Assembly (NCBI GenBank): GCA_030426085.1
Contig: JAUHYW010000070.1
Span: forward strand, 1-58,986
Source: a bacterium
GTDB lineage: Bacteria > Myxococcota_A > Bradymonadia > UBA7976 > UBA1532
Length of the DNA: 58,986 nt
Direction: 5' to 3'
The position numbers and the translations under genes are program-made. The notes below the pieces were generated by a model. That model was not told the origin of the DNA and did no database searches. It worked only from the letters and a program-made list of their open reading frames with translations. Each line of letters starts with the position of its first letter. Within the stretch, counting starts at the first letter, position 1. Positions 1 to 58,986 of this stretch are shown here, in pieces.

Positions 1-2
1 CG

Positions 3-353
3 CCGATCGCGCCGGAGGAGATGCGGTCGATCGGCCGCGATGTCGCCGATCCGGCCGCACAGGAGGTCATCATGACGCTCGCCGACAGGTTCCGTGAAGA
101 GGGCCGCGAGGAAGGCCGCGAGGAAGGACGGGTCGAGGGCCGCGAGGAAGGCCGCGAGGAAGGACGGGTCGAGGGCCGCGAGGAAGGCCGCGCGGAGGGT
201 CGGTGCGAGACCTTGGTGAAGCTGATCACCTTGAAGTTCGGAGCGCCCGACGCGGCGCTGCGCGCCCGCCTCGACGGGGCCTCGCTGGCCGAGTTGGATC
301 GGTGGACCGGGCGCATCCTCGAAGCCGAGTCGGTCGAGGCGCTCCTGGCCTGA
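3..353 (+). CDS. Rpn-family/DUF4351-type protein, 3' end only
   Basis: The reading frame is open from the window edge, so the N-terminal part, expected to carry the PD-(D/E)XK nuclease-like domain of Rpn/YhgA-type proteins, is outside the window. What remains is a highly charged linker of tandem EEGR/VEGR tetrapeptides, followed by about 45 residues of DUF4351 type (a leucine-rich helix, 'KFG', then 'LDRWTGRILEAESVEALL'). In this family the C-terminal element follows a Glu/Arg coiled linker, which fits well. The ATG at position 21 is unlikely to be the true start, because coding sequence continues upstream of it. A stand-alone DUF4351-like protein lies at 3044-3268. The family assignment comes from the C-terminal pattern only. 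Confidence 0.6.
   Translation, partial: PIAPEEMRSIGRDVADPAAQEVIMTLADRFREEGREEGREEGRVEGREEGREEGRVEGREEGRAEGRCETLVKLITLKFGAPDAALRARLDGASLAELDRWTGRILEAESVEALLA
96..203 (+). repeat. In-frame 12-bp tandem repeats (EEGR/VEGR)
   Basis: Nine tetrapeptide units E-E-G-R, V-E-G-R and A-E-G-R are encoded by 12-bp repeats arranged in a 36-bp higher-order unit (EGR EEGR EEGR V). The length is a multiple of 3, so gain or loss of units keeps the frame. The segment forms a charged, probably helical linker in the overlapping gene. Confidence 0.85.
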
Positions 354-386
354 GATCGCATCCCGACCCGATCACACCCCGCCCCC

Positions 387-1700
387 TCACTCGGGTGGCT
401 CGTCCCCCCGCATCGCGGGCATGAACGCCTCGGCCGCCTGCTGGTTGCGGAACTGCAAGCGCTTGTCGAGCGCCCGGCGCTCCTCGCCTTCGACGACGCC
501 CTTGGGCATCAGCGCCATGCCGACGAAGTTGCGGTGGCGGGTCTCGCCCTCGGCGTCGCGGGTGCGGGTGCCCCAGACCGAGACGTTCTTTCCGTCGTCG
601 GCGTAGGGGGCCATCGCGTCGCTCTCGAGGAGCTGCTCGTGGCCTTTCTCCTGGTCGCTCTCCAGCTCCGCATAGACGACGCACGGGAACTCACCGCAGT
701 CGATGCTGACGACCTCGCCGGCCACACCGGACTGCTCGAACGCCGCCTGCACCCGGGTGCGCAGGGCGTCTTCGCCGAATCGGTCGGGCAGGTCGGCGGG
801 GAAGGGCATCGGGGCGCCCTCGCTCTCGATGCGCATGGCCTGTTCGGCGGCGAGGGCCCGTTCGACGCGCTCGAGCTCGGCCCGGGTGTCGGTGAGCAGG
901 GCTTGCAGCTCTTCCACTTGCTGCGGGGCGAGGCGGTCGCCGGGGGCCGAAGGCGCGGGCGCGGGCGCAGCCGGCGGGGTCGGCGGCGTGGGGGGGGTCG
1001 GGGCGACGGCGTAGATGCGCCGATCGTCGTCGGCCCGGATCGGGGCCGCCTCGGGTATGGCCCGGCCGCGCTCGCCGGGCTTCAGGTCGACGGTGCCGTG
1101 CTCGTTGTGGACCCGCACGGCGCCTTCGTAGACGGCGATGGTGGCGGCGACGCCGACGAGGGCGCCGACGGCGGCCGACTTGAGGGTGGGGGACATGGGC
1201 TCGACCTCTACGGTGAAGCAGGTGCCGGTCACGGCGACGTCGCCGGCCGGGGTGTGCACGGTGAGCGGGCCGTCGTCGACCCGGTAGAAGACGCGGCCCC
1301 GGGTTTGTTTCACCGTCAGGCCGCCGTCGGTGAGGGCCCACTCGATGCGGGCGCCGGGGTCGGCGACAGCCACCGCCCGGTCGCTGAGGGCGGCGGTGGT
1401 GACGCGCTCGGCTTCGACGACGCCCGCCCGCGGGCCGGCGGGCCGGACCCAGAGGAGCGCGGCAGCGGCGAGCGCGGCGACGGTGAGCGCGATGGCGATG
1501 GGCCGCCGGCGCCGCCCGGGTGGGGGGTCGGTGGGGGCATGATCGGCGGCCCGGCGGGCGAGGACCCGGTCGGCGAAGTCGGCCGGCGGGCGGGCGACGG
1601 GCTGCATGCGGTAGAGCGCGTCGAGGTCGGCGTCGCTCAGGCCGTCGGGGCCGGGCAGTACGTCCCGGGTCGTCTCGGGCGGGTCGCTTCGGCGGCTCAT
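387..1700 (-). CDS. FecR-domain membrane protein, partner of the ECF sigma factor
   Basis: The protein has 437 residues. An Asp-rich cytoplasmic N-terminus is followed by one membrane segment at about residues 66-85. Next comes a FecR-like domain ('RGRVFYRVDDGPLTVHTPAG', 'VAVTGTCFTV', 'AVYEGAVRVHN'), a Pro/Ala linker, a short coiled coil, and a C-terminal domain with a conserved-looking Cys pair ('DCGEFPC'). FecR domains are periplasmic sensors that act on ECF sigma factors. The start ATG overlaps the sigma-factor stop (ATGA), so the two genes should be co-translated. One oddity is a hydrophobic Ala/Val stretch inserted between the 'FTVEV' and 'VYEGAVRV' strands of the FecR fold. The ligand sensed is unknown. 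Confidence 0.75.
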   Translation of the reverse strand: MSRRSDPPETTRDVLPGPDGLSDADLDALYRMQPVARPPADFADRVLARRAADHAPTDPPPGRRRRPIAIALTVAALAAAALLWVRPAGPRAGVVEAERVTTAALSDRAVAVADPGARIEWALTDGGLTVKQTRGRVFYRVDDGPLTVHTPAGDVAVTGTCFTVEVEPMSPTLKSAAVGALVGVAATIAVYEGAVRVHNEHGTVDLKPGERGRAIPEAAPIRADDDRRIYAVAPTPPTPPTPPAAPAPAPSAPGDRLAPQQVEELQALLTDTRAELERVERALAAEQAMRIESEGAPMPFPADLPDRFGEDALRTRVQAAFEQSGVAGEVVSIDCGEFPCVVYAELESDQEKGHEQLLESDAMAPYADDGKNVSVWGTRTRDAEGETRHRNFVGMALMPKGVVEGEERRALDKRLQFRNQQAAEAFMPAMRGDEPPE

Positions 1701-2281
1701 CGGCGTCCTCCTCGGGCGATGTCGCCCAGCGCGGCCCGGAGCTGGCGCCGGGCCCGCGAGAGGCGCGAGCGCACGGTGCCGATGGGGATGTCGAGAGCGT
1801 CGGCGATCTCGCCGTACTCCAGCTCGTGGCCCGCCCGCAGCACGAAGACCGCCTGCCAGTCGGGGGGCAGCGCGGCGATGGCCTGCTCGAGCCCGGCGCC
1901 GATGGGGGCCCGGTCGGCGGCGGGGCCCCCGGCGAGCGCGGCGGTCGGGGCGTCGTCGAGCGGGGTCGCCGGGCGCCGCTTGCGCAGGCGGTCGATGCAC
2001 AGGCGGGTGGAGATGGTCAGGATCCAGGTCGACAGCCGGGCCCGGCCGTCGGCCCGGTAGCGGCCGAGGTGGGCGAAGACCCGCAAGAAGGTCTCCTGCG
2101 CGATGTCTTCGACGGCGGCGTCGAGGCCGTGGGGCCGCAGCATGCGGCCGATGAGAGCGAAGACCCGCCGCTCGTAGCACCGCACCAGCGCCCGGCACGC
2201 CCGGCGGTCGCCGCGCACCGCCCGGGTGCGGGTGTGGTCGTCGAGCTCGGTCGGCGCCGAGGCGGGCGGGGGGCCGGTCAT
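1697..2281 (-). CDS. ECF-family RNA polymerase sigma factor
   Basis: The protein has about 194 residues. Region 2 is visible as 'DIAQETFLRVFAHLGRYR...LSTWILTISTRLCIDRLRKRR', and region 4 as 'LPPDWQAVFVLRAGHELEYGEIADALDIPIGTVRSRLSRARRQLR'. Both are textbook sigma-70 group 4 sequences. The start at 2281 (MTGPPP) is preferred over upstream ATGs because an ECF-type promoter (GGAACC-N16-CGTG) lies at 2309-2334 and would fall inside a longer gene. It is followed with a 4-bp overlap by the FecR-domain gene. The likely logic is that the membrane protein controls this sigma factor, which in turn transcribes its own operon. Confidence 0.9.
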   Translation of the reverse strand: MTGPPPASAPTELDDHTRTRAVRGDRRACRALVRCYERRVFALIGRMLRPHGLDAAVEDIAQETFLRVFAHLGRYRADGRARLSTWILTISTRLCIDRLRKRRPATPLDDAPTAALAGGPAADRAPIGAGLEQAIAALPPDWQAVFVLRAGHELEYGEIADALDIPIGTVRSRLSRARRQLRAALGDIARGGRR

Positions 2282-2308
2282 GCGGGTCGATGCGAACACG
2301 TCGGGTTT

Positions 2309-2334
2309 CACGGAGCGGGGCGCCGTCGGGTTCC
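2309..2334 (-). promoter_or_regulatory. Candidate autoregulated ECF promoter
   Basis: Reading leftward, GGAACC (2329-2334) is separated by 16 bases from CGTG (2309-2312). GGAAC/CGT elements at this spacing are the usual -35/-10 of ECF sigma factors, which often transcribe their own gene. The predicted start site is about 10-20 nt upstream of the sigma-factor ATG. It is found by eye and unverified. Confidence 0.45.
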
Positions 2335-2529
2335 CGACGGCCGGAGAAAATCGAAGGGCGGGTGGGCGCACCGGGATGGGGCAGGGGTGTAGGGGCCCGT
2401 CATCGTTCGGGTTTTTGCGGGCACTGCCCGCGGTCTCCGGGCGCGCGGCTGTCGGTTGCTCGCCACAGAACGGGCTGTTAGGTTGCGGGGCCGGCTCCCG
2501 ATTGGGGGGGTCGATGGCCCGAGGCGGAC

Positions 2530-3021
2530 GTGGTCTACGAGACCTCCAGCGGCATCATCCCCTTCCGGCGGCGCGGCGGCCGCGTCGAGTTCCTGCTGTT
2601 GCACAGCGCGCTGGTGCGTAACCCCGACGCCGCCTGGGAGTTCCCCAAGGGCCGGGTCGAGGCGGGGGAGTCGGAGCAGGAGGCGGCGCTGCGCGAGCTG
2701 GGCGAGGAGGCGGGCATCACCCCGCTGACGGTGCTCCCCGATTTTCGCGATCGGGTGCACTACGCCTACCGCCGCGGGGGGCGGGAGGTCGACAAGACGG
2801 TGACCTTCTTCCTGGGTGAGATCGATCCGGCGGCGGCGCTGCCGAGCGACGCGCCGACCCGGGAGCACGGGCGGCATCCCGAGGAAGGCATCTGGTACGT
2901 GTGGCTCACGGAGCGGGAGGCCCTCGGGCGGCTCTTCCACCCCGGGATGCGCAAGCTGCTGCGACGGGCGGCGTTTTTTCTCTACGAGCACGATCGGATT
3001 CGACGCGGTCAGCCCGGCTGA
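2530..3021 (+). CDS. Nudix hydrolase, Ap4A-hydrolase-like
   Basis: The protein has 163 residues and a full Nudix box: G-x5-E-x7-RELxEEAGI is seen as 'GRVEAGE' followed by 'ALRELGEEAGI', with the REL and EE residues that bind the catalytic metals. The upstream strand reads 'SGIIPFRRRGGRVEFLLLHS', as in bis(5'-nucleosyl)-tetraphosphatases of the MutT/NUDT2 type. The expected reaction is hydrolysis of a nucleoside diphosphate linked to another moiety. The start is GTG at 2530, and no better start is in frame. The gene diverges from the sigma-factor operon across about 250 bp and converges on the small DUF4351 gene. Confidence 0.85.
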   Translation: MVYETSSGIIPFRRRGGRVEFLLLHSALVRNPDAAWEFPKGRVEAGESEQEAALRELGEEAGITPLTVLPDFRDRVHYAYRRGGREVDKTVTFFLGEIDPAAALPSDAPTREHGRHPEEGIWYVWLTEREALGRLFHPGMRKLLRRAAFFLYEHDRIRRGQPG

Positions 3022-3043
3022 GGCCCCGGTGGGGCCCGGACGA

Positions 3044-3268
3044 TCAGCCGGCGAAGACCGCGTCGAGGGAGGGGGCGTCGAGCACCCGCACGCCCCACGC
3101 GTCGAGCGCGTCGGGGGCGGCCTCGGCGACCCGGCGCCGCACGGCGGGCGAGACGCTGTCGGTGAATCGGGTCTCGAGCTGGTAGAGCAGGAGGTCGCGC
3201 TGGCCCTGGATGTAGCCCTGGGCGAGCCAGCCGGCTTGTTCGTAGGCTTCCGCGAGCGCTGAGGACAT
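3044..3268 (-). CDS. Stand-alone DUF4351-like small protein
   Basis: The product is about 74 residues: 'GQRDLLLYQLETRFTDSVSPAVRRRV...DALDAWGVRVLDAPSLDAVF'. This aligns by eye with the C-terminal end of the gene at 3-353 (long hydrophobic helix, 'RF/KFG', 'LD.W..R.L.A.S...') and matches the DUF4351 pattern usually found at the C-terminus of Rpn-type nucleases. Here it stands alone. ATG 3268 is preferred to ATG 3274 because GGAGG lies 8 nt upstream of 3268, while the other start nearly abuts it. It could be a remnant of a larger gene, but its own promoter (3304-3332) and ribosome binding site argue for a functional gene. Confidence 0.6.
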   Translation of the reverse strand: MSSALAEAYEQAGWLAQGYIQGQRDLLLYQLETRFTDSVSPAVRRRVAEAAPDALDAWGVRVLDAPSLDAVFAG

Positions 3269-3303
3269 GAGCATCTCCTCCGGACGTTTGCACGAGCCCG
3301 TCG

Positions 3304-3332
3304 ACTATAGCCGAATGGCGGGTTCGTGTCGG
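3304..3332 (-). promoter_or_regulatory. Sigma-70-like promoter of the small DUF4351 gene
   Basis: Reading leftward, CCGACA is followed after 17 bases by TATAGT (-10, 5 of 6 consensus bases). The predicted start site is about 30 nt upstream of the ATG at 3268. Confidence 0.4.
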
Positions 3333-3399
3333 GGGACTTCCGCATGATCCCGATGTCGGCGTGTGGTTTCCAGCGGAATGGGCGGCCCCGGCTCCAGGC

Positions 3400-4953
3400 T
3401 CACGGATCGCCGGGGCAGGCCCGGATCTCCCAGCCGCAGCGGTTGTCGGCGCCGCGCAGGCAGCGGCCGGTGGGGCCGCCGACGCTGCCGTCGTCGCACT
3501 GCACGTTGGGCAGGCCCGGCTGGGGGCCGCACTCTTCGGCGGGGCACTCGTCTTCTCCGCCGCCGCCGTCGCACGGGCCCTCGGCGGCGACGTCGGTCCG
3601 GGCGACGTGGGCCAGGCACGGGCTGTCGTAGGTCTGCCCGTCGCAGCCGCACACCGGCTGGAAGGCGCCCCCGCAGCCGTCGGGCCGGGGGCGGCAGGTG
3701 CCGGTGGCGTCGGCGAAGTCGCAGCCGAGGCGGTCGAAGTCGCAGAAGTGATCGGGGGCGCAGGTGTCGCCGAGGCGGGCTCCGCAGGCGACCGGCTCGG
3801 GGGCGTCGGGGCAGTCCCGGATCTCCCAGCCGCACTGGTCGTCTTCGCCGCGCAGGCAGCGGCCGGTGGGGCCGCCGACGCTGCCGTCTTCGCAGCGGTA
3901 GTTGGGCAGGCCCGGCTGGGGGCCGCACTCGTCTGGGGTGCAGCCGGCGACCTCGCACTCGCCCTCGCGCTGCACGTCGACCCCGGCCCGCTCGGCCTCG
4001 CAGCGGTTGGGGTACGTCTGGTCGTCGCAGCCGCAGACGGGCAGCAGCACGTCGTCGCAGCCGTCGGGCCGGGGGCGGCAGATACCCTGGGCGTCGGGGG
4101 CCCGGCACGGGCCGTCGTAGTCGCACCACGCGTCGTCGGCGCAGGTGTCGTCGGCCATGCCGCCGCACACCGCGGGGCACGGGTTGGGGTGGTCGACCTC
4201 GACCATCGCGCAGGCGGCGAGGCAGGCGTTGTCGTAGGTGACGCCGTCGACCCCGCACACCGGCTCGATCAGCGCCGGACAGTCGCAGCCCGTGTCACAC
4301 ATGCCCTCGGCGGCCACGTCGACCCCGGCGGCGTTGGCCTCGCAGGCGTTGCCGTAGCTCACCCCGTCGCAGCCGCAGACCGGCTCGATCACCTCGGGGC
4401 AGGCGTCGGGGCGCGGGCGGCACTGCCCGCCGCCGTCGTCCTCGCCGCAGCCCTCGGCGAAGTCGCAGTACGCCTCGGCGGCGCACGCCTCGAGGCCCCG
4501 GCTGCCGCACGGCTGGTCTTCGCAGCGCCCGGGGCGGTCGATGGCGACCCCGGCGCAGCCGGCGAGGCACGGGTTGTCGTAGGTCACGCCGTCGGCGCCG
4601 CAGACCGGGTCGGCGAGCGCGTCGCATTCGCAGGGTTCGGGGCAGGCGCCCTCGGCGTCGACCACCACCCCGGCGCATCCGGCCCGGCAGGCGTTGTCGT
4701 AGGTGATCCCGTCGACCCCGCAGACCGGGGCCACGATGGCCGGGCAGTCGCAGGCGGGCGGGGGCACGCAGCGGCCAGCGTCGCAGATCTCGCCGGCGTC
4801 GCAGTCGGCGTCGACGATGCACTCGATGGCGCTGCCGTCGAGCGCCGCGTCGGCCGCCCCGTCGGCTTCGGCGGGGCTCTCGGTCTCGCAGGCGAGCAGC
4901 GCGATCAAGGCGAGCAGCGCGAGCAGGTGCAGCAGGGGGAGGGGGCGCGGCAT
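3400..4953 (-). CDS. Lipoprotein with six Kazal-like protease-inhibitor domains
   Basis: The protein has 517 residues. A signal peptide ends in the lipobox LLAC, followed by an acidic Asp/Ala-rich stretch. It then carries six Kazal-type modules, each with 'PVCG.DG.TY.N.C' and flanking Cys residues. Three modules have the 'GVDG/GADG' form and three are preceded by 'CRPRPDGC' with the 'CGCDG' form. Two copies of a separate Cys module ('CGPQPGLPN...GGPTGRCLRG...CGWEI') sit near the end. Kazal domains bind and block serine proteases. Surface anchoring suggests protection from secreted proteases, the organism's own or those of prey or competitors (inference). The start is set by the signal peptide. 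The gene diverges from the MlaC-like gene at 5088. Confidence 0.85.
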   Translation of the reverse strand: MPRPLPLLHLLALLALIALLACETESPAEADGAADAALDGSAIECIVDADCDAGEICDAGRCVPPPACDCPAIVAPVCGVDGITYDNACRAGCAGVVVDAEGACPEPCECDALADPVCGADGVTYDNPCLAGCAGVAIDRPGRCEDQPCGSRGLEACAAEAYCDFAEGCGEDDGGGQCRPRPDACPEVIEPVCGCDGVSYGNACEANAAGVDVAAEGMCDTGCDCPALIEPVCGVDGVTYDNACLAACAMVEVDHPNPCPAVCGGMADDTCADDAWCDYDGPCRAPDAQGICRPRPDGCDDVLLPVCGCDDQTYPNRCEAERAGVDVQREGECEVAGCTPDECGPQPGLPNYRCEDGSVGGPTGRCLRGEDDQCGWEIRDCPDAPEPVACGARLGDTCAPDHFCDFDRLGCDFADATGTCRPRPDGCGGAFQPVCGCDGQTYDSPCLAHVARTDVAAEGPCDGGGGEDECPAEECGPQPGLPNVQCDDGSVGGPTGRCLRGADNRCGWEIRACPGDP

Positions 4954-5087
4954 CGGTGGGCCTCCGGGCGGTGAGCGGTTGGCGGTTCGGTGGCCGCAGT
5001 GTGGCCTCGGGGCCCGGTGCGATGCCAGCGCGCGGTCGATGTCGGTCGGCTTGCCACCGATGACGGGCCCGTGCCATCTTGTAAGTA

Positions 5088-5783
5088 ATGTTGGAAGTCC
5101 CTCCCCGTGTTGCATTCGCTCACCCGGCCCTGCTGGCCCTCGTCGGGCTGCTGGCCTGGGGCACGGCGGCGGCCGAGCGCCACCGGGCGGTCGAGGCCCG
5201 GACCGAGGGGTTGATCGGCGCGGTGGAGTATCTGCGGGGGCTGCCCCCCGAGCAGCGGGCGGCGCGGGTCGAGGCGCTGGTCGAGCGGGCGATCGATCTG
5301 GAGGCGTGGCTCGGCGACGCGGTGCCCGATGTCGACGGGCTGGCGCCGGCCGATCGGGCGCTGATCTTCGACCGGGCCCTGGCCCTGCTGGTGAGCCGGG
5401 CGGTGGAGCGGGCCGGGGGGCCGATCGACTTTCGTATCGAGCTGGAGAAGGCCCGCCACGATCACCAGGGGCCGGCGGTGGACTGTCTGATCCACACCGA
5501 GGCGGCGATCTACGAGATCAGCCTGCGCTGGTCCCGGGGGCCCGATCCCCGGCTGCGGGACGTGATGGTCGAGGGGGTCAGCATCGGGGCCGCCGATCGG
5601 CGGCGGGTGCGGGCCGCCTGGGATCGCGGCGGGCTGCCCGAGACGCTGGCCGCGCTGGATCGGGCCATCGGCCGGGTGCGCCGGATCAGCGGGCCCCCAG
5701 CAGTCGCCACGCGGACCACGCCGGCCGCCCCTCCGCCCGCAGCGATCCCGCCACCGCCCGCAGGGCGCCCGCCGGGTCTGTGA
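5088..5783 (+). CDS. Probable MlaC/Ttg2D-like periplasmic protein
   Basis: The product has 231 residues with a signal-peptide-like N-terminus (hydrophobic core at about 12-26, ending AAAE). The later part, 'AAIYEISLRWSR', 'LRDVMVEGVSI' and 'RRVRAAWDRGGLPETLAALDRAI', follows the MlaC pattern (strand, V.DV.VEGVS, then a helix ending G...L...L). MlaC shuttles phospholipids across the periplasm for the Mla ABC transporter, but no mla transporter gene is nearby, so it would act alone or with a distant system. The last 30 or so residues (Pro/Ala-rich) are encoded opposite the end of the CHAT gene, a 98-bp convergent overlap. The assignment is tentative. Confidence 0.5.
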   Translation: MLEVPPRVAFAHPALLALVGLLAWGTAAAERHRAVEARTEGLIGAVEYLRGLPPEQRAARVEALVERAIDLEAWLGDAVPDVDGLAPADRALIFDRALALLVSRAVERAGGPIDFRIELEKARHDHQGPAVDCLIHTEAAIYEISLRWSRGPDPRLRDVMVEGVSIGAADRRRVRAAWDRGGLPETLAALDRAIGRVRRISGPPAVATRTTPAAPPPAAIPPPPAGRPPGL

Positions 5784-8409
5784 GGCCGCCGGCGGCGTAG
5801 AACCGCTCGGTGAAGACGCGGGCCTCGGCGTCGGGCACCGGGCGGTCGGTGGCGATGACCGAGCGGGCGCCGGCCGCCAGGAACGCCTCGGGCAGCCCCA
5901 GCACGTCGTCCCGCAGCAGCAGCGCCTCGGGCCCGGTCTCGCAGCCGTTGAGCACCACCCGGCCCCCGGTCATGCGCAGCCCCAGGATGTCGACCACGTC
6001 GAAGCGCCGGCCGTGGGCGAGGCGCAGGTGCGCGTCCCACGGGCGGGCCTGGCGCAGCACGCCGTGCCCCGAGAAGTGCAGCAGGCGGGCGTCGGGCAGA
6101 GCCTCGGCGAGGGCGTCGGCCGTGGCGGCCGGGCCCACGCGCAGGCGGGCGTCGGGCAGGGTCTCGGCGAGCGCCCGGCCGGCGGCGCGGGCGTGCGGCA
6201 GGTCGAGGCCAGGGTCGGCGACGATGAGCGGGGGGCCGCTCGCGGTGGGCGGCGGGCGCAGCAGCAGGCCGGCGTGGGGCAGCCAGGAGACGGTGTGGGT
6301 CACGAGCAGCGGGGACGCGTCGGCCCGGGCCTCGGTGGCCAGGGCGAAGCCGTGGGGGTGTCCGCCGGTGACGAGGTAGAGGTGCCGGGGGCCGCCGGGT
6401 GCGGTGAGCGCGGCGCGCCAGGGGGCGAGGGGGTCGTCGGTGATCGTCGCGGTCGAGAGGCCCGCGGCGGTGACCCGCTGGGCGTACCATCGGTCGTCGA
6501 CCCGCAGCAGCGCGACGAGCCACGCGTCGGGGGGCAGGCGGGCGGCGATCGCGTCGCCGTCGGCGCCGTCCGGTCCGGCGTCGAGCGGCGCGGCGCGGTC
6601 GAGCAGGGCCATCGCCGCTTCGAAGGCGCCCCGGCGCTCGGATTCGGCTGCGGCGACGTCCACCTGCCACGCGGCGCGGGCGGCGCCGGCGACCAGATCG
6701 GACCGTCGGCGCAGCTCGGCGAGGCGATCCCGCGCGGCGGCCAGCGCGCCGGCCCGGGCCAGCCACGCCGCGCGGTCGGGGCCGGTGAGCCGCTGCACGC
6801 GCAGGCGGGTCCGGGCCGCGCGCAGAATCCGGGCCCGATCGCGATCGGCGATCCCGAACGCGGCCGAGGGATCACCCCGCTCGAGCGCCAGCCGGAAGGC
6901 GTCGCCCACCAGCGCCCGGCGGGCGGCGAAGTAGGCGCCGCGGGGCCCGAGCAGGCCGGCGCGGGCGCCCTGGCGGGCCATGGTCGTCAACGCCCGACCG
7001 AAGAGCGCCGCCGCGGCCTCCGGATCGTGCCCGCGCACCGCCTGCCCCTGTCCGTGCAGCGCCCGCCACGCGACGTCGCCGCCGTCGGGGCCCAGCTCGA
7101 TCCGGGCCCGGGCGTCGACCGCGGCGAACCGCTCGGCGGCCTCGGGTCGTCGCTCGGCGAGGGCGAGGCGGGCGTCGAGCATCGCCGCGGCGAGGGTGTG
7201 GGTCCGCTCGACGCCGTGGGCCCGGGCGCGGTTCAGGTGGCCCCCGGCCGCGCGGCGGTCGCCCCGCTCGAAGGCGGCGTGGGCCAGGTTCAGCTCGATG
7301 TTGGCCCGCCGCGCCGGCTGTTCGGCGCCGGCCAGCGCCGTCTCGAAGGCCCGGCGGGCGACGTACGGGCGCCCGGCGCCGAGGGCCAGCCAGCCACGGT
7401 TGACCTCGAAGCGCGAGCGATCGAGCGGCGAGGCGTCGGTCAGAGCAGGGTGTAGATCCTCCAGCGTCACGAGCCCCTCGGCGTGGCGCCCGAGCGCGCC
7501 CAGCGCCAGGGCCCGGCTCTCGAGCACCAGCCGGCGGATGCGGTCGAGGCCCAGCCGCTCGGCGAGCCGGAGCGCTCGATCGAAGCGGGCGTCGGCCGCC
7601 CGCCAGTCCCCGGTCTCGAGCGCGAGCACCCCCCGCATGTGGGCGATGCTGGCCTGATTCAGCGGGTCGTCGGCCGCCTCGGCGATGGCTTCGGCGCGGG
7701 CGGTGAGGCGGTCCATGGCGACGAAGTCCCGCTGGGTGAGGGCGACCCAGCCGGCGGCGTTGAGGCGGCGGGCCTGCTCGGTGGGGATCGCCCGGGCGGC
7801 GGCGACGCGGGCGCCGTCGATCCAGGCGGCGCGGGCGGCGGGCAGGTCGCCGGCGAGGGTGGCGACGCGGGCGGCCTCGACGGGCAGCCACAGCGCTTGC
7901 TCGGGGGTCGGATCGGTCACGGCGGCGAGGGCCCGGCGGGCGGCGTCGACGTCGCCCGCGCGCCGGGCTGCGGCGATCGGGGCGAGGCCGGGCAGGGCCT
8001 CGGGTGGGGTGCGCCATCGGATGGATCGATCGAGCAGGGTCGTATCGCCCGCGCGCACGACGAGCCGCGCGTCGCCCGGCGCGGGGGCGGTCTCGGGCGG
8101 CGCGGCTTCGAGGCGCAGGCCGCCGTCGATGGGGTGCGCGGCGTGGGGCAGGCGGTGGGCTTCGCCGGTGTGATCGACGATCGCCAGATCGAGGGCCGGC
8201 GCGGGCCCGGTCGTCAGCAGCAGCGGGCGGCGCTCGCGGTCGAACCGGGGGATCGGTGGATCGCCCTCGATCAGCCGGGCGCCGCGCAGGTCGAACTCAG
8301 GGGGCGGGGGCGGCTCGATCGGCGGGTCGTCGCACCCCTGGCAGCCGGGCAGCGCGGCGCAGAAGAGCCCGAGCGATCCGATGACCAGCGCGCCGAGCCA
8401 GCGGGGCAT
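5686..8409 (-). CDS. Lipoprotein with TPR repeats and C-terminal CHAT protease domain
   Basis: The protein has 907 residues. A signal peptide with lipobox LPGC is followed by a beta-rich region to about residue 130, then helical Ala/Arg-rich TPR-like repeats (about 150-560), and a C-terminal CHAT domain. The caspase-like catalytic pair is visible: His in 'HFSGHG' (about residue 782) and Cys in 'LNGCETG' (about 823). CHAT proteases usually work in the cytoplasm with TPR partners, so a lipoprotein form facing the periplasm or surface is unusual. The start ATG overlaps the stop of the upstream Rrf2 regulator by one base (TGATG), which places it third in a globin-regulator-protease operon. The substrate is unknown; activation by nitric-oxide stress is an inference from the operon. 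Confidence 0.85.
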   Translation of the reverse strand: MPRWLGALVIGSLGLFCAALPGCQGCDDPPIEPPPPPEFDLRGARLIEGDPPIPRFDRERRPLLLTTGPAPALDLAIVDHTGEAHRLPHAAHPIDGGLRLEAAPPETAPAPGDARLVVRAGDTTLLDRSIRWRTPPEALPGLAPIAAARRAGDVDAARRALAAVTDPTPEQALWLPVEAARVATLAGDLPAARAAWIDGARVAAARAIPTEQARRLNAAGWVALTQRDFVAMDRLTARAEAIAEAADDPLNQASIAHMRGVLALETGDWRAADARFDRALRLAERLGLDRIRRLVLESRALALGALGRHAEGLVTLEDLHPALTDASPLDRSRFEVNRGWLALGAGRPYVARRAFETALAGAEQPARRANIELNLAHAAFERGDRRAAGGHLNRARAHGVERTHTLAAAMLDARLALAERRPEAAERFAAVDARARIELGPDGGDVAWRALHGQGQAVRGHDPEAAAALFGRALTTMARQGARAGLLGPRGAYFAARRALVGDAFRLALERGDPSAAFGIADRDRARILRAARTRLRVQRLTGPDRAAWLARAGALAAARDRLAELRRRSDLVAGAARAAWQVDVAAAESERRGAFEAAMALLDRAAPLDAGPDGADGDAIAARLPPDAWLVALLRVDDRWYAQRVTAAGLSTATITDDPLAPWRAALTAPGGPRHLYLVTGGHPHGFALATEARADASPLLVTHTVSWLPHAGLLLRPPPTASGPPLIVADPGLDLPHARAAGRALAETLPDARLRVGPAATADALAEALPDARLLHFSGHGVLRQARPWDAHLRLAHGRRFDVVDILGLRMTGGRVVLNGCETGPEALLLRDDVLGLPEAFLAAGARSVIATDRPVPDAEARVFTERFYAAGGLTDPAGALRAVAGSLRAEGRPAWSAWRLLGAR

Positions 8410-8846
8410 CAGCCGTCCAGCAGTCGGATCAGGGCCGGGCGGTCGGCGGCGGGCAGCGCGTCGGCGAGGGTGTGGCGGTCGAGCACCGCCAGGAAGGCGT
8501 CCCGGGCGGCGGCCAGCGGCGCGACGAGGCCGCAGGCGGGCACGATGGGGCAGGTGTTGCGGGCCCGGTCGAAGCACTCGACGATGAACAGGTCGGGCTC
8601 GACGCTGCGGACGACCGCCCCGATGGTGATCGCGTCGGGCGCGCGGGCCAGGGTCAGGCCGCCGCCGCGGCCCCGCTTGAGGTCGAGCCAGCCGGCCCGC
8701 CCGAGCAGGTTGACGACCTTGCCCAGGTGGTGCAGCGAGATGTCGTAGGCCCGGGAGATCTCTTCGGTGGAGATCCGCCGGCCGGGGTGGGCCGCCGCGT
8801 AGAGCAGCACCCGAAGGGCGTAGTCGGTCGACTTGGTCAGGCGCAT
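8409..8846 (-). CDS. nsrR: Rrf2-family, NsrR-like Fe-S transcriptional regulator
   Basis: The protein has 145 residues. The N-terminus 'MRLTKSTDYALRVLLYAA' and the winged helix that follows are typical of Rrf2 repressors. Three cysteines, C91, C99 and C105 ('ECFDRARNTCPIVPAC'), are placed as in NsrR (three Cys ending in P-A-C), which holds an Fe-S cluster that nitric oxide destroys. The linked truncated globin and the palindrome 9268-9290, with the NsrR-like 11-1-11 layout, support an NsrR role. The C91-C99 spacing is wider than in E. coli NsrR. A 16-bp gap follows the globin gene upstream, and the downstream CHAT gene overlaps by one base. Other Rrf2 types such as IscR are less likely on context. 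Confidence 0.8.
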   Translation of the reverse strand: MRLTKSTDYALRVLLYAAAHPGRRISTEEISRAYDISLHHLGKVVNLLGRAGWLDLKRGRGGGLTLARAPDAITIGAVVRSVEPDLFIVECFDRARNTCPIVPACGLVAPLAAARDAFLAVLDRHTLADALPAADRPALIRLLDG

Positions 8847-8862
8847 GGCGCTCCGGGGCGCG

Positions 8863-9243
8863 CTACCGGTTCAGGACGTCGTCGCGCAGCCCGCCGGCCT
8901 TCTCCATGACCGCCGAGACCAGCTCGGCGGGCACGCCCAGCTCGGTCAGCGTCGCCTCGAGGTGCATGGCGACGTGGTCGAAGTGGGAGTCGTCGAGCCC
9001 CTGCTTCTCGACGAGCTTGCGGTGCGCCGCGCGCATCGAGCGACCGGTATAGCGGTTCGGGCCGCCGGTGACCATGGTCAGGAACCGCTTCTGCTTCTTC
9101 AGCTGGCGGTCCATGTCGATCTGATCGAAGAAGCGCGCGATGTGCGCATCGGCCAGCACCTTCTCGTAGAACAGCTTCACCGCGGCGTCCATCGCCGGCT
9201 CGCCGCCGATCTGCGCGTAGACGCTCTTGTCGGGGTCCCCCAT
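8863..9243 (-). CDS. glbN: Truncated hemoglobin, group 1
   Basis: The protein has 126 residues covering the entire 2-on-2 globin fold: 'SVYAQIGGEPAMDAAVKLFYEKVLAD' (A/B helices), 'RFLTMVTGGPNRYTGRSMRAAHRKL' (E-F region with the proximal His), and 'FDHVAMHLEATLTELGVP' (G helix). These match trHbN proteins, many of which dioxygenate nitric oxide to nitrate. It is the first gene of a leftward operon with the NsrR-like regulator and the CHAT lipoprotein. The start ATG at 9243 has GGAGG about 10 nt upstream. The NsrR-like operator over the promoter implies induction by NO. Confidence 0.9.
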   Translation of the reverse strand: MGDPDKSVYAQIGGEPAMDAAVKLFYEKVLADAHIARFFDQIDMDRQLKKQKRFLTMVTGGPNRYTGRSMRAAHRKLVEKQGLDDSHFDHVAMHLEATLTELGVPAELVSAVMEKAGGLRDDVLNR

Positions 9244-9267
9244 GGCTTCGTCCTCCGTGCCATCAAT

Positions 9268-9290
9268 AAGGCGAGTTGAATATGCGTCTT
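9268..9290 (-). promoter_or_regulatory. NsrR-like operator palindrome
   Basis: On the minus strand AAGACGCATAT and CAACTCGCCTT flank one central base, an 11-1-11 palindrome. The outer bases are symmetric (AAG.CG..T, 6 of 11 positions), and the left half closely follows the known NsrR half-site AAGATGCATTT. It overlaps the -10 of the operon promoter, so binding would block transcription. Confidence 0.55.
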
Positions 9291-9307
9291 ATGCCGGAGG
9301 GGGTCAA
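9279..9307 (-). promoter_or_regulatory. Sigma-70-like promoter of the globin operon
   Basis: Reading leftward, TTGACC (9302-9307) and CATATT (9279-9284) are separated by exactly 17 bases. The first has 5 and the second 4 of 6 consensus bases, which stands out in such GC-rich DNA. The start site would be about 30 nt upstream of the globin ATG. Confidence 0.6.
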
Positions 9308-9363
9308 CCTGAAAGTGGTATCCGAGATGCGCTTTTTCGGGGCCCCGCGCCCGCCGCCGCCGC

Positions 9364-9392
9364 TCGACTTCTCCGGCGGTGAGCCCTATCAT
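9364..9392 (+). promoter_or_regulatory. Candidate promoter of the kinase gene at 9440
   Basis: TCGACT, 17 bases, then TATCAT (5 of 6 consensus -10 bases). The predicted start site near 9399 gives a 40-nt leader. Confidence 0.35.
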
Positions 9393-9439
9393 CCGCCGGC
9401 CACGAAGGGTCGGTGCCCGGCATCGATCGGGAGGGGTCG

Positions 9440-11200
9440 GTGGCCGCTGCGGCATCCAACCTGATCGGACAGGTCCTCGACGGGCGCTACGCCGTGACCG
9501 CCGAGATCGGCCGTGGGGGGCACGGCATCGTCTACCGGGCGGTGCACCTCCAGCTCCAGCGGGACGTGGCGATCAAGGTGGTGACGACCCCCGGCGAGGG
9601 GCTCGACCGGCGCTTCCGGCGCGAGGCGCAGGTGCAGGCCCGGCTGCGGCACCCGGCGGTGGTCAAGCTGCTCGACTTCGGGGTCGATCTCGCTGGCCGG
9701 CTGTACATGGTGCAGGAGTTCGTCGAGGGCGACTCGCTCACGGCGCGGCTCAAGCGCGGGCGCCCGCCGGTGGACGACGCGGTGCTGATCGTGGGCGACG
9801 TGCTCGACGCGCTCGCCGAGGCCCACGCGCTCGGCGTCGTGCACCGGGACGTCAAGCCCTCGAACATCATGGTGGTCGACGGCCCCCGGCGGCTCGAGGG
9901 GCGGCTGCTCGACTTCGGGGTGGCCAAGCTGCTCGACCAGGCGGGGCACACCCGGTTGACCCGGGCCGGCGCGCTGGTCGGGACCCCGGCCTACATGTCG
10001 CCCGAGCAGGTGGCCCTCGAGCCGCTGAGCCCGGCGAGCGATGTCTACAGCGTGGGGGTCGTGCTCTACGAGGCGTTGGCCGGGCAGCGGCCGTACATCG
10101 GATCGGTCAACGAGGTGCTCGGGGCCCACCTGAACCAGACCCCGCCGCCGCTGCCCGAGCACGTGCCGCCGGGGCTGGCCCGGGTGGCGCTGACCGCCCT
10201 GGCCCGCCAGCCGGGGGATCGCTTCGCGAGCGCCGAGCGGATGTGCGAGGCGCTGTGGGACGCGCACCGCGCCGGCGGCGTGCGCCGGCCGCGCAGCTCG
10301 GGCGAGCTGCCCCGGCTGCCCACCCGCGACGGCTCGGCCCCGCCGGCGGTCCCCCGCGAGACCCGGGTGTTGGAGGTGACCCCGCCGCCCACGCCTCGGG
10401 TGGGCGCCACGCTCTTCGACGCGGGCGGTGATCCCACCGCCGTGGTGACCACGCCCCGGCCGGCGGGGCGGCGGCCGTCCATCCCACCCCCATCGGAGGC
10501 GACCGAGACGCTGCCCCCCGCGCCCCCCCGGCCGGGGCGATCCGGGGCCCGGCTCGCCCCGGTGGTCGGGCTGGCGCTGCTGCTCGCCGCGCTGACCGCC
10601 GGCGTGACGCTGTGGGTCGCCGGGCCCGCCGCGCCGATCGACGGGTCTCCGCCGGCCGAGCTGCGGATCGACCCGGCGGCGGAGAACGCCCCGCTCAACA
10701 CCCGGCCTGCGGTGCGCACGGTGGAGCTGCTGCCGATGCCCGACGGCGGCGCGGCGGACGTCCGGGTCATGGAGGTCGTGGCCGTCGGCGCGGCGCCCGA
10801 GCCGGACGCCGGCCCCGACGCGACCCGGGCCGCGCGGCCCGCCCCGACCGACCGCCGGACCCGCCGCGCCCGCCGGGCGCCGCCGACGGTCCGCCCCGAG
10901 CGCCGGGCGCCCGATCCGGCGTCCCCCCAGCCGGAGTCCACGCCCGAAGAGTCGCCCGCCCCCCCGCCGGATGCCGCCGCGGCCCCCGACGCCGCGCGGC
11001 CCGCGGTCGACCCGGTCGATCTGCTCGAGCGCCGGATCGACGCCGCCTTCGCCGCTTGCCGCTGCGACGACGTCCTGGCTCAGCTCGATCGGCTCGCCCG
11101 CCTCGACCCGGCCAGCGCCCGCCAGCGCCGCAGCCGCCACCGCCGCGAGTGCCGGCTGGCGTTGCCCGGCAACTGCGTCACCCGGGGCGCCCGCCCCTGA
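9440..11200 (+). CDS. Transmembrane Ser/Thr protein kinase
   Basis: The N-terminal kinase domain (about residues 10-270) has all key motifs: the Gly loop 'GRGGHGIVYRA', the Lys in 'VAIKVV', the catalytic loop 'HRDVKPSN', 'DFG', and 'GTPAYMSPEQ'. A Pro/Ala/Arg-rich linker follows, with one membrane helix near residues 375-400, and then an outer segment rich in Pro, Asp and Arg. It ends in a short helical region with three Cys. This is the layout of bacterial receptor kinases with a cytoplasmic kinase and an external sensor. GTG 9440 is preferred because GGAGG lies 5 nt upstream; an in-frame GTG at 9413 would add nine residues. Confidence 0.88.
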   Translation: MAAAASNLIGQVLDGRYAVTAEIGRGGHGIVYRAVHLQLQRDVAIKVVTTPGEGLDRRFRREAQVQARLRHPAVVKLLDFGVDLAGRLYMVQEFVEGDSLTARLKRGRPPVDDAVLIVGDVLDALAEAHALGVVHRDVKPSNIMVVDGPRRLEGRLLDFGVAKLLDQAGHTRLTRAGALVGTPAYMSPEQVALEPLSPASDVYSVGVVLYEALAGQRPYIGSVNEVLGAHLNQTPPPLPEHVPPGLARVALTALARQPGDRFASAERMCEALWDAHRAGGVRRPRSSGELPRLPTRDGSAPPAVPRETRVLEVTPPPTPRVGATLFDAGGDPTAVVTTPRPAGRRPSIPPPSEATETLPPAPPRPGRSGARLAPVVGLALLLAALTAGVTLWVAGPAAPIDGSPPAELRIDPAAENAPLNTRPAVRTVELLPMPDGGAADVRVMEVVAVGAAPEPDAGPDATRAARPAPTDRRTRRARRAPPTVRPERRAPDPASPQPESTPEESPAPPPDAAAAPDAARPAVDPVDLLERRIDAAFAACRCDDVLAQLDRLARLDPASARQRRSRHRRECRLALPGNCVTRGARP

Positions 11201-11339
11201 CGGGCCCCGCCCTCCCGCCATCGACGCCGCCCCCGACCCCCGCCCTTGCCCCGGTGGGACGTTTCATGCTGTCATCCGCCGCTATTTCGACCCGGCAGGA
11301 GTTTGCCGCCGGGTCGCGCCCCCACCCATGGAGGATCGC

Positions 11340-12020
11340 ATGATCGCCCGTCTCGCCCGCGCGCTGCTCGCCGCCGGGTGTCTCGTCGGCAGCGCCTCGG
11401 CCCTCGCCGCGCCCCCCGGGCCGAGCGACGCCGCCGCGGCCCTCGACCGGCTGCGCGTCGACCACCCGGCGCTGAAGGCCACCCACCGCCCCGGATCGCC
11501 GGTGCCCACCGTGCTCAGCGGCCTCGCCGTGCCCACCGAAGGGGCCGACGCCGCGGCCCGGGTCGAGGGCTTCCTCGCCGGGCACCGGGCTCTCTTCGCC
11601 GGCGCCGAGCTGCGGGTCGACACCGTGCGCCCCCGCCCGGCGCGCACGCTGGTCGCGCTGACCCAGACCCACGACGGGCTGCCGGTGCTCGATCGGGGCG
11701 CCTCGGTCACGCTCGACGCCGACGGGCGGGTCGTGCGCGTCAGCGGGCACGTCCGCCCGCTGACCCACGTCGACCGGGCCACCATCGACCCCGAGGCGGC
11801 CCGGGCGCTGGCCGTCCGCCACATCACCGGCGCGAGCATGGCCGAGCCGCTGCCGCAGATCGCGCTGCGCGTCGACCGGGGCGTCGTCGCCGTCGGCAGC
11901 CGGGGGACAGAGGTCTACGAGGTGCACGTCAGCCGGCGCCCGCTGGCCGAGCACCTCATCGTGCGGATCGACGCCCACGCCGGCCGCGTGCTCGGCGTGC
12001 GCAACGGGATGGTGCACTGA
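11340..12020 (+). CDS. Secreted FTP/PepSY-type propeptide protein
   Basis: The protein has 226 residues with a clear signal peptide ('LLAAGCLVGSASALA'). The centre reads 'TLVALTQTHDGLPVLDRGASVTLDADGRVVRVSGHV', the FTP (fungalysin/thermolysin propeptide) pattern, and 'ARALAVRHITG' onward resembles the following PepSY element. No protease domain is attached. The next gene begins inside this gene's stop codon (TGATG) and encodes the M36-like protease, so propeptide and enzyme appear to be separate, coupled polypeptides. The likely role is chaperone or inhibitor of the partner protease. The start is ATG 11340 with GGAGG 5 nt upstream. Confidence 0.75.
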   Translation: MIARLARALLAAGCLVGSASALAAPPGPSDAAAALDRLRVDHPALKATHRPGSPVPTVLSGLAVPTEGADAAARVEGFLAGHRALFAGAELRVDTVRPRPARTLVALTQTHDGLPVLDRGASVTLDADGRVVRVSGHVRPLTHVDRATIDPEAARALAVRHITGASMAEPLPQIALRVDRGVVAVGSRGTEVYEVHVSRRPLAEHLIVRIDAHAGRVLGVRNGMVH

Positions 12021-13951
12021 TGCGGACCGTGAACCCGACCCTGATCGCGCTGCTGCTCGCGCCGCTCGCCGCCGCGTTCGTCGGCTGCGACGACGCCGAC
12101 AGCGGCGAAGACCCCATCGTCATCACCGACATGACTCCCGCGCCCGAGCCGGACATGGCGCCCGAGCCCGAGCCCGACGCGGCGCCCGAGCCGGACATGG
12201 CGCCCGAGCCCGACATGGCGCCGCCGCCGATCCCCGACGGGGGGCCGGTCATCGACGACCCCCTGGCGCTGGTCTACGAGAACGACCCGGTCACCGACGA
12301 GGGCGAGCTGTCCGAGGTGACGCTGTACCCCATCGCGACCGACAACGGCGCGCTCACCAGCGAGTGGGTCGAGGTCTTCAACTGCCTCAACGAAGACGGG
12401 GGCATCACCGCGATGCCGTTCGGCCCGGGCATCACCATGCAGCTCTGCCACGAGGTGCAGGTCGCCCGCCCGGGGCCCGACGGGCACTACACCCACATCC
12501 TGCCGGCGGATGACACCGATCCCAATGACTCCTTCGCCGAAGTCATGATGTACCACCACGTCAACCGGGTGCACGACTACTTCAAGGAGACCTTCGGCTT
12601 CACCGATCTGGACTTCCCGCTGCCGGCCCTGGTCAACGTGCAGTTCAAGATCGACCCCCCGCTGCCCATCCCCGGCTTCATGCCCGGCCCCGATGGCTGG
12701 ATCCCGTTCGACAACGCGGCGTTCTTCCCCAAAGAGAGTTGGGATGTGCTCGCCGGTCAGGTCGGCCTGCCCGGGCGGGACAGCGACAGCATCATCTTCT
12801 TCCAGGGGCAGTACGACTTCGCCTACGACGGGCGGGTCATCTACCACGAGTACACCCACGCGGTGGTCGGCACCGGCCGGCTCCAGGCGTCGGTGGTGCC
12901 CGACGAGTACGGGGTGAGCAACTCGTCGCTGTCGATGAACGAGGGCCTGGCCGACTACTTCGCCGCCAGCCTGTCGGGCGACCCGGTCATCGGGGCCTAC
13001 GTGGGCGGCATCCTGGGGCTGGGCGGGCTGCGCAACCTCGCCGAGCCGCGCCGCTGCCCCGAAGACACCGTCGACGAGATCCACGCTCACGGGCTGCTCA
13101 TCGGGGCGACGATGTGGTCGGTGCGCGAGGCGCTGGGGGCCGAGGTCGCCGACGGCATCGCCTTCCGCGCGCTGGAGCAGTTCACCCCCCAGACCACCCA
13201 CGTCGAGGCCGCCGCGCTGATGCTCGCCGAGGCCGACGCGCTCGGGGGCGACATTCCCGATCGGGTGCGGGCGATCTTCACCGACCATGGCTTCGGCGCG
13301 TGTGAGCGCTCGGCGCCGCTCGAGAGCTGGACCGCCATGGGCAGCCGCGACCGGCTGCCGCACCTCGTCGAGGGCCTCGACAGCGTGGGCTTCAATGGCT
13401 ACGACGAGATCGGGGTGCCGGCCTACAAGCAGCTCCACATCCCGGGGGACGCGGTGGGCGAGGCGCAGGCGGTGCGGGTGCGCTGGAAGGTCGAGACCAG
13501 CCCGTTCGCCTTCGGTGGGGGCGGCCCCCTGCGGCTGGACATGGCGGTGCGGGCCGGCGAGCCCATCCGCTTCGACTACGACGCCGACATCGGGGTCACC
13601 TACGACTTCGCCTTCGCGCCGGCCGACGAGGACGGCGATCAGGCGGTGGTCTTCGCCGGTGACTGCCTGCCGGCGCCGGGTGAGAAGCTGCACACGCTGT
13701 GGCTCAACCGGGGCAACGACCAGCTCGCGGTGACCGCCATCGAGGTCGAGTACCTCGACGCGGTGCCGGACGACGAGCCGGTCCAGACCTGCGCCCCGGA
13801 GCCGCCCGATCCCGAGCCCGAGCCGCAGCCGGATCCCGAGCCGCAGCCGGACCCCGAGCCGCAGCCGGACCCTGAGCCGCAGCCGGACCCTGAGCCGGAC
13901 CCCGAGCCCGAGCCGCAGCCCGAGCCCGAGCCGCCCCCGCCCGGCGGCTGA
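12020..13951 (+). CDS. M36-like (fungalysin-type) zinc metalloprotease lipoprotein
   Basis: The protein has 643 residues. The lipobox is at 'AAFVGC', followed by a (P/A)EPDMAPEP linker and the catalytic domain. Zinc ligands are visible: H276 and H280 in 'HEYTH', with E277 as the catalytic base and E308 in 'NEGLADYF' as third ligand, as in M36 peptidases. A C-terminal beta-rich region is followed by a Pro/Glu/Asp tail of 6-residue repeats. The enzyme lacks its own FTP domain, which the upstream coupled gene supplies. It should be an exported, membrane-anchored endopeptidase. The start overlaps the upstream stop by one base. Confidence 0.85.
   Translation: MRTVNPTLIALLLAPLAAAFVGCDDADSGEDPIVITDMTPAPEPDMAPEPEPDAAPEPDMAPEPDMAPPPIPDGGPVIDDPLALVYENDPVTDEGELSEVTLYPIATDNGALTSEWVEVFNCLNEDGGITAMPFGPGITMQLCHEVQVARPGPDGHYTHILPADDTDPNDSFAEVMMYHHVNRVHDYFKETFGFTDLDFPLPALVNVQFKIDPPLPIPGFMPGPDGWIPFDNAAFFPKESWDVLAGQVGLPGRDSDSIIFFQGQYDFAYDGRVIYHEYTHAVVGTGRLQASVVPDEYGVSNSSLSMNEGLADYFAASLSGDPVIGAYVGGILGLGGLRNLAEPRRCPEDTVDEIHAHGLLIGATMWSVREALGAEVADGIAFRALEQFTPQTTHVEAAALMLAEADALGGDIPDRVRAIFTDHGFGACERSAPLESWTAMGSRDRLPHLVEGLDSVGFNGYDEIGVPAYKQLHIPGDAVGEAQAVRVRWKVETSPFAFGGGGPLRLDMAVRAGEPIRFDYDADIGVTYDFAFAPADEDGDQAVVFAGDCLPAPGEKLHTLWLNRGNDQLAVTAIEVEYLDAVPDDEPVQTCAPEPPDPEPEPQPDPEPQPDPEPQPDPEPQPDPEPDPEPEPQPEPEPPPPGG
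13829..13897 (+). repeat. 18-bp in-frame tandem repeat (PDPEPQ)
   Basis: Almost four copies of an 18-bp unit encode the PDPEPQ hexapeptide in the C-terminal tail of the metalloprotease. Copies differ mainly at third codon positions, which suggests recent expansion and then silent drift. Confidence 0.8.
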
Positions 13952-13968
13952 TCCCATCCGGCAGTGAA

Positions 13969-14003
13969 CGGATGGCATGGGTTCCGATGACGCATGCCAT
14001 CCG
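13969..14003. terminator. Perfect 10-bp inverted repeat between convergent genes
   Basis: CGGATGGCAT (13969-13978) and ATGCCATCCG (13994-14003) form a perfect stem around a 15-base loop. An additional CATCCG at 13955-13960 could pair with the left arm instead. It lies between the convergent protease and kinase genes, so a bidirectional terminator is the simplest reading, although no T-run follows on either strand. Confidence 0.4.
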
Positions 14004-14067
14004 GCGCCACCCACCTGCGGCGCTCGTCGAGAGCATCCCGAGCTCTCGGTCATTCGCCCGCGAGCCT

Positions 14068-17000
14068 TCAGGGATCGGCCGGCCCCTGCCCCCGAGAGCG
14101 CAGCCACGCGCGCACACCGGGGAAGATCCGCTCCCAGATCTGCCCCCGGAACAGCGCGTCACCGCGCTCGAAACGGGCCTGGGCCTCGACCAGCCCGGCC
14201 ACCGCCCGGCCGGTGGTCGACGGCGTCTCCGGCCCGACCCCCGCCCGGGCCGCCTGGGTCCGGGCGGCCTCCACCTCGGCCCCCGCGTCGTGCCCTTCGG
14301 CGAGCAGGTGATGCCCCCGCTCGCAGGCCAGGACCGCGTGGCAGGTGGCGTAATCCACCTCGGCGAAGATGGCCGCGGCCCGCGCCAGATCGTCGTGCCC
14401 GGGGGCCGGTGCGGGGCCGATGTGGCGCTGGAGCGTCGCCCGACCCACCAGCGCCCAGCCGAGCTGGGTCGCCATCTGGGCCGCAGCCAGCCCGACGATG
14501 CTGGCGTCGAGCTCGGCGAGCGCCTCGTCCAGCGCGCCCGCCCGGTGCAGGAGCTGCGCCCGGTGCATGCGGATGCCCAGCGCCATCGACGGCCGGGCGA
14601 CCTGCCGGGCGAGGTCCCAGGCCCGGTTCACCAGGGTCAGGGCCTCGGCGTGGCGCTGGCGGGTGTCGGCGACGATGGCCATGTTGTTGAGCGTGCGGGC
14701 CATGCCCTCGTCGTCGGCCAGATCGGCTTGTAGCGCCAGCGCCTGCCTCTGCAGCGCCTCGGCCCGCTCGAAGTCGCCCCGGTGCACGTAGACCGTGGCC
14801 AGCCGGGTGCAGGCGGTGGCCTGCCCCGGCGCGTCGTCCAGCTCGGCGAAGAGCGCGATGGCCCGGTGCAGCGCCGACTCGGCCTCGGCGATCCGGTCGA
14901 CGAACACCAGGCACAGGCCCAGCGCCGACCGGGCGGCGGCCTCGAGATCCCGGGCGCCGAGGGCCTCGGCGGCCTCGGCGGCCCCGGCGTGGATCGCGGT
15001 CGCCTCCCGGAAGCGCCCGGCGGCGCTGAGGCAGCGGGCGGCGGCGACCCGGGCCTCGACCGCCGCCCGCCCGGTCGCCCGCGCCGCGGCCTCGGTGAAG
15101 CACTCGGCGGCGTCGTCCACCGCGCCCCCGGCCTCGGCCCGCCGCCCGGCCTCTGCCAGCGCCGCGCCGGCCGCCGCCCGCTCGCCGGCCCCGTCGAGGT
15201 GGAAGGCCAGCGCCCGGGCGTCGGCGTAGGCGTCGCTCGACGGGCGGGCCTCGAGGTCGGCGCCGGCGGCGGCGTGCAGGGCCCGGCGGCGGCTCGGATC
15301 GACGGCGTCCCGGGTGACCTGCCACAGCCGATCGTGGGCGAAGCTCAGCCCGCTCTCGTCCCGGGCGCACACCGATCGGCGGACCACCTCGTCCAGCGCG
15401 CCGGCCGTCGGGCGGGCGCCGAGCAGCGCGCCGAGGCGGTCCAGCGGCGCGTGTCGGCCGAGCACCGCCAGGGCCTCGATCAGCGCCCGTCCCGGCGGCG
15501 ACAAGCGGTCGAGGCGGGTCCGGATGACCGCCTCGACCGGCGCCGGCAGCGAGAGCGTCGAGCGCGGCCCCGAGAAGCGCCAGCCGTCGTCGGTGGCCCG
15601 CAGGCGGCCGGCGGCGATCATGGCTCGCAGGCACTCGGCGACGAAGAACGGGTTGCCCCCCGCCCGCCGGCCCACGTCGGCCACCAGCGCCGCGTCGGGC
15701 GCGGGATCGCCCAGCAGATCACCGACCAGCGCCCCGGCGTCGGCCGGGGTCAGCGGCCCCAGTCGGATCCACTCGACCGTCGGCTGGCCATACAGCCGCC
15801 GGGCGACGTCGGCCGGCACGTCCGAGCGGGCGGTCAGCACGATCAGCGCCCCGCCGGGCGCCTCGGCCAGCCGGGTCAGCGCGAGCGTCGTCAGCCGCCC
15901 GGCCCACTGCACGTCGTCGACCACCAGCAGCAGCGGGCGGTCGGCGGCCAGCGCGGCGACGAGGTGGCTCACCGCGGCGGTGACCCGGGCCGCGCCCGGC
16001 GCCGGCAGCCCGCCCACCTGGCCGGGCAGGGCGGCGACGGCCGGCACGAACGGGCTCAGCGCCGGGCCGTGGGTGCCGAAGATCGCCAGGGTGCGGGCGG
16101 CGTCGCCCCGGCAGCGATCCACCGCCGCCCGGATCAGCTCTTCGAGGCCCTGCACCAGCCCGCCGCCCACCGCCCGGCACTCGTCGACCACCGCCCGGAA
16201 GCCGACCGCCCGGCGCACGGCCTCCAGCGCGAGGCGGGTCTTGCCGATGCCGCTCGGCCCGTCGAGCACCAGCACCCCGCCCTCGCCCCGGCGGGCCCGG
16301 CGGATGGCGATCTCGAGGCGCTCGATCTCGGCGTCCCGCCCGACCGAGGGCGCCCGGTGCAGGGGGGTGCCGTCGGCGTCGATCGTGGGCGGCTCGAGGC
16401 CGGCCAGCGCGGCCAGCCGGCGGGCGGCGGTGGCCCCGTCCCGGGGGCGGTCGGCGGGGTCGTCGGCGCACAGCGCGGCGGCGAGCGCGATCAGCGGGGG
16501 CGTGCCCTCGCCGGTCTCGTCCAGCCAGCCGCTCAGGATGCGCCCCACCGCGAAGAGATCCGCCCGCCCGTCGCACCACGCCCGGCGCAGCAGCTCGGGC
16601 GCGCGATAGCCCACCGTGCCCGAGGCGTCCGGCGCGCCGTGCACCGCGTCCCGGGCCCAGCCCGGCTGCCCCCGGCCACCGCCGATGTGCACCAGCAGCC
16701 CGAAGTCGATCAGGATCGGCGCCCCGCCCTCGACGAGCACGTTCGCCGGCTTCACGTCCCGGTGCACGCCGCCGGCCCGGTGCAGGCGATCGAGGGTGAC
16801 GCACAGCGCGACGAGCAGCGGCAGCCGCTCGGCGAGCGGGCGCCGCGCGACGTAGGTGTCGAGCGGGGGACCGTCGACGTAGGCCATCGCATACCACGGC
16901 CGCCCGTCGGCCTCGCCCCGCTCGATCAGGCGGGCGATGCCCGGCTGGGACAGCGCCTCGAGCGCCTCGGCCTCCCGGCGCAGGGCGCGGATGTGGGACG

Positions 17001-17262
17001 CCTTGTGGCTCAGCACTTGCTTCAGCGCGGCGACGGCGCCCGCGTCGTCGGCCACCCGGAAGACCTCGCCCATGCCGCCTCGGCCGAGCCGATCGAGCAC
17101 CCGCCAGCGCCCGATGCGGATCGGCGGTGGGCGGCGCAGGGCGCGGCGGTCGGGGGTCAGCGCCGAGTCGAGCGCGGTCTCGGTGGCCGCGGCCGCAGTG
17201 GCGGCGGTCGCCGTCTCCCGGATGGCGGTCGCCTGGGGCGCGCTGTCTCGATCACCGCTCAC
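14068..17262 (-). CDS. Ser/Thr kinase fused to AAA-type ATPase and TPR region
   Basis: The protein has 1064 residues. An Ala/Thr-rich N-terminus is followed by a kinase domain (Gly loop '[11 protein letters not shown]', '[10 protein letters not shown]', 'IDFG', 'GTVGYRAPE'). An NTPase of the AAA_16/STAND type comes next (Walker A '[10 protein letters not shown]', Walker B '[10 protein letters not shown]'). The C-terminal half consists of TPR-like helical repeats. This layout resembles PknK- and PkwA-type regulators, which sense signals through the repeats and phosphorylate or sequester partners. GTG 17262 is chosen for GAGGAG just upstream; TATACT at 17288-17293 on the minus strand could be its -10. 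It diverges from the FHA-sigma54 activator across 124 bp, which makes that protein a likely partner, since FHA domains bind phospho-Thr. Confidence 0.85.
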
Positions 17263-17386
17263 CGCCGCTCCTCGCCGGTTCGTCGGCAGTATAGCCCGGC
17301 GGGGGGCGTCCCGGTTGCCGCGACGGGCGCCGATGGGGTTGCATGGAGCGCGCGGGACCCGGCGCCCGCCGAACGGACACGAGGCC

Positions 17387-18724
17387 ATGATCACGCAGAC
17401 TCAGACCATTGGTGATCCCGACGGCACCGAGACCGAGCTGGGCCCGGTGCCTCAGCTCGTGCTGGCCTGGAGCCCCGCCGGCGCGGCGCCCGCCCGCCGG
17501 CCCCTGATGCGGGCCGCCGTCGACATCGGCCGGGGTGGGGCGCCGCTGGGCCTCGGACCGCTGGATGACGGCCGCATCTCGCGGCAGCACGCCCGGCTCG
17601 AGCGGCGGCGCGATGGCTGGTGGCTCGCCGATCGGGGCAGCCGCAACGGCACCTCGGTCAACGGGCGGACGCTCACCGCGCCCCGGGTCCTGGCCGACGG
17701 CGATGTCTTCCGCACCGGCGACACGCTGTGGACCTTCCGCTTCGCGCCCGTCGCCCGGCGCGCCGAGCCGACGCTCGACCCCGACCACCCGCTGGTGGGC
17801 ATCAGCCCCGAGATCGACCTGCTGCGGGCCGACCTCGAGGTCGTCGCCCCCCGCGATCTGGCGGTGCTGGTGACCGGCGAGACCGGCACCGGCAAGGAGG
17901 TCGTCGCCCGCACGCTGCACGCCGCGTCGGGGCGCCGGGGCCGCTTCGTGGCCCAGAACTGCGCCGCGCTGCCCCCGCAGCTCCTCGAGGGCACGCTGTT
18001 CGGGCACCGCAAGGGCGCGTTCACCGGGGCCGACGCCGATCGCCCGGGCCTCTTGCAGGCGGCCGACGGGGGCACGCTCTTCCTCGACGAGCTGGGCGAG
18101 ATGCCGCCCGCGTTGCAGAGCAAGCTGCTGCGGCTGCTCGAGACCCGGACCGTACGCCGCCTGGGCAGCGCGGTCGACGAGGCGCTGGACCTGCGGGTGG
18201 TCAGCGCGACCCACCGCGATCTGGCCGAGGCCGTGCGGGGGGGCGACTTCCGGCTCGATCTCTACGGCCGCCTCGCCGGGTGGAGCCTGAGCCTGACCCC
18301 GCTGCGCGACCGCCCGGAGGACGTGCCGATCCTCGCCGCCCGCTTCACCGGGCGATCGCTCGAGGCCAACCTCGTCGAGGCGCTGATGCTGCACCCCTGG
18401 CCGCTGAACGCCCGGGGCCTGCGGGCGGTGATCTGCCGGGCCGAGGTGCGGCCGTCGGGCCCGCTCAAGCTCGACCGGCGGGTCCGGGACGCGCTGGATC
18501 AGGCCCTGGCCCTGGTGAGCGACGCGCCGTCCGAAGGCGAGGTGGATCCCCCGGCCGACGCGCCGGAGCCGATCCGCGAGCCGCCGGACGCCGACGCGCT
18601 CACCGAGGCCCTGACCGTCCACCGGGGGCGTATCGCGGCCGTCGCCCGGGCCCTCGACGCCTCCCGGCAGCAGGTCTATCGCTGGTTGAAGCGCCACGGC
18701 CTCTCGGCCGACGACTTCCGCTGA
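17387..18724 (+). CDS. FHA-domain sigma-54-dependent transcriptional activator
   Basis: The protein has 445 residues. The N-terminal FHA domain shows '[10 protein letters not shown]' and 'SRNGTSVNG', the phospho-Thr binding signature. The central AAA+ domain has Walker A 'GETGTGKE', the sigma-54 contact loop 'GAFTGA', Walker B 'LFLDELGEM' and 'RLDLYGRL'. The C-terminus has a Fis-type helix-turn-helix ('[24 protein letters not shown]'). It activates sigma-54 promoters by ATP-driven remodelling. The FHA domain in place of a response-regulator receiver means that kinases of the Ser/Thr type probably control it. The divergent STPK-ATPase gene is the obvious candidate. Its target promoters are not evident in this window. 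Confidence 0.92.
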
Positions 18725-18802
18725 GCCCGGCCGCCCGCCGCTGTCCGGCGGACGCCACCGCGAGGGTGACCCGCTCGGGCGGTTGAGGTATGGTCCGGCG
18801 CC

Positions 18803-20392
18803 ATGAGCCGCCCCGCCACCCGCAGACCGACCCCCGGCGCCGTCGCCGCCGGTGACATCCAGACCGCCGAGGCCGGCGCCGTCGCGCTGCGGGCCGGGGG
18901 CAACGCGGTCGACGCCGCGGTCGCCGCCGCGATGGCCGCCTTCGTCTGCGAGGTCGCCCTGTGCGCCCCGCTGGGGGGGGCGGTGATGACCCTGCGCCGG
19001 GCCGACGGCGCGCTGCACGCGGTCGACGCCTTCGCCCGGACCCCCGGCCTGGACGCCCCGCCCGAGGGCGACCTCGACTTCTGCACCGAGGTGATCGACT
19101 TCGGCGTCACCCGCCAGACGTTCCACATCGGCAAGGGCGCGGCGGCGATGGGGCTGGCGCTCGAGGGGCTGATCGAGGCCCACGCCCGCCACGGCGCGCT
19201 GCCCCTGAGCGCGCTGGTGGAGCCGGCGGTGGCCTTCGGGCGGCGGGGCTACGTGGTCGGGGCTCAGCAGGCGGGCATCCTCGAGCTGGTCTCGGGCATC
19301 GCCTGCCACACCCCGGCGAGCGCGGCGCTGGTCCAGATCGACGGGCGGAAGCCCCGGGCCGGTGAGCGGCTGGCCAACCCCGATCTGGCCGACGTCCTGC
19401 ACGCGCTGGGGCGCGACCCTCGGGGCACCCTGCGCGAGATCTACGCCGGGCTGGCGGCCGACTTCGGCCCGGCGCACGGCGGCCTGATCACCCGGACCGA
19501 CGTGAAGACCGCGGCGGTGAAGCACCTGACGCCGACCCGGGTGAAGCATCGGGGGTGGTCGGTCGCGACGATGCCTTCGCCGTCCACCGGCGGCGCGCTC
19601 ATCGCGCTGGGGCTGCGGCTGCTCAAAGGGGTCCGCGATCTCGATCCGCTCGGCCCCGGTCACGCGCTGGCCCTGGTGGCGGTGCAGGATCGCCTGCTGA
19701 CGGTGCGCGACCCCGACTTCGACGCCGCGGTGCGTGACCCGAAGGTGGTCGAGCGGCTGCTCTCGGCGGAGAACATCGACCGGCTGCGGCACCTCGACGG
19801 TCGGGCCCATCCCTGGCCCGACCACCCGCTGGGCTCGACGACCCACATCAGCGCGGTGGACGGCCACGGGGGCATCGCCGCGATCACCCTGACCAATGGC
19901 GAGGGCTGCGGGCACGTCCTGCCGGGCACCGGGATCGCGGTCAACAACCTGCTCGGCGAGGTCGACATCAACCCCCGCGGGTTCCACGTCGACCCCCCCG
20001 GGCGGCCGATGGTGACGATGATGGCCCCGACCATCGCCGAGCGCAGCGACGGGGCGCCGATGGCGCTGGGCAGCGGGGGCAGCAACCGGCTGCGCAACGC
20101 GATCATGGCGGTGCTGTCCCACGTCATCGAGCACGGCATGACGCCGGCGGAGGCCGTCGCCGCGCCCCGGCTGCACCTCGACAACGGCCCCGACGGCCGG
20201 GCGCTGGCGCTCGAGCGCCCCGACTGGTCGGGGGCGGTCGAGCCGGCGCTGCGGGCGGCGTGGCCCGGGCCGACGATCTTCCCCGATCGCAGCATGTACT
20301 TCGGCGGGGTGCACCTGGTGCACGCGCTCGACGGGGCACCGGCTGGCGTGGGCGACGACCGGCGGGGCGGCGCGGTGGCGGTGGTCGGGTGA
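18803..20392 (+). CDS. ggt: Gamma-glutamyltransferase family protein
   Basis: The protein has 529 residues. The N-terminal part has 'AGDIQTAEAGAVALRAGGNAVDAAVAAA', the usual GGT opening. The self-cleavage site with the catalytic Thr is seen as 'STTHISAVD', followed by 'GSGGSNRLRNAI' and 'EAVAAPRLHLDNG', all family hallmarks. GGTs cleave autocatalytically into two chains and transfer or hydrolyse gamma-glutamyl groups, for example of glutathione. No signal peptide is visible, so this copy is likely cytoplasmic, unlike the classical periplasmic enzyme. The first residues 'GAVAAGDIQTAEAG' directly follow the ATG, so a longer N-terminus is unlikely. Confidence 0.85.
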   Translation: MSRPATRRPTPGAVAAGDIQTAEAGAVALRAGGNAVDAAVAAAMAAFVCEVALCAPLGGAVMTLRRADGALHAVDAFARTPGLDAPPEGDLDFCTEVIDFGVTRQTFHIGKGAAAMGLALEGLIEAHARHGALPLSALVEPAVAFGRRGYVVGAQQAGILELVSGIACHTPASAALVQIDGRKPRAGERLANPDLADVLHALGRDPRGTLREIYAGLAADFGPAHGGLITRTDVKTAAVKHLTPTRVKHRGWSVATMPSPSTGGALIALGLRLLKGVRDLDPLGPGHALALVAVQDRLLTVRDPDFDAAVRDPKVVERLLSAENIDRLRHLDGRAHPWPDHPLGSTTHISAVDGHGGIAAITLTNGEGCGHVLPGTGIAVNNLLGEVDINPRGFHVDPPGRPMVTMMAPTIAERSDGAPMALGSGGSNRLRNAIMAVLSHVIEHGMTPAEAVAAPRLHLDNGPDGRALALERPDWSGAVEPALRAAWPGPTIFPDRSMYFGGVHLVHALDGAPAGVGDDRRGGAVAVVG

Positions 20393-20562
20393 CCGCGCCC
20401 CGCCCGCTGCTCGACGTGCCCGGCCAGCCACGCCCGTCACGCCTCGCGGGCAAGCAGTTCGGCTTCGGGATCGAAGACGAATACTGAGCCTCTGCGGGGC
20501 GCCTTGAACCGTTATCGGTATCCCATCCGATTTTGATTCGAAAGGCAGCGGACGATCGGGCC

Positions 20563-20600
20563 TCCTCGTCCCCTAGTCATCGTGATGCGCAGTCATCACG
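20563..20600 (+). promoter_or_regulatory. Conserved 16-mer plus inverted repeat upstream of orphan gene
   Basis: TCCTCGTCCCCTAGTC (20563-20578) occurs identically at 45544-45559, just upstream of the predicted small RNA. Here it is followed by GTGATG...CATCAC (20583-20600, 6-bp arms). In the second copy it is also followed directly by inverted repeats. Shared sequence in two non-coding upstream regions suggests a common binding site, but chance cannot be excluded without a genome count. Confidence 0.35.
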
Positions 20601-20608
20601 GAGGCGCC

Positions 20609-21901
20609 GTGTACGGCAATCAGATAGCGGTCGATCCCCAGGTCTTCGGCCTCGCCGAGGCTGCCCGAGCGCCCGTGCGGCGGTGTGTCGTCAACCGGGA
20701 TTGGGATCGGCGACGGTTCGCGGTGCTGGGCATCATCCGCGGCGAGCCCGGGGGGCCGGCGGCGATCTCGACGGTGCACGTCGATCTGGGCTGCCTGGGG
20801 CTGCGCCACGCCTCGCTGCGCTTCGGCTCACCCGAGCTGCTGGCCGAGCTGCTCGCCGAGAGCGGGCTGCCGGCCGGCCGGTGGAACGACTGCCCCCCGG
20901 GGCTGGTGGCGGCGCTCATCGACGCCGGGGCCGACCTGGGCTGGGTCAACGGGGCCGGGCAGAGCCCGCGGTTCCGGCTCGTGCAGCGGCTGTTCGACAC
21001 GATCGAGCCCGACGAGGCGCTGCCCCCGATCGAGACCGGCCACCCCACCGACGGGCAGCCGCTCTACGTGCCCCGCCCGGGGGACGACGGGCCGGCGATC
21101 GTGGCTCACCTGGGGCGGGTCTTCGGGCCGACCGGCTTCACCGTGGGCGGTGAGCCGCCGCTGCCCACCGGCGACGGCTACCCCTTCGAGCGGGAGGCCG
21201 GGGCGATCGACGGCGCCGTGCTGCGGGCGGGCGTGCTCGGCCGGCGGCTGGTGGCGTGGCGCACCGGATCGGTGGCGGTCTCCGAGGCCCTGGGCGCGGC
21301 GGTGGATCAGGCCCGCCGCGCCGGCTTGAGCGACGCGGTGGCCTTCGCCGCGGCCCCGTGGCACGCCCGCTGCGCCGGCCGGGCGGTGGTGGACGTCTTC
21401 GCCGCCGAGGCGCCGGGGCTGACCGCGCTCGACCGGGCCATCGCCCGCGGCTGGTCCGAGAGCGCCGGCCTGCGCCTCGTGCGGCTCGACGCGGTCGACG
21501 ACGATGGCTTCTCGGCGTGGGATCCGCTGGCCGGCACGCTGCGGCGCATGGTCACCGACGACCGCCGCATCCGGCGCAAGGCGCGCGCGCTGGAGCCCGG
21601 CTCGATGGCGTGGGTCGTGGCCCGCCCCATGGGCGACGACCCCCGCGGCGAGCCGGGCCGGGTGCGGTGGTTCGCCGACCGCCTCGTGCCGCTCAACGGC
21701 GGGGCCGCGGCGGCCGAGCGGGCGCTGATCGCGTTCGAGTCGGCGGTCGCCTCGATGGAGGGGCCCGAGTCGGTCGAGGACACCCTCGACCGCGCGCTGG
21801 ACGCCCCGCCTCGCGAGACCGGTGAGACGTCCCTCGAGCGCCTGCTGCTGCGGCTGATGGATCGCTCGACCGCGCCGCCGGAGGAGAGCCCGATCTTCTG
21901 A
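20609..21901 (+). CDS. Uncharacterised protein
   Basis: The product has 430 residues. I do not recognise the family with confidence. The N-terminal segment 'RRFAVLGIIRGEPGG...STVHVDLGCLGLRHASLRFG' resembles a small domain ('...VDLxCLGVKDA...') seen at the start of various uncharacterised bacterial proteins. The remainder is alpha/beta with no catalytic motif I can name, and no signal peptide or membrane segment is seen, so it is probably cytoplasmic. GTG 20609 is chosen because GGAGG lies 4 nt upstream; in-frame starts at 20582/20585 lack such a site and fall on the inverted repeat. It stands alone between the GGT gene and a convergent lipoprotein gene. Confidence 0.7.
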   Translation: MYGNQIAVDPQVFGLAEAARAPVRRCVVNRDWDRRRFAVLGIIRGEPGGPAAISTVHVDLGCLGLRHASLRFGSPELLAELLAESGLPAGRWNDCPPGLVAALIDAGADLGWVNGAGQSPRFRLVQRLFDTIEPDEALPPIETGHPTDGQPLYVPRPGDDGPAIVAHLGRVFGPTGFTVGGEPPLPTGDGYPFEREAGAIDGAVLRAGVLGRRLVAWRTGSVAVSEALGAAVDQARRAGLSDAVAFAAAPWHARCAGRAVVDVFAAEAPGLTALDRAIARGWSESAGLRLVRLDAVDDDGFSAWDPLAGTLRRMVTDDRRIRRKARALEPGSMAWVVARPMGDDPRGEPGRVRWFADRLVPLNGGAAAAERALIAFESAVASMEGPESVEDTLDRALDAPPRETGETSLERLLLRLMDRSTAPPEESPIF

Positions 21902-21928
21902 TCGGCTGCGGTCCGGGCCGGGCTGGCC

Positions 21929-22606
21929 TCAGCAGTCGTCGGGCCCCCACTCGATGCGCAGCCGGCGCACCGCTCGCCCGACCCGGCCGTCGACCGCCTG
22001 CACCTCGGCTCGCAGATCGACGTCGGCGTCGACGACGAGCAGCGGGTCGAAGATCACGAACTGCACGCCGATCAGCGCCGCGCCGCCCTCGGGATCGGAG
22101 GTCCAGGGGAGCTCCAGCGAGTAGGGCGGCACCGCCTCCCGATCGTCCTCCGTCCGCCGGGCCGAGAGCGTGATGAGGTGCTCGCCCGGCTCGAGGGTCG
22201 GGCCGCGCAGGCTGATCCAGACGTGCTGCGCGCCCTGGCAGCCGCGCCGCAGCAGGGCCACCGCGCCGTGCTCGACCGGATCGAACCCCTGCTCACCGAG
22301 GCCGACGTGCAGCGGGAAGTCGGTCGGCGGGGCCGGGGGCCCGAGGTCGGGGGCCCCGTCGGGCTGCGCGTCGGCGCTCGGGCTCTCCGGCGCCCCGTCG
22401 CTCGGGCGGGCGTCGAGCGCGGCGTCCGCCGGGGCCGCGTCCGGGCTCACCTCGGCGGGCGGCTCGGTCGAGCCGCAGCCGAGGCACAGCGCGGCGACGG
22501 CTTGGATCGTCAGGCGGCTGACGGCCTGCCGCGCGCTGCGAGCCGCCGGGCGGGAATCCCGCCGATAGACCGTCAGCCGCGTGACATCTGACGCGCGGTC
22601 ACTCAC
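21929..22606 (-). CDS. Asp/Ala-rich lipoprotein of unknown function
   Basis: The product has 225 residues. A hydrophobic signal segment ends in 'LCLGC', then an Asp/Ala/Pro-rich linker, then about 150 residues that look beta-rich ('GAQHVWISLRGPTLEPGEHLITLSARR', 'LDLRAEVQAVDGRVGRAVRRL'). The start GTG overlaps the stop of the upstream NHL lipoprotein gene (GTGA) with GAGG 7 nt before it, so the pair should be co-translated. About 35 basic residues precede the signal core, which is long for a lipoprotein, so the true start could lie further downstream. Function unknown; probably a surface partner of the NHL protein. Confidence 0.65.
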   Translation of the reverse strand: MSDRASDVTRLTVYRRDSRPAARSARQAVSRLTIQAVAALCLGCGSTEPPAEVSPDAAPADAALDARPSDGAPESPSADAQPDGAPDLGPPAPPTDFPLHVGLGEQGFDPVEHGAVALLRRGCQGAQHVWISLRGPTLEPGEHLITLSARRTEDDREAVPPYSLELPWTSDPEGGAALIGVQFVIFDPLLVVDADVDLRAEVQAVDGRVGRAVRRLRIEWGPDDC

Positions 22607-24660
22607 GGCGCGTCCTCGGGCTCGCCCACCGAGAGCGCGGAGTCGGCGACCACCGCCAGCGCGCCGTCGGGCCCCACCGCCGCCGCCTGGGGCCGCTCGA
22701 ACGTCGCCTCGTCCCACGGCATGGTGGCGCCCGGCGGGTACCCCCCGTGACGGACCGGGTGCCCCAGCCAGCGCTGGATCGTGCCGGCGGCGAGGTCGAT
22801 CCGCCGCACGAGGTGGTTGCCCCCGTCGACGACCAGCAGCCCGCCGTCGGGGGCGAAGGTCAGCCCCAGCGGCTCGCCGAGCAGGGCCTCGTCCAGCGGC
22901 CCGTCGCGCACGCCGGTCTCGCCCGGCTGCCCCGCGATGACGACCGCCTCGTCGGCGTCGAGCCGATACACCGCGGCGCGCACGGCGTCGGCGACGTAGA
23001 CGGCGCCGTCGGTCGGATCCACCGCCACGTCCACCGGGAACTCGAAGGTGCCCGGCGGGGCGGCCGCCTCGATCGTGTCATCGGGCCGCAGGACCGAGAC
23101 CCCGCCGGTGTCGGCGTCGGTGATCCAGATCGCGCCGTCGGGCCCCGCGCCCAGACCCCACGGGCCGGTGAAGTCGTCGGCGAGGGTCGTGACCGCCTGC
23201 TCGGCGGGGTCGTAGGCCCGCAGCGACCCGGCGTTGTAGTCGGCGATCACGAGCCGAGCGTCGCGCCAGGCGAGCCCCACCGGGGCGTCGATCCGGGCGT
23301 CGGCCGCCGGGCCGTCGACCGAGCCGGGCGCGTCGGGCGACCCGAACAGCGTGCGGGCCTCGCCCGTGGCCGAGACGGCCCGGACCGCGGCGTTGCCCGG
23401 GTCACTGACGATCCACCCCCCAGCGGGGTCGGCCACCACGTCGTACAGCGTGCCGAAGCGGGGGTCGGCGCCGTCTCGATAGCCGGCGGGCGCCTCGGGG
23501 CCGACGAACGGGGACACCCCGAAGAGGCGGGTGTCGACCATGCGGATCGCGCCGGCCTCGATGTCGACGTAGTACAGCCGCTTGCGGGCGGCGTCGTGCA
23601 CCGGCGCCGCGAAGGCGCCGCCCAGACGGGCCGTGTCCCGATCGCCGTCCACGACCGCGGTCTCGCCGGGTACCCCCACGGCGATCGTGACCTCGCCGGT
23701 CTCGAGGTCGATCCGGTACAGCGCCCCGTCGAAGCCGGCGGCGTAGGCCGACAGCCCGTCGACCGCGACCCCCTGGGGCGCGTCGAGCCCGTCGGCGAGC
23801 ACGTCGACGAGGCCGGTCGCGGGGTCGAGCCGCAGGATCTGCCCGTCGAAGGTGTCGGCCACGAAGAGCGCGTCGTCCAGGCGGGCGAGGCCCCCGGGGC
23901 CGTCGAGTCGGCCGGCGGGCCCCACGAGGGTCGCCACCTCGCCGGTCGCCGGGTCGAGGGTGCGGATGGCGTCGTTGCTGCGGTCGCTGATGTAGATCAG
24001 CGCGCCGTCGGCCGTGGCCTCGAGGTCGTGCATCAGGTAACCCAGCCGGGCCTCGCGGCCCACGCCGTCGATGGCACCCGCCGCCTCGCTCTGCCCCGCC
24101 AGGGTGGTGACGGTGCCGTCGAAGTCGATCCGGCGCAGCGTGGGGCCGTCGGCGACGAAGAACGCCGCGTCGGTGGCCGCGCAGCCCCGGGGCGAGGTGA
24201 GCCGGGCGGCGCCGGGTCCGCCGTCGAAGGTGCCCAGCTCGAGCGGGCGCCCGGCGAGGGTCGTGACCGCTCGGGTGTCGAGGTCGATCGCCCGCACGGT
24301 GCCGTTGAAGGTGTCGCTGGCGTAGAGAGTGTCCCCGTCGGTCGACAAGGCGATGCAGGTGACGCCGGCGAAGCGCGCGTCCGAGCCGACGCCGTCGACG
24401 AAGCCCCGGCTGGTGTCGCCGGCGAGCTGGGTGACGGCGCCGGTCGGCGGCTCGGGGGGCTCGGGCGGCGCGGCGTCGGGGGCGGCGTCCGGCGGGGCTT
24501 GATCGGGCGGCGGGGCGGCGTCGATCGGCTCGGCGTCGGGCATGTCACGGGCCATGTCGACCGCGGCGTCGACCGGCTCGGCGGCGGAGTCGCCGTCGTC
24601 GCAGCCGACCGCGGGCAGCGCGCAGGTGAGCAGGGCGAGGGGCAGGAGGGAGCGGCGCAT
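22603..24660 (-). CDS. NHL-repeat beta-propeller lipoprotein
   Basis: The protein has 685 residues with a lipobox at 'LPAVGC' and an Asp/Pro-rich linker. It is followed by many NHL-type repeats of about 50 residues ('VTTLAG....G..DG.G..ARL..P.G....DG.LYV.D', 'IRRIDLATG'). These form six-bladed propellers used for protein or ligand binding. Start ATG 24660 has GAGGAG 7 nt upstream. A GATAAT-like -10 lies at 24689-24694 on the minus strand, in the 141-bp region shared with the divergent aioBA promoter. No enzymatic residues are evident. It is followed by a coupled small lipoprotein. Confidence 0.82.
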   Translation of the reverse strand: MRRSLLPLALLTCALPAVGCDDGDSAAEPVDAAVDMARDMPDAEPIDAAPPPDQAPPDAAPDAAPPEPPEPPTGAVTQLAGDTSRGFVDGVGSDARFAGVTCIALSTDGDTLYASDTFNGTVRAIDLDTRAVTTLAGRPLELGTFDGGPGAARLTSPRGCAATDAAFFVADGPTLRRIDFDGTVTTLAGQSEAAGAIDGVGREARLGYLMHDLEATADGALIYISDRSNDAIRTLDPATGEVATLVGPAGRLDGPGGLARLDDALFVADTFDGQILRLDPATGLVDVLADGLDAPQGVAVDGLSAYAAGFDGALYRIDLETGEVTIAVGVPGETAVVDGDRDTARLGGAFAAPVHDAARKRLYYVDIEAGAIRMVDTRLFGVSPFVGPEAPAGYRDGADPRFGTLYDVVADPAGGWIVSDPGNAAVRAVSATGEARTLFGSPDAPGSVDGPAADARIDAPVGLAWRDARLVIADYNAGSLRAYDPAEQAVTTLADDFTGPWGLGAGPDGAIWITDADTGGVSVLRPDDTIEAAAPPGTFEFPVDVAVDPTDGAVYVADAVRAAVYRLDADEAVVIAGQPGETGVRDGPLDEALLGEPLGLTFAPDGGLLVVDGGNHLVRRIDLAAGTIQRWLGHPVRHGGYPPGATMPWDEATFERPQAAAVGPDGALAVVADSALSVGEPEDAP

Positions 24661-24801
24661 CGGATCTCCTCGTCGGTTCGGGCACCGGATTATCGCGTCG
24701 GGCCCGGGCCGCACAATCGGTGTGTTACTTCTGTCGGCTGGCTGCGTAGCGCTGGGCGCGGGCGTGCTCTACAGTCGCCCGAGCGCACTTCGGAGGACTC
24801 G

Positions 24802-25272
24802 ATGCCCGATCTCGACCGCCGCACCTGGATCAAGCTGACCGGCCTCGCCGGCGCCGCCCTGGCCAGCAAGCCCGGGGTGGGGGTGGCCTCGCCGCCCATC
24901 GCCCGGCTCGCCGAGCTGAAGCCGGGGCGCCCGGTGCCCTTCAGCTACCCCGACGCCGCCTCGCCGTGCTGGCTGATGAGGCTCGGGGCGCCCACCGCCG
25001 GCGGCATCGGGCCCGACGGCGACGTCGTGGCCTACTCGGCGCTGTGCACCCACCAGGGCTGCCCGGTTGCGGTCGAAGACGGGCGCTTCATCTGCCCGTG
25101 CCACTACTCCCAGTTCGACCCCGCCCGCGGGGGCCAGTGCTACCAGGGGGTCGCCTCGACCCCGCTGCCCCGGGTGCAGCTCGAGGTCCGGGACGGCGCC
25201 ATCGTGGCCACCGGCATGGACGGGCTCGTCTGGGGCCGGGTCGACGACGGCCCGCTGGGAGGGGGCCGATGA
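24802..25272 (+). CDS. aioB: Arsenite oxidase small subunit, Rieske protein
   Basis: The protein has 156 residues. A twin-arginine signal 'DRRTWIKLTGLAGAAL' is followed by the Rieske fold. Cluster ligands are C82 and H84 in 'CTHQGC' and C98 and H101 in 'CPCH', with C87 and C100 placed for the structural disulfide. 'YSQFDPARGG' after the second motif is typical of AioB rather than of bc1 Rieske proteins. It accepts electrons from the molybdenum subunit and should carry it through the Tat system, since AioA has no signal of its own. The next gene overlaps by 4 bases. The start ATG has GGAGG 6 nt upstream. Confidence 0.9.
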   Translation: MPDLDRRTWIKLTGLAGAALASKPGVGVASPPIARLAELKPGRPVPFSYPDAASPCWLMRLGAPTAGGIGPDGDVVAYSALCTHQGCPVAVEDGRFICPCHYSQFDPARGGQCYQGVASTPLPRVQLEVRDGAIVATGMDGLVWGRVDDGPLGGGR

Positions 25273-27761
25273 CCCGCCGCGTCGACCACCTGCCGCTGCC
25301 GCCGCCCGACGCCCGGGTCGATCAGACCGTCTGTCAGTACTGCACGACCGGCTGCGGCTACACCGTCTACACCTGGCCCATCGGCCGCAGCGGGGGCCCG
25401 AAGCCGGCTCAGAACGCCTTCGGCGCCGACTTCACCCGGCCTCAGCCGGCCCAGGCGGGCGTGGTCTACACCGAGGCGATGCACAGCGTCGCCCTCCAGG
25501 ACGGGCGGGCGGTGCACGTCGCGGTGGTGCCCGCCGCCGACTCGCCGATCAACCGCAAGCGGGATCACTCCAGCCGGGGCGGGACCCAGGCCCGGGCGAC
25601 GTTCGCCGCCGACCGCCCGACCCGGGCCCGGCTGACGACCCCGCTGCTGCGTATCGGCGACACCTTGCAGCCCATCCCGTGGGACGAGGCCATCAACCTG
25701 CTCGCGGCCGTGGTGGGCGGGGTGAGGGCTCGCTTCGGGTCCGATGCGCTGACCGCCAAGGCGTTCGATCATGGCGGCGGCGGCGGCGGCTTCGAAAACA
25801 ACTTCGCCATCGGGCGGCTGCTCTTCGACGACCTCGAGATGCGCTACGTGGCCATCCACAACCGGCCGGCGTACAACTCCGAGGTCTGGGGCAGCCGCGA
25901 TCGGGGGGTGCACGAGCTGCACTACACCGCCGAGGACGCCCGGCTGTGCGACACGCTGGTGCTGTGGGGGGCCAACCCCTACGAGACCGCGTCGGCGTTC
26001 TACACCAGCCACATGCTGCCCAACTTCACCGGCGAGACCGCGGTCGAGAAGCGCGCGGCGTTCGACGACGGCGAGGCCATCGCGCCGCTGCGGCTGGTGG
26101 TCATCGACCCCCGGGCGACGGCGAGCCTCGAGATCGCCCGCCGCATCGACCGGGCCCGCACGCTGCATCTGCGGCCGAACCCGGGCACCGATTACGTGCT
26201 GGCCGATGCCATCGCCCGGGTGGTCTACGAGCGGCGGTGGCACGACGCGGGCATGATCGAGCGGCGCTCGGCGGATGGCACCTTCGATGACTATGCCACC
26301 AAGTCCCTCCGACGGGGCACGGCGCTCGACGGGGTGCTCGCCGACGCGACGCGGATCACCGGCGTGCCCCGGGCGCAGATCGAGCAGGCGGCGGCGTGGA
26401 TGGCCGAGCCCAAGCCCGGCGGAGCCCGGCGGCGCACGCTGACGCTGTACGAGAAGGGCCTGATCTGGAACTACAAGAACTACGACACCATCGCCGCGGC
26501 GGTGCAGCTCGCGGTGCTCGCGGGCAACATCGGCCGCCCGGGCACCGGCTGCGGACGCCAGGGCGGCCACCAGGAAGGCTACGTGCGCCCGCCGTACCCC
26601 GGCGAGCGGCCGCCGCCCAACGTCGATCAGTATCTCATCGATGGCAAGGGCAAGCTGTTCTGGGTCATCGGCACCAACCCCTATCGCTCGACCCCCCGGG
26701 CGCAGGCCTATCGCAAGCGCATCCACGCCCGGACCCAGGCGCTGACGACGGCGCTCGGCCGGGCAGGGGAGTCGGCCACCCGCCGGGCGGACGCCATCGT
26801 CGACGCGCTCGCCGAGGGCGACGGCCTGTTCATGGTGGTCAACGAGCTGTACCTGACCGCGACCGCGGCCGACGCGCACCTGGTGCTGCCGGCGGCGGGC
26901 TGGGGCGAGGCCGATCTGACCTCGATCAACTGCAACAGCCGCCTGCTGCGCCTGTATCCGGCCTTCGTCGACCCGCCGGGCGAGGCGAAGCCCGACTGGT
27001 GGATCATGGCGCGGGTGGCGCGGGCCATGGGCTTCGATGGCTACGGCTGGAAGACGGCCGAAGATGTCTTCCGCGCGGGGGGGGAGAGCTTCCCCGACAA
27101 CCGGGTCGACGCGGTCGCGGCCGAGGCGCTGCCCGCCGAGACCTACGCCGGGGTGACCTACGCCGAGCTGAGGGAGCGGGGTCAGCAAGGCATCCAGACG
27201 CCGGTGCGCCGCGATCCGAAGACCGGGGCGCTGGTGGGCACGACGCGGCGCTACAGCGCGCGGTTCGGGTCGAGCGATGGGTTGTTCCACTGGTATGGCA
27301 GCGACCCCTGGCCGGGCTATCCGCCGCAGATCCAGAAGTATCTCGAGGGCGCCCGGGCGAAGGCCCACCCCTTCTGGCTGACGACCGGGCGCAATCAGTT
27401 CTTGTGGCAGACTGGCTACCACGACCGGCACCAGCCGGCGAAGCTGGACGCGGTGCCGCTGCCCTACATCGAGCTGAACCCGGCCGACGCCGAGCGCCTG
27501 AAGCTGGGCGGGGGTGATCTGGTGGAGGTCTTCAACGACGAGGGCAACGCGGCGTTTCAGGTGCGGGTGCTCGACTCGACGCCGCCGGGGCAGATCTTCG
27601 CGCTGCAGTATCACCCCAAGGGCACGGCCAACGCGCTGACGTCGGCCTACACCGACCCCAAGACGACCATTCCCTGGTACAAGGCGACGCGGGTCGGGCT
27701 GCGCAAGCTGGCGGGGGAGCTGCCGACGACGGCGAGCCTGCTGCCGGCGAATCGGTTCTGA
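25269..27761 (+). CDS. aioA: Arsenite oxidase large subunit, molybdopterin protein
   Basis: The protein has 830 residues, the normal AioA length. C22, C25 and C29 ('CQYCTTGC') provide the [3Fe-4S] site. The four residues that line the arsenite pocket in the Alcaligenes faecalis enzyme (His195, Glu203, Arg419, His423) are all present here with the same spacing: H168 and E176 in 'DHGGGGGGFE', R430 and H434 in 'RQGGH'. Long conserved blocks ('HNRPAYNSE', 'YEKGLIW', 'GHQEGY.RPPYPG') also match. The enzyme oxidises arsenite to arsenate in the periplasm. No aioXSR regulators, cytochrome c or cofactor genes are adjacent, so its electron acceptor must be encoded elsewhere. Confidence 0.92.
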   Translation: MTRRVDHLPLPPPDARVDQTVCQYCTTGCGYTVYTWPIGRSGGPKPAQNAFGADFTRPQPAQAGVVYTEAMHSVALQDGRAVHVAVVPAADSPINRKRDHSSRGGTQARATFAADRPTRARLTTPLLRIGDTLQPIPWDEAINLLAAVVGGVRARFGSDALTAKAFDHGGGGGGFENNFAIGRLLFDDLEMRYVAIHNRPAYNSEVWGSRDRGVHELHYTAEDARLCDTLVLWGANPYETASAFYTSHMLPNFTGETAVEKRAAFDDGEAIAPLRLVVIDPRATASLEIARRIDRARTLHLRPNPGTDYVLADAIARVVYERRWHDAGMIERRSADGTFDDYATKSLRRGTALDGVLADATRITGVPRAQIEQAAAWMAEPKPGGARRRTLTLYEKGLIWNYKNYDTIAAAVQLAVLAGNIGRPGTGCGRQGGHQEGYVRPPYPGERPPPNVDQYLIDGKGKLFWVIGTNPYRSTPRAQAYRKRIHARTQALTTALGRAGESATRRADAIVDALAEGDGLFMVVNELYLTATAADAHLVLPAAGWGEADLTSINCNSRLLRLYPAFVDPPGEAKPDWWIMARVARAMGFDGYGWKTAEDVFRAGGESFPDNRVDAVAAEALPAETYAGVTYAELRERGQQGIQTPVRRDPKTGALVGTTRRYSARFGSSDGLFHWYGSDPWPGYPPQIQKYLEGARAKAHPFWLTTGRNQFLWQTGYHDRHQPAKLDAVPLPYIELNPADAERLKLGGGDLVEVFNDEGNAAFQVRVLDSTPPGQIFALQYHPKGTANALTSAYTDPKTTIPWYKATRVGLRKLAGELPTTASLLPANRF

Positions 27762-27768
27762 GGCGGGG

Positions 27769-28017
27769 CTACGAGGCGGCTTCGTCCCGGGGCGGCGTCG
27801 TGGCGGGCTCTTCGTCGTCGGGGATCCACTTGAACCGGGGGTCGGGCGGTTCGGTCCATTCGCCGGGCCCACCGTAGCGCCCGGAGAGGCGGCCGTCGGG
27901 GGAGAGGATGCCGATCTTGATGAGGTGCCGGGTGCGCGCCTCGGGGGACAGGTTGCGAAACCACTCCATCGCCTCGTCGTTCGCCTGTTCCAACGCCTCA
28001 TGTTCTTGCCGGGTCAT
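27769..28017 (-). CDS. Small acidic protein, probable antitoxin
   Basis: The product has 82 residues: a charged helical N-terminus ('HEALEQANDEAMEWFRNLSPEARTRHLIKIGILSPDGRLSGRYGG') and an acidic, Pro-rich tail. 'KIGILSPDGRLSGRYGG' resembles the short 'G.LT.DG.LT..Y' segments of small partners encoded next to ADP-ribosyltransferase-like toxins. The gene starts inside the stop of the putative toxin gene (ATGA), so both come from one transcript. A small, acidic, translationally coupled partner is the usual antitoxin form. Assignment rests on context and is tentative. Confidence 0.55.
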   Translation of the reverse strand: MTRQEHEALEQANDEAMEWFRNLSPEARTRHLIKIGILSPDGRLSGRYGGPGEWTEPPDPRFKWIPDDEEPATTPPRDEAAS

Positions 28018-28376
28018 GGTGCCTCCTCGACTGGCCACGCCAGTCCTGCGCGGTGCAGATCGGCGCACATGGTCTCGTACCACCCCGCGAGCTGTGACGT
28101 CGCGAACGTGTCGGTCAGGTCGAAGCACCGCCCGAGGTTGATGAACGCGCCGAGCACGAACGGCTCCTCGACGCGCCCGCGGGCCTGCATCTCCTCGGCC
28201 CAGGCGCGGGCCCGCTCGGGGCCGTGCTCCCAGAAATACACCCCGCGGCCGAGCCAGTCGTAGCGGTTGCGGCTCGGCTTCAGCGGCTCGCCGCGCAGCA
28301 GCACCGCCTCGCCCACGCTGCGATCACACCCGTGATAGCCCACGATCAGCCGTTGATAGTCGATGGGTCGTGCCAT
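28014..28376 (-). CDS. Putative ADP-ribosyltransferase-like toxin
   Basis: The product has 120 residues. 'IVGYHGCDRSVGEAVL' followed by 'NRYDWLGRGVYFWEHGPERARAWAEE' has the His-G and G-x-Y-F elements that ADP-ribosyltransferase/PARP-like folds use to bind NAD, here in a compact form often found in toxin-antitoxin loci. The third catalytic residue cannot be assigned by eye. It is transcribed first, with the small acidic gene overlapping by 4 bases. The upstream 285 bp have no convincing gene. If the reading is right, it would modify a host target when the partner is lost. Confidence 0.5.
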   Translation of the reverse strand: MARPIDYQRLIVGYHGCDRSVGEAVLLRGEPLKPSRNRYDWLGRGVYFWEHGPERARAWAEEMQARGRVEEPFVLGAFINLGRCFDLTDTFATSQLAGWYETMCADLHRAGLAWPVEEAP

Positions 28377-28661
28377 GCCCTACAGCAACCGGACACTGAA
28401 TCTGACCGTGCTCGCTGGCCCGATTCGCCGATTGCGGCGTTGCTCGACTTGCCGTTGCCCCCAGCAGCGTCTGCGTCTCGCGCCTTGCAGTCGACGAATC
28501 GGCCTGCGCGATCCCTGGTCATCTTCAATGTCCGGCCGCTGTGGTGTAGCCGCTCACTGCGCGGAAGGCAATTCCCGACATTGGTATGCCATCGACCGTC
28601 TGCCACTGATGGGATCCCGCGCGCCGATCCGTGAGGCGAGGCGGTTGTTTCGCCGCAGCCC
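28377..28661. other. Intergenic region without a recognisable gene, lower GC
   Basis: This spacer between the divergent toxin-like gene and the flippase gene is visibly less GC-rich than its surroundings, and its open frames lack codon bias. No promoter of good match, terminator or RNA fold was found by eye. It could be the remains of horizontally acquired DNA linked to the toxin pair. Confidence 0.4.
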
Positions 28662-30218
28662 GTGAGCGACCCTGCCCCGATGTCCGGCCGCGCCCTCACC
28701 GTCAAGACCCTGGTGCTCGCCTCGGGCAAGGCGCTCGGGGCGCTGTCGGCGGTGATCCTCACCGCGGTGCTGACCCGGGCGCTGTCGGTCGAGCAGTACG
28801 CCACCCACAAGCAGGCGCTGCTGCTCTTCGCCATCGCCTCGCCGCTCTTGATGCTGGGGCTGCCCAAGGCCCTGTACTACTTCCTGCCCGGCGAGCCCCG
28901 GCGGGCGCGGGCCGCGCTGGTCGAGAACCTGGGGCTGCTGCTCGCCGGGGGCCTGGCCTTCGCGCTGGCGGTGCTGCTCGGCGGGGCCGGGCTGGCCGCC
29001 GAACGCTTCGACAACCCGGCCCTCGCCGACGCCGCTCGGTGGGTCGCGCCGTACGGGCTGGCGATGTTCCCCATGGCGGCCCTCGGCGCCTGCCTCGTCG
29101 CCCGGGATCGGGTCGGGGCGCTGGTTCGCTTCAACCTGGGATCACGGGCGCTGCTGGTGGCGCTCGCCGCCGGGGCGGGGGTGGTGTATGGCACCGCCGA
29201 AGCCACCCTGGCGGCGCACGCGCTGTGGGGCGGGGTGATGCTGGTGCCGGCGTTGTGGATGATGGGGCGGGCCGTGCGGCGGCCCGTGAAGCCGATCCCA
29301 CTCGATGGGACCGATGCCACCCCCCCGGTGCAGGCGACCCCGCCGACGCCGCCCGAGAGGCCCGGATGGCAGGGCATGGCGGCCCAGCTCCGGTTCGCGG
29401 TGCCGCTGGGGCTGGCCTCGCTGCTGGGTACGCTGTCGGCGCAGCTCGACAAGCTCATCGTGTCGGCGATGTGCTCCACTGAAGACTTCGCGATCTATGC
29501 CACGGGTGCCATCGAGCTTCCGCTCATCGGGGTCGTCACCGGCGCCATGAGCGCGGTCGTGCTGCCCGAGCTGACCCGGTTCTACAAGGCGGGCACGCCC
29601 GAGCGCATCGTGGGGCTGTGGCAGGGCGCGATGAAGACCGCGCTGCTCATCCTGGCACCGGTGATGTTCGGGGTGCTGCTCACCGGGCCCGAGCTGATGA
29701 GCGTGCTGTTCTCGGCGACCTACACCGAGGCGGCGACCCCGCTGCGGATCTACGCGCTGTTGCTGCCGCTGCGAGCGGCGGTGTACGGCAGCGTGCTGAT
29801 GGCCACCGACAACACCCGTTGGGTCACCGCTTCGGCCGCGTTCGGGCTGGCGCTGAATGGCATCCTGTCGGTCATCGGTGTGGGTCTCTTCGGGTACGCC
29901 GGCGCGGCGTGGGCCACGGTCCTCACGACGTATGGGGTGGTCGCGTTCATGCTGCGTCCCATGGGTCGGGCGCTGGGCTGCCATCCGCTCTCGCTCATCC
30001 CATGGCGTCGGGTCGCGGTGGTCCTGGTGGCCGCCGGCGCCCCGGCGGCGGCCGTGGGTCTCGGCGTATGGCTCGGCGGTGATGCCATGGCGGACTGGCC
30101 GGATGCCATGCGGCTCGTCGCCGTCGGCGGGGTCTATGCCATCTTCACCGGGGCGGCGTATCAGATCTCGGGCATCACTACGCTGAGGCAACTCGCCGAC
30201 TTCGTGCGGCGCCGCTGA
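28662..30218 (+). CDS. Oligosaccharide flippase (MVF/polysaccharide transporter superfamily)
   Basis: The protein has 518 residues with about 12-14 hydrophobic segments spread along the whole length. The N-terminus 'LASGKALGALSAVILTAVLTRALSVEQYATHKQALLL' is the standard opening of Wzx-like flippases ('...R.LG...YG.......'). Such proteins turn lipid-linked sugars to the outer face of the inner membrane for O-antigen or capsule assembly. No glycosyltransferases lie nearby, so the sugar is unknown. The start is GTG 28662 or ATG 28680; neither has a strong ribosome binding site. It converges on the PhyH gene with only 3 bp between stops. Confidence 0.82.
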   Translation: MSDPAPMSGRALTVKTLVLASGKALGALSAVILTAVLTRALSVEQYATHKQALLLFAIASPLLMLGLPKALYYFLPGEPRRARAALVENLGLLLAGGLAFALAVLLGGAGLAAERFDNPALADAARWVAPYGLAMFPMAALGACLVARDRVGALVRFNLGSRALLVALAAGAGVVYGTAEATLAAHALWGGVMLVPALWMMGRAVRRPVKPIPLDGTDATPPVQATPPTPPERPGWQGMAAQLRFAVPLGLASLLGTLSAQLDKLIVSAMCSTEDFAIYATGAIELPLIGVVTGAMSAVVLPELTRFYKAGTPERIVGLWQGAMKTALLILAPVMFGVLLTGPELMSVLFSATYTEAATPLRIYALLLPLRAAVYGSVLMATDNTRWVTASAAFGLALNGILSVIGVGLFGYAGAAWATVLTTYGVVAFMLRPMGRALGCHPLSLIPWRRVAVVLVAAGAPAAAVGLGVWLGGDAMADWPDAMRLVAVGGVYAIFTGAAYQISGITTLRQLADFVRRR

Positions 30219-30221
30219 CGC

Positions 30222-30998
30222 TCAGGCGGGCACGAGCCAGTTGTCGGGCGACCACTTCGCGGTCTCGTCCACGAAGTGCACCGCATAGGCCGGGCGGGGA
30301 CGGGCGCTGTGGTTGGCGTCGCTCTTGTGGGGCAGCAGGCCGTGCAGCACGACCAGCGCGCCCGCGGGCACCTCGAGCGGGATCCAGCCGTCGTCGGGCC
30401 AGGGCGCCTCGTCGAGCTCGACGAAGCGGGTCGTGTCACCCGCCCGCACGAAGCGCCGCTTCAAGCCGGCCCGGTGGCCGCCGGGCAGGGCCCACAGGCA
30501 GCCGTTCTCCCGGTCGGCGTCGGCCAGGGCGAACCACAGGCCGGTGACGGTGCTCGGGGTGGTGTGCAGGAAGGTCGTGTCCTGGTGAGGCGCGACGGCG
30601 CCGCCGACGCCGGGGTCCTTGGCGATGTACATCGACTGCACCGCCCGGGGCGCGGTGAGCCCGGCGGCGCGCAGAGGCTCGGCCCAGCGCTGCGCGGTGG
30701 AGAGCGGGGCGAACACCGGGTCGTGGGCGTGCAGCGCGTGGCCGATCTTGTTGACCGCCCGGGTGCCACCGGCGACGTCCTCCAGGAAGCATCGGATGCG
30801 ATCGCCCGACTCGAGGAACCAGCGGTCGATCGCCCGCCGCGACTCGTCGGTGGTGAACGGGGCCCCGGCGGCCTCGGGGTCGAAGGCGTCGATGATGGCA
30901 TCGGCCCGCGCCCGCAGCGCCTTCACCTCGGCCGGGCTCAGCGCGTCGGGGACGATGGCGTAGCCCCGCGCGGCGTAGTCATTCGGATCGAATGGCAT
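30222..30998 (-). CDS. PhyH-family Fe(II)/2-oxoglutarate dioxygenase
   Basis: The protein has 258 residues. N-terminal 'DYAARGYAIVPDALSPAEVKALRARADAI' is the usual PhyH opening. The metal triad is seen as H-x-D in 'PHQDTTFLH' and a distal His in 'HGLLPHKSDANHS', with Arg in 'RPRPAYAVHF' placed to bind 2-oxoglutarate. Family members hydroxylate small organic substrates, from phytanoyl-CoA to ectoine and phosphonates, and the substrate here cannot be told. It lies 8 bp downstream of the kinase-ATPase gene on the same strand, so the two are probably co-transcribed. Confidence 0.85.
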   Translation of the reverse strand: MPFDPNDYAARGYAIVPDALSPAEVKALRARADAIIDAFDPEAAGAPFTTDESRRAIDRWFLESGDRIRCFLEDVAGGTRAVNKIGHALHAHDPVFAPLSTAQRWAEPLRAAGLTAPRAVQSMYIAKDPGVGGAVAPHQDTTFLHTTPSTVTGLWFALADADRENGCLWALPGGHRAGLKRRFVRAGDTTRFVELDEAPWPDDGWIPLEVPAGALVVLHGLLPHKSDANHSARPRPAYAVHFVDETAKWSPDNWLVPA

Positions 30999-31006
30999 GC
31001 GATGCC

Positions 31007-32881
31007 TCAGTAGGGCTCGCCGTCGAAGTCGGTGATGATCGAGCTGACCATCACCAGCGAGGCCTCCTCGTCGTCGATCGGGGGCAGCCAGTCGGGCGGG
31101 GCCTGCCGCCAGCGGGGCCAGGCGGGCACGATGTCGCCCACCCGCCGCATGCGGTACAGCTTCGACAGCAGCGTCTTGGGGTTGCCGCCCGCCTCGCGGA
31201 CCAGCTCGACCTTCTCGGCGTAGGGCAGCTCGACCAGCTCGTCGACGATGCGGAACAAGGCCTCCTCGTCGAGCGGGCCGAGCACCCGGGTCGCCGCCTT
31301 GAGCCAGCCGGGGGTCGGCAGGCCGGGTGCGGTCTCGGGGCGGGTGACGGTGATGAGCACGATGACCCGCAGCCGATGGGCCCGCACCGCGTAGACCAGC
31401 GCCAGGATCTCGTCGTCGATGGCCTCCATGCCGTCGAGGGTCAGCACGAAGGGGCGCTCGCGGGTGGCGCACTTCATGAACTCGGCGAAGAGGCGGCCCT
31501 GAGCGTCGCTGGGCAGGTGCTCCAGCCGGCCGCGGGTCCAGTCGACGATCTTGCGGCGGACGTTGGGATCCTCCAGGCCGTGGCCTTTGAGCCACCAGTC
31601 GACGTGATCCCGGGTCTGGGTGTCTTCCAGGCCGATGGCCCCGGCGATCGACAGCGCCGTCTCGCGCATGGTCGCCCCGACCCGCCACCGGTGGCGGTGG
31701 CCGTCGATGTCGCCCTGGGCCATGAAGGGGCTGGTCAGCTCGAGCGAGAGCCGGGTCTTGCCGCTGCCCCGGTCGCCGCACAGCACCAGCACCCCCGGCT
31801 GGGGGTTCTGGCGCCAGCGGTCGAGCCCCCGGGAGAGCTGGAGCAGCAGGTGGTCCCGCCCGACGAGGGTCGTGGTGCGCAGCGGGGCCTCGAGCGGCTT
31901 GCGCACCGGGGCCCCGTCCTCGGCCTGGGCGTAGCGCGCCTGGCGGGTGGCGAGCAGATCGGCGCCCTCGGAGTCGGTGTGGGACTCGCGCAGGTCGTCG
32001 TCGACCGCCAGGTCGATGCTCTGCTCGACCCCGGGGGTGAGCTGCTCGAACGGCCCGTCGACCAGCGCGGCGAAGGCGGCCCGGGCGTCGGCGGCGTGGC
32101 GGAAGCGGTCGAACGGCTCGGGCTGCATCATGCGGTCGAGCACCTCCCACAGCCCCTCGGGGGTCACGAAGCCGGGGCGGGGGTCGAGCGGGGGGCACGA
32201 GTTGTCGAGCCGGATCATCAGCGACTGCACCGGGCTCGACGCCCAGAAGGGCAGCCGGCCGCAGATGATCTCGTAGAGCACGATGCCGAAGCAGTAGAGG
32301 TCGGTCCACGGGCCGATGCGGCGGCGGCTGCCGGTGGCCTGCTCGGGGGCGGCGTAGTCGACGGTGCCCAGCATGTCGTAGGCCGAGGTGCCGCTGCGGG
32401 CCTGATCGCGCAGGCGGGCCACCCCGAAGTCGAGCAGGATCGCCTCGCCGTACTGGTCGATGAGGATGTTGTCCGGCTTGATGTCCCGGTGGATGACCGC
32501 GTGGGCGTGGGCGTGGGCCAGCGTCTCGAGCACCTGGTCGACGATGGGCCACATCTGGCGCCAGTCGCTCCACTGCTTGCCCGCCTCGTGCAGCGGCCGG
32601 CCGCGTTGCAGGGCCATCACGAAGAACAGGCCCACCCGGGGGTCGGCTCCGGCGTCGATGATCGGCACCACCCGGGGGTGGTTGAGCCGCACCATGGCCT
32701 GGATCTCGCGCTGGAATCGCAGCTCGGCGGCCGGCGCGCCGGCGATGGACGGGCGCAGCACCTTGATGGCCACGGTCTGGTTCGTCAGCCGGTCGTCGGC
32801 CCGCCAGACCTCGCCCATACCGCCCACCCCGAGGCGGCTGAGCAGCGCGTAGCGATTGGCGATGAGGACCGGCTCGTTCAT
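31007..32881 (-). CDS. Ser/Thr kinase fused to AAA-type ATPase
   Basis: The protein has 624 residues. The kinase domain has 'GVGGMGEVWRA', 'VAIKVL', 'HRDIKPDNIL', 'LDFG' and 'GTVDYAAPEQ', all intact. A linker leads to an NTPase with Walker A 'GDRGSGKTRL' and a Walker-B-like 'FVLTLDGMEAI'. It then ends without the long TPR section carried by its two paralogues in this window, so it is the short form. ATG 32881 is chosen as the first Met close to the kinase core. A TATGAT-like -10 lies at 32966-32971 (minus strand), next to a GTGAC/GTCAC inverted repeat. Confidence 0.85.
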   Translation of the reverse strand: MNEPVLIANRYALLSRLGVGGMGEVWRADDRLTNQTVAIKVLRPSIAGAPAAELRFQREIQAMVRLNHPRVVPIIDAGADPRVGLFFVMALQRGRPLHEAGKQWSDWRQMWPIVDQVLETLAHAHAHAVIHRDIKPDNILIDQYGEAILLDFGVARLRDQARSGTSAYDMLGTVDYAAPEQATGSRRRIGPWTDLYCFGIVLYEIICGRLPFWASSPVQSLMIRLDNSCPPLDPRPGFVTPEGLWEVLDRMMQPEPFDRFRHAADARAAFAALVDGPFEQLTPGVEQSIDLAVDDDLRESHTDSEGADLLATRQARYAQAEDGAPVRKPLEAPLRTTTLVGRDHLLLQLSRGLDRWRQNPQPGVLVLCGDRGSGKTRLSLELTSPFMAQGDIDGHRHRWRVGATMRETALSIAGAIGLEDTQTRDHVDWWLKGHGLEDPNVRRKIVDWTRGRLEHLPSDAQGRLFAEFMKCATRERPFVLTLDGMEAIDDEILALVYAVRAHRLRVIVLITVTRPETAPGLPTPGWLKAATRVLGPLDEEALFRIVDELVELPYAEKVELVREAGGNPKTLLSKLYRMRRVGDIVPAWPRWRQAPPDWLPPIDDEEASLVMVSSIITDFDGEPY

Positions 32882-32973
32882 CGGTGATGCCCGAATACGG
32901 AGGGCTGACGGGGATTCGGCATGGCCCGATTGTGGCCCACGATGCACGTCAGATCCACCCCGCAGATCATAGA

Positions 32974-32993
32974 AGGTGACAGATACGTCACTT
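32974..32993. promoter_or_regulatory. Inverted repeat in divergent promoter region
   Basis: AGGTGAC (32974-32980), six bases, then GTCACTT (32987-32993) match as inverted arms at 6 of 7 positions. They lie in the AT-richer centre of the 253-bp region between the divergent kinase-ATPase and outer-membrane-protein genes, next to a leftward TATGAT at 32966-32971. The layout suits a regulator binding site. Its regulator is unknown. Confidence 0.35.
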
Positions 32994-33134
32994 GATCACA
33001 AATGCGGAATATCATCCATCCAGCCGGTCGGTGGGCCCGCGCGCCCGGCGTGGTCCGGGTGACGCGACGGCGGACGGGGCCCCGCCCGGTCTGCTATATC
33101 GTTGCCCCCTCGTCGCAGAGGGGGAGGAGGTGCC

Positions 33135-34067
33135 ATGTCCCGCAGCGCCGGATGGGCGAGCGTGCTGCTCGCCGCGCTGACGCTCGAACCCGCCCACGCC
33201 GATCAGCCGGCCGACACCGCGCCCGAGATCCCCCGGGCGGCGCCCGCCGAGCCGGCGACGCGCAAGGGGACCGGCGGCTGGCGCTTCCGGGTGCAGCCCC
33301 AGTTCCGGGTGATCCCCAAGGGGCTCGACGTCCGCCTCGAGGCGGCGTGGCGCTCGCCCATGTGGCGCGACCGCAGCGGGTTGCTCTTCGACGGCACCTA
33401 CATCGAGGTCGGCCCCATCGCCCGCCTGAGCCCGGCGTCGCTGCACCCCGGGGTGGCGGTCAAGACGGTGCCCATCGCCCCCCTCGAGCTCGAGGCGTCG
33501 GTGTGGCAGCTCCGCTACTTCGGCAACTTCGGCAGCCTGTTCGAGTACGAGAGCGTCGACGCCGACTGGAGCCCCGAGCAGCGCGACCGGGCGTCGAGCG
33601 AGGGCCTCGGGCGGCACGAGACCGGCTGGGCGATGAGCTTCAAGGCGGTGCTGCGGCTGAAGCTGGGGCCCATCGTGTGGCTCACCGACTTCATCCATCA
33701 TTGGATGAGCGCGCCCGACGTGATGGAGGGCCACGGGTGGTACGAGTCCAGCTCGGACCTGCTGCTGGCCCGCGAGGATCACGTGCAGACGATCAACAGC
33801 AACCTGGGCTACCTGCTGTGGGGCCACCCGTCGGCCGACGAGTTCCTGCTGCTCGGGGTGCGCTGGGAGGGCTGGCGCTCGCTGGAGAGCGCCCAGGAGC
33901 GGCAGATGCTGTCGCTGCTGACGATGTGGCGCCCCGGCTGGCTGCACGAGCAGCACTTCACCGTGGGGCTGCTGACCGGGGTCTACATCGACGACCCCTA
34001 TCGCACCGGGCTGCCCTACATCGCCGGCTTCCTGCAGTTCAACTGGCTCGACGACGAAGCCCGCTGA
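33135..34067 (+). CDS. Exported protein, probable outer-membrane beta-barrel
   Basis: The protein has 310 residues with a signal peptide cleaved after 'EPAHA'. After a Pro/Ala-rich stretch the chain alternates polar and aromatic residues in strand-like runs ('WRFRVQPQFRVIPKGLDVRLEAAWRSPMWR', 'LLGVRWEGWRSLESAQ', 'FTVGLLTGVYIDD') and ends 'LQFNW', which suits a beta-barrel. No family is recognised. ATG 33135 has GGGGAGGAGG just upstream, a very strong ribosome binding site. It lies upstream of the acyl-CoA dehydrogenase gene but with a separate 107-bp leader. Confidence 0.65.
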   Translation: MSRSAGWASVLLAALTLEPAHADQPADTAPEIPRAAPAEPATRKGTGGWRFRVQPQFRVIPKGLDVRLEAAWRSPMWRDRSGLLFDGTYIEVGPIARLSPASLHPGVAVKTVPIAPLELEASVWQLRYFGNFGSLFEYESVDADWSPEQRDRASSEGLGRHETGWAMSFKAVLRLKLGPIVWLTDFIHHWMSAPDVMEGHGWYESSSDLLLAREDHVQTINSNLGYLLWGHPSADEFLLLGVRWEGWRSLESAQERQMLSLLTMWRPGWLHEQHFTVGLLTGVYIDDPYRTGLPYIAGFLQFNWLDDEAR

Positions 34068-34174
34068 GCCGGTGAGCGATCCGGCGCTCGGATCCTGCTA
34101 GACTGCCCGCGCCCGATGCCCCCGCTCGATGGCCGCCGCCGTCATCGACCCGACCCCCGAACCACGAGGAGCCC

Positions 34175-35320
34175 ATGGTCGACTTCCGCCTCAGCCAGGA
34201 GCAGCAGCAGCTCCGCGACCTCGCCCGCGACTTCGCCCGCAACGAGATCCGCCCCGTCGCCGCCCACCACGACCGCACCGGGGAGTTCCCGGTCGAGGTG
34301 CTGCGCAAGGCGTGGGATCTGGGCCTGATGAACACCCACATCCCCGAGGCCTACGGCGGCATCGGGCTCGGCAGCCTCGACAGCGCCATCATGGGCGAGG
34401 AGAACGCCTGGGGCTGCACCGGGGTGAGCACGGCCATCGAGGCCAATACGCTGGCCGAGGCCCCGGTCATCGTGGCCGGCAGCGAGGACCAGAAGAAGAA
34501 GTACCTCGGCCGCATGACCGAGGACTTCCTGTTCGCGGCGTACGGGGTCACCGAGCCCGGCGCCGGGTCGGACGTGGCGAACATCCGGGCCACCGCCGTG
34601 CGCAAGGGCGACGTCTACGTGCTCAACGGCGGCAAGATGTGGATCACGAACGCCGGGCACGCCAACTGGTTCTTCGTGCTGGCCAAGACCGATCCCGAGG
34701 CCGGGCACCGGGGCATGACCGGGTTCATCGTCGACGGCGACAGCCCGGGGCTGAGCGTCGGCAAGAAGGAATGGAACATGGGCCAGCGGGCGAGCGACAC
34801 CCGCGCGGTCACCTTCGAGGACGTCGAGGTGCCGGCCGCCAACCGCCTCGGCGAAGAGGGCATGGGCTTCAAGATCGCCATGAAGGCGTTCGACATCACC
34901 CGCCCGATGGTGGCCTCGGGCGCGGTGGGGCTGGCCCGCTCGGCCTACGAGCACGCGGTGGACTACGCCCGGCAGCGCAAGACCATGGGCGTGCCCATCT
35001 GGATGCATCAGGGCGTCGGCTTCATGATCGCCGACATGGCCAAGGACATCGACGCCGCCCGGCTGCTGGTGTGGCAGGCGGCGTGGACCATCGATCAGGG
35101 CGTGCGCAATACGAAGCAGGCGGCGATGGCCAAGTGCTTCGCGGCCGACGTGGCCCACCGGGTGGCCAGCGACGCGGTGCAGGTCTTCGGGGGCAACGGC
35201 TTCAACACCGAGTATCCGGTCGAGAAGCTGCTGCGCGATTCGAAGATCTTCCAGATCTACGAGGGCACCAGCCAGATCCAGCGGCTCATCCTCACCAAGG
35301 AGATCTTCAGCCGCCGCTGA
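34175..35320 (+). CDS. Acyl-CoA dehydrogenase
   Basis: The protein has 381 residues, full length for the family. It shows the FAD/substrate signatures '[11 protein letters not shown]' and '[21 protein letters not shown]', the '[35 protein letters not shown]' block, and the Glu of 'IYEGT', which is the catalytic base in medium- and short-chain enzymes. It catalyses the FAD-dependent alpha,beta-dehydrogenation that opens beta-oxidation. No electron-transfer flavoprotein or enoyl-CoA hydratase gene is adjacent. ATG 34175 follows GAGGAG. Confidence 0.93.
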
Positions 35321-35410
35321 CGCCGCGCCGCGCCCGACGGGGTGGCGATATCTCTATGGTTCCGAGCGCGCTCGCTCGGCATGCTGAGCCCACGACGAAG
35401 GGGGGATGGC

Positions 35411-37186
35411 ATGTGGAGACGCGCAAGACGGGGCGCAGGGTGGCTGGTCTGTCTGGCGGCTTTGCTGACGGGCTGTGACGACGGCAGCGACGCGGGGCCC
35501 GACACCCAGGTCACCGCCGACGGGGGTGACCCTGAGCCCGAGCCGATGCCCGACGGCGCGGTCGACCCCGACGACGGCGTGCAGCCGGACGGGGGGCCGA
35601 CGCCGGATGGGCCGATCGCCGCGCTGATGCAGGCGGTCGACATGACCCGCTACGCCGACGATCTGGAGTTCATCGCCCGCGGGCCGCGCCAGTCGCCCGA
35701 CGGCGCCCACTGGCAGGCGGCGCAGGATCGCTGCGCCGAGGTCTTCCTCGCGGCGGGCTTCGAGGTGACCCGCCAGCCGTTCTACGGGGGCGGGGTCAAC
35801 GTCATCGGCGTGCTGCCGGGCACCGCGCGCCCCGACGAGCACGTCGTGCTCGCGGCCCACTACGACACCGAGTTCGAGTGCAACGGCGCCGACGACAACG
35901 CCAGCGGCGTGGCCGGCGTGCTCGAGGCGGCGCGGGTCCTCGGCGCCCGACGCTTCGAGCGGACCCTCGTCTTCGCCTGCTTCGACGCCGAGGAGTACAC
36001 CTTCCGCGGCTCGATCGACTATGTGCTTCGGGCGCAGACGCCGCAGCCCGATATCCGGGGCATGATCGCGCTGGAGATGATCGGCTACACCGACGATCGG
36101 CCCGGCAGTCAGGGCCGGCCGGAGGGGCTGGCGCTGGCCTTCCCTGCGCTCGGCGAGGCCCTCGACGCCCGGGAGGATCGGGGGGACTTCCTCCTCTACG
36201 CCGCCGACGACGATCCCGAGATGATCGGGGCGTTGCAGTCGGCGGCCGCGTCGGCCGGGCTGCCGCTGATCGGCGTGCAGCTGGATCGCTTCCTGCGCGA
36301 GAGCCCGCTGACCGGGGCCTTCCAGCGCTCCGACCATGTGCCGTTCTGGGCCGCCGGCTACCCGGGCATGATGCTCACCGACACCGCCGAGTACCGGAAC
36401 CCGAACTATCACTGCACGCTGGGCGACGACGACATCGGCACGATCGACATGGACTTCGCCGTGACGGTCACGACCGCGGTCGTGGGCGGGCTGGCGGCGG
36501 TGGCGGTGCCGGCCGAGGGGCCGCCGGCCGAGGGTCGGATCGTCGAGCCGGCGGCCCCTCGTTCGCCGCTGACGGGGGTCTGTGATCCGATCGGGCAGGA
36601 CTGCGACGACGGTCAGCGGTGCGCGCTGGTCCTGGGTGACATCGGGGCGCTGGTCTGCGCGCCGCCCCCGGCCGAGCCGCTGGGCCTCGACGCGCCGTGC
36701 GCGCGGGCGGCAGACGGCTCCGACACCTGCGAGCCGGGGCTCTTCTGCACCCAGACCGGCCGGCCGCTGGGCGCCGAGCGTCGGTGCCGTACGCTGTGCC
36801 TCACCCGGGCCGACTGTGAAGGCGACGAGCTCTGCCCATGGCTGGGCTTCGAAGCCAGCAACTGCGTCGCCACATGCGATCTGTTCGACGATGACTGCCC
36901 CGATGGCACCAAGTGCGGGCTCAGCGTCGACAACGGACGGATCGATCACGGGTTCGGTTGTCGGCTCGCCGGGGACGCCGACGAGGGCGCAGCGTGCGGC
37001 AGCAACGACTGCCGGCCGGGCCTCGTCTGCGGCAGCGCGCTCTCGCTGCCCGCCGACATCGGCTGCGTGGCGTGGTGCCGGGTGTCGGCGCCCGACTGCG
37101 GCGAGGGTCGGACCTGCCGCCACATCCCCCGCGCGGGCATCGACGAAGACATCGGCGTGTGCCTGCCCACCGCGCGGCTGCCCTGA
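35411..37186 (+). CDS. M28-family metallopeptidase lipoprotein with Cys-rich tail
   Basis: The protein has 591 residues. A basic N-terminus and hydrophobic core end in the lipobox 'LLTGC', followed by an Asp/Pro-rich linker. The M28 domain shows the di-zinc ligand motifs 'AAHYDTEF', 'GADDNASG', 'FDAEEY' and a late 'NYHCTLGDD' His. M28 enzymes are aminopeptidases or carboxypeptidases. After about residue 380 comes a tail of roughly 200 residues with some 20 cysteines in short modules ('CDPIGQDCDDGQRCALV'), like the Cys-rich ends of many myxobacterial surface proteins. It converges on the large kinase-ATPase gene. ATG 35411 follows a G-rich ribosome binding site and is the Met nearest the signal core. 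Confidence 0.88.
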   Translation: MWRRARRGAGWLVCLAALLTGCDDGSDAGPDTQVTADGGDPEPEPMPDGAVDPDDGVQPDGGPTPDGPIAALMQAVDMTRYADDLEFIARGPRQSPDGAHWQAAQDRCAEVFLAAGFEVTRQPFYGGGVNVIGVLPGTARPDEHVVLAAHYDTEFECNGADDNASGVAGVLEAARVLGARRFERTLVFACFDAEEYTFRGSIDYVLRAQTPQPDIRGMIALEMIGYTDDRPGSQGRPEGLALAFPALGEALDAREDRGDFLLYAADDDPEMIGALQSAAASAGLPLIGVQLDRFLRESPLTGAFQRSDHVPFWAAGYPGMMLTDTAEYRNPNYHCTLGDDDIGTIDMDFAVTVTTAVVGGLAAVAVPAEGPPAEGRIVEPAAPRSPLTGVCDPIGQDCDDGQRCALVLGDIGALVCAPPPAEPLGLDAPCARAADGSDTCEPGLFCTQTGRPLGAERRCRTLCLTRADCEGDELCPWLGFEASNCVATCDLFDDDCPDGTKCGLSVDNGRIDHGFGCRLAGDADEGAACGSNDCRPGLVCGSALSLPADIGCVAWCRVSAPDCGEGRTCRHIPRAGIDEDIGVCLPTARLP

Positions 37187-37211
37187 CGCGCCGGGGGCGG
37201 GCCCGCGCGCA

Positions 37212-40200
37212 TCACTGCGTATTGTGGGTCCCGTGGCTGGTGCTGGCCATCGAGGCCATCATCAGCTTGTCGATGCGCTCGACCAGATCGGGCCGCCGGG
37301 CCAGCACCGCCAGGTTCTTGAGGTCGCGCCGCAGGCGGTCGGTCTCGACGTCGCTCAGCCGCACGTCGTAGCGCAGATCCTCGGCGTGCATCAGCGCCAA
37401 CTCGGCGTCGGTCCAGCTCTCTTCCATCGCGTGGGCCCAGGCTTGCCCCAGGCAGGCCATGTACTCCAGCACGAAGAGGTTGCCCCGGGCCGCCTGTCGG
37501 GCCTCCTCGAAGGCGGTGAGCGCGGTGGCGGCGTCCTCCCGGGCCCAGGCGCACAGGCCGAGCTGGAGGCGGGCGTCGACCGAGGCGACCTCGAGCCCCT
37601 CCTCGATGGCCTCGTCGGCGATGGCCTCGAAGGTGTGCTCGGCCCGGTCGACCCGCCCCTGGATGCGGTCGAGCCGGGCCAGCGCGCTGCGGGCCTGGAG
37701 CCGGGAGCCGACGAGGCCGGCCTCGATGGCGCTCTCCAGGCTGAACTCGTAGGCCACCAGCGCCAGGTCGAGCTCGCCGGTGTGCTGGTAGAACTTGCCC
37801 AGCGAGTGGTGCACGTCGGCCAGCGCCCGCCGGTCGCCGCTCTCGCGGGCGAAGCGCAGGGCCTCCCACAGCCACTGCTCGGCCTGATCGGCGTCGTCGT
37901 GGGCCAGCTTGAGCACGCCCAGCCGGCCGGCGGCCCGGGCCCCCACGGCGTCCAGATCGTGCGCCCGGGCGATGTCGACCCCCGCCCGGGCCTGGGTCTC
38001 GGCCTCGGCCGGCTGGCCGGCGTGCTCGGCGGCGTCGCTGGCGAGCAGGTGCAGCTCGCAGCGGGTCTCGGGGTCGAGCTGGCCCTCGTCGTCGTCCCAC
38101 TTGAACAGCCGGCGGGTGAACGAGACGGTGTGCCCCATCAGCCCGGCGGCGTGCAGCCGGTGGGCCCCGTCGACCCCCATCTCGAGCGCCCGGGCCCGCT
38201 CGCCGCCGGCCCACAGGTGGCGGGCGACGACCTCGACCTCGATGCCGGTGGGATCGGCCTCGGCCCGCCGCGCGCGCAGCCCGGCGGCGGCGAGGTTGAT
38301 CGGGCCCCAGTTGGGCAGGTCGCGGCAGATCTTGCGGAGCTGGGCCCGCACGAGGTCGTGGCTGAAGCGCCACCGGTTGGGGCCCTGATCCAGCGCGAGG
38401 CCGGTGCTGACCGCCTTGTCGAGCAGGGCCTCGAGCTGATCGTTCTCCCCGGTCAGCTCGGGCGCCTGGGGGTCGCCGGGCACCGCGCACAGGACGCTCA
38501 GCGGGCGCAGGGTGAACGAGCGCCCGAGCAGCGTCGCCCGGGCCAGCATGCTCAGCATCTCGCCGCCCAGCGCGCCCTCGGTGGCCCGGGCGATGCGCTC
38601 GGCGAGCACCGTGTTGGGGTCGTTGGGCGCGCTGCCGTAGCCCTCGGCCTCGAGGTAGCCCCGCACCGCCTCGAGCGCGATGAGCGGGTTGCCGGCGGCC
38701 ATGACGCTCGCCGCCTCGGCCACCCCCGGCTCCATGCGGGCCAGGGACTCCAGCGCCGGGGCCAGCTCGAGCGGGTTGACCGGGCCCAGCCGCACGAGGA
38801 CCGCGTTGGGCAGCCGCAGCACGGCCTTGCGCGCCGCCTGCACCGTGGTCCGCTCGCTGGGGCGCAGGGTCACCACGACCAGCAGCTTCTCGGGGCCGGT
38901 GCGGGCGAGGCGGTGCACCAGCCGCAGCACCTTGCCCTCGGGCGACCACTGGGCGTCGTCGGCCCACAGCAGCAGCGGGTCGTCGGCGCCCAGCTCGCCC
39001 ACCAGCCGGGCCGCCCCGCGCACGTGCAGATCGCTGGCCGGCCCCTCGTGGGGCGCGCTGCTCCACAACACCTCGATGGCTCGGGCCCGCTGCTCGCGGT
39101 CGGGGAAGACCGCGCCCAGCGCCTCCTCGGCCCGCTCCCGGGCAAGGCCGGGCAGGCCCACGAAGCGCAGCACCGCCTGACGCAGCCCGCCGCCGCTGCG
39201 CACCTGCGGCTCGCTGCGCACCACCAGGGCCCGCATGCGCCCGCTCTCTTCGACCGTCTCGCGAAGCCATCCGGCCAGCCGGCTCTTGCCCAGCCCGGCC
39301 GCGCCCTCGACGATGACCACCTGGGGCCCCGCGCCCCGGCTGGCGGCGTCGGCGGCGGCGAGCAGCGTGCGCTGGGCCTCCTCCCGGCCGACCAGGGGCG
39401 GCATGCGCAGGTGGGCCAGCGCCGGGCCGCCCAACCCCTCGAAGGGCAACAGGTCTTCGGTGATCGGCTCGTCGTACAGCAGCCGCCCCGGGGGCGGGCC
39501 GAACGGCACGGTGGGCGGCGGATCACCCAGCGCGGCCAGCGCCCGGCGCACCGCGGCCACCGAGCGGTGGCGGAGGGCGGGGGACTTGTCGAGCATGCGC
39601 TGCACGATGGGCACCAGCCCCGGGGGGGCCTCGACGTCGTCCCGCACGAACAGCGGCGGCAGCGGCGAGCGCTGGTGATGGGCCAGCAGGTGGCGCCCGT
39701 GATAGGGCAGATCGCCGGTCAGGATCTCGAACAGGATGATGCCCAGGCTGTAGATGTCGGTCCACGGCCCGGTGCCGACCACGTTGCCCGAGGCCGCCTC
39801 GGGGGCGATGTAGGCCGGAGTGCCCTCGATGCGTCGCCCGGCCCGGCGGGCGTCGGGCACGGCGAGGGCGATGCCGAAGTCGACCAGCCTGACCGCCCCC
39901 GGGCCGACGACCTCGGGCAGCAGCAGCACGTTGCCCGGCTTGAGGTCGCGGTGCACCAGATCGCGGGCGTGGGCGTGGGCCAGCCCGGCGAGCAGGCCGT
40001 CGAGCAGCGTCCACAGGCGGGGCCAGCTCCACGGCCCGCGGGTGTACTGGCCGAGCGGCGCGCCGTCGACGTACTCCATGGCCATGAACGGCGAGCCCTC
40101 GGGCGTGCGCCCGTAATCGAGCACCCGCACCACCCCGGGGTGGTTCAGCCGGGCCATCGCCCGCACCTCGCGGTTGAACGAGCGCTCGGCCGAGCCCCGG

Positions 40201-40337
40201 CGGTCGTTGCGCAGGTTGAGCACCTTGACCGCGCAGTGCCCGTCGCCCTCGGCCTTCGCCAGCCACACGCTGCCCATCGAGCCCTCGCCCACTTCGCGCA
40301 GGGGTCGGTAGCCGTCGGGGAAGTCCTGGGGCAGCAT
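37212..40337 (-). CDS. Ser/Thr kinase fused to AAA-type ATPase and TPR region
   Basis: The protein has 1041 residues. The kinase domain ('GEGSMGSVWLA', 'HRDLKPGNVLL', 'VDFG', 'GTPAYIAPE') is followed by an AAA_16-like NTPase (Walker A 'GAAGLGKSRLA', Walker B 'LLLWADDAQWS') and a long TPR-like C-terminus ('ADVHHSLGKFYQHTGELDLALVAYEFSLESAI'). It has the same domain order as the protein at 14068-17262, but the sequences differ throughout, so these are old paralogues and not a recent duplication. No separate regulator gene is adjacent; the neighbours are an M28 peptidase (convergent) and dinB (same strand, 96 bp away). The start ATG 40337 lies directly before the kinase core. Confidence 0.85.
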   Translation of the reverse strand: MLPQDFPDGYRPLREVGEGSMGSVWLAKAEGDGHCAVKVLNLRNDRRGSAERSFNREVRAMARLNHPGVVRVLDYGRTPEGSPFMAMEYVDGAPLGQYTRGPWSWPRLWTLLDGLLAGLAHAHARDLVHRDLKPGNVLLLPEVVGPGAVRLVDFGIALAVPDARRAGRRIEGTPAYIAPEAASGNVVGTGPWTDIYSLGIILFEILTGDLPYHGRHLLAHHQRSPLPPLFVRDDVEAPPGLVPIVQRMLDKSPALRHRSVAAVRRALAALGDPPPTVPFGPPPGRLLYDEPITEDLLPFEGLGGPALAHLRMPPLVGREEAQRTLLAAADAASRGAGPQVVIVEGAAGLGKSRLAGWLRETVEESGRMRALVVRSEPQVRSGGGLRQAVLRFVGLPGLARERAEEALGAVFPDREQRARAIEVLWSSAPHEGPASDLHVRGAARLVGELGADDPLLLWADDAQWSPEGKVLRLVHRLARTGPEKLLVVVTLRPSERTTVQAARKAVLRLPNAVLVRLGPVNPLELAPALESLARMEPGVAEAASVMAAGNPLIALEAVRGYLEAEGYGSAPNDPNTVLAERIARATEGALGGEMLSMLARATLLGRSFTLRPLSVLCAVPGDPQAPELTGENDQLEALLDKAVSTGLALDQGPNRWRFSHDLVRAQLRKICRDLPNWGPINLAAAGLRARRAEADPTGIEVEVVARHLWAGGERARALEMGVDGAHRLHAAGLMGHTVSFTRRLFKWDDDEGQLDPETRCELHLLASDAAEHAGQPAEAETQARAGVDIARAHDLDAVGARAAGRLGVLKLAHDDADQAEQWLWEALRFARESGDRRALADVHHSLGKFYQHTGELDLALVAYEFSLESAIEAGLVGSRLQARSALARLDRIQGRVDRAEHTFEAIADEAIEEGLEVASVDARLQLGLCAWAREDAATALTAFEEARQAARGNLFVLEYMACLGQAWAHAMEESWTDAELALMHAEDLRYDVRLSDVETDRLRRDLKNLAVLARRPDLVERIDKLMMASMASTSHGTHNTQ

Positions 40338-40433
40338 GCGGTCGGGGCTCCTGACGTGCCGCTGAAGGCGGACGGCCACCTTTGCACGCCCGGTGGAGCC
40401 CGGCAAGCCCCTCCGCGGGGCCTGTCGACCGGA

Positions 40434-41525
40434 TCAGATCCGGGGGAACAGCGGCAGCTGGACCGGCGCCCGGGCGGGCACGAGGTCGTAGCCGGTCAGC
40501 CCGACGAGGCGGTAGGGCTGCTCCAGTTCGAAGCCGTCCAGCAGCCGGCGGGCGGCGGCCAGCAGCGGCGGCGCGGCGTCGGTCGGCGCGGTCAGGGCGC
40601 ACTGGCGGGTCGTGATCCGGAAGTCGGCGCTCTTGAGCTTCACCCGGGCCCCGCCGGCCAGCCGCCCCTTGCGTTGCAGCCGCCGGGCGACCTCGTCCGC
40701 GGCCGTCTCGAGGATGGGCTCGATGGCCGCCCGCCCGCGCACGTCGGTCGTCAGCGTACGCTCCCAGCCGATGGACTTGGGCTCGCGGTGGCTGACCACC
40801 GGCCGGGGATCGAGCGCCCGCGCCAGATCGCGGAAGTGAGGCCCGAGCCGCCCCAGCGGGGCCAGCGTCGTATCGTCGGCGGCGGCGACCTGCCCGATGG
40901 TGCGCAGCCCCAGCGCCTCGATGCGGGCGGCGGTCTTGGGCCCCGCGCCCCACAGTCGCGACACCGACAGCGGAGCCAGGAACGCCCGCGCCTCGCCCGG
41001 GGGCACGATGGTCAGCCCGTCGGGCTTGTGGAAGTCGCTGGCCACCTTGGCGACGAACTTGGTGGCCGAGACGCCCACCGAGACGGTCAGCCCGCCGGTG
41101 GCCGCGCGCACCGCGTCCTTCAGCGCCCGCCCCAGCGCCGCCGGGCCGGCGAAGCGATCGGCGGTGGTGCTCGCGTCGAGGAAGGCTTCGTCCAGGCTGA
41201 GCGACTCGACCTCGGGCGCGAACGTGGCGAAGACCGCCATCACCTGCCGCGAGACCTCCTTGTAGCGCTCGAAGCGCGGCCGCAGGACGACCGCGTGGGG
41301 GATGCGGCGCAGGGCGAGCGCCATCGGCATCGCGCTGCCCACCCCATACGGTCGGGCCTCGTAGCTCGCCGTCGCCACGACCCCCCGCTCGACCGGACCC
41401 CCGATGAGCAGCGGCCGCCCGCGCAGCGCCGGGTCGTCGAGCTGCTCCACCGACGCGTAGAACGCGTCCATGTCGGCGTGCACGATCACCCGGGGCGGTG
41501 ACCCGTCGGCGGCATCCAGCGGCAT
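40434..41525 (-). CDS. dinB: DNA polymerase IV (Y family)
   Basis: The protein has 363 residues. Metal-binding carboxylates are present in 'HADMDAFYASVEQ' and 'LSLDEAFLD'; 'SVGVSATKFVAKVASDFHKPDGL' and the little-finger region 'SIGWERTLTTDV' are also typical. The last residues 'QLPLF' form a sliding-clamp binding motif. The enzyme copies past damaged bases with low fidelity. No LexA-like box was noticed in the 68 bp upstream. The N-terminus 'PLDAADGSPP' before the fold is slightly long but has no better in-frame start. Confidence 0.95.
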   Translation of the reverse strand: MPLDAADGSPPRVIVHADMDAFYASVEQLDDPALRGRPLLIGGPVERGVVATASYEARPYGVGSAMPMALALRRIPHAVVLRPRFERYKEVSRQVMAVFATFAPEVESLSLDEAFLDASTTADRFAGPAALGRALKDAVRAATGGLTVSVGVSATKFVAKVASDFHKPDGLTIVPPGEARAFLAPLSVSRLWGAGPKTAARIEALGLRTIGQVAAADDTTLAPLGRLGPHFRDLARALDPRPVVSHREPKSIGWERTLTTDVRGRAAIEPILETAADEVARRLQRKGRLAGGARVKLKSADFRITTRQCALTAPTDAAPPLLAAARRLLDGFELEQPYRLVGLTGYDLVPARAPVQLPLFPRI

Positions 41526-41593
41526 GCGCCGTTGATGGCACGCCGCGCCGGCCGTTTCAAGCGCGAACTACTCGGGTGTTCAGGTGTACCCGA

Positions 41594-43840
41594 TCACGGG
41601 CAGCCCGGCTGCATCTGGATCCAGGCCCCGACGAGGTTGGTGCCCCACGGATCGATCCGGTTGGTGGCGAGCTGCGGCATCTGGCCCTCGCCGCGCAGGT
41701 TCATCCGGGCGAACATCAGGCTGCGCGCGGGATCGCCGGGCGCGAGCAGCACCGCCCCGTCGATGCCCAGATCGCCCTGCTGCGGCTCGGCGTCGCACAG
41801 GCCCATCTCGGCGAAGGGCGTGCTCGCCCGCAGGTCGATGTCGGCGTTGGCCGGGCCGTCGGGCTGGTGGCACGAGGCGCAGTTGGCCTCCAGATAGGCC
41901 CGGGCCCGATCGCTGATCGGGGCGTCGGCGTCCTCGATGTCGGGGAACGCCGGCAGCCCCGCCGCCGGCCCCGGCGGCGTCACGTAGCCCGCCTCGGCCA
42001 GCGCATCGAGCTGTGCGGCGACCTGCCCGTCGTAGTCGAACATCCGGTTGAGCTGCGGCCCCGACAGCCCCAGCGCGTAGCCCTGGCTCTGGATGTGGCA
42101 CTGATCGCACTGCGCCCGGCTGGGATAGACCCACTCCAGCGGCCCCTCGGCGGTCTCCAGCGTCCGGCTCTCCGATCCGGCGAGCAGCCGGGCGTCGGTC
42201 TGCTCCTCGTTCCAGCGGAAGCTGTAGCCGTTCCACCGATCCTCGCCCTTGCGGATCATGCGGGTCTCGACCCGCCGCTCGGTCCCATCGGGCTGCGCCA
42301 TGAGGAAGGTCTTGATCAGCACCGTGCCCACCGGCACCTCGAACACCCCCTCGTCGCGCCAGATCATCTGCGTGCCCGCCGGCAGCGCCATCGAGCGCAG
42401 CTTGATCGCGCCATCGCTCCACAGGCGGGCGTTGACCCCGTAGGGCACCACCCCCGGCGCCAGGGTGTGGGTCGCGGTGTCGTCGAAGCAGCCGGTCTCG
42501 CTCAGCCACTCGGGCAGCGGCTCGACGTCCACCGGGGCCGCGGCGCGCTCGAGGCGGTTGATGCCGGCGTCGAAGGTCACCACGTACAGCTCGCCGTCGG
42601 CGTCCTCGCCGAAGCTCGTGATCTGGCGCCCGGAGTCGGCGAGCACCGTCACCTCGGGCGGGCCGCCGGGGGAGGGGCGCAGGGCCCAGATGCGGCCCGA
42701 GTTGTAGTCGCCGAACACATACGCCCCCCACAGCTCGGGCAGCGCCGCGCCCCGGTAGACGAAGCCGCCGGTGATCGACTTGCCCTCGTCGTGGCCGTAG
42801 GCGAAGACCGGCGGGGTGAAGGCGTCCCGATCGCAGCCGGGCACGTAGCACTCATCGCCCTCGACCGGGTTCCAGCCGTAGTTGTGCCCGCCCTCGACCC
42901 GGTTGACCTCCTCCAGCCGATCCTGCCCCACGTCGGCCGCCCACAGCTCGCCGGTCGAGCGGTCGAAGCTCATGCGCCACACATTGCGCAGGCCCCAGGC
43001 CCAGATCTCGGGCCGACCGGCGCCGGGATCGCCCGGCTGGCAGCGCTCGGCGGCGAAGGGGTTGTCCGGGGGGATGCCATACGGCAGACCGCAGGCGGCG
43101 TCGGCCCGGTCGACGTCGATGCGCAGGATGCTGCCGAGCAGGGACGAGGTGTCCTGCCCGTGCCCCAGCGGATCACCGGCCGCGCCGCCGTCGCCCAGGC
43201 TGATGTAGAGGTAGCCGTCGGGCCCGAAGTGCAGATCGCCGCCGTTGTGGTTGCCGAACGGCTGCTCGACCTCGAGCAGGATCTGCTCCGACTCGGGGCG
43301 GGCCCGCAGCGGATCCATCGGATCGCGCTGCACCTCGCTGATCACCGAGCGCCGGGGGTTCGCGGCCGAGTAGTAGATGAAGAAGCGCCCGTTCTGCGCA
43401 TAGTCCGGGTGGAACGCGAGCCCCAGCAGGCCCTCCTCGTTGTGATTGCGGCTGACCGGGCGCTGGTAGAACGTCTGCACGTCGCCCGGCGCCGCGGGGT
43501 CGAACCAGACGACGCGCCCCGACTGCTCGATGGCGAAGCGCAGATCGGGCTCGCCGGGGGCGACGCCGAACCACAGCGCCCGCTGGAGAGCCAGCCTGGG
43601 GAAGGCCGGCACCACCCGCATGTTGCCGATGGGCGGCGCCGGGGGCAGGCGACAGGTCCGGTTCTCGACCCGCGGCGCGAGCGGGCTGCCGTCGTCGACC
43701 CCGATCTCCATGCCCCCGTCGCTCCTCGGCCCGCCCCGATCGGCCTCCGGCTCGAGCGGCGGCGTGCCGTCCCCCGCGCACCCGACCATCAACGCCAGCA
43801 GCCCGACCAGCCCGACCCCTCGCCCCATCTCACCGCGCAT
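41594..43840 (-). CDS. PQQ-type sugar dehydrogenase lipoprotein with c-type heme motifs
   Basis: The protein has 748 residues. A lipobox 'LMVGC' is followed by a six-bladed glucose/sorbosone dehydrogenase domain ('NHNEEGLLGLAFHPDY', 'NHNGGDLHFGPDGYLYISLGDGG', 'GLRNVWRMSFD', 'NYGWN'). The C-terminal 330 residues contain two CxxCH heme sites ('CDQCH' and 'CASCH'). This fusion suggests that electrons from sugar or alcohol oxidation pass directly to heme within one surface protein. ATG 43840 is preferred for a G-run about 8 nt upstream; TTG 43846 and ATG 43828 are alternatives. The cofactor and substrate are not proven by sequence. Confidence 0.82.
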   Translation of the reverse strand: MRGEMGRGVGLVGLLALMVGCAGDGTPPLEPEADRGGPRSDGGMEIGVDDGSPLAPRVENRTCRLPPAPPIGNMRVVPAFPRLALQRALWFGVAPGEPDLRFAIEQSGRVVWFDPAAPGDVQTFYQRPVSRNHNEEGLLGLAFHPDYAQNGRFFIYYSAANPRRSVISEVQRDPMDPLRARPESEQILLEVEQPFGNHNGGDLHFGPDGYLYISLGDGGAAGDPLGHGQDTSSLLGSILRIDVDRADAACGLPYGIPPDNPFAAERCQPGDPGAGRPEIWAWGLRNVWRMSFDRSTGELWAADVGQDRLEEVNRVEGGHNYGWNPVEGDECYVPGCDRDAFTPPVFAYGHDEGKSITGGFVYRGAALPELWGAYVFGDYNSGRIWALRPSPGGPPEVTVLADSGRQITSFGEDADGELYVVTFDAGINRLERAAAPVDVEPLPEWLSETGCFDDTATHTLAPGVVPYGVNARLWSDGAIKLRSMALPAGTQMIWRDEGVFEVPVGTVLIKTFLMAQPDGTERRVETRMIRKGEDRWNGYSFRWNEEQTDARLLAGSESRTLETAEGPLEWVYPSRAQCDQCHIQSQGYALGLSGPQLNRMFDYDGQVAAQLDALAEAGYVTPPGPAAGLPAFPDIEDADAPISDRARAYLEANCASCHQPDGPANADIDLRASTPFAEMGLCDAEPQQGDLGIDGAVLLAPGDPARSLMFARMNLRGEGQMPQLATNRIDPWGTNLVGAWIQMQPGCP

Positions 43841-43870
43841 CACCAAGACCCCCGCGCCCGGCGCCCCTCG

Positions 43871-45412
<1,542 letters not shown>

Positions 45413-45543
45413 GATGCCTCCTCGGCGCGCGGGGTGGGCGCCTCGGAACACAGTAGCCCGCGGCCCGGCCCGGGTCCACCGACTCGGACCATGCAGTCGG
45501 GTCGGCGTCCGAGAAAAATCGCCGGTCGCCGGACACTTGGGGG

Positions 45544-45586
45544 TCCTCGTCCCCTAGTCGTCATCGACGATTTCATCAGGGATGAA
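45544..45586 (+). promoter_or_regulatory. Second copy of the 16-mer with inverted repeats
   Basis: TCCTCGTCCCCTAGTC at 45544-45559 is identical to 20563-20578. It is followed by TCGTC-ATC-GACGA and by TTCATC-AGG-GATGAA, two short palindromes. They sit about 40-80 bp upstream of the predicted start of the small RNA, where an activator or repressor would bind. Whether the 16-mer and palindromes form one element is inference. Confidence 0.35.
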
Positions 45587-45588
45587 TT

Positions 45589-45617
45589 TTTCGTTTGCAA
45601 TCCGACCCGCCTATGGT
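45589..45617 (+). promoter_or_regulatory. Candidate promoter of the small RNA
   Basis: An AT-rich island in very GC-rich DNA includes TATGGT (45612-45617) as a possible -10, with TTTCGT 17 bases upstream as a weak -35. TTGCAA (45595-45600) with TAATTT is an alternative. Transcription would begin at about 45622-45626. Confidence 0.35.
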
Positions 45618-45623
45618 AATTTC

Positions 45624-45914
45624 TTCTCGTCTCGCAGGGGGTTTTGCCCGGCTCCCTGGAGATGCGATTCGGAGGCGCTTCGGCGCCATCGAGTCGCTCG
45701 AGGGGTGCGATGTCCTTCGGATGTCCACCCCTCACTTGGGCCGGTCTTCCTGGCCGGTCCGCCTGAGACGAGATTTGCCCGGTCTCTCTCAGGCGCTCCA
45801 AAGAGGTATTGCCCGGCCTCTTGGAGCAGGGACCGAGTCACTGCCTGAACTCGGTTCCAGAGCCCCCTGGGGGCGGCCATCGGTCGCCATAAAGCCCGGG
45901 GGGTTTCTTTTTTT
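45624..45914 (+). ncRNA. Structured small RNA with three hairpins sharing a UUGCCCGG loop
   Basis: No protein frame fits this gene-free stretch, but it folds into a row of strong hairpins. Hairpin A pairs 45635-45641 with 45652-45658 (7 bp, loop UUUUGCCCGG). Hairpin B pairs 45761-45768 and 45770-45773 with 45783-45794 (12 bp, one bulge, loop UUUGCCCGG). Hairpin C pairs 45795-45806 with 45817-45827 (11 bp, one bulge, loop UAUUGCCCGG). The stems differ but the loops are nearly identical, a sign of selection on the loop. Other stems: 45664-45671/45690-45697 capped by GGCGC-UUCG-GCGCC, 45700-45707/45726-45733, and 45829-45838/45849-45858 (10 bp). A U-run terminator follows. It matches no RNA family I know (not tmRNA, RNase P, SRP or 6S). 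Repeated loops suggest a protein-titrating or mRNA-pairing RNA. Exact ends are estimates. Confidence 0.65.
45891..45914 (+). terminator. Intrinsic terminator of the small RNA
   Basis: AAA-G-CCC, loop GGG, GGGTTT (six pairs with one bulged G) is followed by C and seven T. T-runs of this length are very rare in this window, which makes termination here likely. Confidence 0.65.
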
Positions 45915-46036
45915 CGAAGCCGGGCCCCCGACTTGAGCGCTTTCCCACAAACTCCGGCGCTTCGCCCAGCACCGTCGCGAGCGCCGATCCCGGTGTCTGT
46001 CGGCGCTCGGCCCGGCACTGTGCTCGACCGTATTGT

Positions 46037-47185
46037 GTGGGCAAGCTCTTGAGCGCCGGCCTGCCCTGGGGCCACACCCCCCGCCAACGCCTGCTGGCCG
46101 GCGCGCTGATCCCCGGCGTCGGCGAAGCCCGCGCCGTCAGCGCCGACATGGCCCGACTCGCCGGCGACCCCGCCGCAGACCCCCACGAACCCCCGCCCGC
46201 GCTGACCCCCGCCGCCCGGGAGAAGTGGCGCGCGGCGGGCCGCGACCCCCGCTTCGCCGCCCGGGTCGCCGCCGAGCGGGCCGCGCTGGAGCGCCTCGGC
46301 GCGTGGTACCTCACCCCGATCGACCCCCGCTGGCGGGCCCCGTGGCCCACCGGCATCCTGCGCGGACGAGGCCGGCTGCCCGAGCGGGGCGTCGCGATCG
46401 TCGGCGCCCGCCGGGCCGACCGCTACGGCCTCGACGTCGCCCGCCGGGTGGCCCGGGCCGCCGTCCTCCGCCGACGGCCGGTCGTCTCGGGCGGCGCGTT
46501 CGGCGTCGACCACGCGGCGCACCGGGCGACGCTCGACGCCGGGGGCCGCACCGTCGTCGTCCTCGGCTCGGGCCTGAGCCACCCGGCCCCCGCCCGCCAC
46601 CAGAAGCTGTTCACCGAGGCCCTCGAACGGGGCGCCGTCGTCTCGCCCTTCCCCTGCGACCAGCGGGCCGCCCCGTGGACCTTCCCCCGGCGCAACCCGT
46701 GGATCGCCGCGCTGGCCGAGGCGGTGGTCGTGGTGCAGGCCGGGGCCCGCAGCGGCGCGCTGCACACCGCCCGGGCGGCCCTCGAACGCGACATCCCGGT
46801 CTACGCCGCCCCGGGCCCGATGGACGCCCCGCTGCACGCCGGCTGCCACGCGCTGATCGCCGAGGGCGCCCGGGTCCTGACCGCGCCCGACGCCTGGACC
46901 GAGTCCCTCGGGGGCGACGCGCTCGGAGACGACGCCACCCCGGCCGGACACCCGCCCACCGACCGCCGCGATCCGCTGCCCGACGGGCGCCCGCCGCCCG
47001 ACATGCCGCCCGACCAGCGGGCCCTGTGGCTGGTCGCCGGCGTCGAGCCCCGCCCCATCGCCGAGCTGGCCGAAGACGCCGGGCTGGCCATCGACCGGGC
47101 GCTGCAATCGGCGACGCTGCTCGAGCTCGACGGCTGGCTGCGATCCGCGTCCGGCGGCCGCTACGCCCGGGGCCGCCCCGGCTGA
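46037..47185 (+). CDS. dprA: DNA-processing protein DprA
   Basis: The protein has 382 residues. An N-terminal helical region is followed by the Rossmann-like DprA core ('[21 protein letters not shown]', '[31 protein letters not shown]', '[11 protein letters not shown]', 'VYAAPGPM') and a C-terminal winged helix ('[30 protein letters not shown]'). DprA loads RecA on incoming single-stranded DNA during natural transformation. The start at GTG 46037 gives a full N-terminus; no good ribosome binding site is seen and overlapping GTG/TTG codons are alternatives. It lies 120 bp downstream of the small-RNA terminator. The 'FP.RN' segment of the core appears as '[11 protein letters not shown]', slightly diverged. 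Confidence 0.92.
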
Positions 47186-47277
47186 CAGGCGGGCGGCCCG
47201 GGCACCGCCCGCCTTCCATCCGGCCGGCCCATCGGTCATCATCCCCGCCCGTTGCCCGCCGACCCCGAGGAGCCCCG

Positions 47278-48627
47278 ATGAGCGCTGAGACCTCCACCCC
47301 CGTCACCGTCGTCGGCGGCGGCCTCGCCGGCTGCGAGGTCGCGCTGCAGCTCGCCCGGCGGGGGGTGCCGGTGCGCCTGCTCGAGATGAAGCCGCTCAAG
47401 CGCACCCCGGCCCAGACCAGCGACAAGCTCGCCGAGCTGGTGTGCTCCAACAGCTTCCGCGCCGCCGACGTGGGCAACGCCATCGGCCTGCTCAAGTGGG
47501 AGATGCGCCACGTCGGCAGCGCCATCATGACCGCCGCCGACGCCCACGCGGTGCCCGCCGGCGGCGCGCTGGCCGTCGACCGGGAGCGGTTCGCCGACGC
47601 GGTCACCGCCGCCATCGAAGCCGAGCCGCGCATCGAGCGGATCGCCGAGATCGTCGACGAGATCCCGCCCGGCCTCTCGGTCATCGCCACCGGCCCGCTC
47701 ACCGACAGCGCGCTGGCCCAGGCGATCGCCGCCCGCGCCGATCGCGAGAGCCTCGCCTTCTACGACGCCATCGCCCCGATCATCGACGCCGACAGCATCG
47801 ACTGGGACGTCGTGTGGCGCCAGAGCCGCTACGACAAGGGCGACGGGGCCGACTACGCCAACGCGCCGCTCGACGCCGAGCAGTACGCCGCGTTCGTGCA
47901 GGCGGTGATCGAAGGGGACAAGGTCCGGGCCCACAGCTTCGAAGACGCGAAGTTCTTCGAAGGCTGCCTGCCCATCGAGGTCATGGCCGGGCGCGGCCCG
48001 CAGACGCTCTCGTTCGGCCCGCTCAAGCCGGTCGGCCTCACCGACCCCCGCACCGGCGAGCAGCCCCACGCCGTCGTGCAGCTCCGCATGGAGAACCGCG
48101 AGGCCACCGCCTGGAACATGGTCGGCTTCCAGACCCGGCTGCGCTACCCCGAGCAGAAGCGCATCTTCCGCAGCATCCCCGGGCTCGAGAAAGCCGAGTT
48201 CCTGCGCTTCGGCAGCGTGCACCGCAACACCTACCTGCACAGCCCCAGCCTGCTGAGCGACGCCCTGCACTTCCACGACGACCCCGACCTGTACTTCGCC
48301 GGCCAGATCACCGGCGTCGAGGGCTACGTCGAGTCCACCGCCTGCGGCCTGCTCATCGCGTGGCACATCCTCGCCCGCCTGCGCGGCGCCGCGCCCCCCC
48401 AGCCGCCGCCGACCACCGCGTTCGGCGCGCTGCGGCGCCACCTGCGGGGCGAAGGCATCCTCAGCGACTACAGCCCCAGCAACCTCAACTGGTCGCTCTT
48501 CGCGCCCATCGACCGCCGCCGCCGGGAGAAGAAACGCGCCAAGCGGGCCCGCATGGCCGCCCGGGCCCAGGCCGACCTGACCGCGTGGTGGGCCGATCAG
48601 CGCCCGCGGCTCGAGGCGCGCCCGTGA
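47278..48627 (+). CDS. trmFO: Methylenetetrahydrofolate-tRNA-(uracil-54-C5)-methyltransferase
   Basis: The protein has 449 residues, standard for TrmFO. The FAD-binding '[29 protein letters not shown]' is followed by '[12 protein letters not shown]' with the catalytic-region Cys, '[14 protein letters not shown]' with the second Cys, '[18 protein letters not shown]', and '[18 protein letters not shown]'. It makes ribothymidine at position 54 of tRNA using methylene-THF. ATG 47278 follows GAGGAG. The downstream esterase gene overlaps by 4 bases (GTGA), an unusual partner that is likely just positional. Confidence 0.97.
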
Positions 48628-50039
48628 AGACCCGCGCCCTGCTCGCCGGCCTCGCCCTGGCGCTGGCCGCCTGTGACGACGAGCCGGCCGACGCCACCCC
48701 CGACAGCGCGCCGGACATGGCGCTGCTCGACATGGCATCACCCGACGCCGACCCCGACGCCGCGCCCGACGCCGACCCCGCGCGGCCCGACGCGACCCTG
48801 GCGGACGCCGCCCCCGACGGCGCCCCGCCGCCCGACCCGGCCTTCACCTTTCTCGACAGCGCCCCCGCCGACTGCCCGCTCTCGGCCGCCGACTGCGCCG
48901 AGTCGTGGCCCGCCGCCGGCGACGTGACCCGGCTCACCTCGATCGAGCGCTTCGGCGACGTCGAGCACGACCGCGCCGCCTGGCTCTACCGCCCGCCCGC
49001 GGCCGACGGCCCCCTGCCGCTCCTGATCTTCCTGCACGGGGGCAACGGCAACGGCGCCGCCATGTTCGCCCGCCGGTTCGACGAGCTGGCCCGGGGCGAA
49101 GACATCGACTGGCGCCGGGGCACCGACGACTGCGTCCTGAGCGACCCCCGGGGCTTCGCCGACGCCGACGGCCGGCGCTGCATCCCGCCCGCGCAGACCT
49201 ACCGCGCCACCGAAGCCTTCGCCGTGCTCCTGCCCGACGGCATCCCCAGCGTGAGCACCGCCATCCCCGGCGCCCGCCACTGGGAGGACGGCCGCAGCCC
49301 GTCCCCCGGGCAGCGCGTCGACGCCCAGACCCGGGACGACGTCGGCTACATCGCGCACCTCGTCGACGTCATGCTCGACCGGGGCGACGTCGACCCCGCG
49401 CGGATCTACCTCGCCGGGTGGTCCAACGGCGGCATGATGACCCAGCGGATCGTCTGCGAGATGAGCCTGCCCGGCCGGGCACCCCTGCGGCGCCTCGCCG
49501 CCGTCGCCGTGGGCGTCGCCGCGCTGCCGGCCAACCTCTACGACGGCGCCGCCGGCCGCCCGCGTTGCCCCCGCGACGGCTATGACCCCCCGGCGATGTA
49601 CTTCCAGGTGGGCCGGGGCATCGACACCCCCGACTGCGAACCCTACCCCTGCGCCATGCCCGTGGCCGACGGCGACGGCCGCATGCCCTACGGCGAGGCC
49701 GGCGAGCGCCACCGCAACTACTCCCCCGACGGCGGCGAGATCCAGTCGTTCCCCGACACCCGGGCCCTCTTCCGGGGCGCGCTCGACGCGGCCTACGGCG
49801 CCGACGGCGAGCCCCGGAACGACGCCATCGGGCAGTTCACCACCCGCGAGGTCACCACCTTCGACGGCGGCCGGGTCGAGCTGCGCACCCTCGTCACCGA
49901 CGGCGGGGCCCACGAGCTGGGCGGATCACGGGGCGAGTTCGCCAACGAAGGCCGCCAGTGGCAGTTCCTCTCCCGGTTCCGCCGGGTCGACGGCCGGGTC
50001 GAACCGCGGGCCATGGGCAGCGTCGACGGCGTCTACTGA
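48624..50039 (+). CDS. PHB-depolymerase/feruloyl-esterase-like lipoprotein
   Basis: The protein has 471 residues. The lipobox is at 'LALAAC', followed by an Asp/Ala/Pro-rich linker and an alpha/beta-hydrolase domain. '[13 protein letters not shown]' forms the oxyanion region, the nucleophile Ser is in 'AGWSNGGMM', and 'GGAHEL' near the end supplies the His. These fit the LpqC/poly-3-hydroxybutyrate depolymerase-like esterases. Many Cys in the middle ('RCPRDGYD', 'DCEPYPC') suggest disulfides, as expected for an exported protein. GTG 48624 lies inside the trmFO stop. The substrate is not clear. Confidence 0.82.
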
Positions 50040-50064
50040 CCGCCGCCCCCGAGAACTGGCCCGC

Positions 50065-50083
50065 TGTAGGCACACCGCCTACA
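50065..50083. promoter_or_regulatory. Inverted repeat over the -10 of the recombinase gene
   Basis: TGTAGGC, five bases, GCCTACA (50065-50071 and 50077-50083) is a perfect 7-bp inverted repeat. TACACT at 50080-50085 overlaps it and would place the transcript start at or near the ATG at 50092, giving a leaderless mRNA. An operator controlling the recombinase is a reasonable inference. Confidence 0.4.
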
Positions 50084-50091
50084 CTGACGCC

Positions 50092-51024
50092 ATGCCCGAC
50101 ACACCCCCCCCGCCGACCGCCGCCCCGAGGCACCCCGACCTCGAAGACTTCCACCGCTACCTGCGCTTCGAGAAGCGGGCCAGCCCGCGCACCGTCGACG
50201 GCTACCTGCGCGACCTCGGCTTCTTCGTGGCCCACGCCCGGGGCGACGGCGACTTCGACCCCGCCGCGATCACCCACCGCGACGTGCGGCGCTACGTCGC
50301 CGGCCTGCACAAAGACGGCCTCGCCCCCAGCACCATCGCCCGCAAGCTCGCCGCCGTGCGGGCCTTCTTCCGCTACCTCGTGCGAATCGAGCGCCTGCCC
50401 GCCGACCCCACCGCCCGGGTGCGGACCCCCAAGCAGCCCCAGCGCACCCCGCGGTTCCTCTCGGCCGACGACGCCGCCCGGCTCATGGAGGCCCCCCAGG
50501 GCGACGGCCCCGCCGCCACCCGCGACCGGGCGATCCTCGAGCTGGCCTACGGCGGCGGACTGCGGGTCAGCGAGGTCGTCGGCCTCGACCTGAGCGACCT
50601 CGACCTGGGGCAGGGGACCGCCCGCGTCGTCGGCAAGGGCAGCAAGACCCGCATCGTACCCATCGGGCGCCACGCCATCGCCGCACTGCAAAGCTGGCTC
50701 GCCAAGCGCCCCGAGATGAACGGCAAAGGCAGCGGCCACCCCACCGCCGTCTTCCGCAACAAGAACGGCGGCCGGCTCAGCGCCCGGGCCGTGCAGCGCC
50801 TCGTCGAGCGCTGCCGCCCCGCCTGCGCCGAAGCCGGGGCCACCCCCCACTGGCTGCGCCACGCCTGCGCGACCCACATGCTCGGCAGCGGAGCCGACCT
50901 GCGCAGCATCCAGGAGCTGCTCGGCCACAGCTCGCTGTCGACCACCCAGCGCTACACCCACGTCGACCTGCACGCGCTGATGCAGGTCTACGACCGGGCC
51001 CACCCCCGGGCCAAGGCCGAGTAG
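50092..51024 (+). CDS. Tyrosine recombinase, XerC/XerD-like
   Basis: The protein has 310 residues. An N-terminal SAM-like core-binding domain ('DLEDFHRYLRFEKRASPRTVDGYLRDLGFFVAHA') precedes the catalytic domain. All catalytic residues are visible: Arg in 'GLRVSEVVGL', Lys in 'GKGSKTR', His-x-x-Arg in 'HWLRHACATHML', His in 'LLGHSSLSTTQRYTHV', and Tyr in the same block. Length and shape match chromosomal XerC/D proteins, which resolve dimers at dif, but an integrase role is possible. No att repeats or phage genes lie beside it. The ATG is 9 bp after an inverted repeat. It converges on the small barrel gene. Confidence 0.88.
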   Translation: MPDTPPPPTAAPRHPDLEDFHRYLRFEKRASPRTVDGYLRDLGFFVAHARGDGDFDPAAITHRDVRRYVAGLHKDGLAPSTIARKLAAVRAFFRYLVRIERLPADPTARVRTPKQPQRTPRFLSADDAARLMEAPQGDGPAATRDRAILELAYGGGLRVSEVVGLDLSDLDLGQGTARVVGKGSKTRIVPIGRHAIAALQSWLAKRPEMNGKGSGHPTAVFRNKNGGRLSARAVQRLVERCRPACAEAGATPHWLRHACATHMLGSGADLRSIQELLGHSSLSTTQRYTHVDLHALMQVYDRAHPRAKAE

Positions 51025-51046
51025 CCCCGCGCCCTCAGCCCGCGTC

Positions 51047-51613
51047 TCAGTCCGCCCCGAACAGCAGATCGAAGCCGAAGCTCAGCTCGATGTGATTGGA
51101 GAAGTCCTGATCGGGCTCGAAGCTGTCGGCGAAGATGTGGCGCAGCCCGCCGCGCACCGCCACCCGCTCGTTCAGCGTGCCCCGCAGCTCGAACCCGTAG
51201 TGGAACTGCCCGTCCAGATCACTCTCATCGCCGAAGACGTGATACGCCCCGCCGCCCACGACCAGCAGCGGCATCACCGGCCCCTCGCGCAGGTTGATCA
51301 GCAGATCCCCGTCGTACAGCAGCGCCGTCGCCACCGCGTCCCCCGCGCTCAGCGGCAGATAGGTCACCGCCGCCTCGACCCCCAGCCAGCCGTTGAGCTG
51401 CTGCCCCAGCCGGACCCGCACGAAGCCGTCGGCCTCCGGCGAGACCGCCGCGCCCGTCGCGTCGGTCAGCCCCGCCTCCCAGTCCGTCACCACCAGGTGC
51501 CCCCCGGCGGCCAGCCCCAGGTGGGTCGACGGCGGCACCGGCGCCCCGAGCGCCCCGCCCCACCCGAACAGCGTCGACCCGACCAGCGCCGCCGCGCACA
51601 ACAGAGACCTCAC
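51047..51613 (-). CDS. Small exported beta-barrel-like protein
   Basis: The protein has 188 residues with a signal peptide ('LLCAAALVGSTLFGWGGALGAP'). The rest alternates as strands with Gly and aromatic residues ('HLGLAAGGHLVVTDWEAGL', 'FHYGFELRGTLNERVAVRGGLRHIF') and ends 'IELSFGFDLLF', a typical outer-membrane barrel C-terminus with a terminal aromatic close by. It resembles the 8-stranded OmpA/OmpW-like group. Start GTG 51613 is chosen for GGAGG 6 nt upstream; a longer form starting at 51724 would bury the signal peptide. It diverges from the symporter gene. Confidence 0.7.
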   Translation of the reverse strand: MRSLLCAAALVGSTLFGWGGALGAPVPPSTHLGLAAGGHLVVTDWEAGLTDATGAAVSPEADGFVRVRLGQQLNGWLGVEAAVTYLPLSAGDAVATALLYDGDLLINLREGPVMPLLVVGGGAYHVFGDESDLDGQFHYGFELRGTLNERVAVRGGLRHIFADSFEPDQDFSNHIELSFGFDLLFGAD

Positions 51614-51756
51614 GCCGAACCTCCCGTCATCATCCGTCGAACGATACCCCATGACGCCCCGCGGTCGCTGTCGCTCCGCGCGCCCGCCGATCCCACCCTT
51701 GCCCGCGGCCCCCGCGCGGGGCACGATCCGCCGCGCAGGGGAGGAGGGATACGCCG

Positions 51757-53412
51757 ATGAACGGCCTCGACTGGGCGGTGGTCGCCGTCTACATCAGCGG
51801 CATGGTCTTCATGTCGTGGTGGCTCGGCCGCAAGCAGACCGACATGAAGAGCTACTACCTGGGCGGCAACGGGCTGTCGTGGTGGTCCATCGGCATCTCG
51901 ACGATGGCCACCCAATGCTCGACCAACAGCCTGCTCGGGGCGCCGGCCTTCATCATCACCGCCGGCCTGCTGTGGCTCCAGTACGAGTTCGCGGTGCCCA
52001 TCGCCATGATCGTCATCATGGTCTTCCTGCTGCCCTTCTACCGAAAGCTGAACCTGGTCTCGGTCTACGAATACCTCGAGCGCCGATTCGGCCTCGGGGC
52101 GCGGACCCTGCTGTCGGTCATGTTCCAGATCCTGCGGGCCTTCGCCACCGGGGTCACCGTCTACGGCATCAGCATCGTGCTCCAGGAGATCGTCGGCCTG
52201 CCTTTCATCTGGTCGGTGCTCATCCTCGGCGTCGTCACCATCATCTACGACATGCTCGGGGGCATGGCCGCCGTCGTCTGGTCCGACGTCATCCAGATGG
52301 GCGTGCTCTACCTCGGCATCGTGCTGTGCGTCATCTTCAGCGTCGACGCCGTCGGCGGCCTCGACGCCGTCTTCGAACTCTTCCCGCAGGTGGGCGACGT
52401 GCTCGCCGAGCGCACCGGGCAGCCCAACGACTTCGTGGGATTCACCGCCGTCGACTTCAGCGGCCACGGCTTCGGGGACGACCAGACCTTCGCCTTCTGG
52501 CCCATGCTCTTCGGCGGCCTCTTCCTCTACGTCTCGTATTACGGCTGCGACCAGAGCCAGGTGCAGCGCGAGCTGTCGTCCAAGGACTGCGACGACACCA
52601 ACCTCTCGCTCGCGCTCAACGGATTCCTGCGGTTCCCGCTCGTGCTCACCTACTGCTTCATGGGGATCTGTATCGGGGCCTTCATCGTCGCGAACCCCGA
52701 GTTCATCGACAGCCTGCTGCTGCCCGACGGCCGCTACGAGTACAACCTCGCGGTGCCCAAGTTCGTGCTCGGCGAGCTGCCCCACGGCATCATCGGGCTC
52801 ATCATCGTGGCGCTCTTCTCGGCGGCCATGTCCTCGCTCGACTCGACCATCAACTCGCTGTCGGCGACCACCATGAAAGACATCTACGAGCGCTTCGTGG
52901 CCGCCGGCCCGCTCGACGACCGGACCCAGCTCCGCATGTCGCGGGTGTTCACCGTCTTCTGGGGCGTCGTCTGCGTCGGATTCTCGTTCGTCGTCGGCGG
53001 CATCAGCGACTCGATCATCGAGTCGGTCAACAAGATCGGATCACTGGCCAACGGCCCCATCCTGGCCATGTTCCTGCTCGGCCTGCTCACCCGCCGGGCC
53101 AACCAGACCGGGGCCATGACCGGGCTCATCGTCGGGTTCGCCACCAACTGCGCCCTGTGGATCTGGGCCCCGACGGTCTCCTGGCTCTGGTGGAACGTCA
53201 TCGGCTGCGTCGTCGCCGTCGTCATCGGCTACGGCGTCTCGCTCGCCACCGCGCGGCCGAAGAAGGACCTCGCCGGGCTCGTCTGGTCGCCGGGGGCCGC
53301 CGCGCAGTTCGAGTACACGCGCAACTGGCCCCGCTACTACATCGCGATGGCCCTCTACGCCGGAGTCATGATCGCCGTCTCGGTCTGGATCGGCACCTGG
53401 GGAGCCGCATGA
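51757..53412 (+). CDS. Sodium/solute symporter (SSS family)
   Basis: The protein has 551 residues with about 13 membrane segments. The opening 'WLGRKQTDMKSYYLGGNGLSWWSIGISTMATQCSTNSLLGAPAFI' is the SSS signature region, and 'IVALFSAAMSSLDSTINSLSATTMKDIY' later in the chain carries the conserved Na2-site residues of TM8. It should import a sugar or other small solute with Na+. The downstream hydrolase gene overlaps by 4 bases, so transport and breakdown of the same glycoside are likely linked. ATG 51757 has GGGAGGG upstream. Confidence 0.9.
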   Translation: MNGLDWAVVAVYISGMVFMSWWLGRKQTDMKSYYLGGNGLSWWSIGISTMATQCSTNSLLGAPAFIITAGLLWLQYEFAVPIAMIVIMVFLLPFYRKLNLVSVYEYLERRFGLGARTLLSVMFQILRAFATGVTVYGISIVLQEIVGLPFIWSVLILGVVTIIYDMLGGMAAVVWSDVIQMGVLYLGIVLCVIFSVDAVGGLDAVFELFPQVGDVLAERTGQPNDFVGFTAVDFSGHGFGDDQTFAFWPMLFGGLFLYVSYYGCDQSQVQRELSSKDCDDTNLSLALNGFLRFPLVLTYCFMGICIGAFIVANPEFIDSLLLPDGRYEYNLAVPKFVLGELPHGIIGLIIVALFSAAMSSLDSTINSLSATTMKDIYERFVAAGPLDDRTQLRMSRVFTVFWGVVCVGFSFVVGGISDSIIESVNKIGSLANGPILAMFLLGLLTRRANQTGAMTGLIVGFATNCALWIWAPTVSWLWWNVIGCVVAVVIGYGVSLATARPKKDLAGLVWSPGAAAQFEYTRNWPRYYIAMALYAGVMIAVSVWIGTWGAA

Positions 53413-54650
53413 AGCCCGCGCCCGACCGCCTCGCCCCGCTCGCCGCCGCCGCCGCCGAGCTGCTGCGGCGCAACGACCGCGGGGGCTACACCGTGCCCTC
53501 GCCCAAGCTCTACCCCCACCAGTGGGCCTGGGACTCGGCCTTCGCCGCCATCGGCTGGGCCTGCCTCGACCCCGACCGGGCGCTGACCGAGCTCGAGATC
53601 CTGCTCGCCGGCCGCTGGCCCGACGGCCGGGTGCCGCACATCCTCTTCCACGACCTGAGCGGGGTGTACTTCCCCGGCCCCGACTTCTGGCGCACCGAGC
53701 GCTCGTCGAGCATCACCCAGCCCCCGGTGTGGGCCACCGCCCTGCGGCGGATCGTCGAGCGCGGCGCCGACCCCGCCCGGGCCCACGCCCTGCTCGACGC
53801 CGTCGACCACAGCCACCGGTTCTTCGCCGCGCAGCGCGACCCGAACGCCTGGGGCGCCGTCGCCGTGGCCCACCCCTGGGAGAGCGGCCGGGACAACTGC
53901 CCCGCGTGGGACGCCGCCATGCAGGCCGTCGACCCCGACCGGGCCCCGCCCTTCCGCCGGGTCGACACCGAGCGGGTCGACGACCCCGCCGAGCGCCCCA
54001 CCGACGACTGGTACCGGCGCTACGCCACCCTCGTCGCCGACATCGCCGCCAACGACTTCGGACCCGGACCCTTCGCGGTCTACGACCCCATGATGACCGC
54101 GCTGCTCGCCCGATCCGAAGCCGACCTGGCCCACCTCGCCCGAGCCGCCGACCGCCCCGACCTCGCCGCCGCCGCCGACGCCCGCCACGCCCGCCTCGCC
54201 CGGGGCCTCATCGAGCGCCTGTGGGACCCCGCCGCCGGCCGATTCGCCTTCCACGACGCCGCCAGCGACACCCGCAGCACCCCCGACGTGCTCGCCGCCT
54301 ACACCCCGCTGCTGCTCGACCTGCCCCCCGCCGTGCGCGACCGCCTGTGGGCCGGCCTCGAAGCCCGCTACGCCACCCCGTGCCCGCTGCCCACCGCCGC
54401 CCCCGACGCCGCGGCCCACCAGCCGCGCACCTACTGGCGGGGCCCGGTGTGGGTCAACCTCGCCTGGCTGCTCGCCCCCCGCCTCTCGCCCGCCTTCGGC
54501 GCCGCCGTGCGCCGCCGCACGCTCGAGACCGTCGAGGCCCACGGCTTCCGCGAATACTACGACCCCCGCGACGGCGGCGGACTCGGCGCCCGCGACTTCA
54601 CCTGGACCGCCGCCCTCGTCCTCGACTGGCTCACCCCCGCTGGCGATTGA
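53409..54650 (+). CDS. GH63-like glycoside hydrolase (glucosyl/mannosylglycerate hydrolase type)
   Basis: The protein has 413 residues with an (alpha/alpha)6 pattern. 'YPHQWAWDSAF', 'ESGRDNCPAWD' and 'TYWRGPVWVNLAWLL' followed by 'REYYDPRDGGGLGARDFTWTAALVLDWL' match bacterial GH63-related hydrolases such as mannosylglycerate and glucosylglycerate hydrolases, with Asp in 'GRDN' and Glu near 'REYYD' as likely catalytic acids. No signal peptide is seen, so it acts in the cytoplasm on solute brought in by the coupled symporter. Trehalase-like activity is an alternative. Confidence 0.8.
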   Translation: MKPAPDRLAPLAAAAAELLRRNDRGGYTVPSPKLYPHQWAWDSAFAAIGWACLDPDRALTELEILLAGRWPDGRVPHILFHDLSGVYFPGPDFWRTERSSSITQPPVWATALRRIVERGADPARAHALLDAVDHSHRFFAAQRDPNAWGAVAVAHPWESGRDNCPAWDAAMQAVDPDRAPPFRRVDTERVDDPAERPTDDWYRRYATLVADIAANDFGPGPFAVYDPMMTALLARSEADLAHLARAADRPDLAAAADARHARLARGLIERLWDPAAGRFAFHDAASDTRSTPDVLAAYTPLLLDLPPAVRDRLWAGLEARYATPCPLPTAAPDAAAHQPRTYWRGPVWVNLAWLLAPRLSPAFGAAVRRRTLETVEAHGFREYYDPRDGGGLGARDFTWTAALVLDWLTPAGD

Positions 54651-54658
54651 CACGCAAC

Positions 54659-54675
54659 TACTACCCCGGTTAGTA
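54659..54675. promoter_or_regulatory. Inverted repeat upstream of the TolC-type gene
   Basis: TACTACC (54659-54665), two C, GGTTAGTA (54668-54675) form imperfect inverted arms in the short AT-richer gap before the efflux channel gene. The size suits a dimeric regulator. No T-run or -10 is distinct. Confidence 0.3.
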
Positions 54676-54715
54676 ACGAAGCCTCGCGCGGACGCTCCCC
54701 CTCCGAGAGGCCCCC

Positions 54716-56083
54716 ATGACCCCGGACCCCACCCGCCCACCGAACCCCGCCCGCGCCGCGCTTCGGACCAGCGCCCTGCTGCTCGCGCTCGCCGCGCCGG
54801 CCCTCGCCGCAGAGGCGACCCCCCCCGCCGCGCTCACCGACCCCTACGTGCCCCCCGGCGACCCCGTCGACCCCGCCGCCGTCACCGCGCTGACCCTCGA
54901 CCAGATCCTCATCTACGCCGACGCCCACGCCCCCCGCATCGCCGCCGCCCGGGCCCGGATCGGGCTGGCCGACGCCGACATCGCCGCCGCCGACCCGCTC
55001 CTCCCGGCCAACCCCGAGATCGAGATCGGCGCCGGCGCCCGGATCATCCACGGCGACCGGGGCCTCGACCTCGAGGTCGGCCTGCGCCAGCAGCTCGCCA
55101 TCAGCGGCGCCCGGGGCCTCGCGCTCGACGCCGCCCGCGACCGCCGCCGCCTCGCCGAAGGCGCCGTCAACGAGACCCGCTGGCAGGTGCACGTCGAGGC
55201 CCACCGCCACTTCGTCGACCTGCTGCTCGCCCGCGAACAGCGGGCCCAGGCCGAGCGGTTCGTCGCCTTCTCGACCGCCCTGCGCGACATCGCCGCCCGA
55301 CAGGTCGACGCCGGCGAGATCTCCCCGCTCGTGCTGCTCGTCGCCGACGCCGACCTCGCCCGCACCCGGGAGGCCGTCATCGACGCCGACCAGCGCGCCG
55401 CCGCCCTGCGCACCCGGCTCGCCGCGCTCATCGGCTGGCGCGCGCCCGAGCTGCCCCCGCTCGAAGGCGCCCTGCCCGCCATCCGCCCCGCGCCCGACAT
55501 CGACGCCCTGCTCGAGCTGATGACCGCCCACCACCCCACCTTGCGCGCCCGGGCCCTCGCCATCCGGGCCGGCCGCAGCCACATCGACGCCCAGGCGCGC
55601 GCCGCGTGGCCCGACCCCACCATCGGGCTCAGCTACACCCGCGAAGCCGGCCACGGCCCCGACCCCCCGGCCGACATCTGGAGCCTCAGCCTCGGCCTGC
55701 CCATCCCCATCTGGCGCCAGAACCCCGGCCCCCGGGCCCGCGCCGCCGCCGAAGCCCGGATCGCCGAGCGCGAGCAGGCCGCCACCGCCCGCCGCCTGCG
55801 GGCCGAGCTGACCGAAGCCGCCGCCGCCCTCGACGCCGCCGCCGCCCGGGTCGCCCTCTACGAGACCGGCGTCGTGCCCCGGCTCGAAGAGAACCTCGCC
55901 CTGCTCCAGACCGCCTTCCGGCTCGGCGAGGCCGACGTGCACCAGATCTCCCAGACCCGGGCCCGGCTGCTCGAAGCCACCGGACAGCACATCCAGGCCC
56001 GGCGCGCGTGGTACGAGACCGCCGCGACGCTCGAAGGGCTCGTCGGCACCGAGATCTGGCACGACCCCGGCCCCGCGCCATGA
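54716..56083 (+). CDS. TolC/CzcC-family outer-membrane channel protein
   Basis: The protein has 455 residues. A signal peptide ends at 'ALAAEA', followed by two TolC-type repeats. 'LTLDQILIYADAHAPRIAAARARIGLADADIAAADPLLPANPEIEIGAG' is the classic opening, and 'HPTLRARALAIRAGRSHIDAQARAAWPDPTIGLSY' begins the second repeat. Long Ala-rich helices form the periplasmic tunnel. It resembles CzcC/CusC of heavy-metal RND pumps more than TolC itself. No RND transporter or adaptor is encoded next to it; instead the next gene, a methyltransferase, overlaps by 4 bases. The pump partners must be elsewhere. Confidence 0.85.
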   Translation: MTPDPTRPPNPARAALRTSALLLALAAPALAAEATPPAALTDPYVPPGDPVDPAAVTALTLDQILIYADAHAPRIAAARARIGLADADIAAADPLLPANPEIEIGAGARIIHGDRGLDLEVGLRQQLAISGARGLALDAARDRRRLAEGAVNETRWQVHVEAHRHFVDLLLAREQRAQAERFVAFSTALRDIAARQVDAGEISPLVLLVADADLARTREAVIDADQRAAALRTRLAALIGWRAPELPPLEGALPAIRPAPDIDALLELMTAHHPTLRARALAIRAGRSHIDAQARAAWPDPTIGLSYTREAGHGPDPPADIWSLSLGLPIPIWRQNPGPRARAAAEARIAEREQAATARRLRAELTEAAAALDAAAARVALYETGVVPRLEENLALLQTAFRLGEADVHQISQTRARLLEATGQHIQARRAWYETAATLEGLVGTEIWHDPGPAP

Positions 56084-56694
56084 GCGACGACGCCTCGACC
56101 TGGAACCGCCTCGCCGGCCGCTACGACCGCATCGTGCGCCTCTTCGACACCAGCTACCCCCGGGTCCGGGCCCGCCTCGCCGACGACCTGCCCCCCGGCC
56201 GCGTCCTCGAGCTGGCCGCCGGCACCGGGCAGTTCACCCTCGACCTCGCCCGCCGGGCCGACGCGCTCATCGCCACCGACGTCTCCCCCGAGATGGTCGC
56301 CGCGCTCACCGACGCCGTCGCCGGCGCCGCCAACATCGAGACCCGGATCACCAGCGCCTACGCCATCGACGCCCCCGCCGCCCACTTCGACGCCGTCTTC
56401 TGCGCCAACGCCCTGCACGTCATGGACGATCCCGACCGGGCCCTCGCCGAGATCCACCGCGTCCTGCGCCCCGCCGGCGCCCTGCTCGCCCCGACCTTCC
56501 TGCACGGCGCCGACCCCGCCCGCCGCGCGCTCTCCCGGGCGCTGAGCCTCATCTCACCGTTCGTCGCCCGCAGCCGCTTCACCCTCGCCGGGCTCACCGA
56601 CCGGATCACCGCCGCCGGCTTCACGATCACCCACGCCGAGCGCATGCCGGGCCTCTTCCCCCTGGGCTACGTCGCCGCCCGCCGCGCCGGTTGA
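56080..56694 (+). CDS. Class I SAM-dependent methyltransferase
   Basis: The protein has 204 residues. The SAM motif I is seen as 'VLELAAGTGQFTLDLA', followed by 'ATDVSPEMV' (motif II), 'FDAVFCANALHVMDDPDRALAEIHRVLRPAGALL' (motifs III-V), as in UbiE/Methyltransf_11 enzymes. The substrate is unknown. The start overlaps the channel gene stop (ATGA), so a role linked to the efflux substrate is possible. The Cys residues used by arsenic methyltransferases (ArsM) are absent. Confidence 0.85.
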   Translation: MSDDASTWNRLAGRYDRIVRLFDTSYPRVRARLADDLPPGRVLELAAGTGQFTLDLARRADALIATDVSPEMVAALTDAVAGAANIETRITSAYAIDAPAAHFDAVFCANALHVMDDPDRALAEIHRVLRPAGALLAPTFLHGADPARRALSRALSLISPFVARSRFTLAGLTDRITAAGFTITHAERMPGLFPLGYVAARRAG

Positions 56695-56814
56695 TCGCCG
56701 ACGGCGACCCGTCCACACTCCCCGACCGAGGCCCCGGGCGGTCGCGCCCGCCACCCGCGCCGATCCGAGACGGTCGGCCGAACCACCCGGGGCCCCGACC
56801 CGGAGGAGGCCGCC

Positions 56815-57984
56815 ATGCGCCTGCATCGCATCCACATCCGCAACTACCGCGCGCTGCGGGACGTCGAGCTGACCGACCTCGGCCCGCTGGCGGTCTTCGT
56901 GGGGCCCAACGGCGTCGGCAAGTCGACCCTGTTCGACGCGCTGGGCTTCGTGCGCGACACCCTGGTGCACGGCGCCCGCGAGGCCTGCGCCCGCCGGGGC
57001 GGGTTCGAGGCGCTGCGCAGCCGCGGCCAGACCGGGGCGATCGCGTTCGAGCTGGGCCTGGAGACCGCCGACGGCGTGCGGCTGACGTGGCGGGCCGGGA
57101 TCGACGCGGCGGACGGCGGCGATGTGAGCCTCGACGTCGAGGCCCTGAACTTCGAAGGCCCGGTCGAGCCGAGAGATCTCATCGAACGACCCACGCGCCA
57201 CTCAGCCCTGGTCTTTGCGCATGATCCGACGGGCAAGCGGGAGCCGGTCGGACCGGATGTGATCTGGTTCGGAGCCGCCTTCGATGATCGCTCGGCGGTC
57301 GGCGGGGCTCATCTCCGCCGAGAGCGGCCCCTCATCGCCGCCACCGCGCAGTTCCTGACCGCCACCCACCTCTCCGAGCTGACCCCCGCCGCCCTGCGCC
57401 GCAGCACCGGCGGCCGCAGCGACGGCCTCGAGCGCCACGGGGCCAACCTCGCCGCCGTCGCCCGCCGCATCCACGACAAACACCCCGAGCGCTTCGCCGC
57501 CATCATCGAGCGCATGACCCACATGGTGCCCGGCCTCGACCGGGTCGAGGTGCTCGAGAGCCCCGACAAGCGCCTGATCCTGCGCTTCGGCGACCGCCAC
57601 TTCGCCGACCCGTTCCTGCCCGACGAGGCCTCCGACGGCACGCTCAAGCTCTTCGCCCACCTCGTCGAGCTCGCCGAGCCCGAGCCCTTCGGCCTGCTGT
57701 GCAGCGAAGAGCCCGAGAACCACCTCAACCCCAACCTGCTCGGCGGCCTCGTCGAAGAGCTGCGCGACTACGGCCGCCGCGGGGGGCAGGTCTTCGTCGC
57801 CACCCACGCCCCCGACCTCGTCGACGCCGCCCGCATCGACGAGGTCTTCTGGTTCGACAAGCGCGACGGCTTCACCCGGGCCCACGCCGCCGCCGCCGAC
57901 CCGGTGCTGCGCGACCTCGTCGCCGACGGCGAGCCGCTCGGCCGCCTCTGGCGCCAGCGCCTCCTGGGAGGCGACGCCCCGTGA
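56815..57984 (+). CDS. ABC-type (RecF/OLD-like) AAA ATPase
   Basis: The protein has 389 residues. 'LHRIHIRNYRALRDVEL' and Walker A 'GPNGVGKST' open the fold; Walker B with its D-loop 'GLLCSEEPENHLNPNLL' and the H-loop 'VFVATHAPDLVDAA' close it. The middle (about 100-230) is an inserted helical arm with a different codon texture from its neighbours. Ending just after the ATPase fold, it lacks the TOPRIM domain that OLD proteins carry; the next gene, coupled by overlap, supplies a TOPRIM-like partner. Such pairs occur in phage-defence systems. A GGAGGAGG ribosome binding site precedes ATG 56815. Confidence 0.85.
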   Translation: MRLHRIHIRNYRALRDVELTDLGPLAVFVGPNGVGKSTLFDALGFVRDTLVHGAREACARRGGFEALRSRGQTGAIAFELGLETADGVRLTWRAGIDAADGGDVSLDVEALNFEGPVEPRDLIERPTRHSALVFAHDPTGKREPVGPDVIWFGAAFDDRSAVGGAHLRRERPLIAATAQFLTATHLSELTPAALRRSTGGRSDGLERHGANLAAVARRIHDKHPERFAAIIERMTHMVPGLDRVEVLESPDKRLILRFGDRHFADPFLPDEASDGTLKLFAHLVELAEPEPFGLLCSEEPENHLNPNLLGGLVEELRDYGRRGGQVFVATHAPDLVDAARIDEVFWFDKRDGFTRAHAAAADPVLRDLVADGEPLGRLWRQRLLGGDAP

Positions 57985-58538
57985 TGCTCGTCTTCCTGCT
58001 CGAAGAAGCCTCGATGAAGTTCTTCCTCGACGCCTTCGTGCCCCGCGTGCTGCCCGGCGTGCCGTTCAAGACGATCCCCCACTCGGGCAAGAACGACCTC
58101 GAGAAGTCGCTGCCCCGCAAGCTGCGCGCCGGCTGGCCGCCCGACACCCGCTTCGTCGTCGTGCGTGACCAGGATCAGGCCGACTGTCGGGCCATCAAGC
58201 GCCGCCTCGCCGACCTCTGCGCCGCCGCCGGCCGCCCCGACGCGCTCGTCCGGATCGCCTGCCGCGAACTGGAGGCGTGGTTCCTCGGCGACCTGCCCGC
58301 ACTCGCCGAGATCAGCGGTCGCCCGACCCTCGCCGCGCTCGGCGAGAAGGCCCGCTATCGCGACCCCGACGCCGTCGACTACCCGTCCCGGGCCATCGCC
58401 GAGCTGGTGCCCGACTACAAGAAGACCCTGCACGCCCGGCGCATGGCCGCCGCCCTCGACCCCGACCGCTGCCGATCGGAGAGCCTGCGCCAGCTCGTCG
58501 CCGGCCTGCGCCGGATCGCCCGCACAACCGGGGGCTGA
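57984..58538 (+). CDS. TOPRIM-like (DUF4276-type) partner of the ATPase
   Basis: The protein has 184 residues. 'MLVFLLEEASMKFFLDAF' holds a Glu placed like the TOPRIM catalytic Glu, and 'RFVVVRDQDQADC' supplies the DxD pair. 'ACRELEAWFLGDLPAL' is a further DUF4276 hallmark. With the ATPase gene it looks like a split OLD/Gabija-type nuclease system, in which DNA cleavage would be controlled by the ATPase. The start may be ATG 57984 or GTG 57981 (GGGAGG is 9 nt before the latter); either overlaps the ATPase stop. The 43-bp tandem repeat begins 60 bp downstream. Confidence 0.75.
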   Translation: MLVFLLEEASMKFFLDAFVPRVLPGVPFKTIPHSGKNDLEKSLPRKLRAGWPPDTRFVVVRDQDQADCRAIKRRLADLCAAAGRPDALVRIACRELEAWFLGDLPALAEISGRPTLAALGEKARYRDPDAVDYPSRAIAELVPDYKKTLHARRMAAALDPDRCRSESLRQLVAGLRRIARTTGG

Positions 58539-58596
58539 CACCCAGCGCACGACGTGACGGCTCGGGGGCGCCCACCCGCGCTCCGCATCCCGGACC

Positions 58597-58986
58597 ACCG
58601 ACCGTGACGGGCACGATCTGCACTCTGCGGAGCGTGCCTGTACGCGGTGACGGGCGCGATTTGTCATCTGCACATCGGGCCTGTACGCGGTGACAGACGC
58701 GATTTGTCATCTGCCCATCGGGCCCGTACGCGGTGCGGGGGGCGATGTGCGCTGGCGAAGTCGGGTCCGTACGCGGTGCGGGGGGTGATGTGCGCTGGCG
58801 AAGTCGGGTCCGTGCGCGGTGCGGGGGGTGATGTGCGCTGGCGAAGTCGGGCCCGTGCGCGGTGCGGGGGGCGATGTGCGCTGGCGAAGTCGGGTCCGTG
58901 CGCGGTGCGGGGGGCGATGTGCGCCGGCGAAGTCGGGTCCGTGCGCGGTGCGGGGGGCGATGTGCGCCGGCGAAGTCGGGCCCGTA
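58597..58986. repeat. 43-bp non-coding tandem repeat array, continues past the window
   Basis: Units start at 58640, 58683, 58726, 58769, 58812, 58855, 58898, 58941 and 58984, always 43 bp apart, each beginning GTRCGCGGTG. A degenerate unit precedes the first (58597). The first two full units share GATTTGTCATCTGC, the rest share GATGTGCGC.GGCGAAGTCGGG, so the array shows two sub-types. 43 is not a multiple of 3, so it cannot encode a repeated protein. There are no unique spacers, which excludes CRISPR. Confidence 0.92.

Follow-up and report, generated by a model that had tools for sequence, protein, structure and literature searches.

In RNAs of the CsrB/CsrC/RsmX-Y-Z type a single loop motif, GGA, recurs on variable stems, and RNAIII and the Rsa RNAs of Staphylococcus carry repeated C-rich loops that match Shine-Dalgarno sequences. 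The two cytosine-rich loops of B11 pair with ribosome-binding sites (PMC10470900). Few small RNAs have been characterised in Myxococcota; Pxr of myxobacteria, found in hosts without hfq, has a hairpin loop that is essential for its function (PMC5684412). Here we describe a bacterial small RNA, about 285 nt long and not catalogued before, which is almost certainly encoded at 45629..45914 (+ strand) of the window, by which we mean the whole 58,986-nt stretch of DNA analysed. The 5′ end of the RNA was inferred from a −10 element.

The gap between the start of the DUF362 gene (45412, − strand) and dprA (46037, + strand) spans about 625 bp, close to the gene-free 620 bp of the original prediction. 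Folded alone, positions 45620-45920 reached −187.4 kcal/mol compared to a shuffle mean of −128.3 kcal/mol (z = −10.85), and 0 of 100 shuffles folded as low. The minimum free energy fold of 45629-45914 (+ strand) consists of eight hairpins, three of which (hairpins 1, 5 and 6) carry the loop UUGCCCGG with its UUGCCC, while hairpin 7 displays UGCCU in the loop CUGCCUGA. The three UUGCCC hairpins were all in the original prediction and have strong stems (14, 14 and 12 pairs); UUUUGCCCGG, UUUGCCCGG and UAUUGCCCGG were confirmed in the sequence, with TTGCCC at 45644, 45775 and 45809. The fourth copy, CUGCCUGA in 45829-45858, had been missed. The three further stems and the terminator said to follow do exist, but three of the stems separate the first loop hairpin from the second, and the third is followed by nothing more than the CUGCCUGA hairpin and the terminator. 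Likewise, the loops described as 9-10 nt long hold a UGCCC/UUGCCC core, but much of the loop can be closed by U.G wobbles, and the shared loop sequence is conserved as (Y)UGCC(Y)R but not in the GG after UUGCCC, which is not in every copy. An 8-mer seen three times occurred in 332 of 20,000 dinucleotide shuffles (1.7%), so that the threefold 8-mer by itself is weak evidence; none of 600 shuffles gave a 5-mer common to at least three hairpin loops. The entire window gave no match in Rfam 15 at the gathering score, and the homologous loci, at E up to 5, gave four sub-threshold matches, none of them convincing and none to a Csr/Rsm model. With high confidence, the element can be considered a real structured RNA, and its description as a new small RNA holds up, with no Rfam match and with homologues in three genera.

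Homologues were found in five other genomes, giving six in total. All are metagenome-assembled and come from a single uncultured family, of which they represent three genera; the family probably belongs to the class Bradymonadia of Myxococcota. These are the window genome (G000) and its congener G001 (genus g1), G007 and G012 (g7), and G004 and G011 (g4). In all six the RNA is present as a single copy and occupies the gap on the 5′ side of one and the same DUF362 gene (43871..45412, − strand, in the window; PF04015, 5.8e-40), which adjoins it in every case. A DNA search recovered the whole element in the congener (85%) and only its 3′ end in the two g7 genomes. A covariance model built on the 3′ module (R1) recovered G011, and G004 was located via its DUF362 neighbour, after which R1 scored it at 14.8 bits; within the searched loci, R1 gave E = 5.8e-6 for G011 and 0.009 for G004. 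Across 57 genomes of the class and 379 of the phylum, R1 added a single genome to those of g1 and g7, namely G011 (27 bits), and this only in the search of the class; the 379 phylum genomes yielded no further homologue with this model, which is weak beyond g1 and g7. Weak R1 matches in G006, G039 and G047, and one in G307, were rejected as lacking a UGCCY hairpin cluster; that in G006 is a terminator that seems to follow a tRNA gene. About 75 further DUF362 loci across Myxococcota held occasional pairs of TTGCCC hairpins, attributable to chance, and no comparable array. Because neither the DUF362-locus nor the R1 searches found the RNA elsewhere, its known distribution comprises three genera of a single family.

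Direct searches with short patterns were less informative. The sequence TTGCCCGGCCNNYTGGAGCRGG occurs exactly only in G000, G001, G004 and G011; at two mismatches it was as frequent as a reversed control, and it had no match in viral contigs. A search for a spaced triple-TTGCCC pattern was swamped by unrelated repeats. The single-contig 8.0 Mb relative G047:C1 gave 120 matches to the three-TTGCCC pattern, and it contains dozens of ~30 bp tandem arrays with ...TCGGTGCGTGGGCATCTTGCCCTCG..., which are unrelated to the RNA. Separately, GGGCAA/TTGCCC occurs 38 times in the whole window compared to 22 predicted by dinucleotide shuffles, a count reached by 0 of 100 shuffles.

From 5′ to 3′ (all on the + strand), the locus begins with a promoter-like element of the extended −10 type (TTGCAA - 13 nt - TGGTAATTT, 45595..45622), identified by comparing layouts by eye and not flagged by a generic sigma-70 scan. 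Hairpin 1 (45629..45663; 14 pairs) presents UGCCC at 45645-45649 in its UUGCCC loop and has a counterpart in G001, G007 and G012, alike in its 5′-most place and in the motif. Three hairpins with other loops follow: hairpin 2 (45664..45697), capped by a UUCG tetraloop, hairpin 3 (45700..45733), with 15 pairs, and hairpin 4 (45738..45760), with a UUCCU loop. Relative to G001, both sides have changed at two, three and one of their pairs, respectively, and no pair is broken in hairpins 2 and 3. Hairpin 5 (45761..45794) holds a UGCCC pentaloop (45776-45780) within UUUGCCCGG; three of its stem pairs differ from G001 on both sides, with an identical loop. Hairpin 6 (45795..45827; loop AUUGCCCG, UGCCC at 45810-45814) has a counterpart in 6/6 genomes, and UUGCCCGGCC is invariant in all of them while the stem has been replaced between genera. 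Hairpin 7 (45829..45858), by fold and comparison, carries the CUGCCUGA loop (UGCCU at 45842-45846) and then GAACU; ACUGCCUGAACUCGG is invariant in two genera, and the g4 RNAs keep only GRACU there. GRACU is kept in 6/6 genomes at the last hairpin before the terminator, and possibly constitutes a second signal. A branched terminator hairpin followed by CUUUUUUU (45860..45914), again assigned by fold and comparison, closes the unit with its T-run; in G007 and G012 the inner loop of the terminator is also UUGCCCA.

The comparison of the two congeners separates stems from loops. G000 and G001 align over 324 bp without gaps and with 42 substitutions, and right outside the alignment the ungapped identity is only 30% and 35%. 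Among 106 pairs, nine changed on both sides, eight on one side and none was broken, compared to 33-51% paired and at most two two-sided changes when the partner was slid one to three columns; with two sequences only, a shuffle control for these changes is limited. All four motif loops are identical between the two genomes. In the other genera the stems differ, and 3-5 copies of the motif are kept, at differing places. Since three genera keep the loops while the stems change, the loop is probably the working part of the RNA, and this supports the view that it is the loop that is under selection. The original prediction had likewise taken the loop to be the functional part and named compensatory stem changes around invariant loops as support, which is what was found.

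In the folds of the six RNAs we counted 24 copies of UGCCY (four each in G000 and G001, five each in G007 and G012, three each in G004 and G011). The following base is a purine in 24/24 and the preceding base a pyrimidine in 22/24, the exceptions being GUGCCCG in G007 and G012, so that the conserved core reads (Y)UGCC(Y)R. Most copies can be closed by a Y-R pair (U.G, C-G or U-A) around a UGCCY pentaloop. Loop-loop dimerisation through a CCGG palindrome was considered and rejected, as several copies are without the second G (UUGCCCGU, UUGCCCA and UUGCCCGC).

What the loops bind is less certain, and we lean slightly towards a protein sponge over an antisense RNA, at somewhat below an even chance, because of the multivalency and the strict flanks of the motif. 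The RNA displays several (Y)UGCC(Y)R loops on interchangeable stems; the repeated loops would be binding sites, so that one RNA could hold several copies of one partner, and the sponge would titrate a putative RNA-binding protein that recognises the UGCCY hairpin. Its working mode may be CsrB-like, although motif and protein would both differ. In favour of this, the loops outlast complete stem replacement in three genera at 3-5 copies each, and the fixed flanks amount to a fixed hairpin geometry, which suits recognition by a protein. The pair changes between the congeners, with no pair broken, the lack of enrichment of the complement around start codons and the failure to detect Hfq count on the same side. 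A sponged protein should also meet such hairpins in mRNA leaders, however, and the lack of clear UUGCCC hairpin enrichment counts against a sponge: the hairpins are not enriched in 92 kb of G000 noncoding DNA, and G004 gave three compared to a permutation mean of 0.7, too few to use and two of them inside called ORFs. These samples come from partial genomes (0.75 Mb of G000, 1.5 Mb of G004) with simple gene calling, as do the target tests below. The only clearly intergenic UUGCCC hairpin elsewhere in the G004 sample (L216 1004-1045; GAGGAGC-UUCUUGCCCCG-GCUCCUC) precedes a 1044-aa ORF by about 78 nt.

The strongest alternative, somewhat less probable but still a serious contender, is a trans-acting antisense RNA that would need no Hfq and whose GC-rich UGCCC loops would form kissing contacts with YGGGCAR sites in mRNAs. 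A search of 18 related genomes detected no Hfq, C-rich loops fit pairing, with the mycobacterial 6C/B11 loops as a precedent, and the wobble closing pairs can open to give loops of 7-10 nt. Against this, GGGCA and GGGCAA were not enriched near the start codons of 1077 genes of G004 and 397 of G000, where the Shine-Dalgarno AGGAG was clearly seen in the same test; an antisense RNA with many targets should show such enrichment. A small number of targets is conceivable, and these would not require 3-5 identical loops. The original prediction had the RNA titrate a protein or pair with targets containing CCGGGCAA; neither the complement near starts in the two genomes nor UUGCCC hairpins elsewhere were clearly enriched.

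We give little credence to a third possibility, that the repeated arms mimic the tRNA-Gly(GCC) anticodon arm, which we take them to resemble, so that an enzyme or toxin acting on this anticodon loop might be drawn to the RNA as a multivalent decoy. A stem closed by the 7-nt loop Y-U-G-C-C-Y-R can be drawn for many copies (e.g. GGCGG-UUGCCCA-CCGCC in G007 and G012), but the position matching 37 is a pyrimidine. Still slimmer are the chances of a DNA-level repeat or cluster of protein-binding sites with no RNA. A short motif is indeed repeated in the gap, and TTGCCC repeats are present elsewhere in the class, but the pair-preserving changes between G000 and G001, the single copy per genome, the terminator and the orientation-specific motif all argue against it.

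Equally improbable is a leader or attenuator of the adjoining gene. In G011 the RNA is on the DUF362 strand, directly 5′ of that gene, but in the remaining five the RNA and the DUF362 gene diverge. The downstream gene, moreover, varies between genera: dprA (46037..47185, + strand; PF02481) is the neighbour in genus g1 only, and the gene in G004, G011 and G012 is not dprA. The RNA of G004 and G012 is flanked by DUF362 and a Cys-rich (MopE-like) gene, identified by eye from its repeats, and runs on the strand opposite to both; in g1, dprA takes the place of this neighbour. By-eye alignment placed TTGACC - 13-14 nt - TGGT, then a T/A-rich AT end, 5′ of the RNA in G007, G012, G004 and G011. The G011 locus (L018 1265-1605) has the same flanking genes as in G004 and G012 (loci L026 and L017), but RNA, promoter and terminator are inverted together, possibly through misassembly. 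As the promoter-like element and terminator move with the RNA, even when inverted, they indicate a self-contained gene rather than a leader, and we infer that the RNA is independently transcribed from its own gene. In G000 and G011 the DUF362 gene has kept a glucose/sorbosone dehydrogenase-type gene with it (the two cover 41597-45412 in the window). A small protein gene is the least credible reading of all. Both congeners do keep frame 1 open throughout the RNA, but substitutions fall 15/8/13 by codon position, 17/25 changed codons are nonsynonymous and every frame is interrupted in G007.

Whichever partner the loops have, a multivalent RNA with conserved loops and unconserved stems points to either an RNA-binding protein with an uncatalogued motif or an Hfq-free antisense system, and the conserved motif is a ready bait for a partner search. 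Among described RNAs, RNAIII and the Rsa RNAs differ in that their loops match Shine-Dalgarno sequences, whereas no such match exists between UGCCC and the AGGAGG-type site observed here. Pxr, compared by its description, is also a Myxococcota small RNA of hosts lacking hfq, but it has three predicted stem-loops (with SL1 and SL2 conserved) compared to 7-10 predicted hairpins here. The 6C/B11 RNAs of mycobacteria and other Actinobacteria share repeated C-rich hairpin loops and a high-GC host without Hfq; they belong to a different phylum, however, and 6C has two cytosine-string loops, whereas the present RNA has 3-5 UGCCY loops with at most three Cs running and no Rfam match. A sponge for CsrA itself was rejected as unlikely, because unpaired GGA is absent from five of the six folds and present at one site in G011; the Csr/Rsm models of Rfam gave no match, and the motif is UGCCY rather than GGA. 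CsrA is encoded in most of the related genomes (14/18 searched, among them every genome with the RNA but G012, which is outside the searched set), a setting like that of CsrB-type RNAs. It is these RNAs, CsrB/CsrC/RsmX-Y-Z, that the present one resembles in overall design, as a stand-alone RNA with many hairpins, one repeated loop motif, variable stems and an intrinsic terminator.
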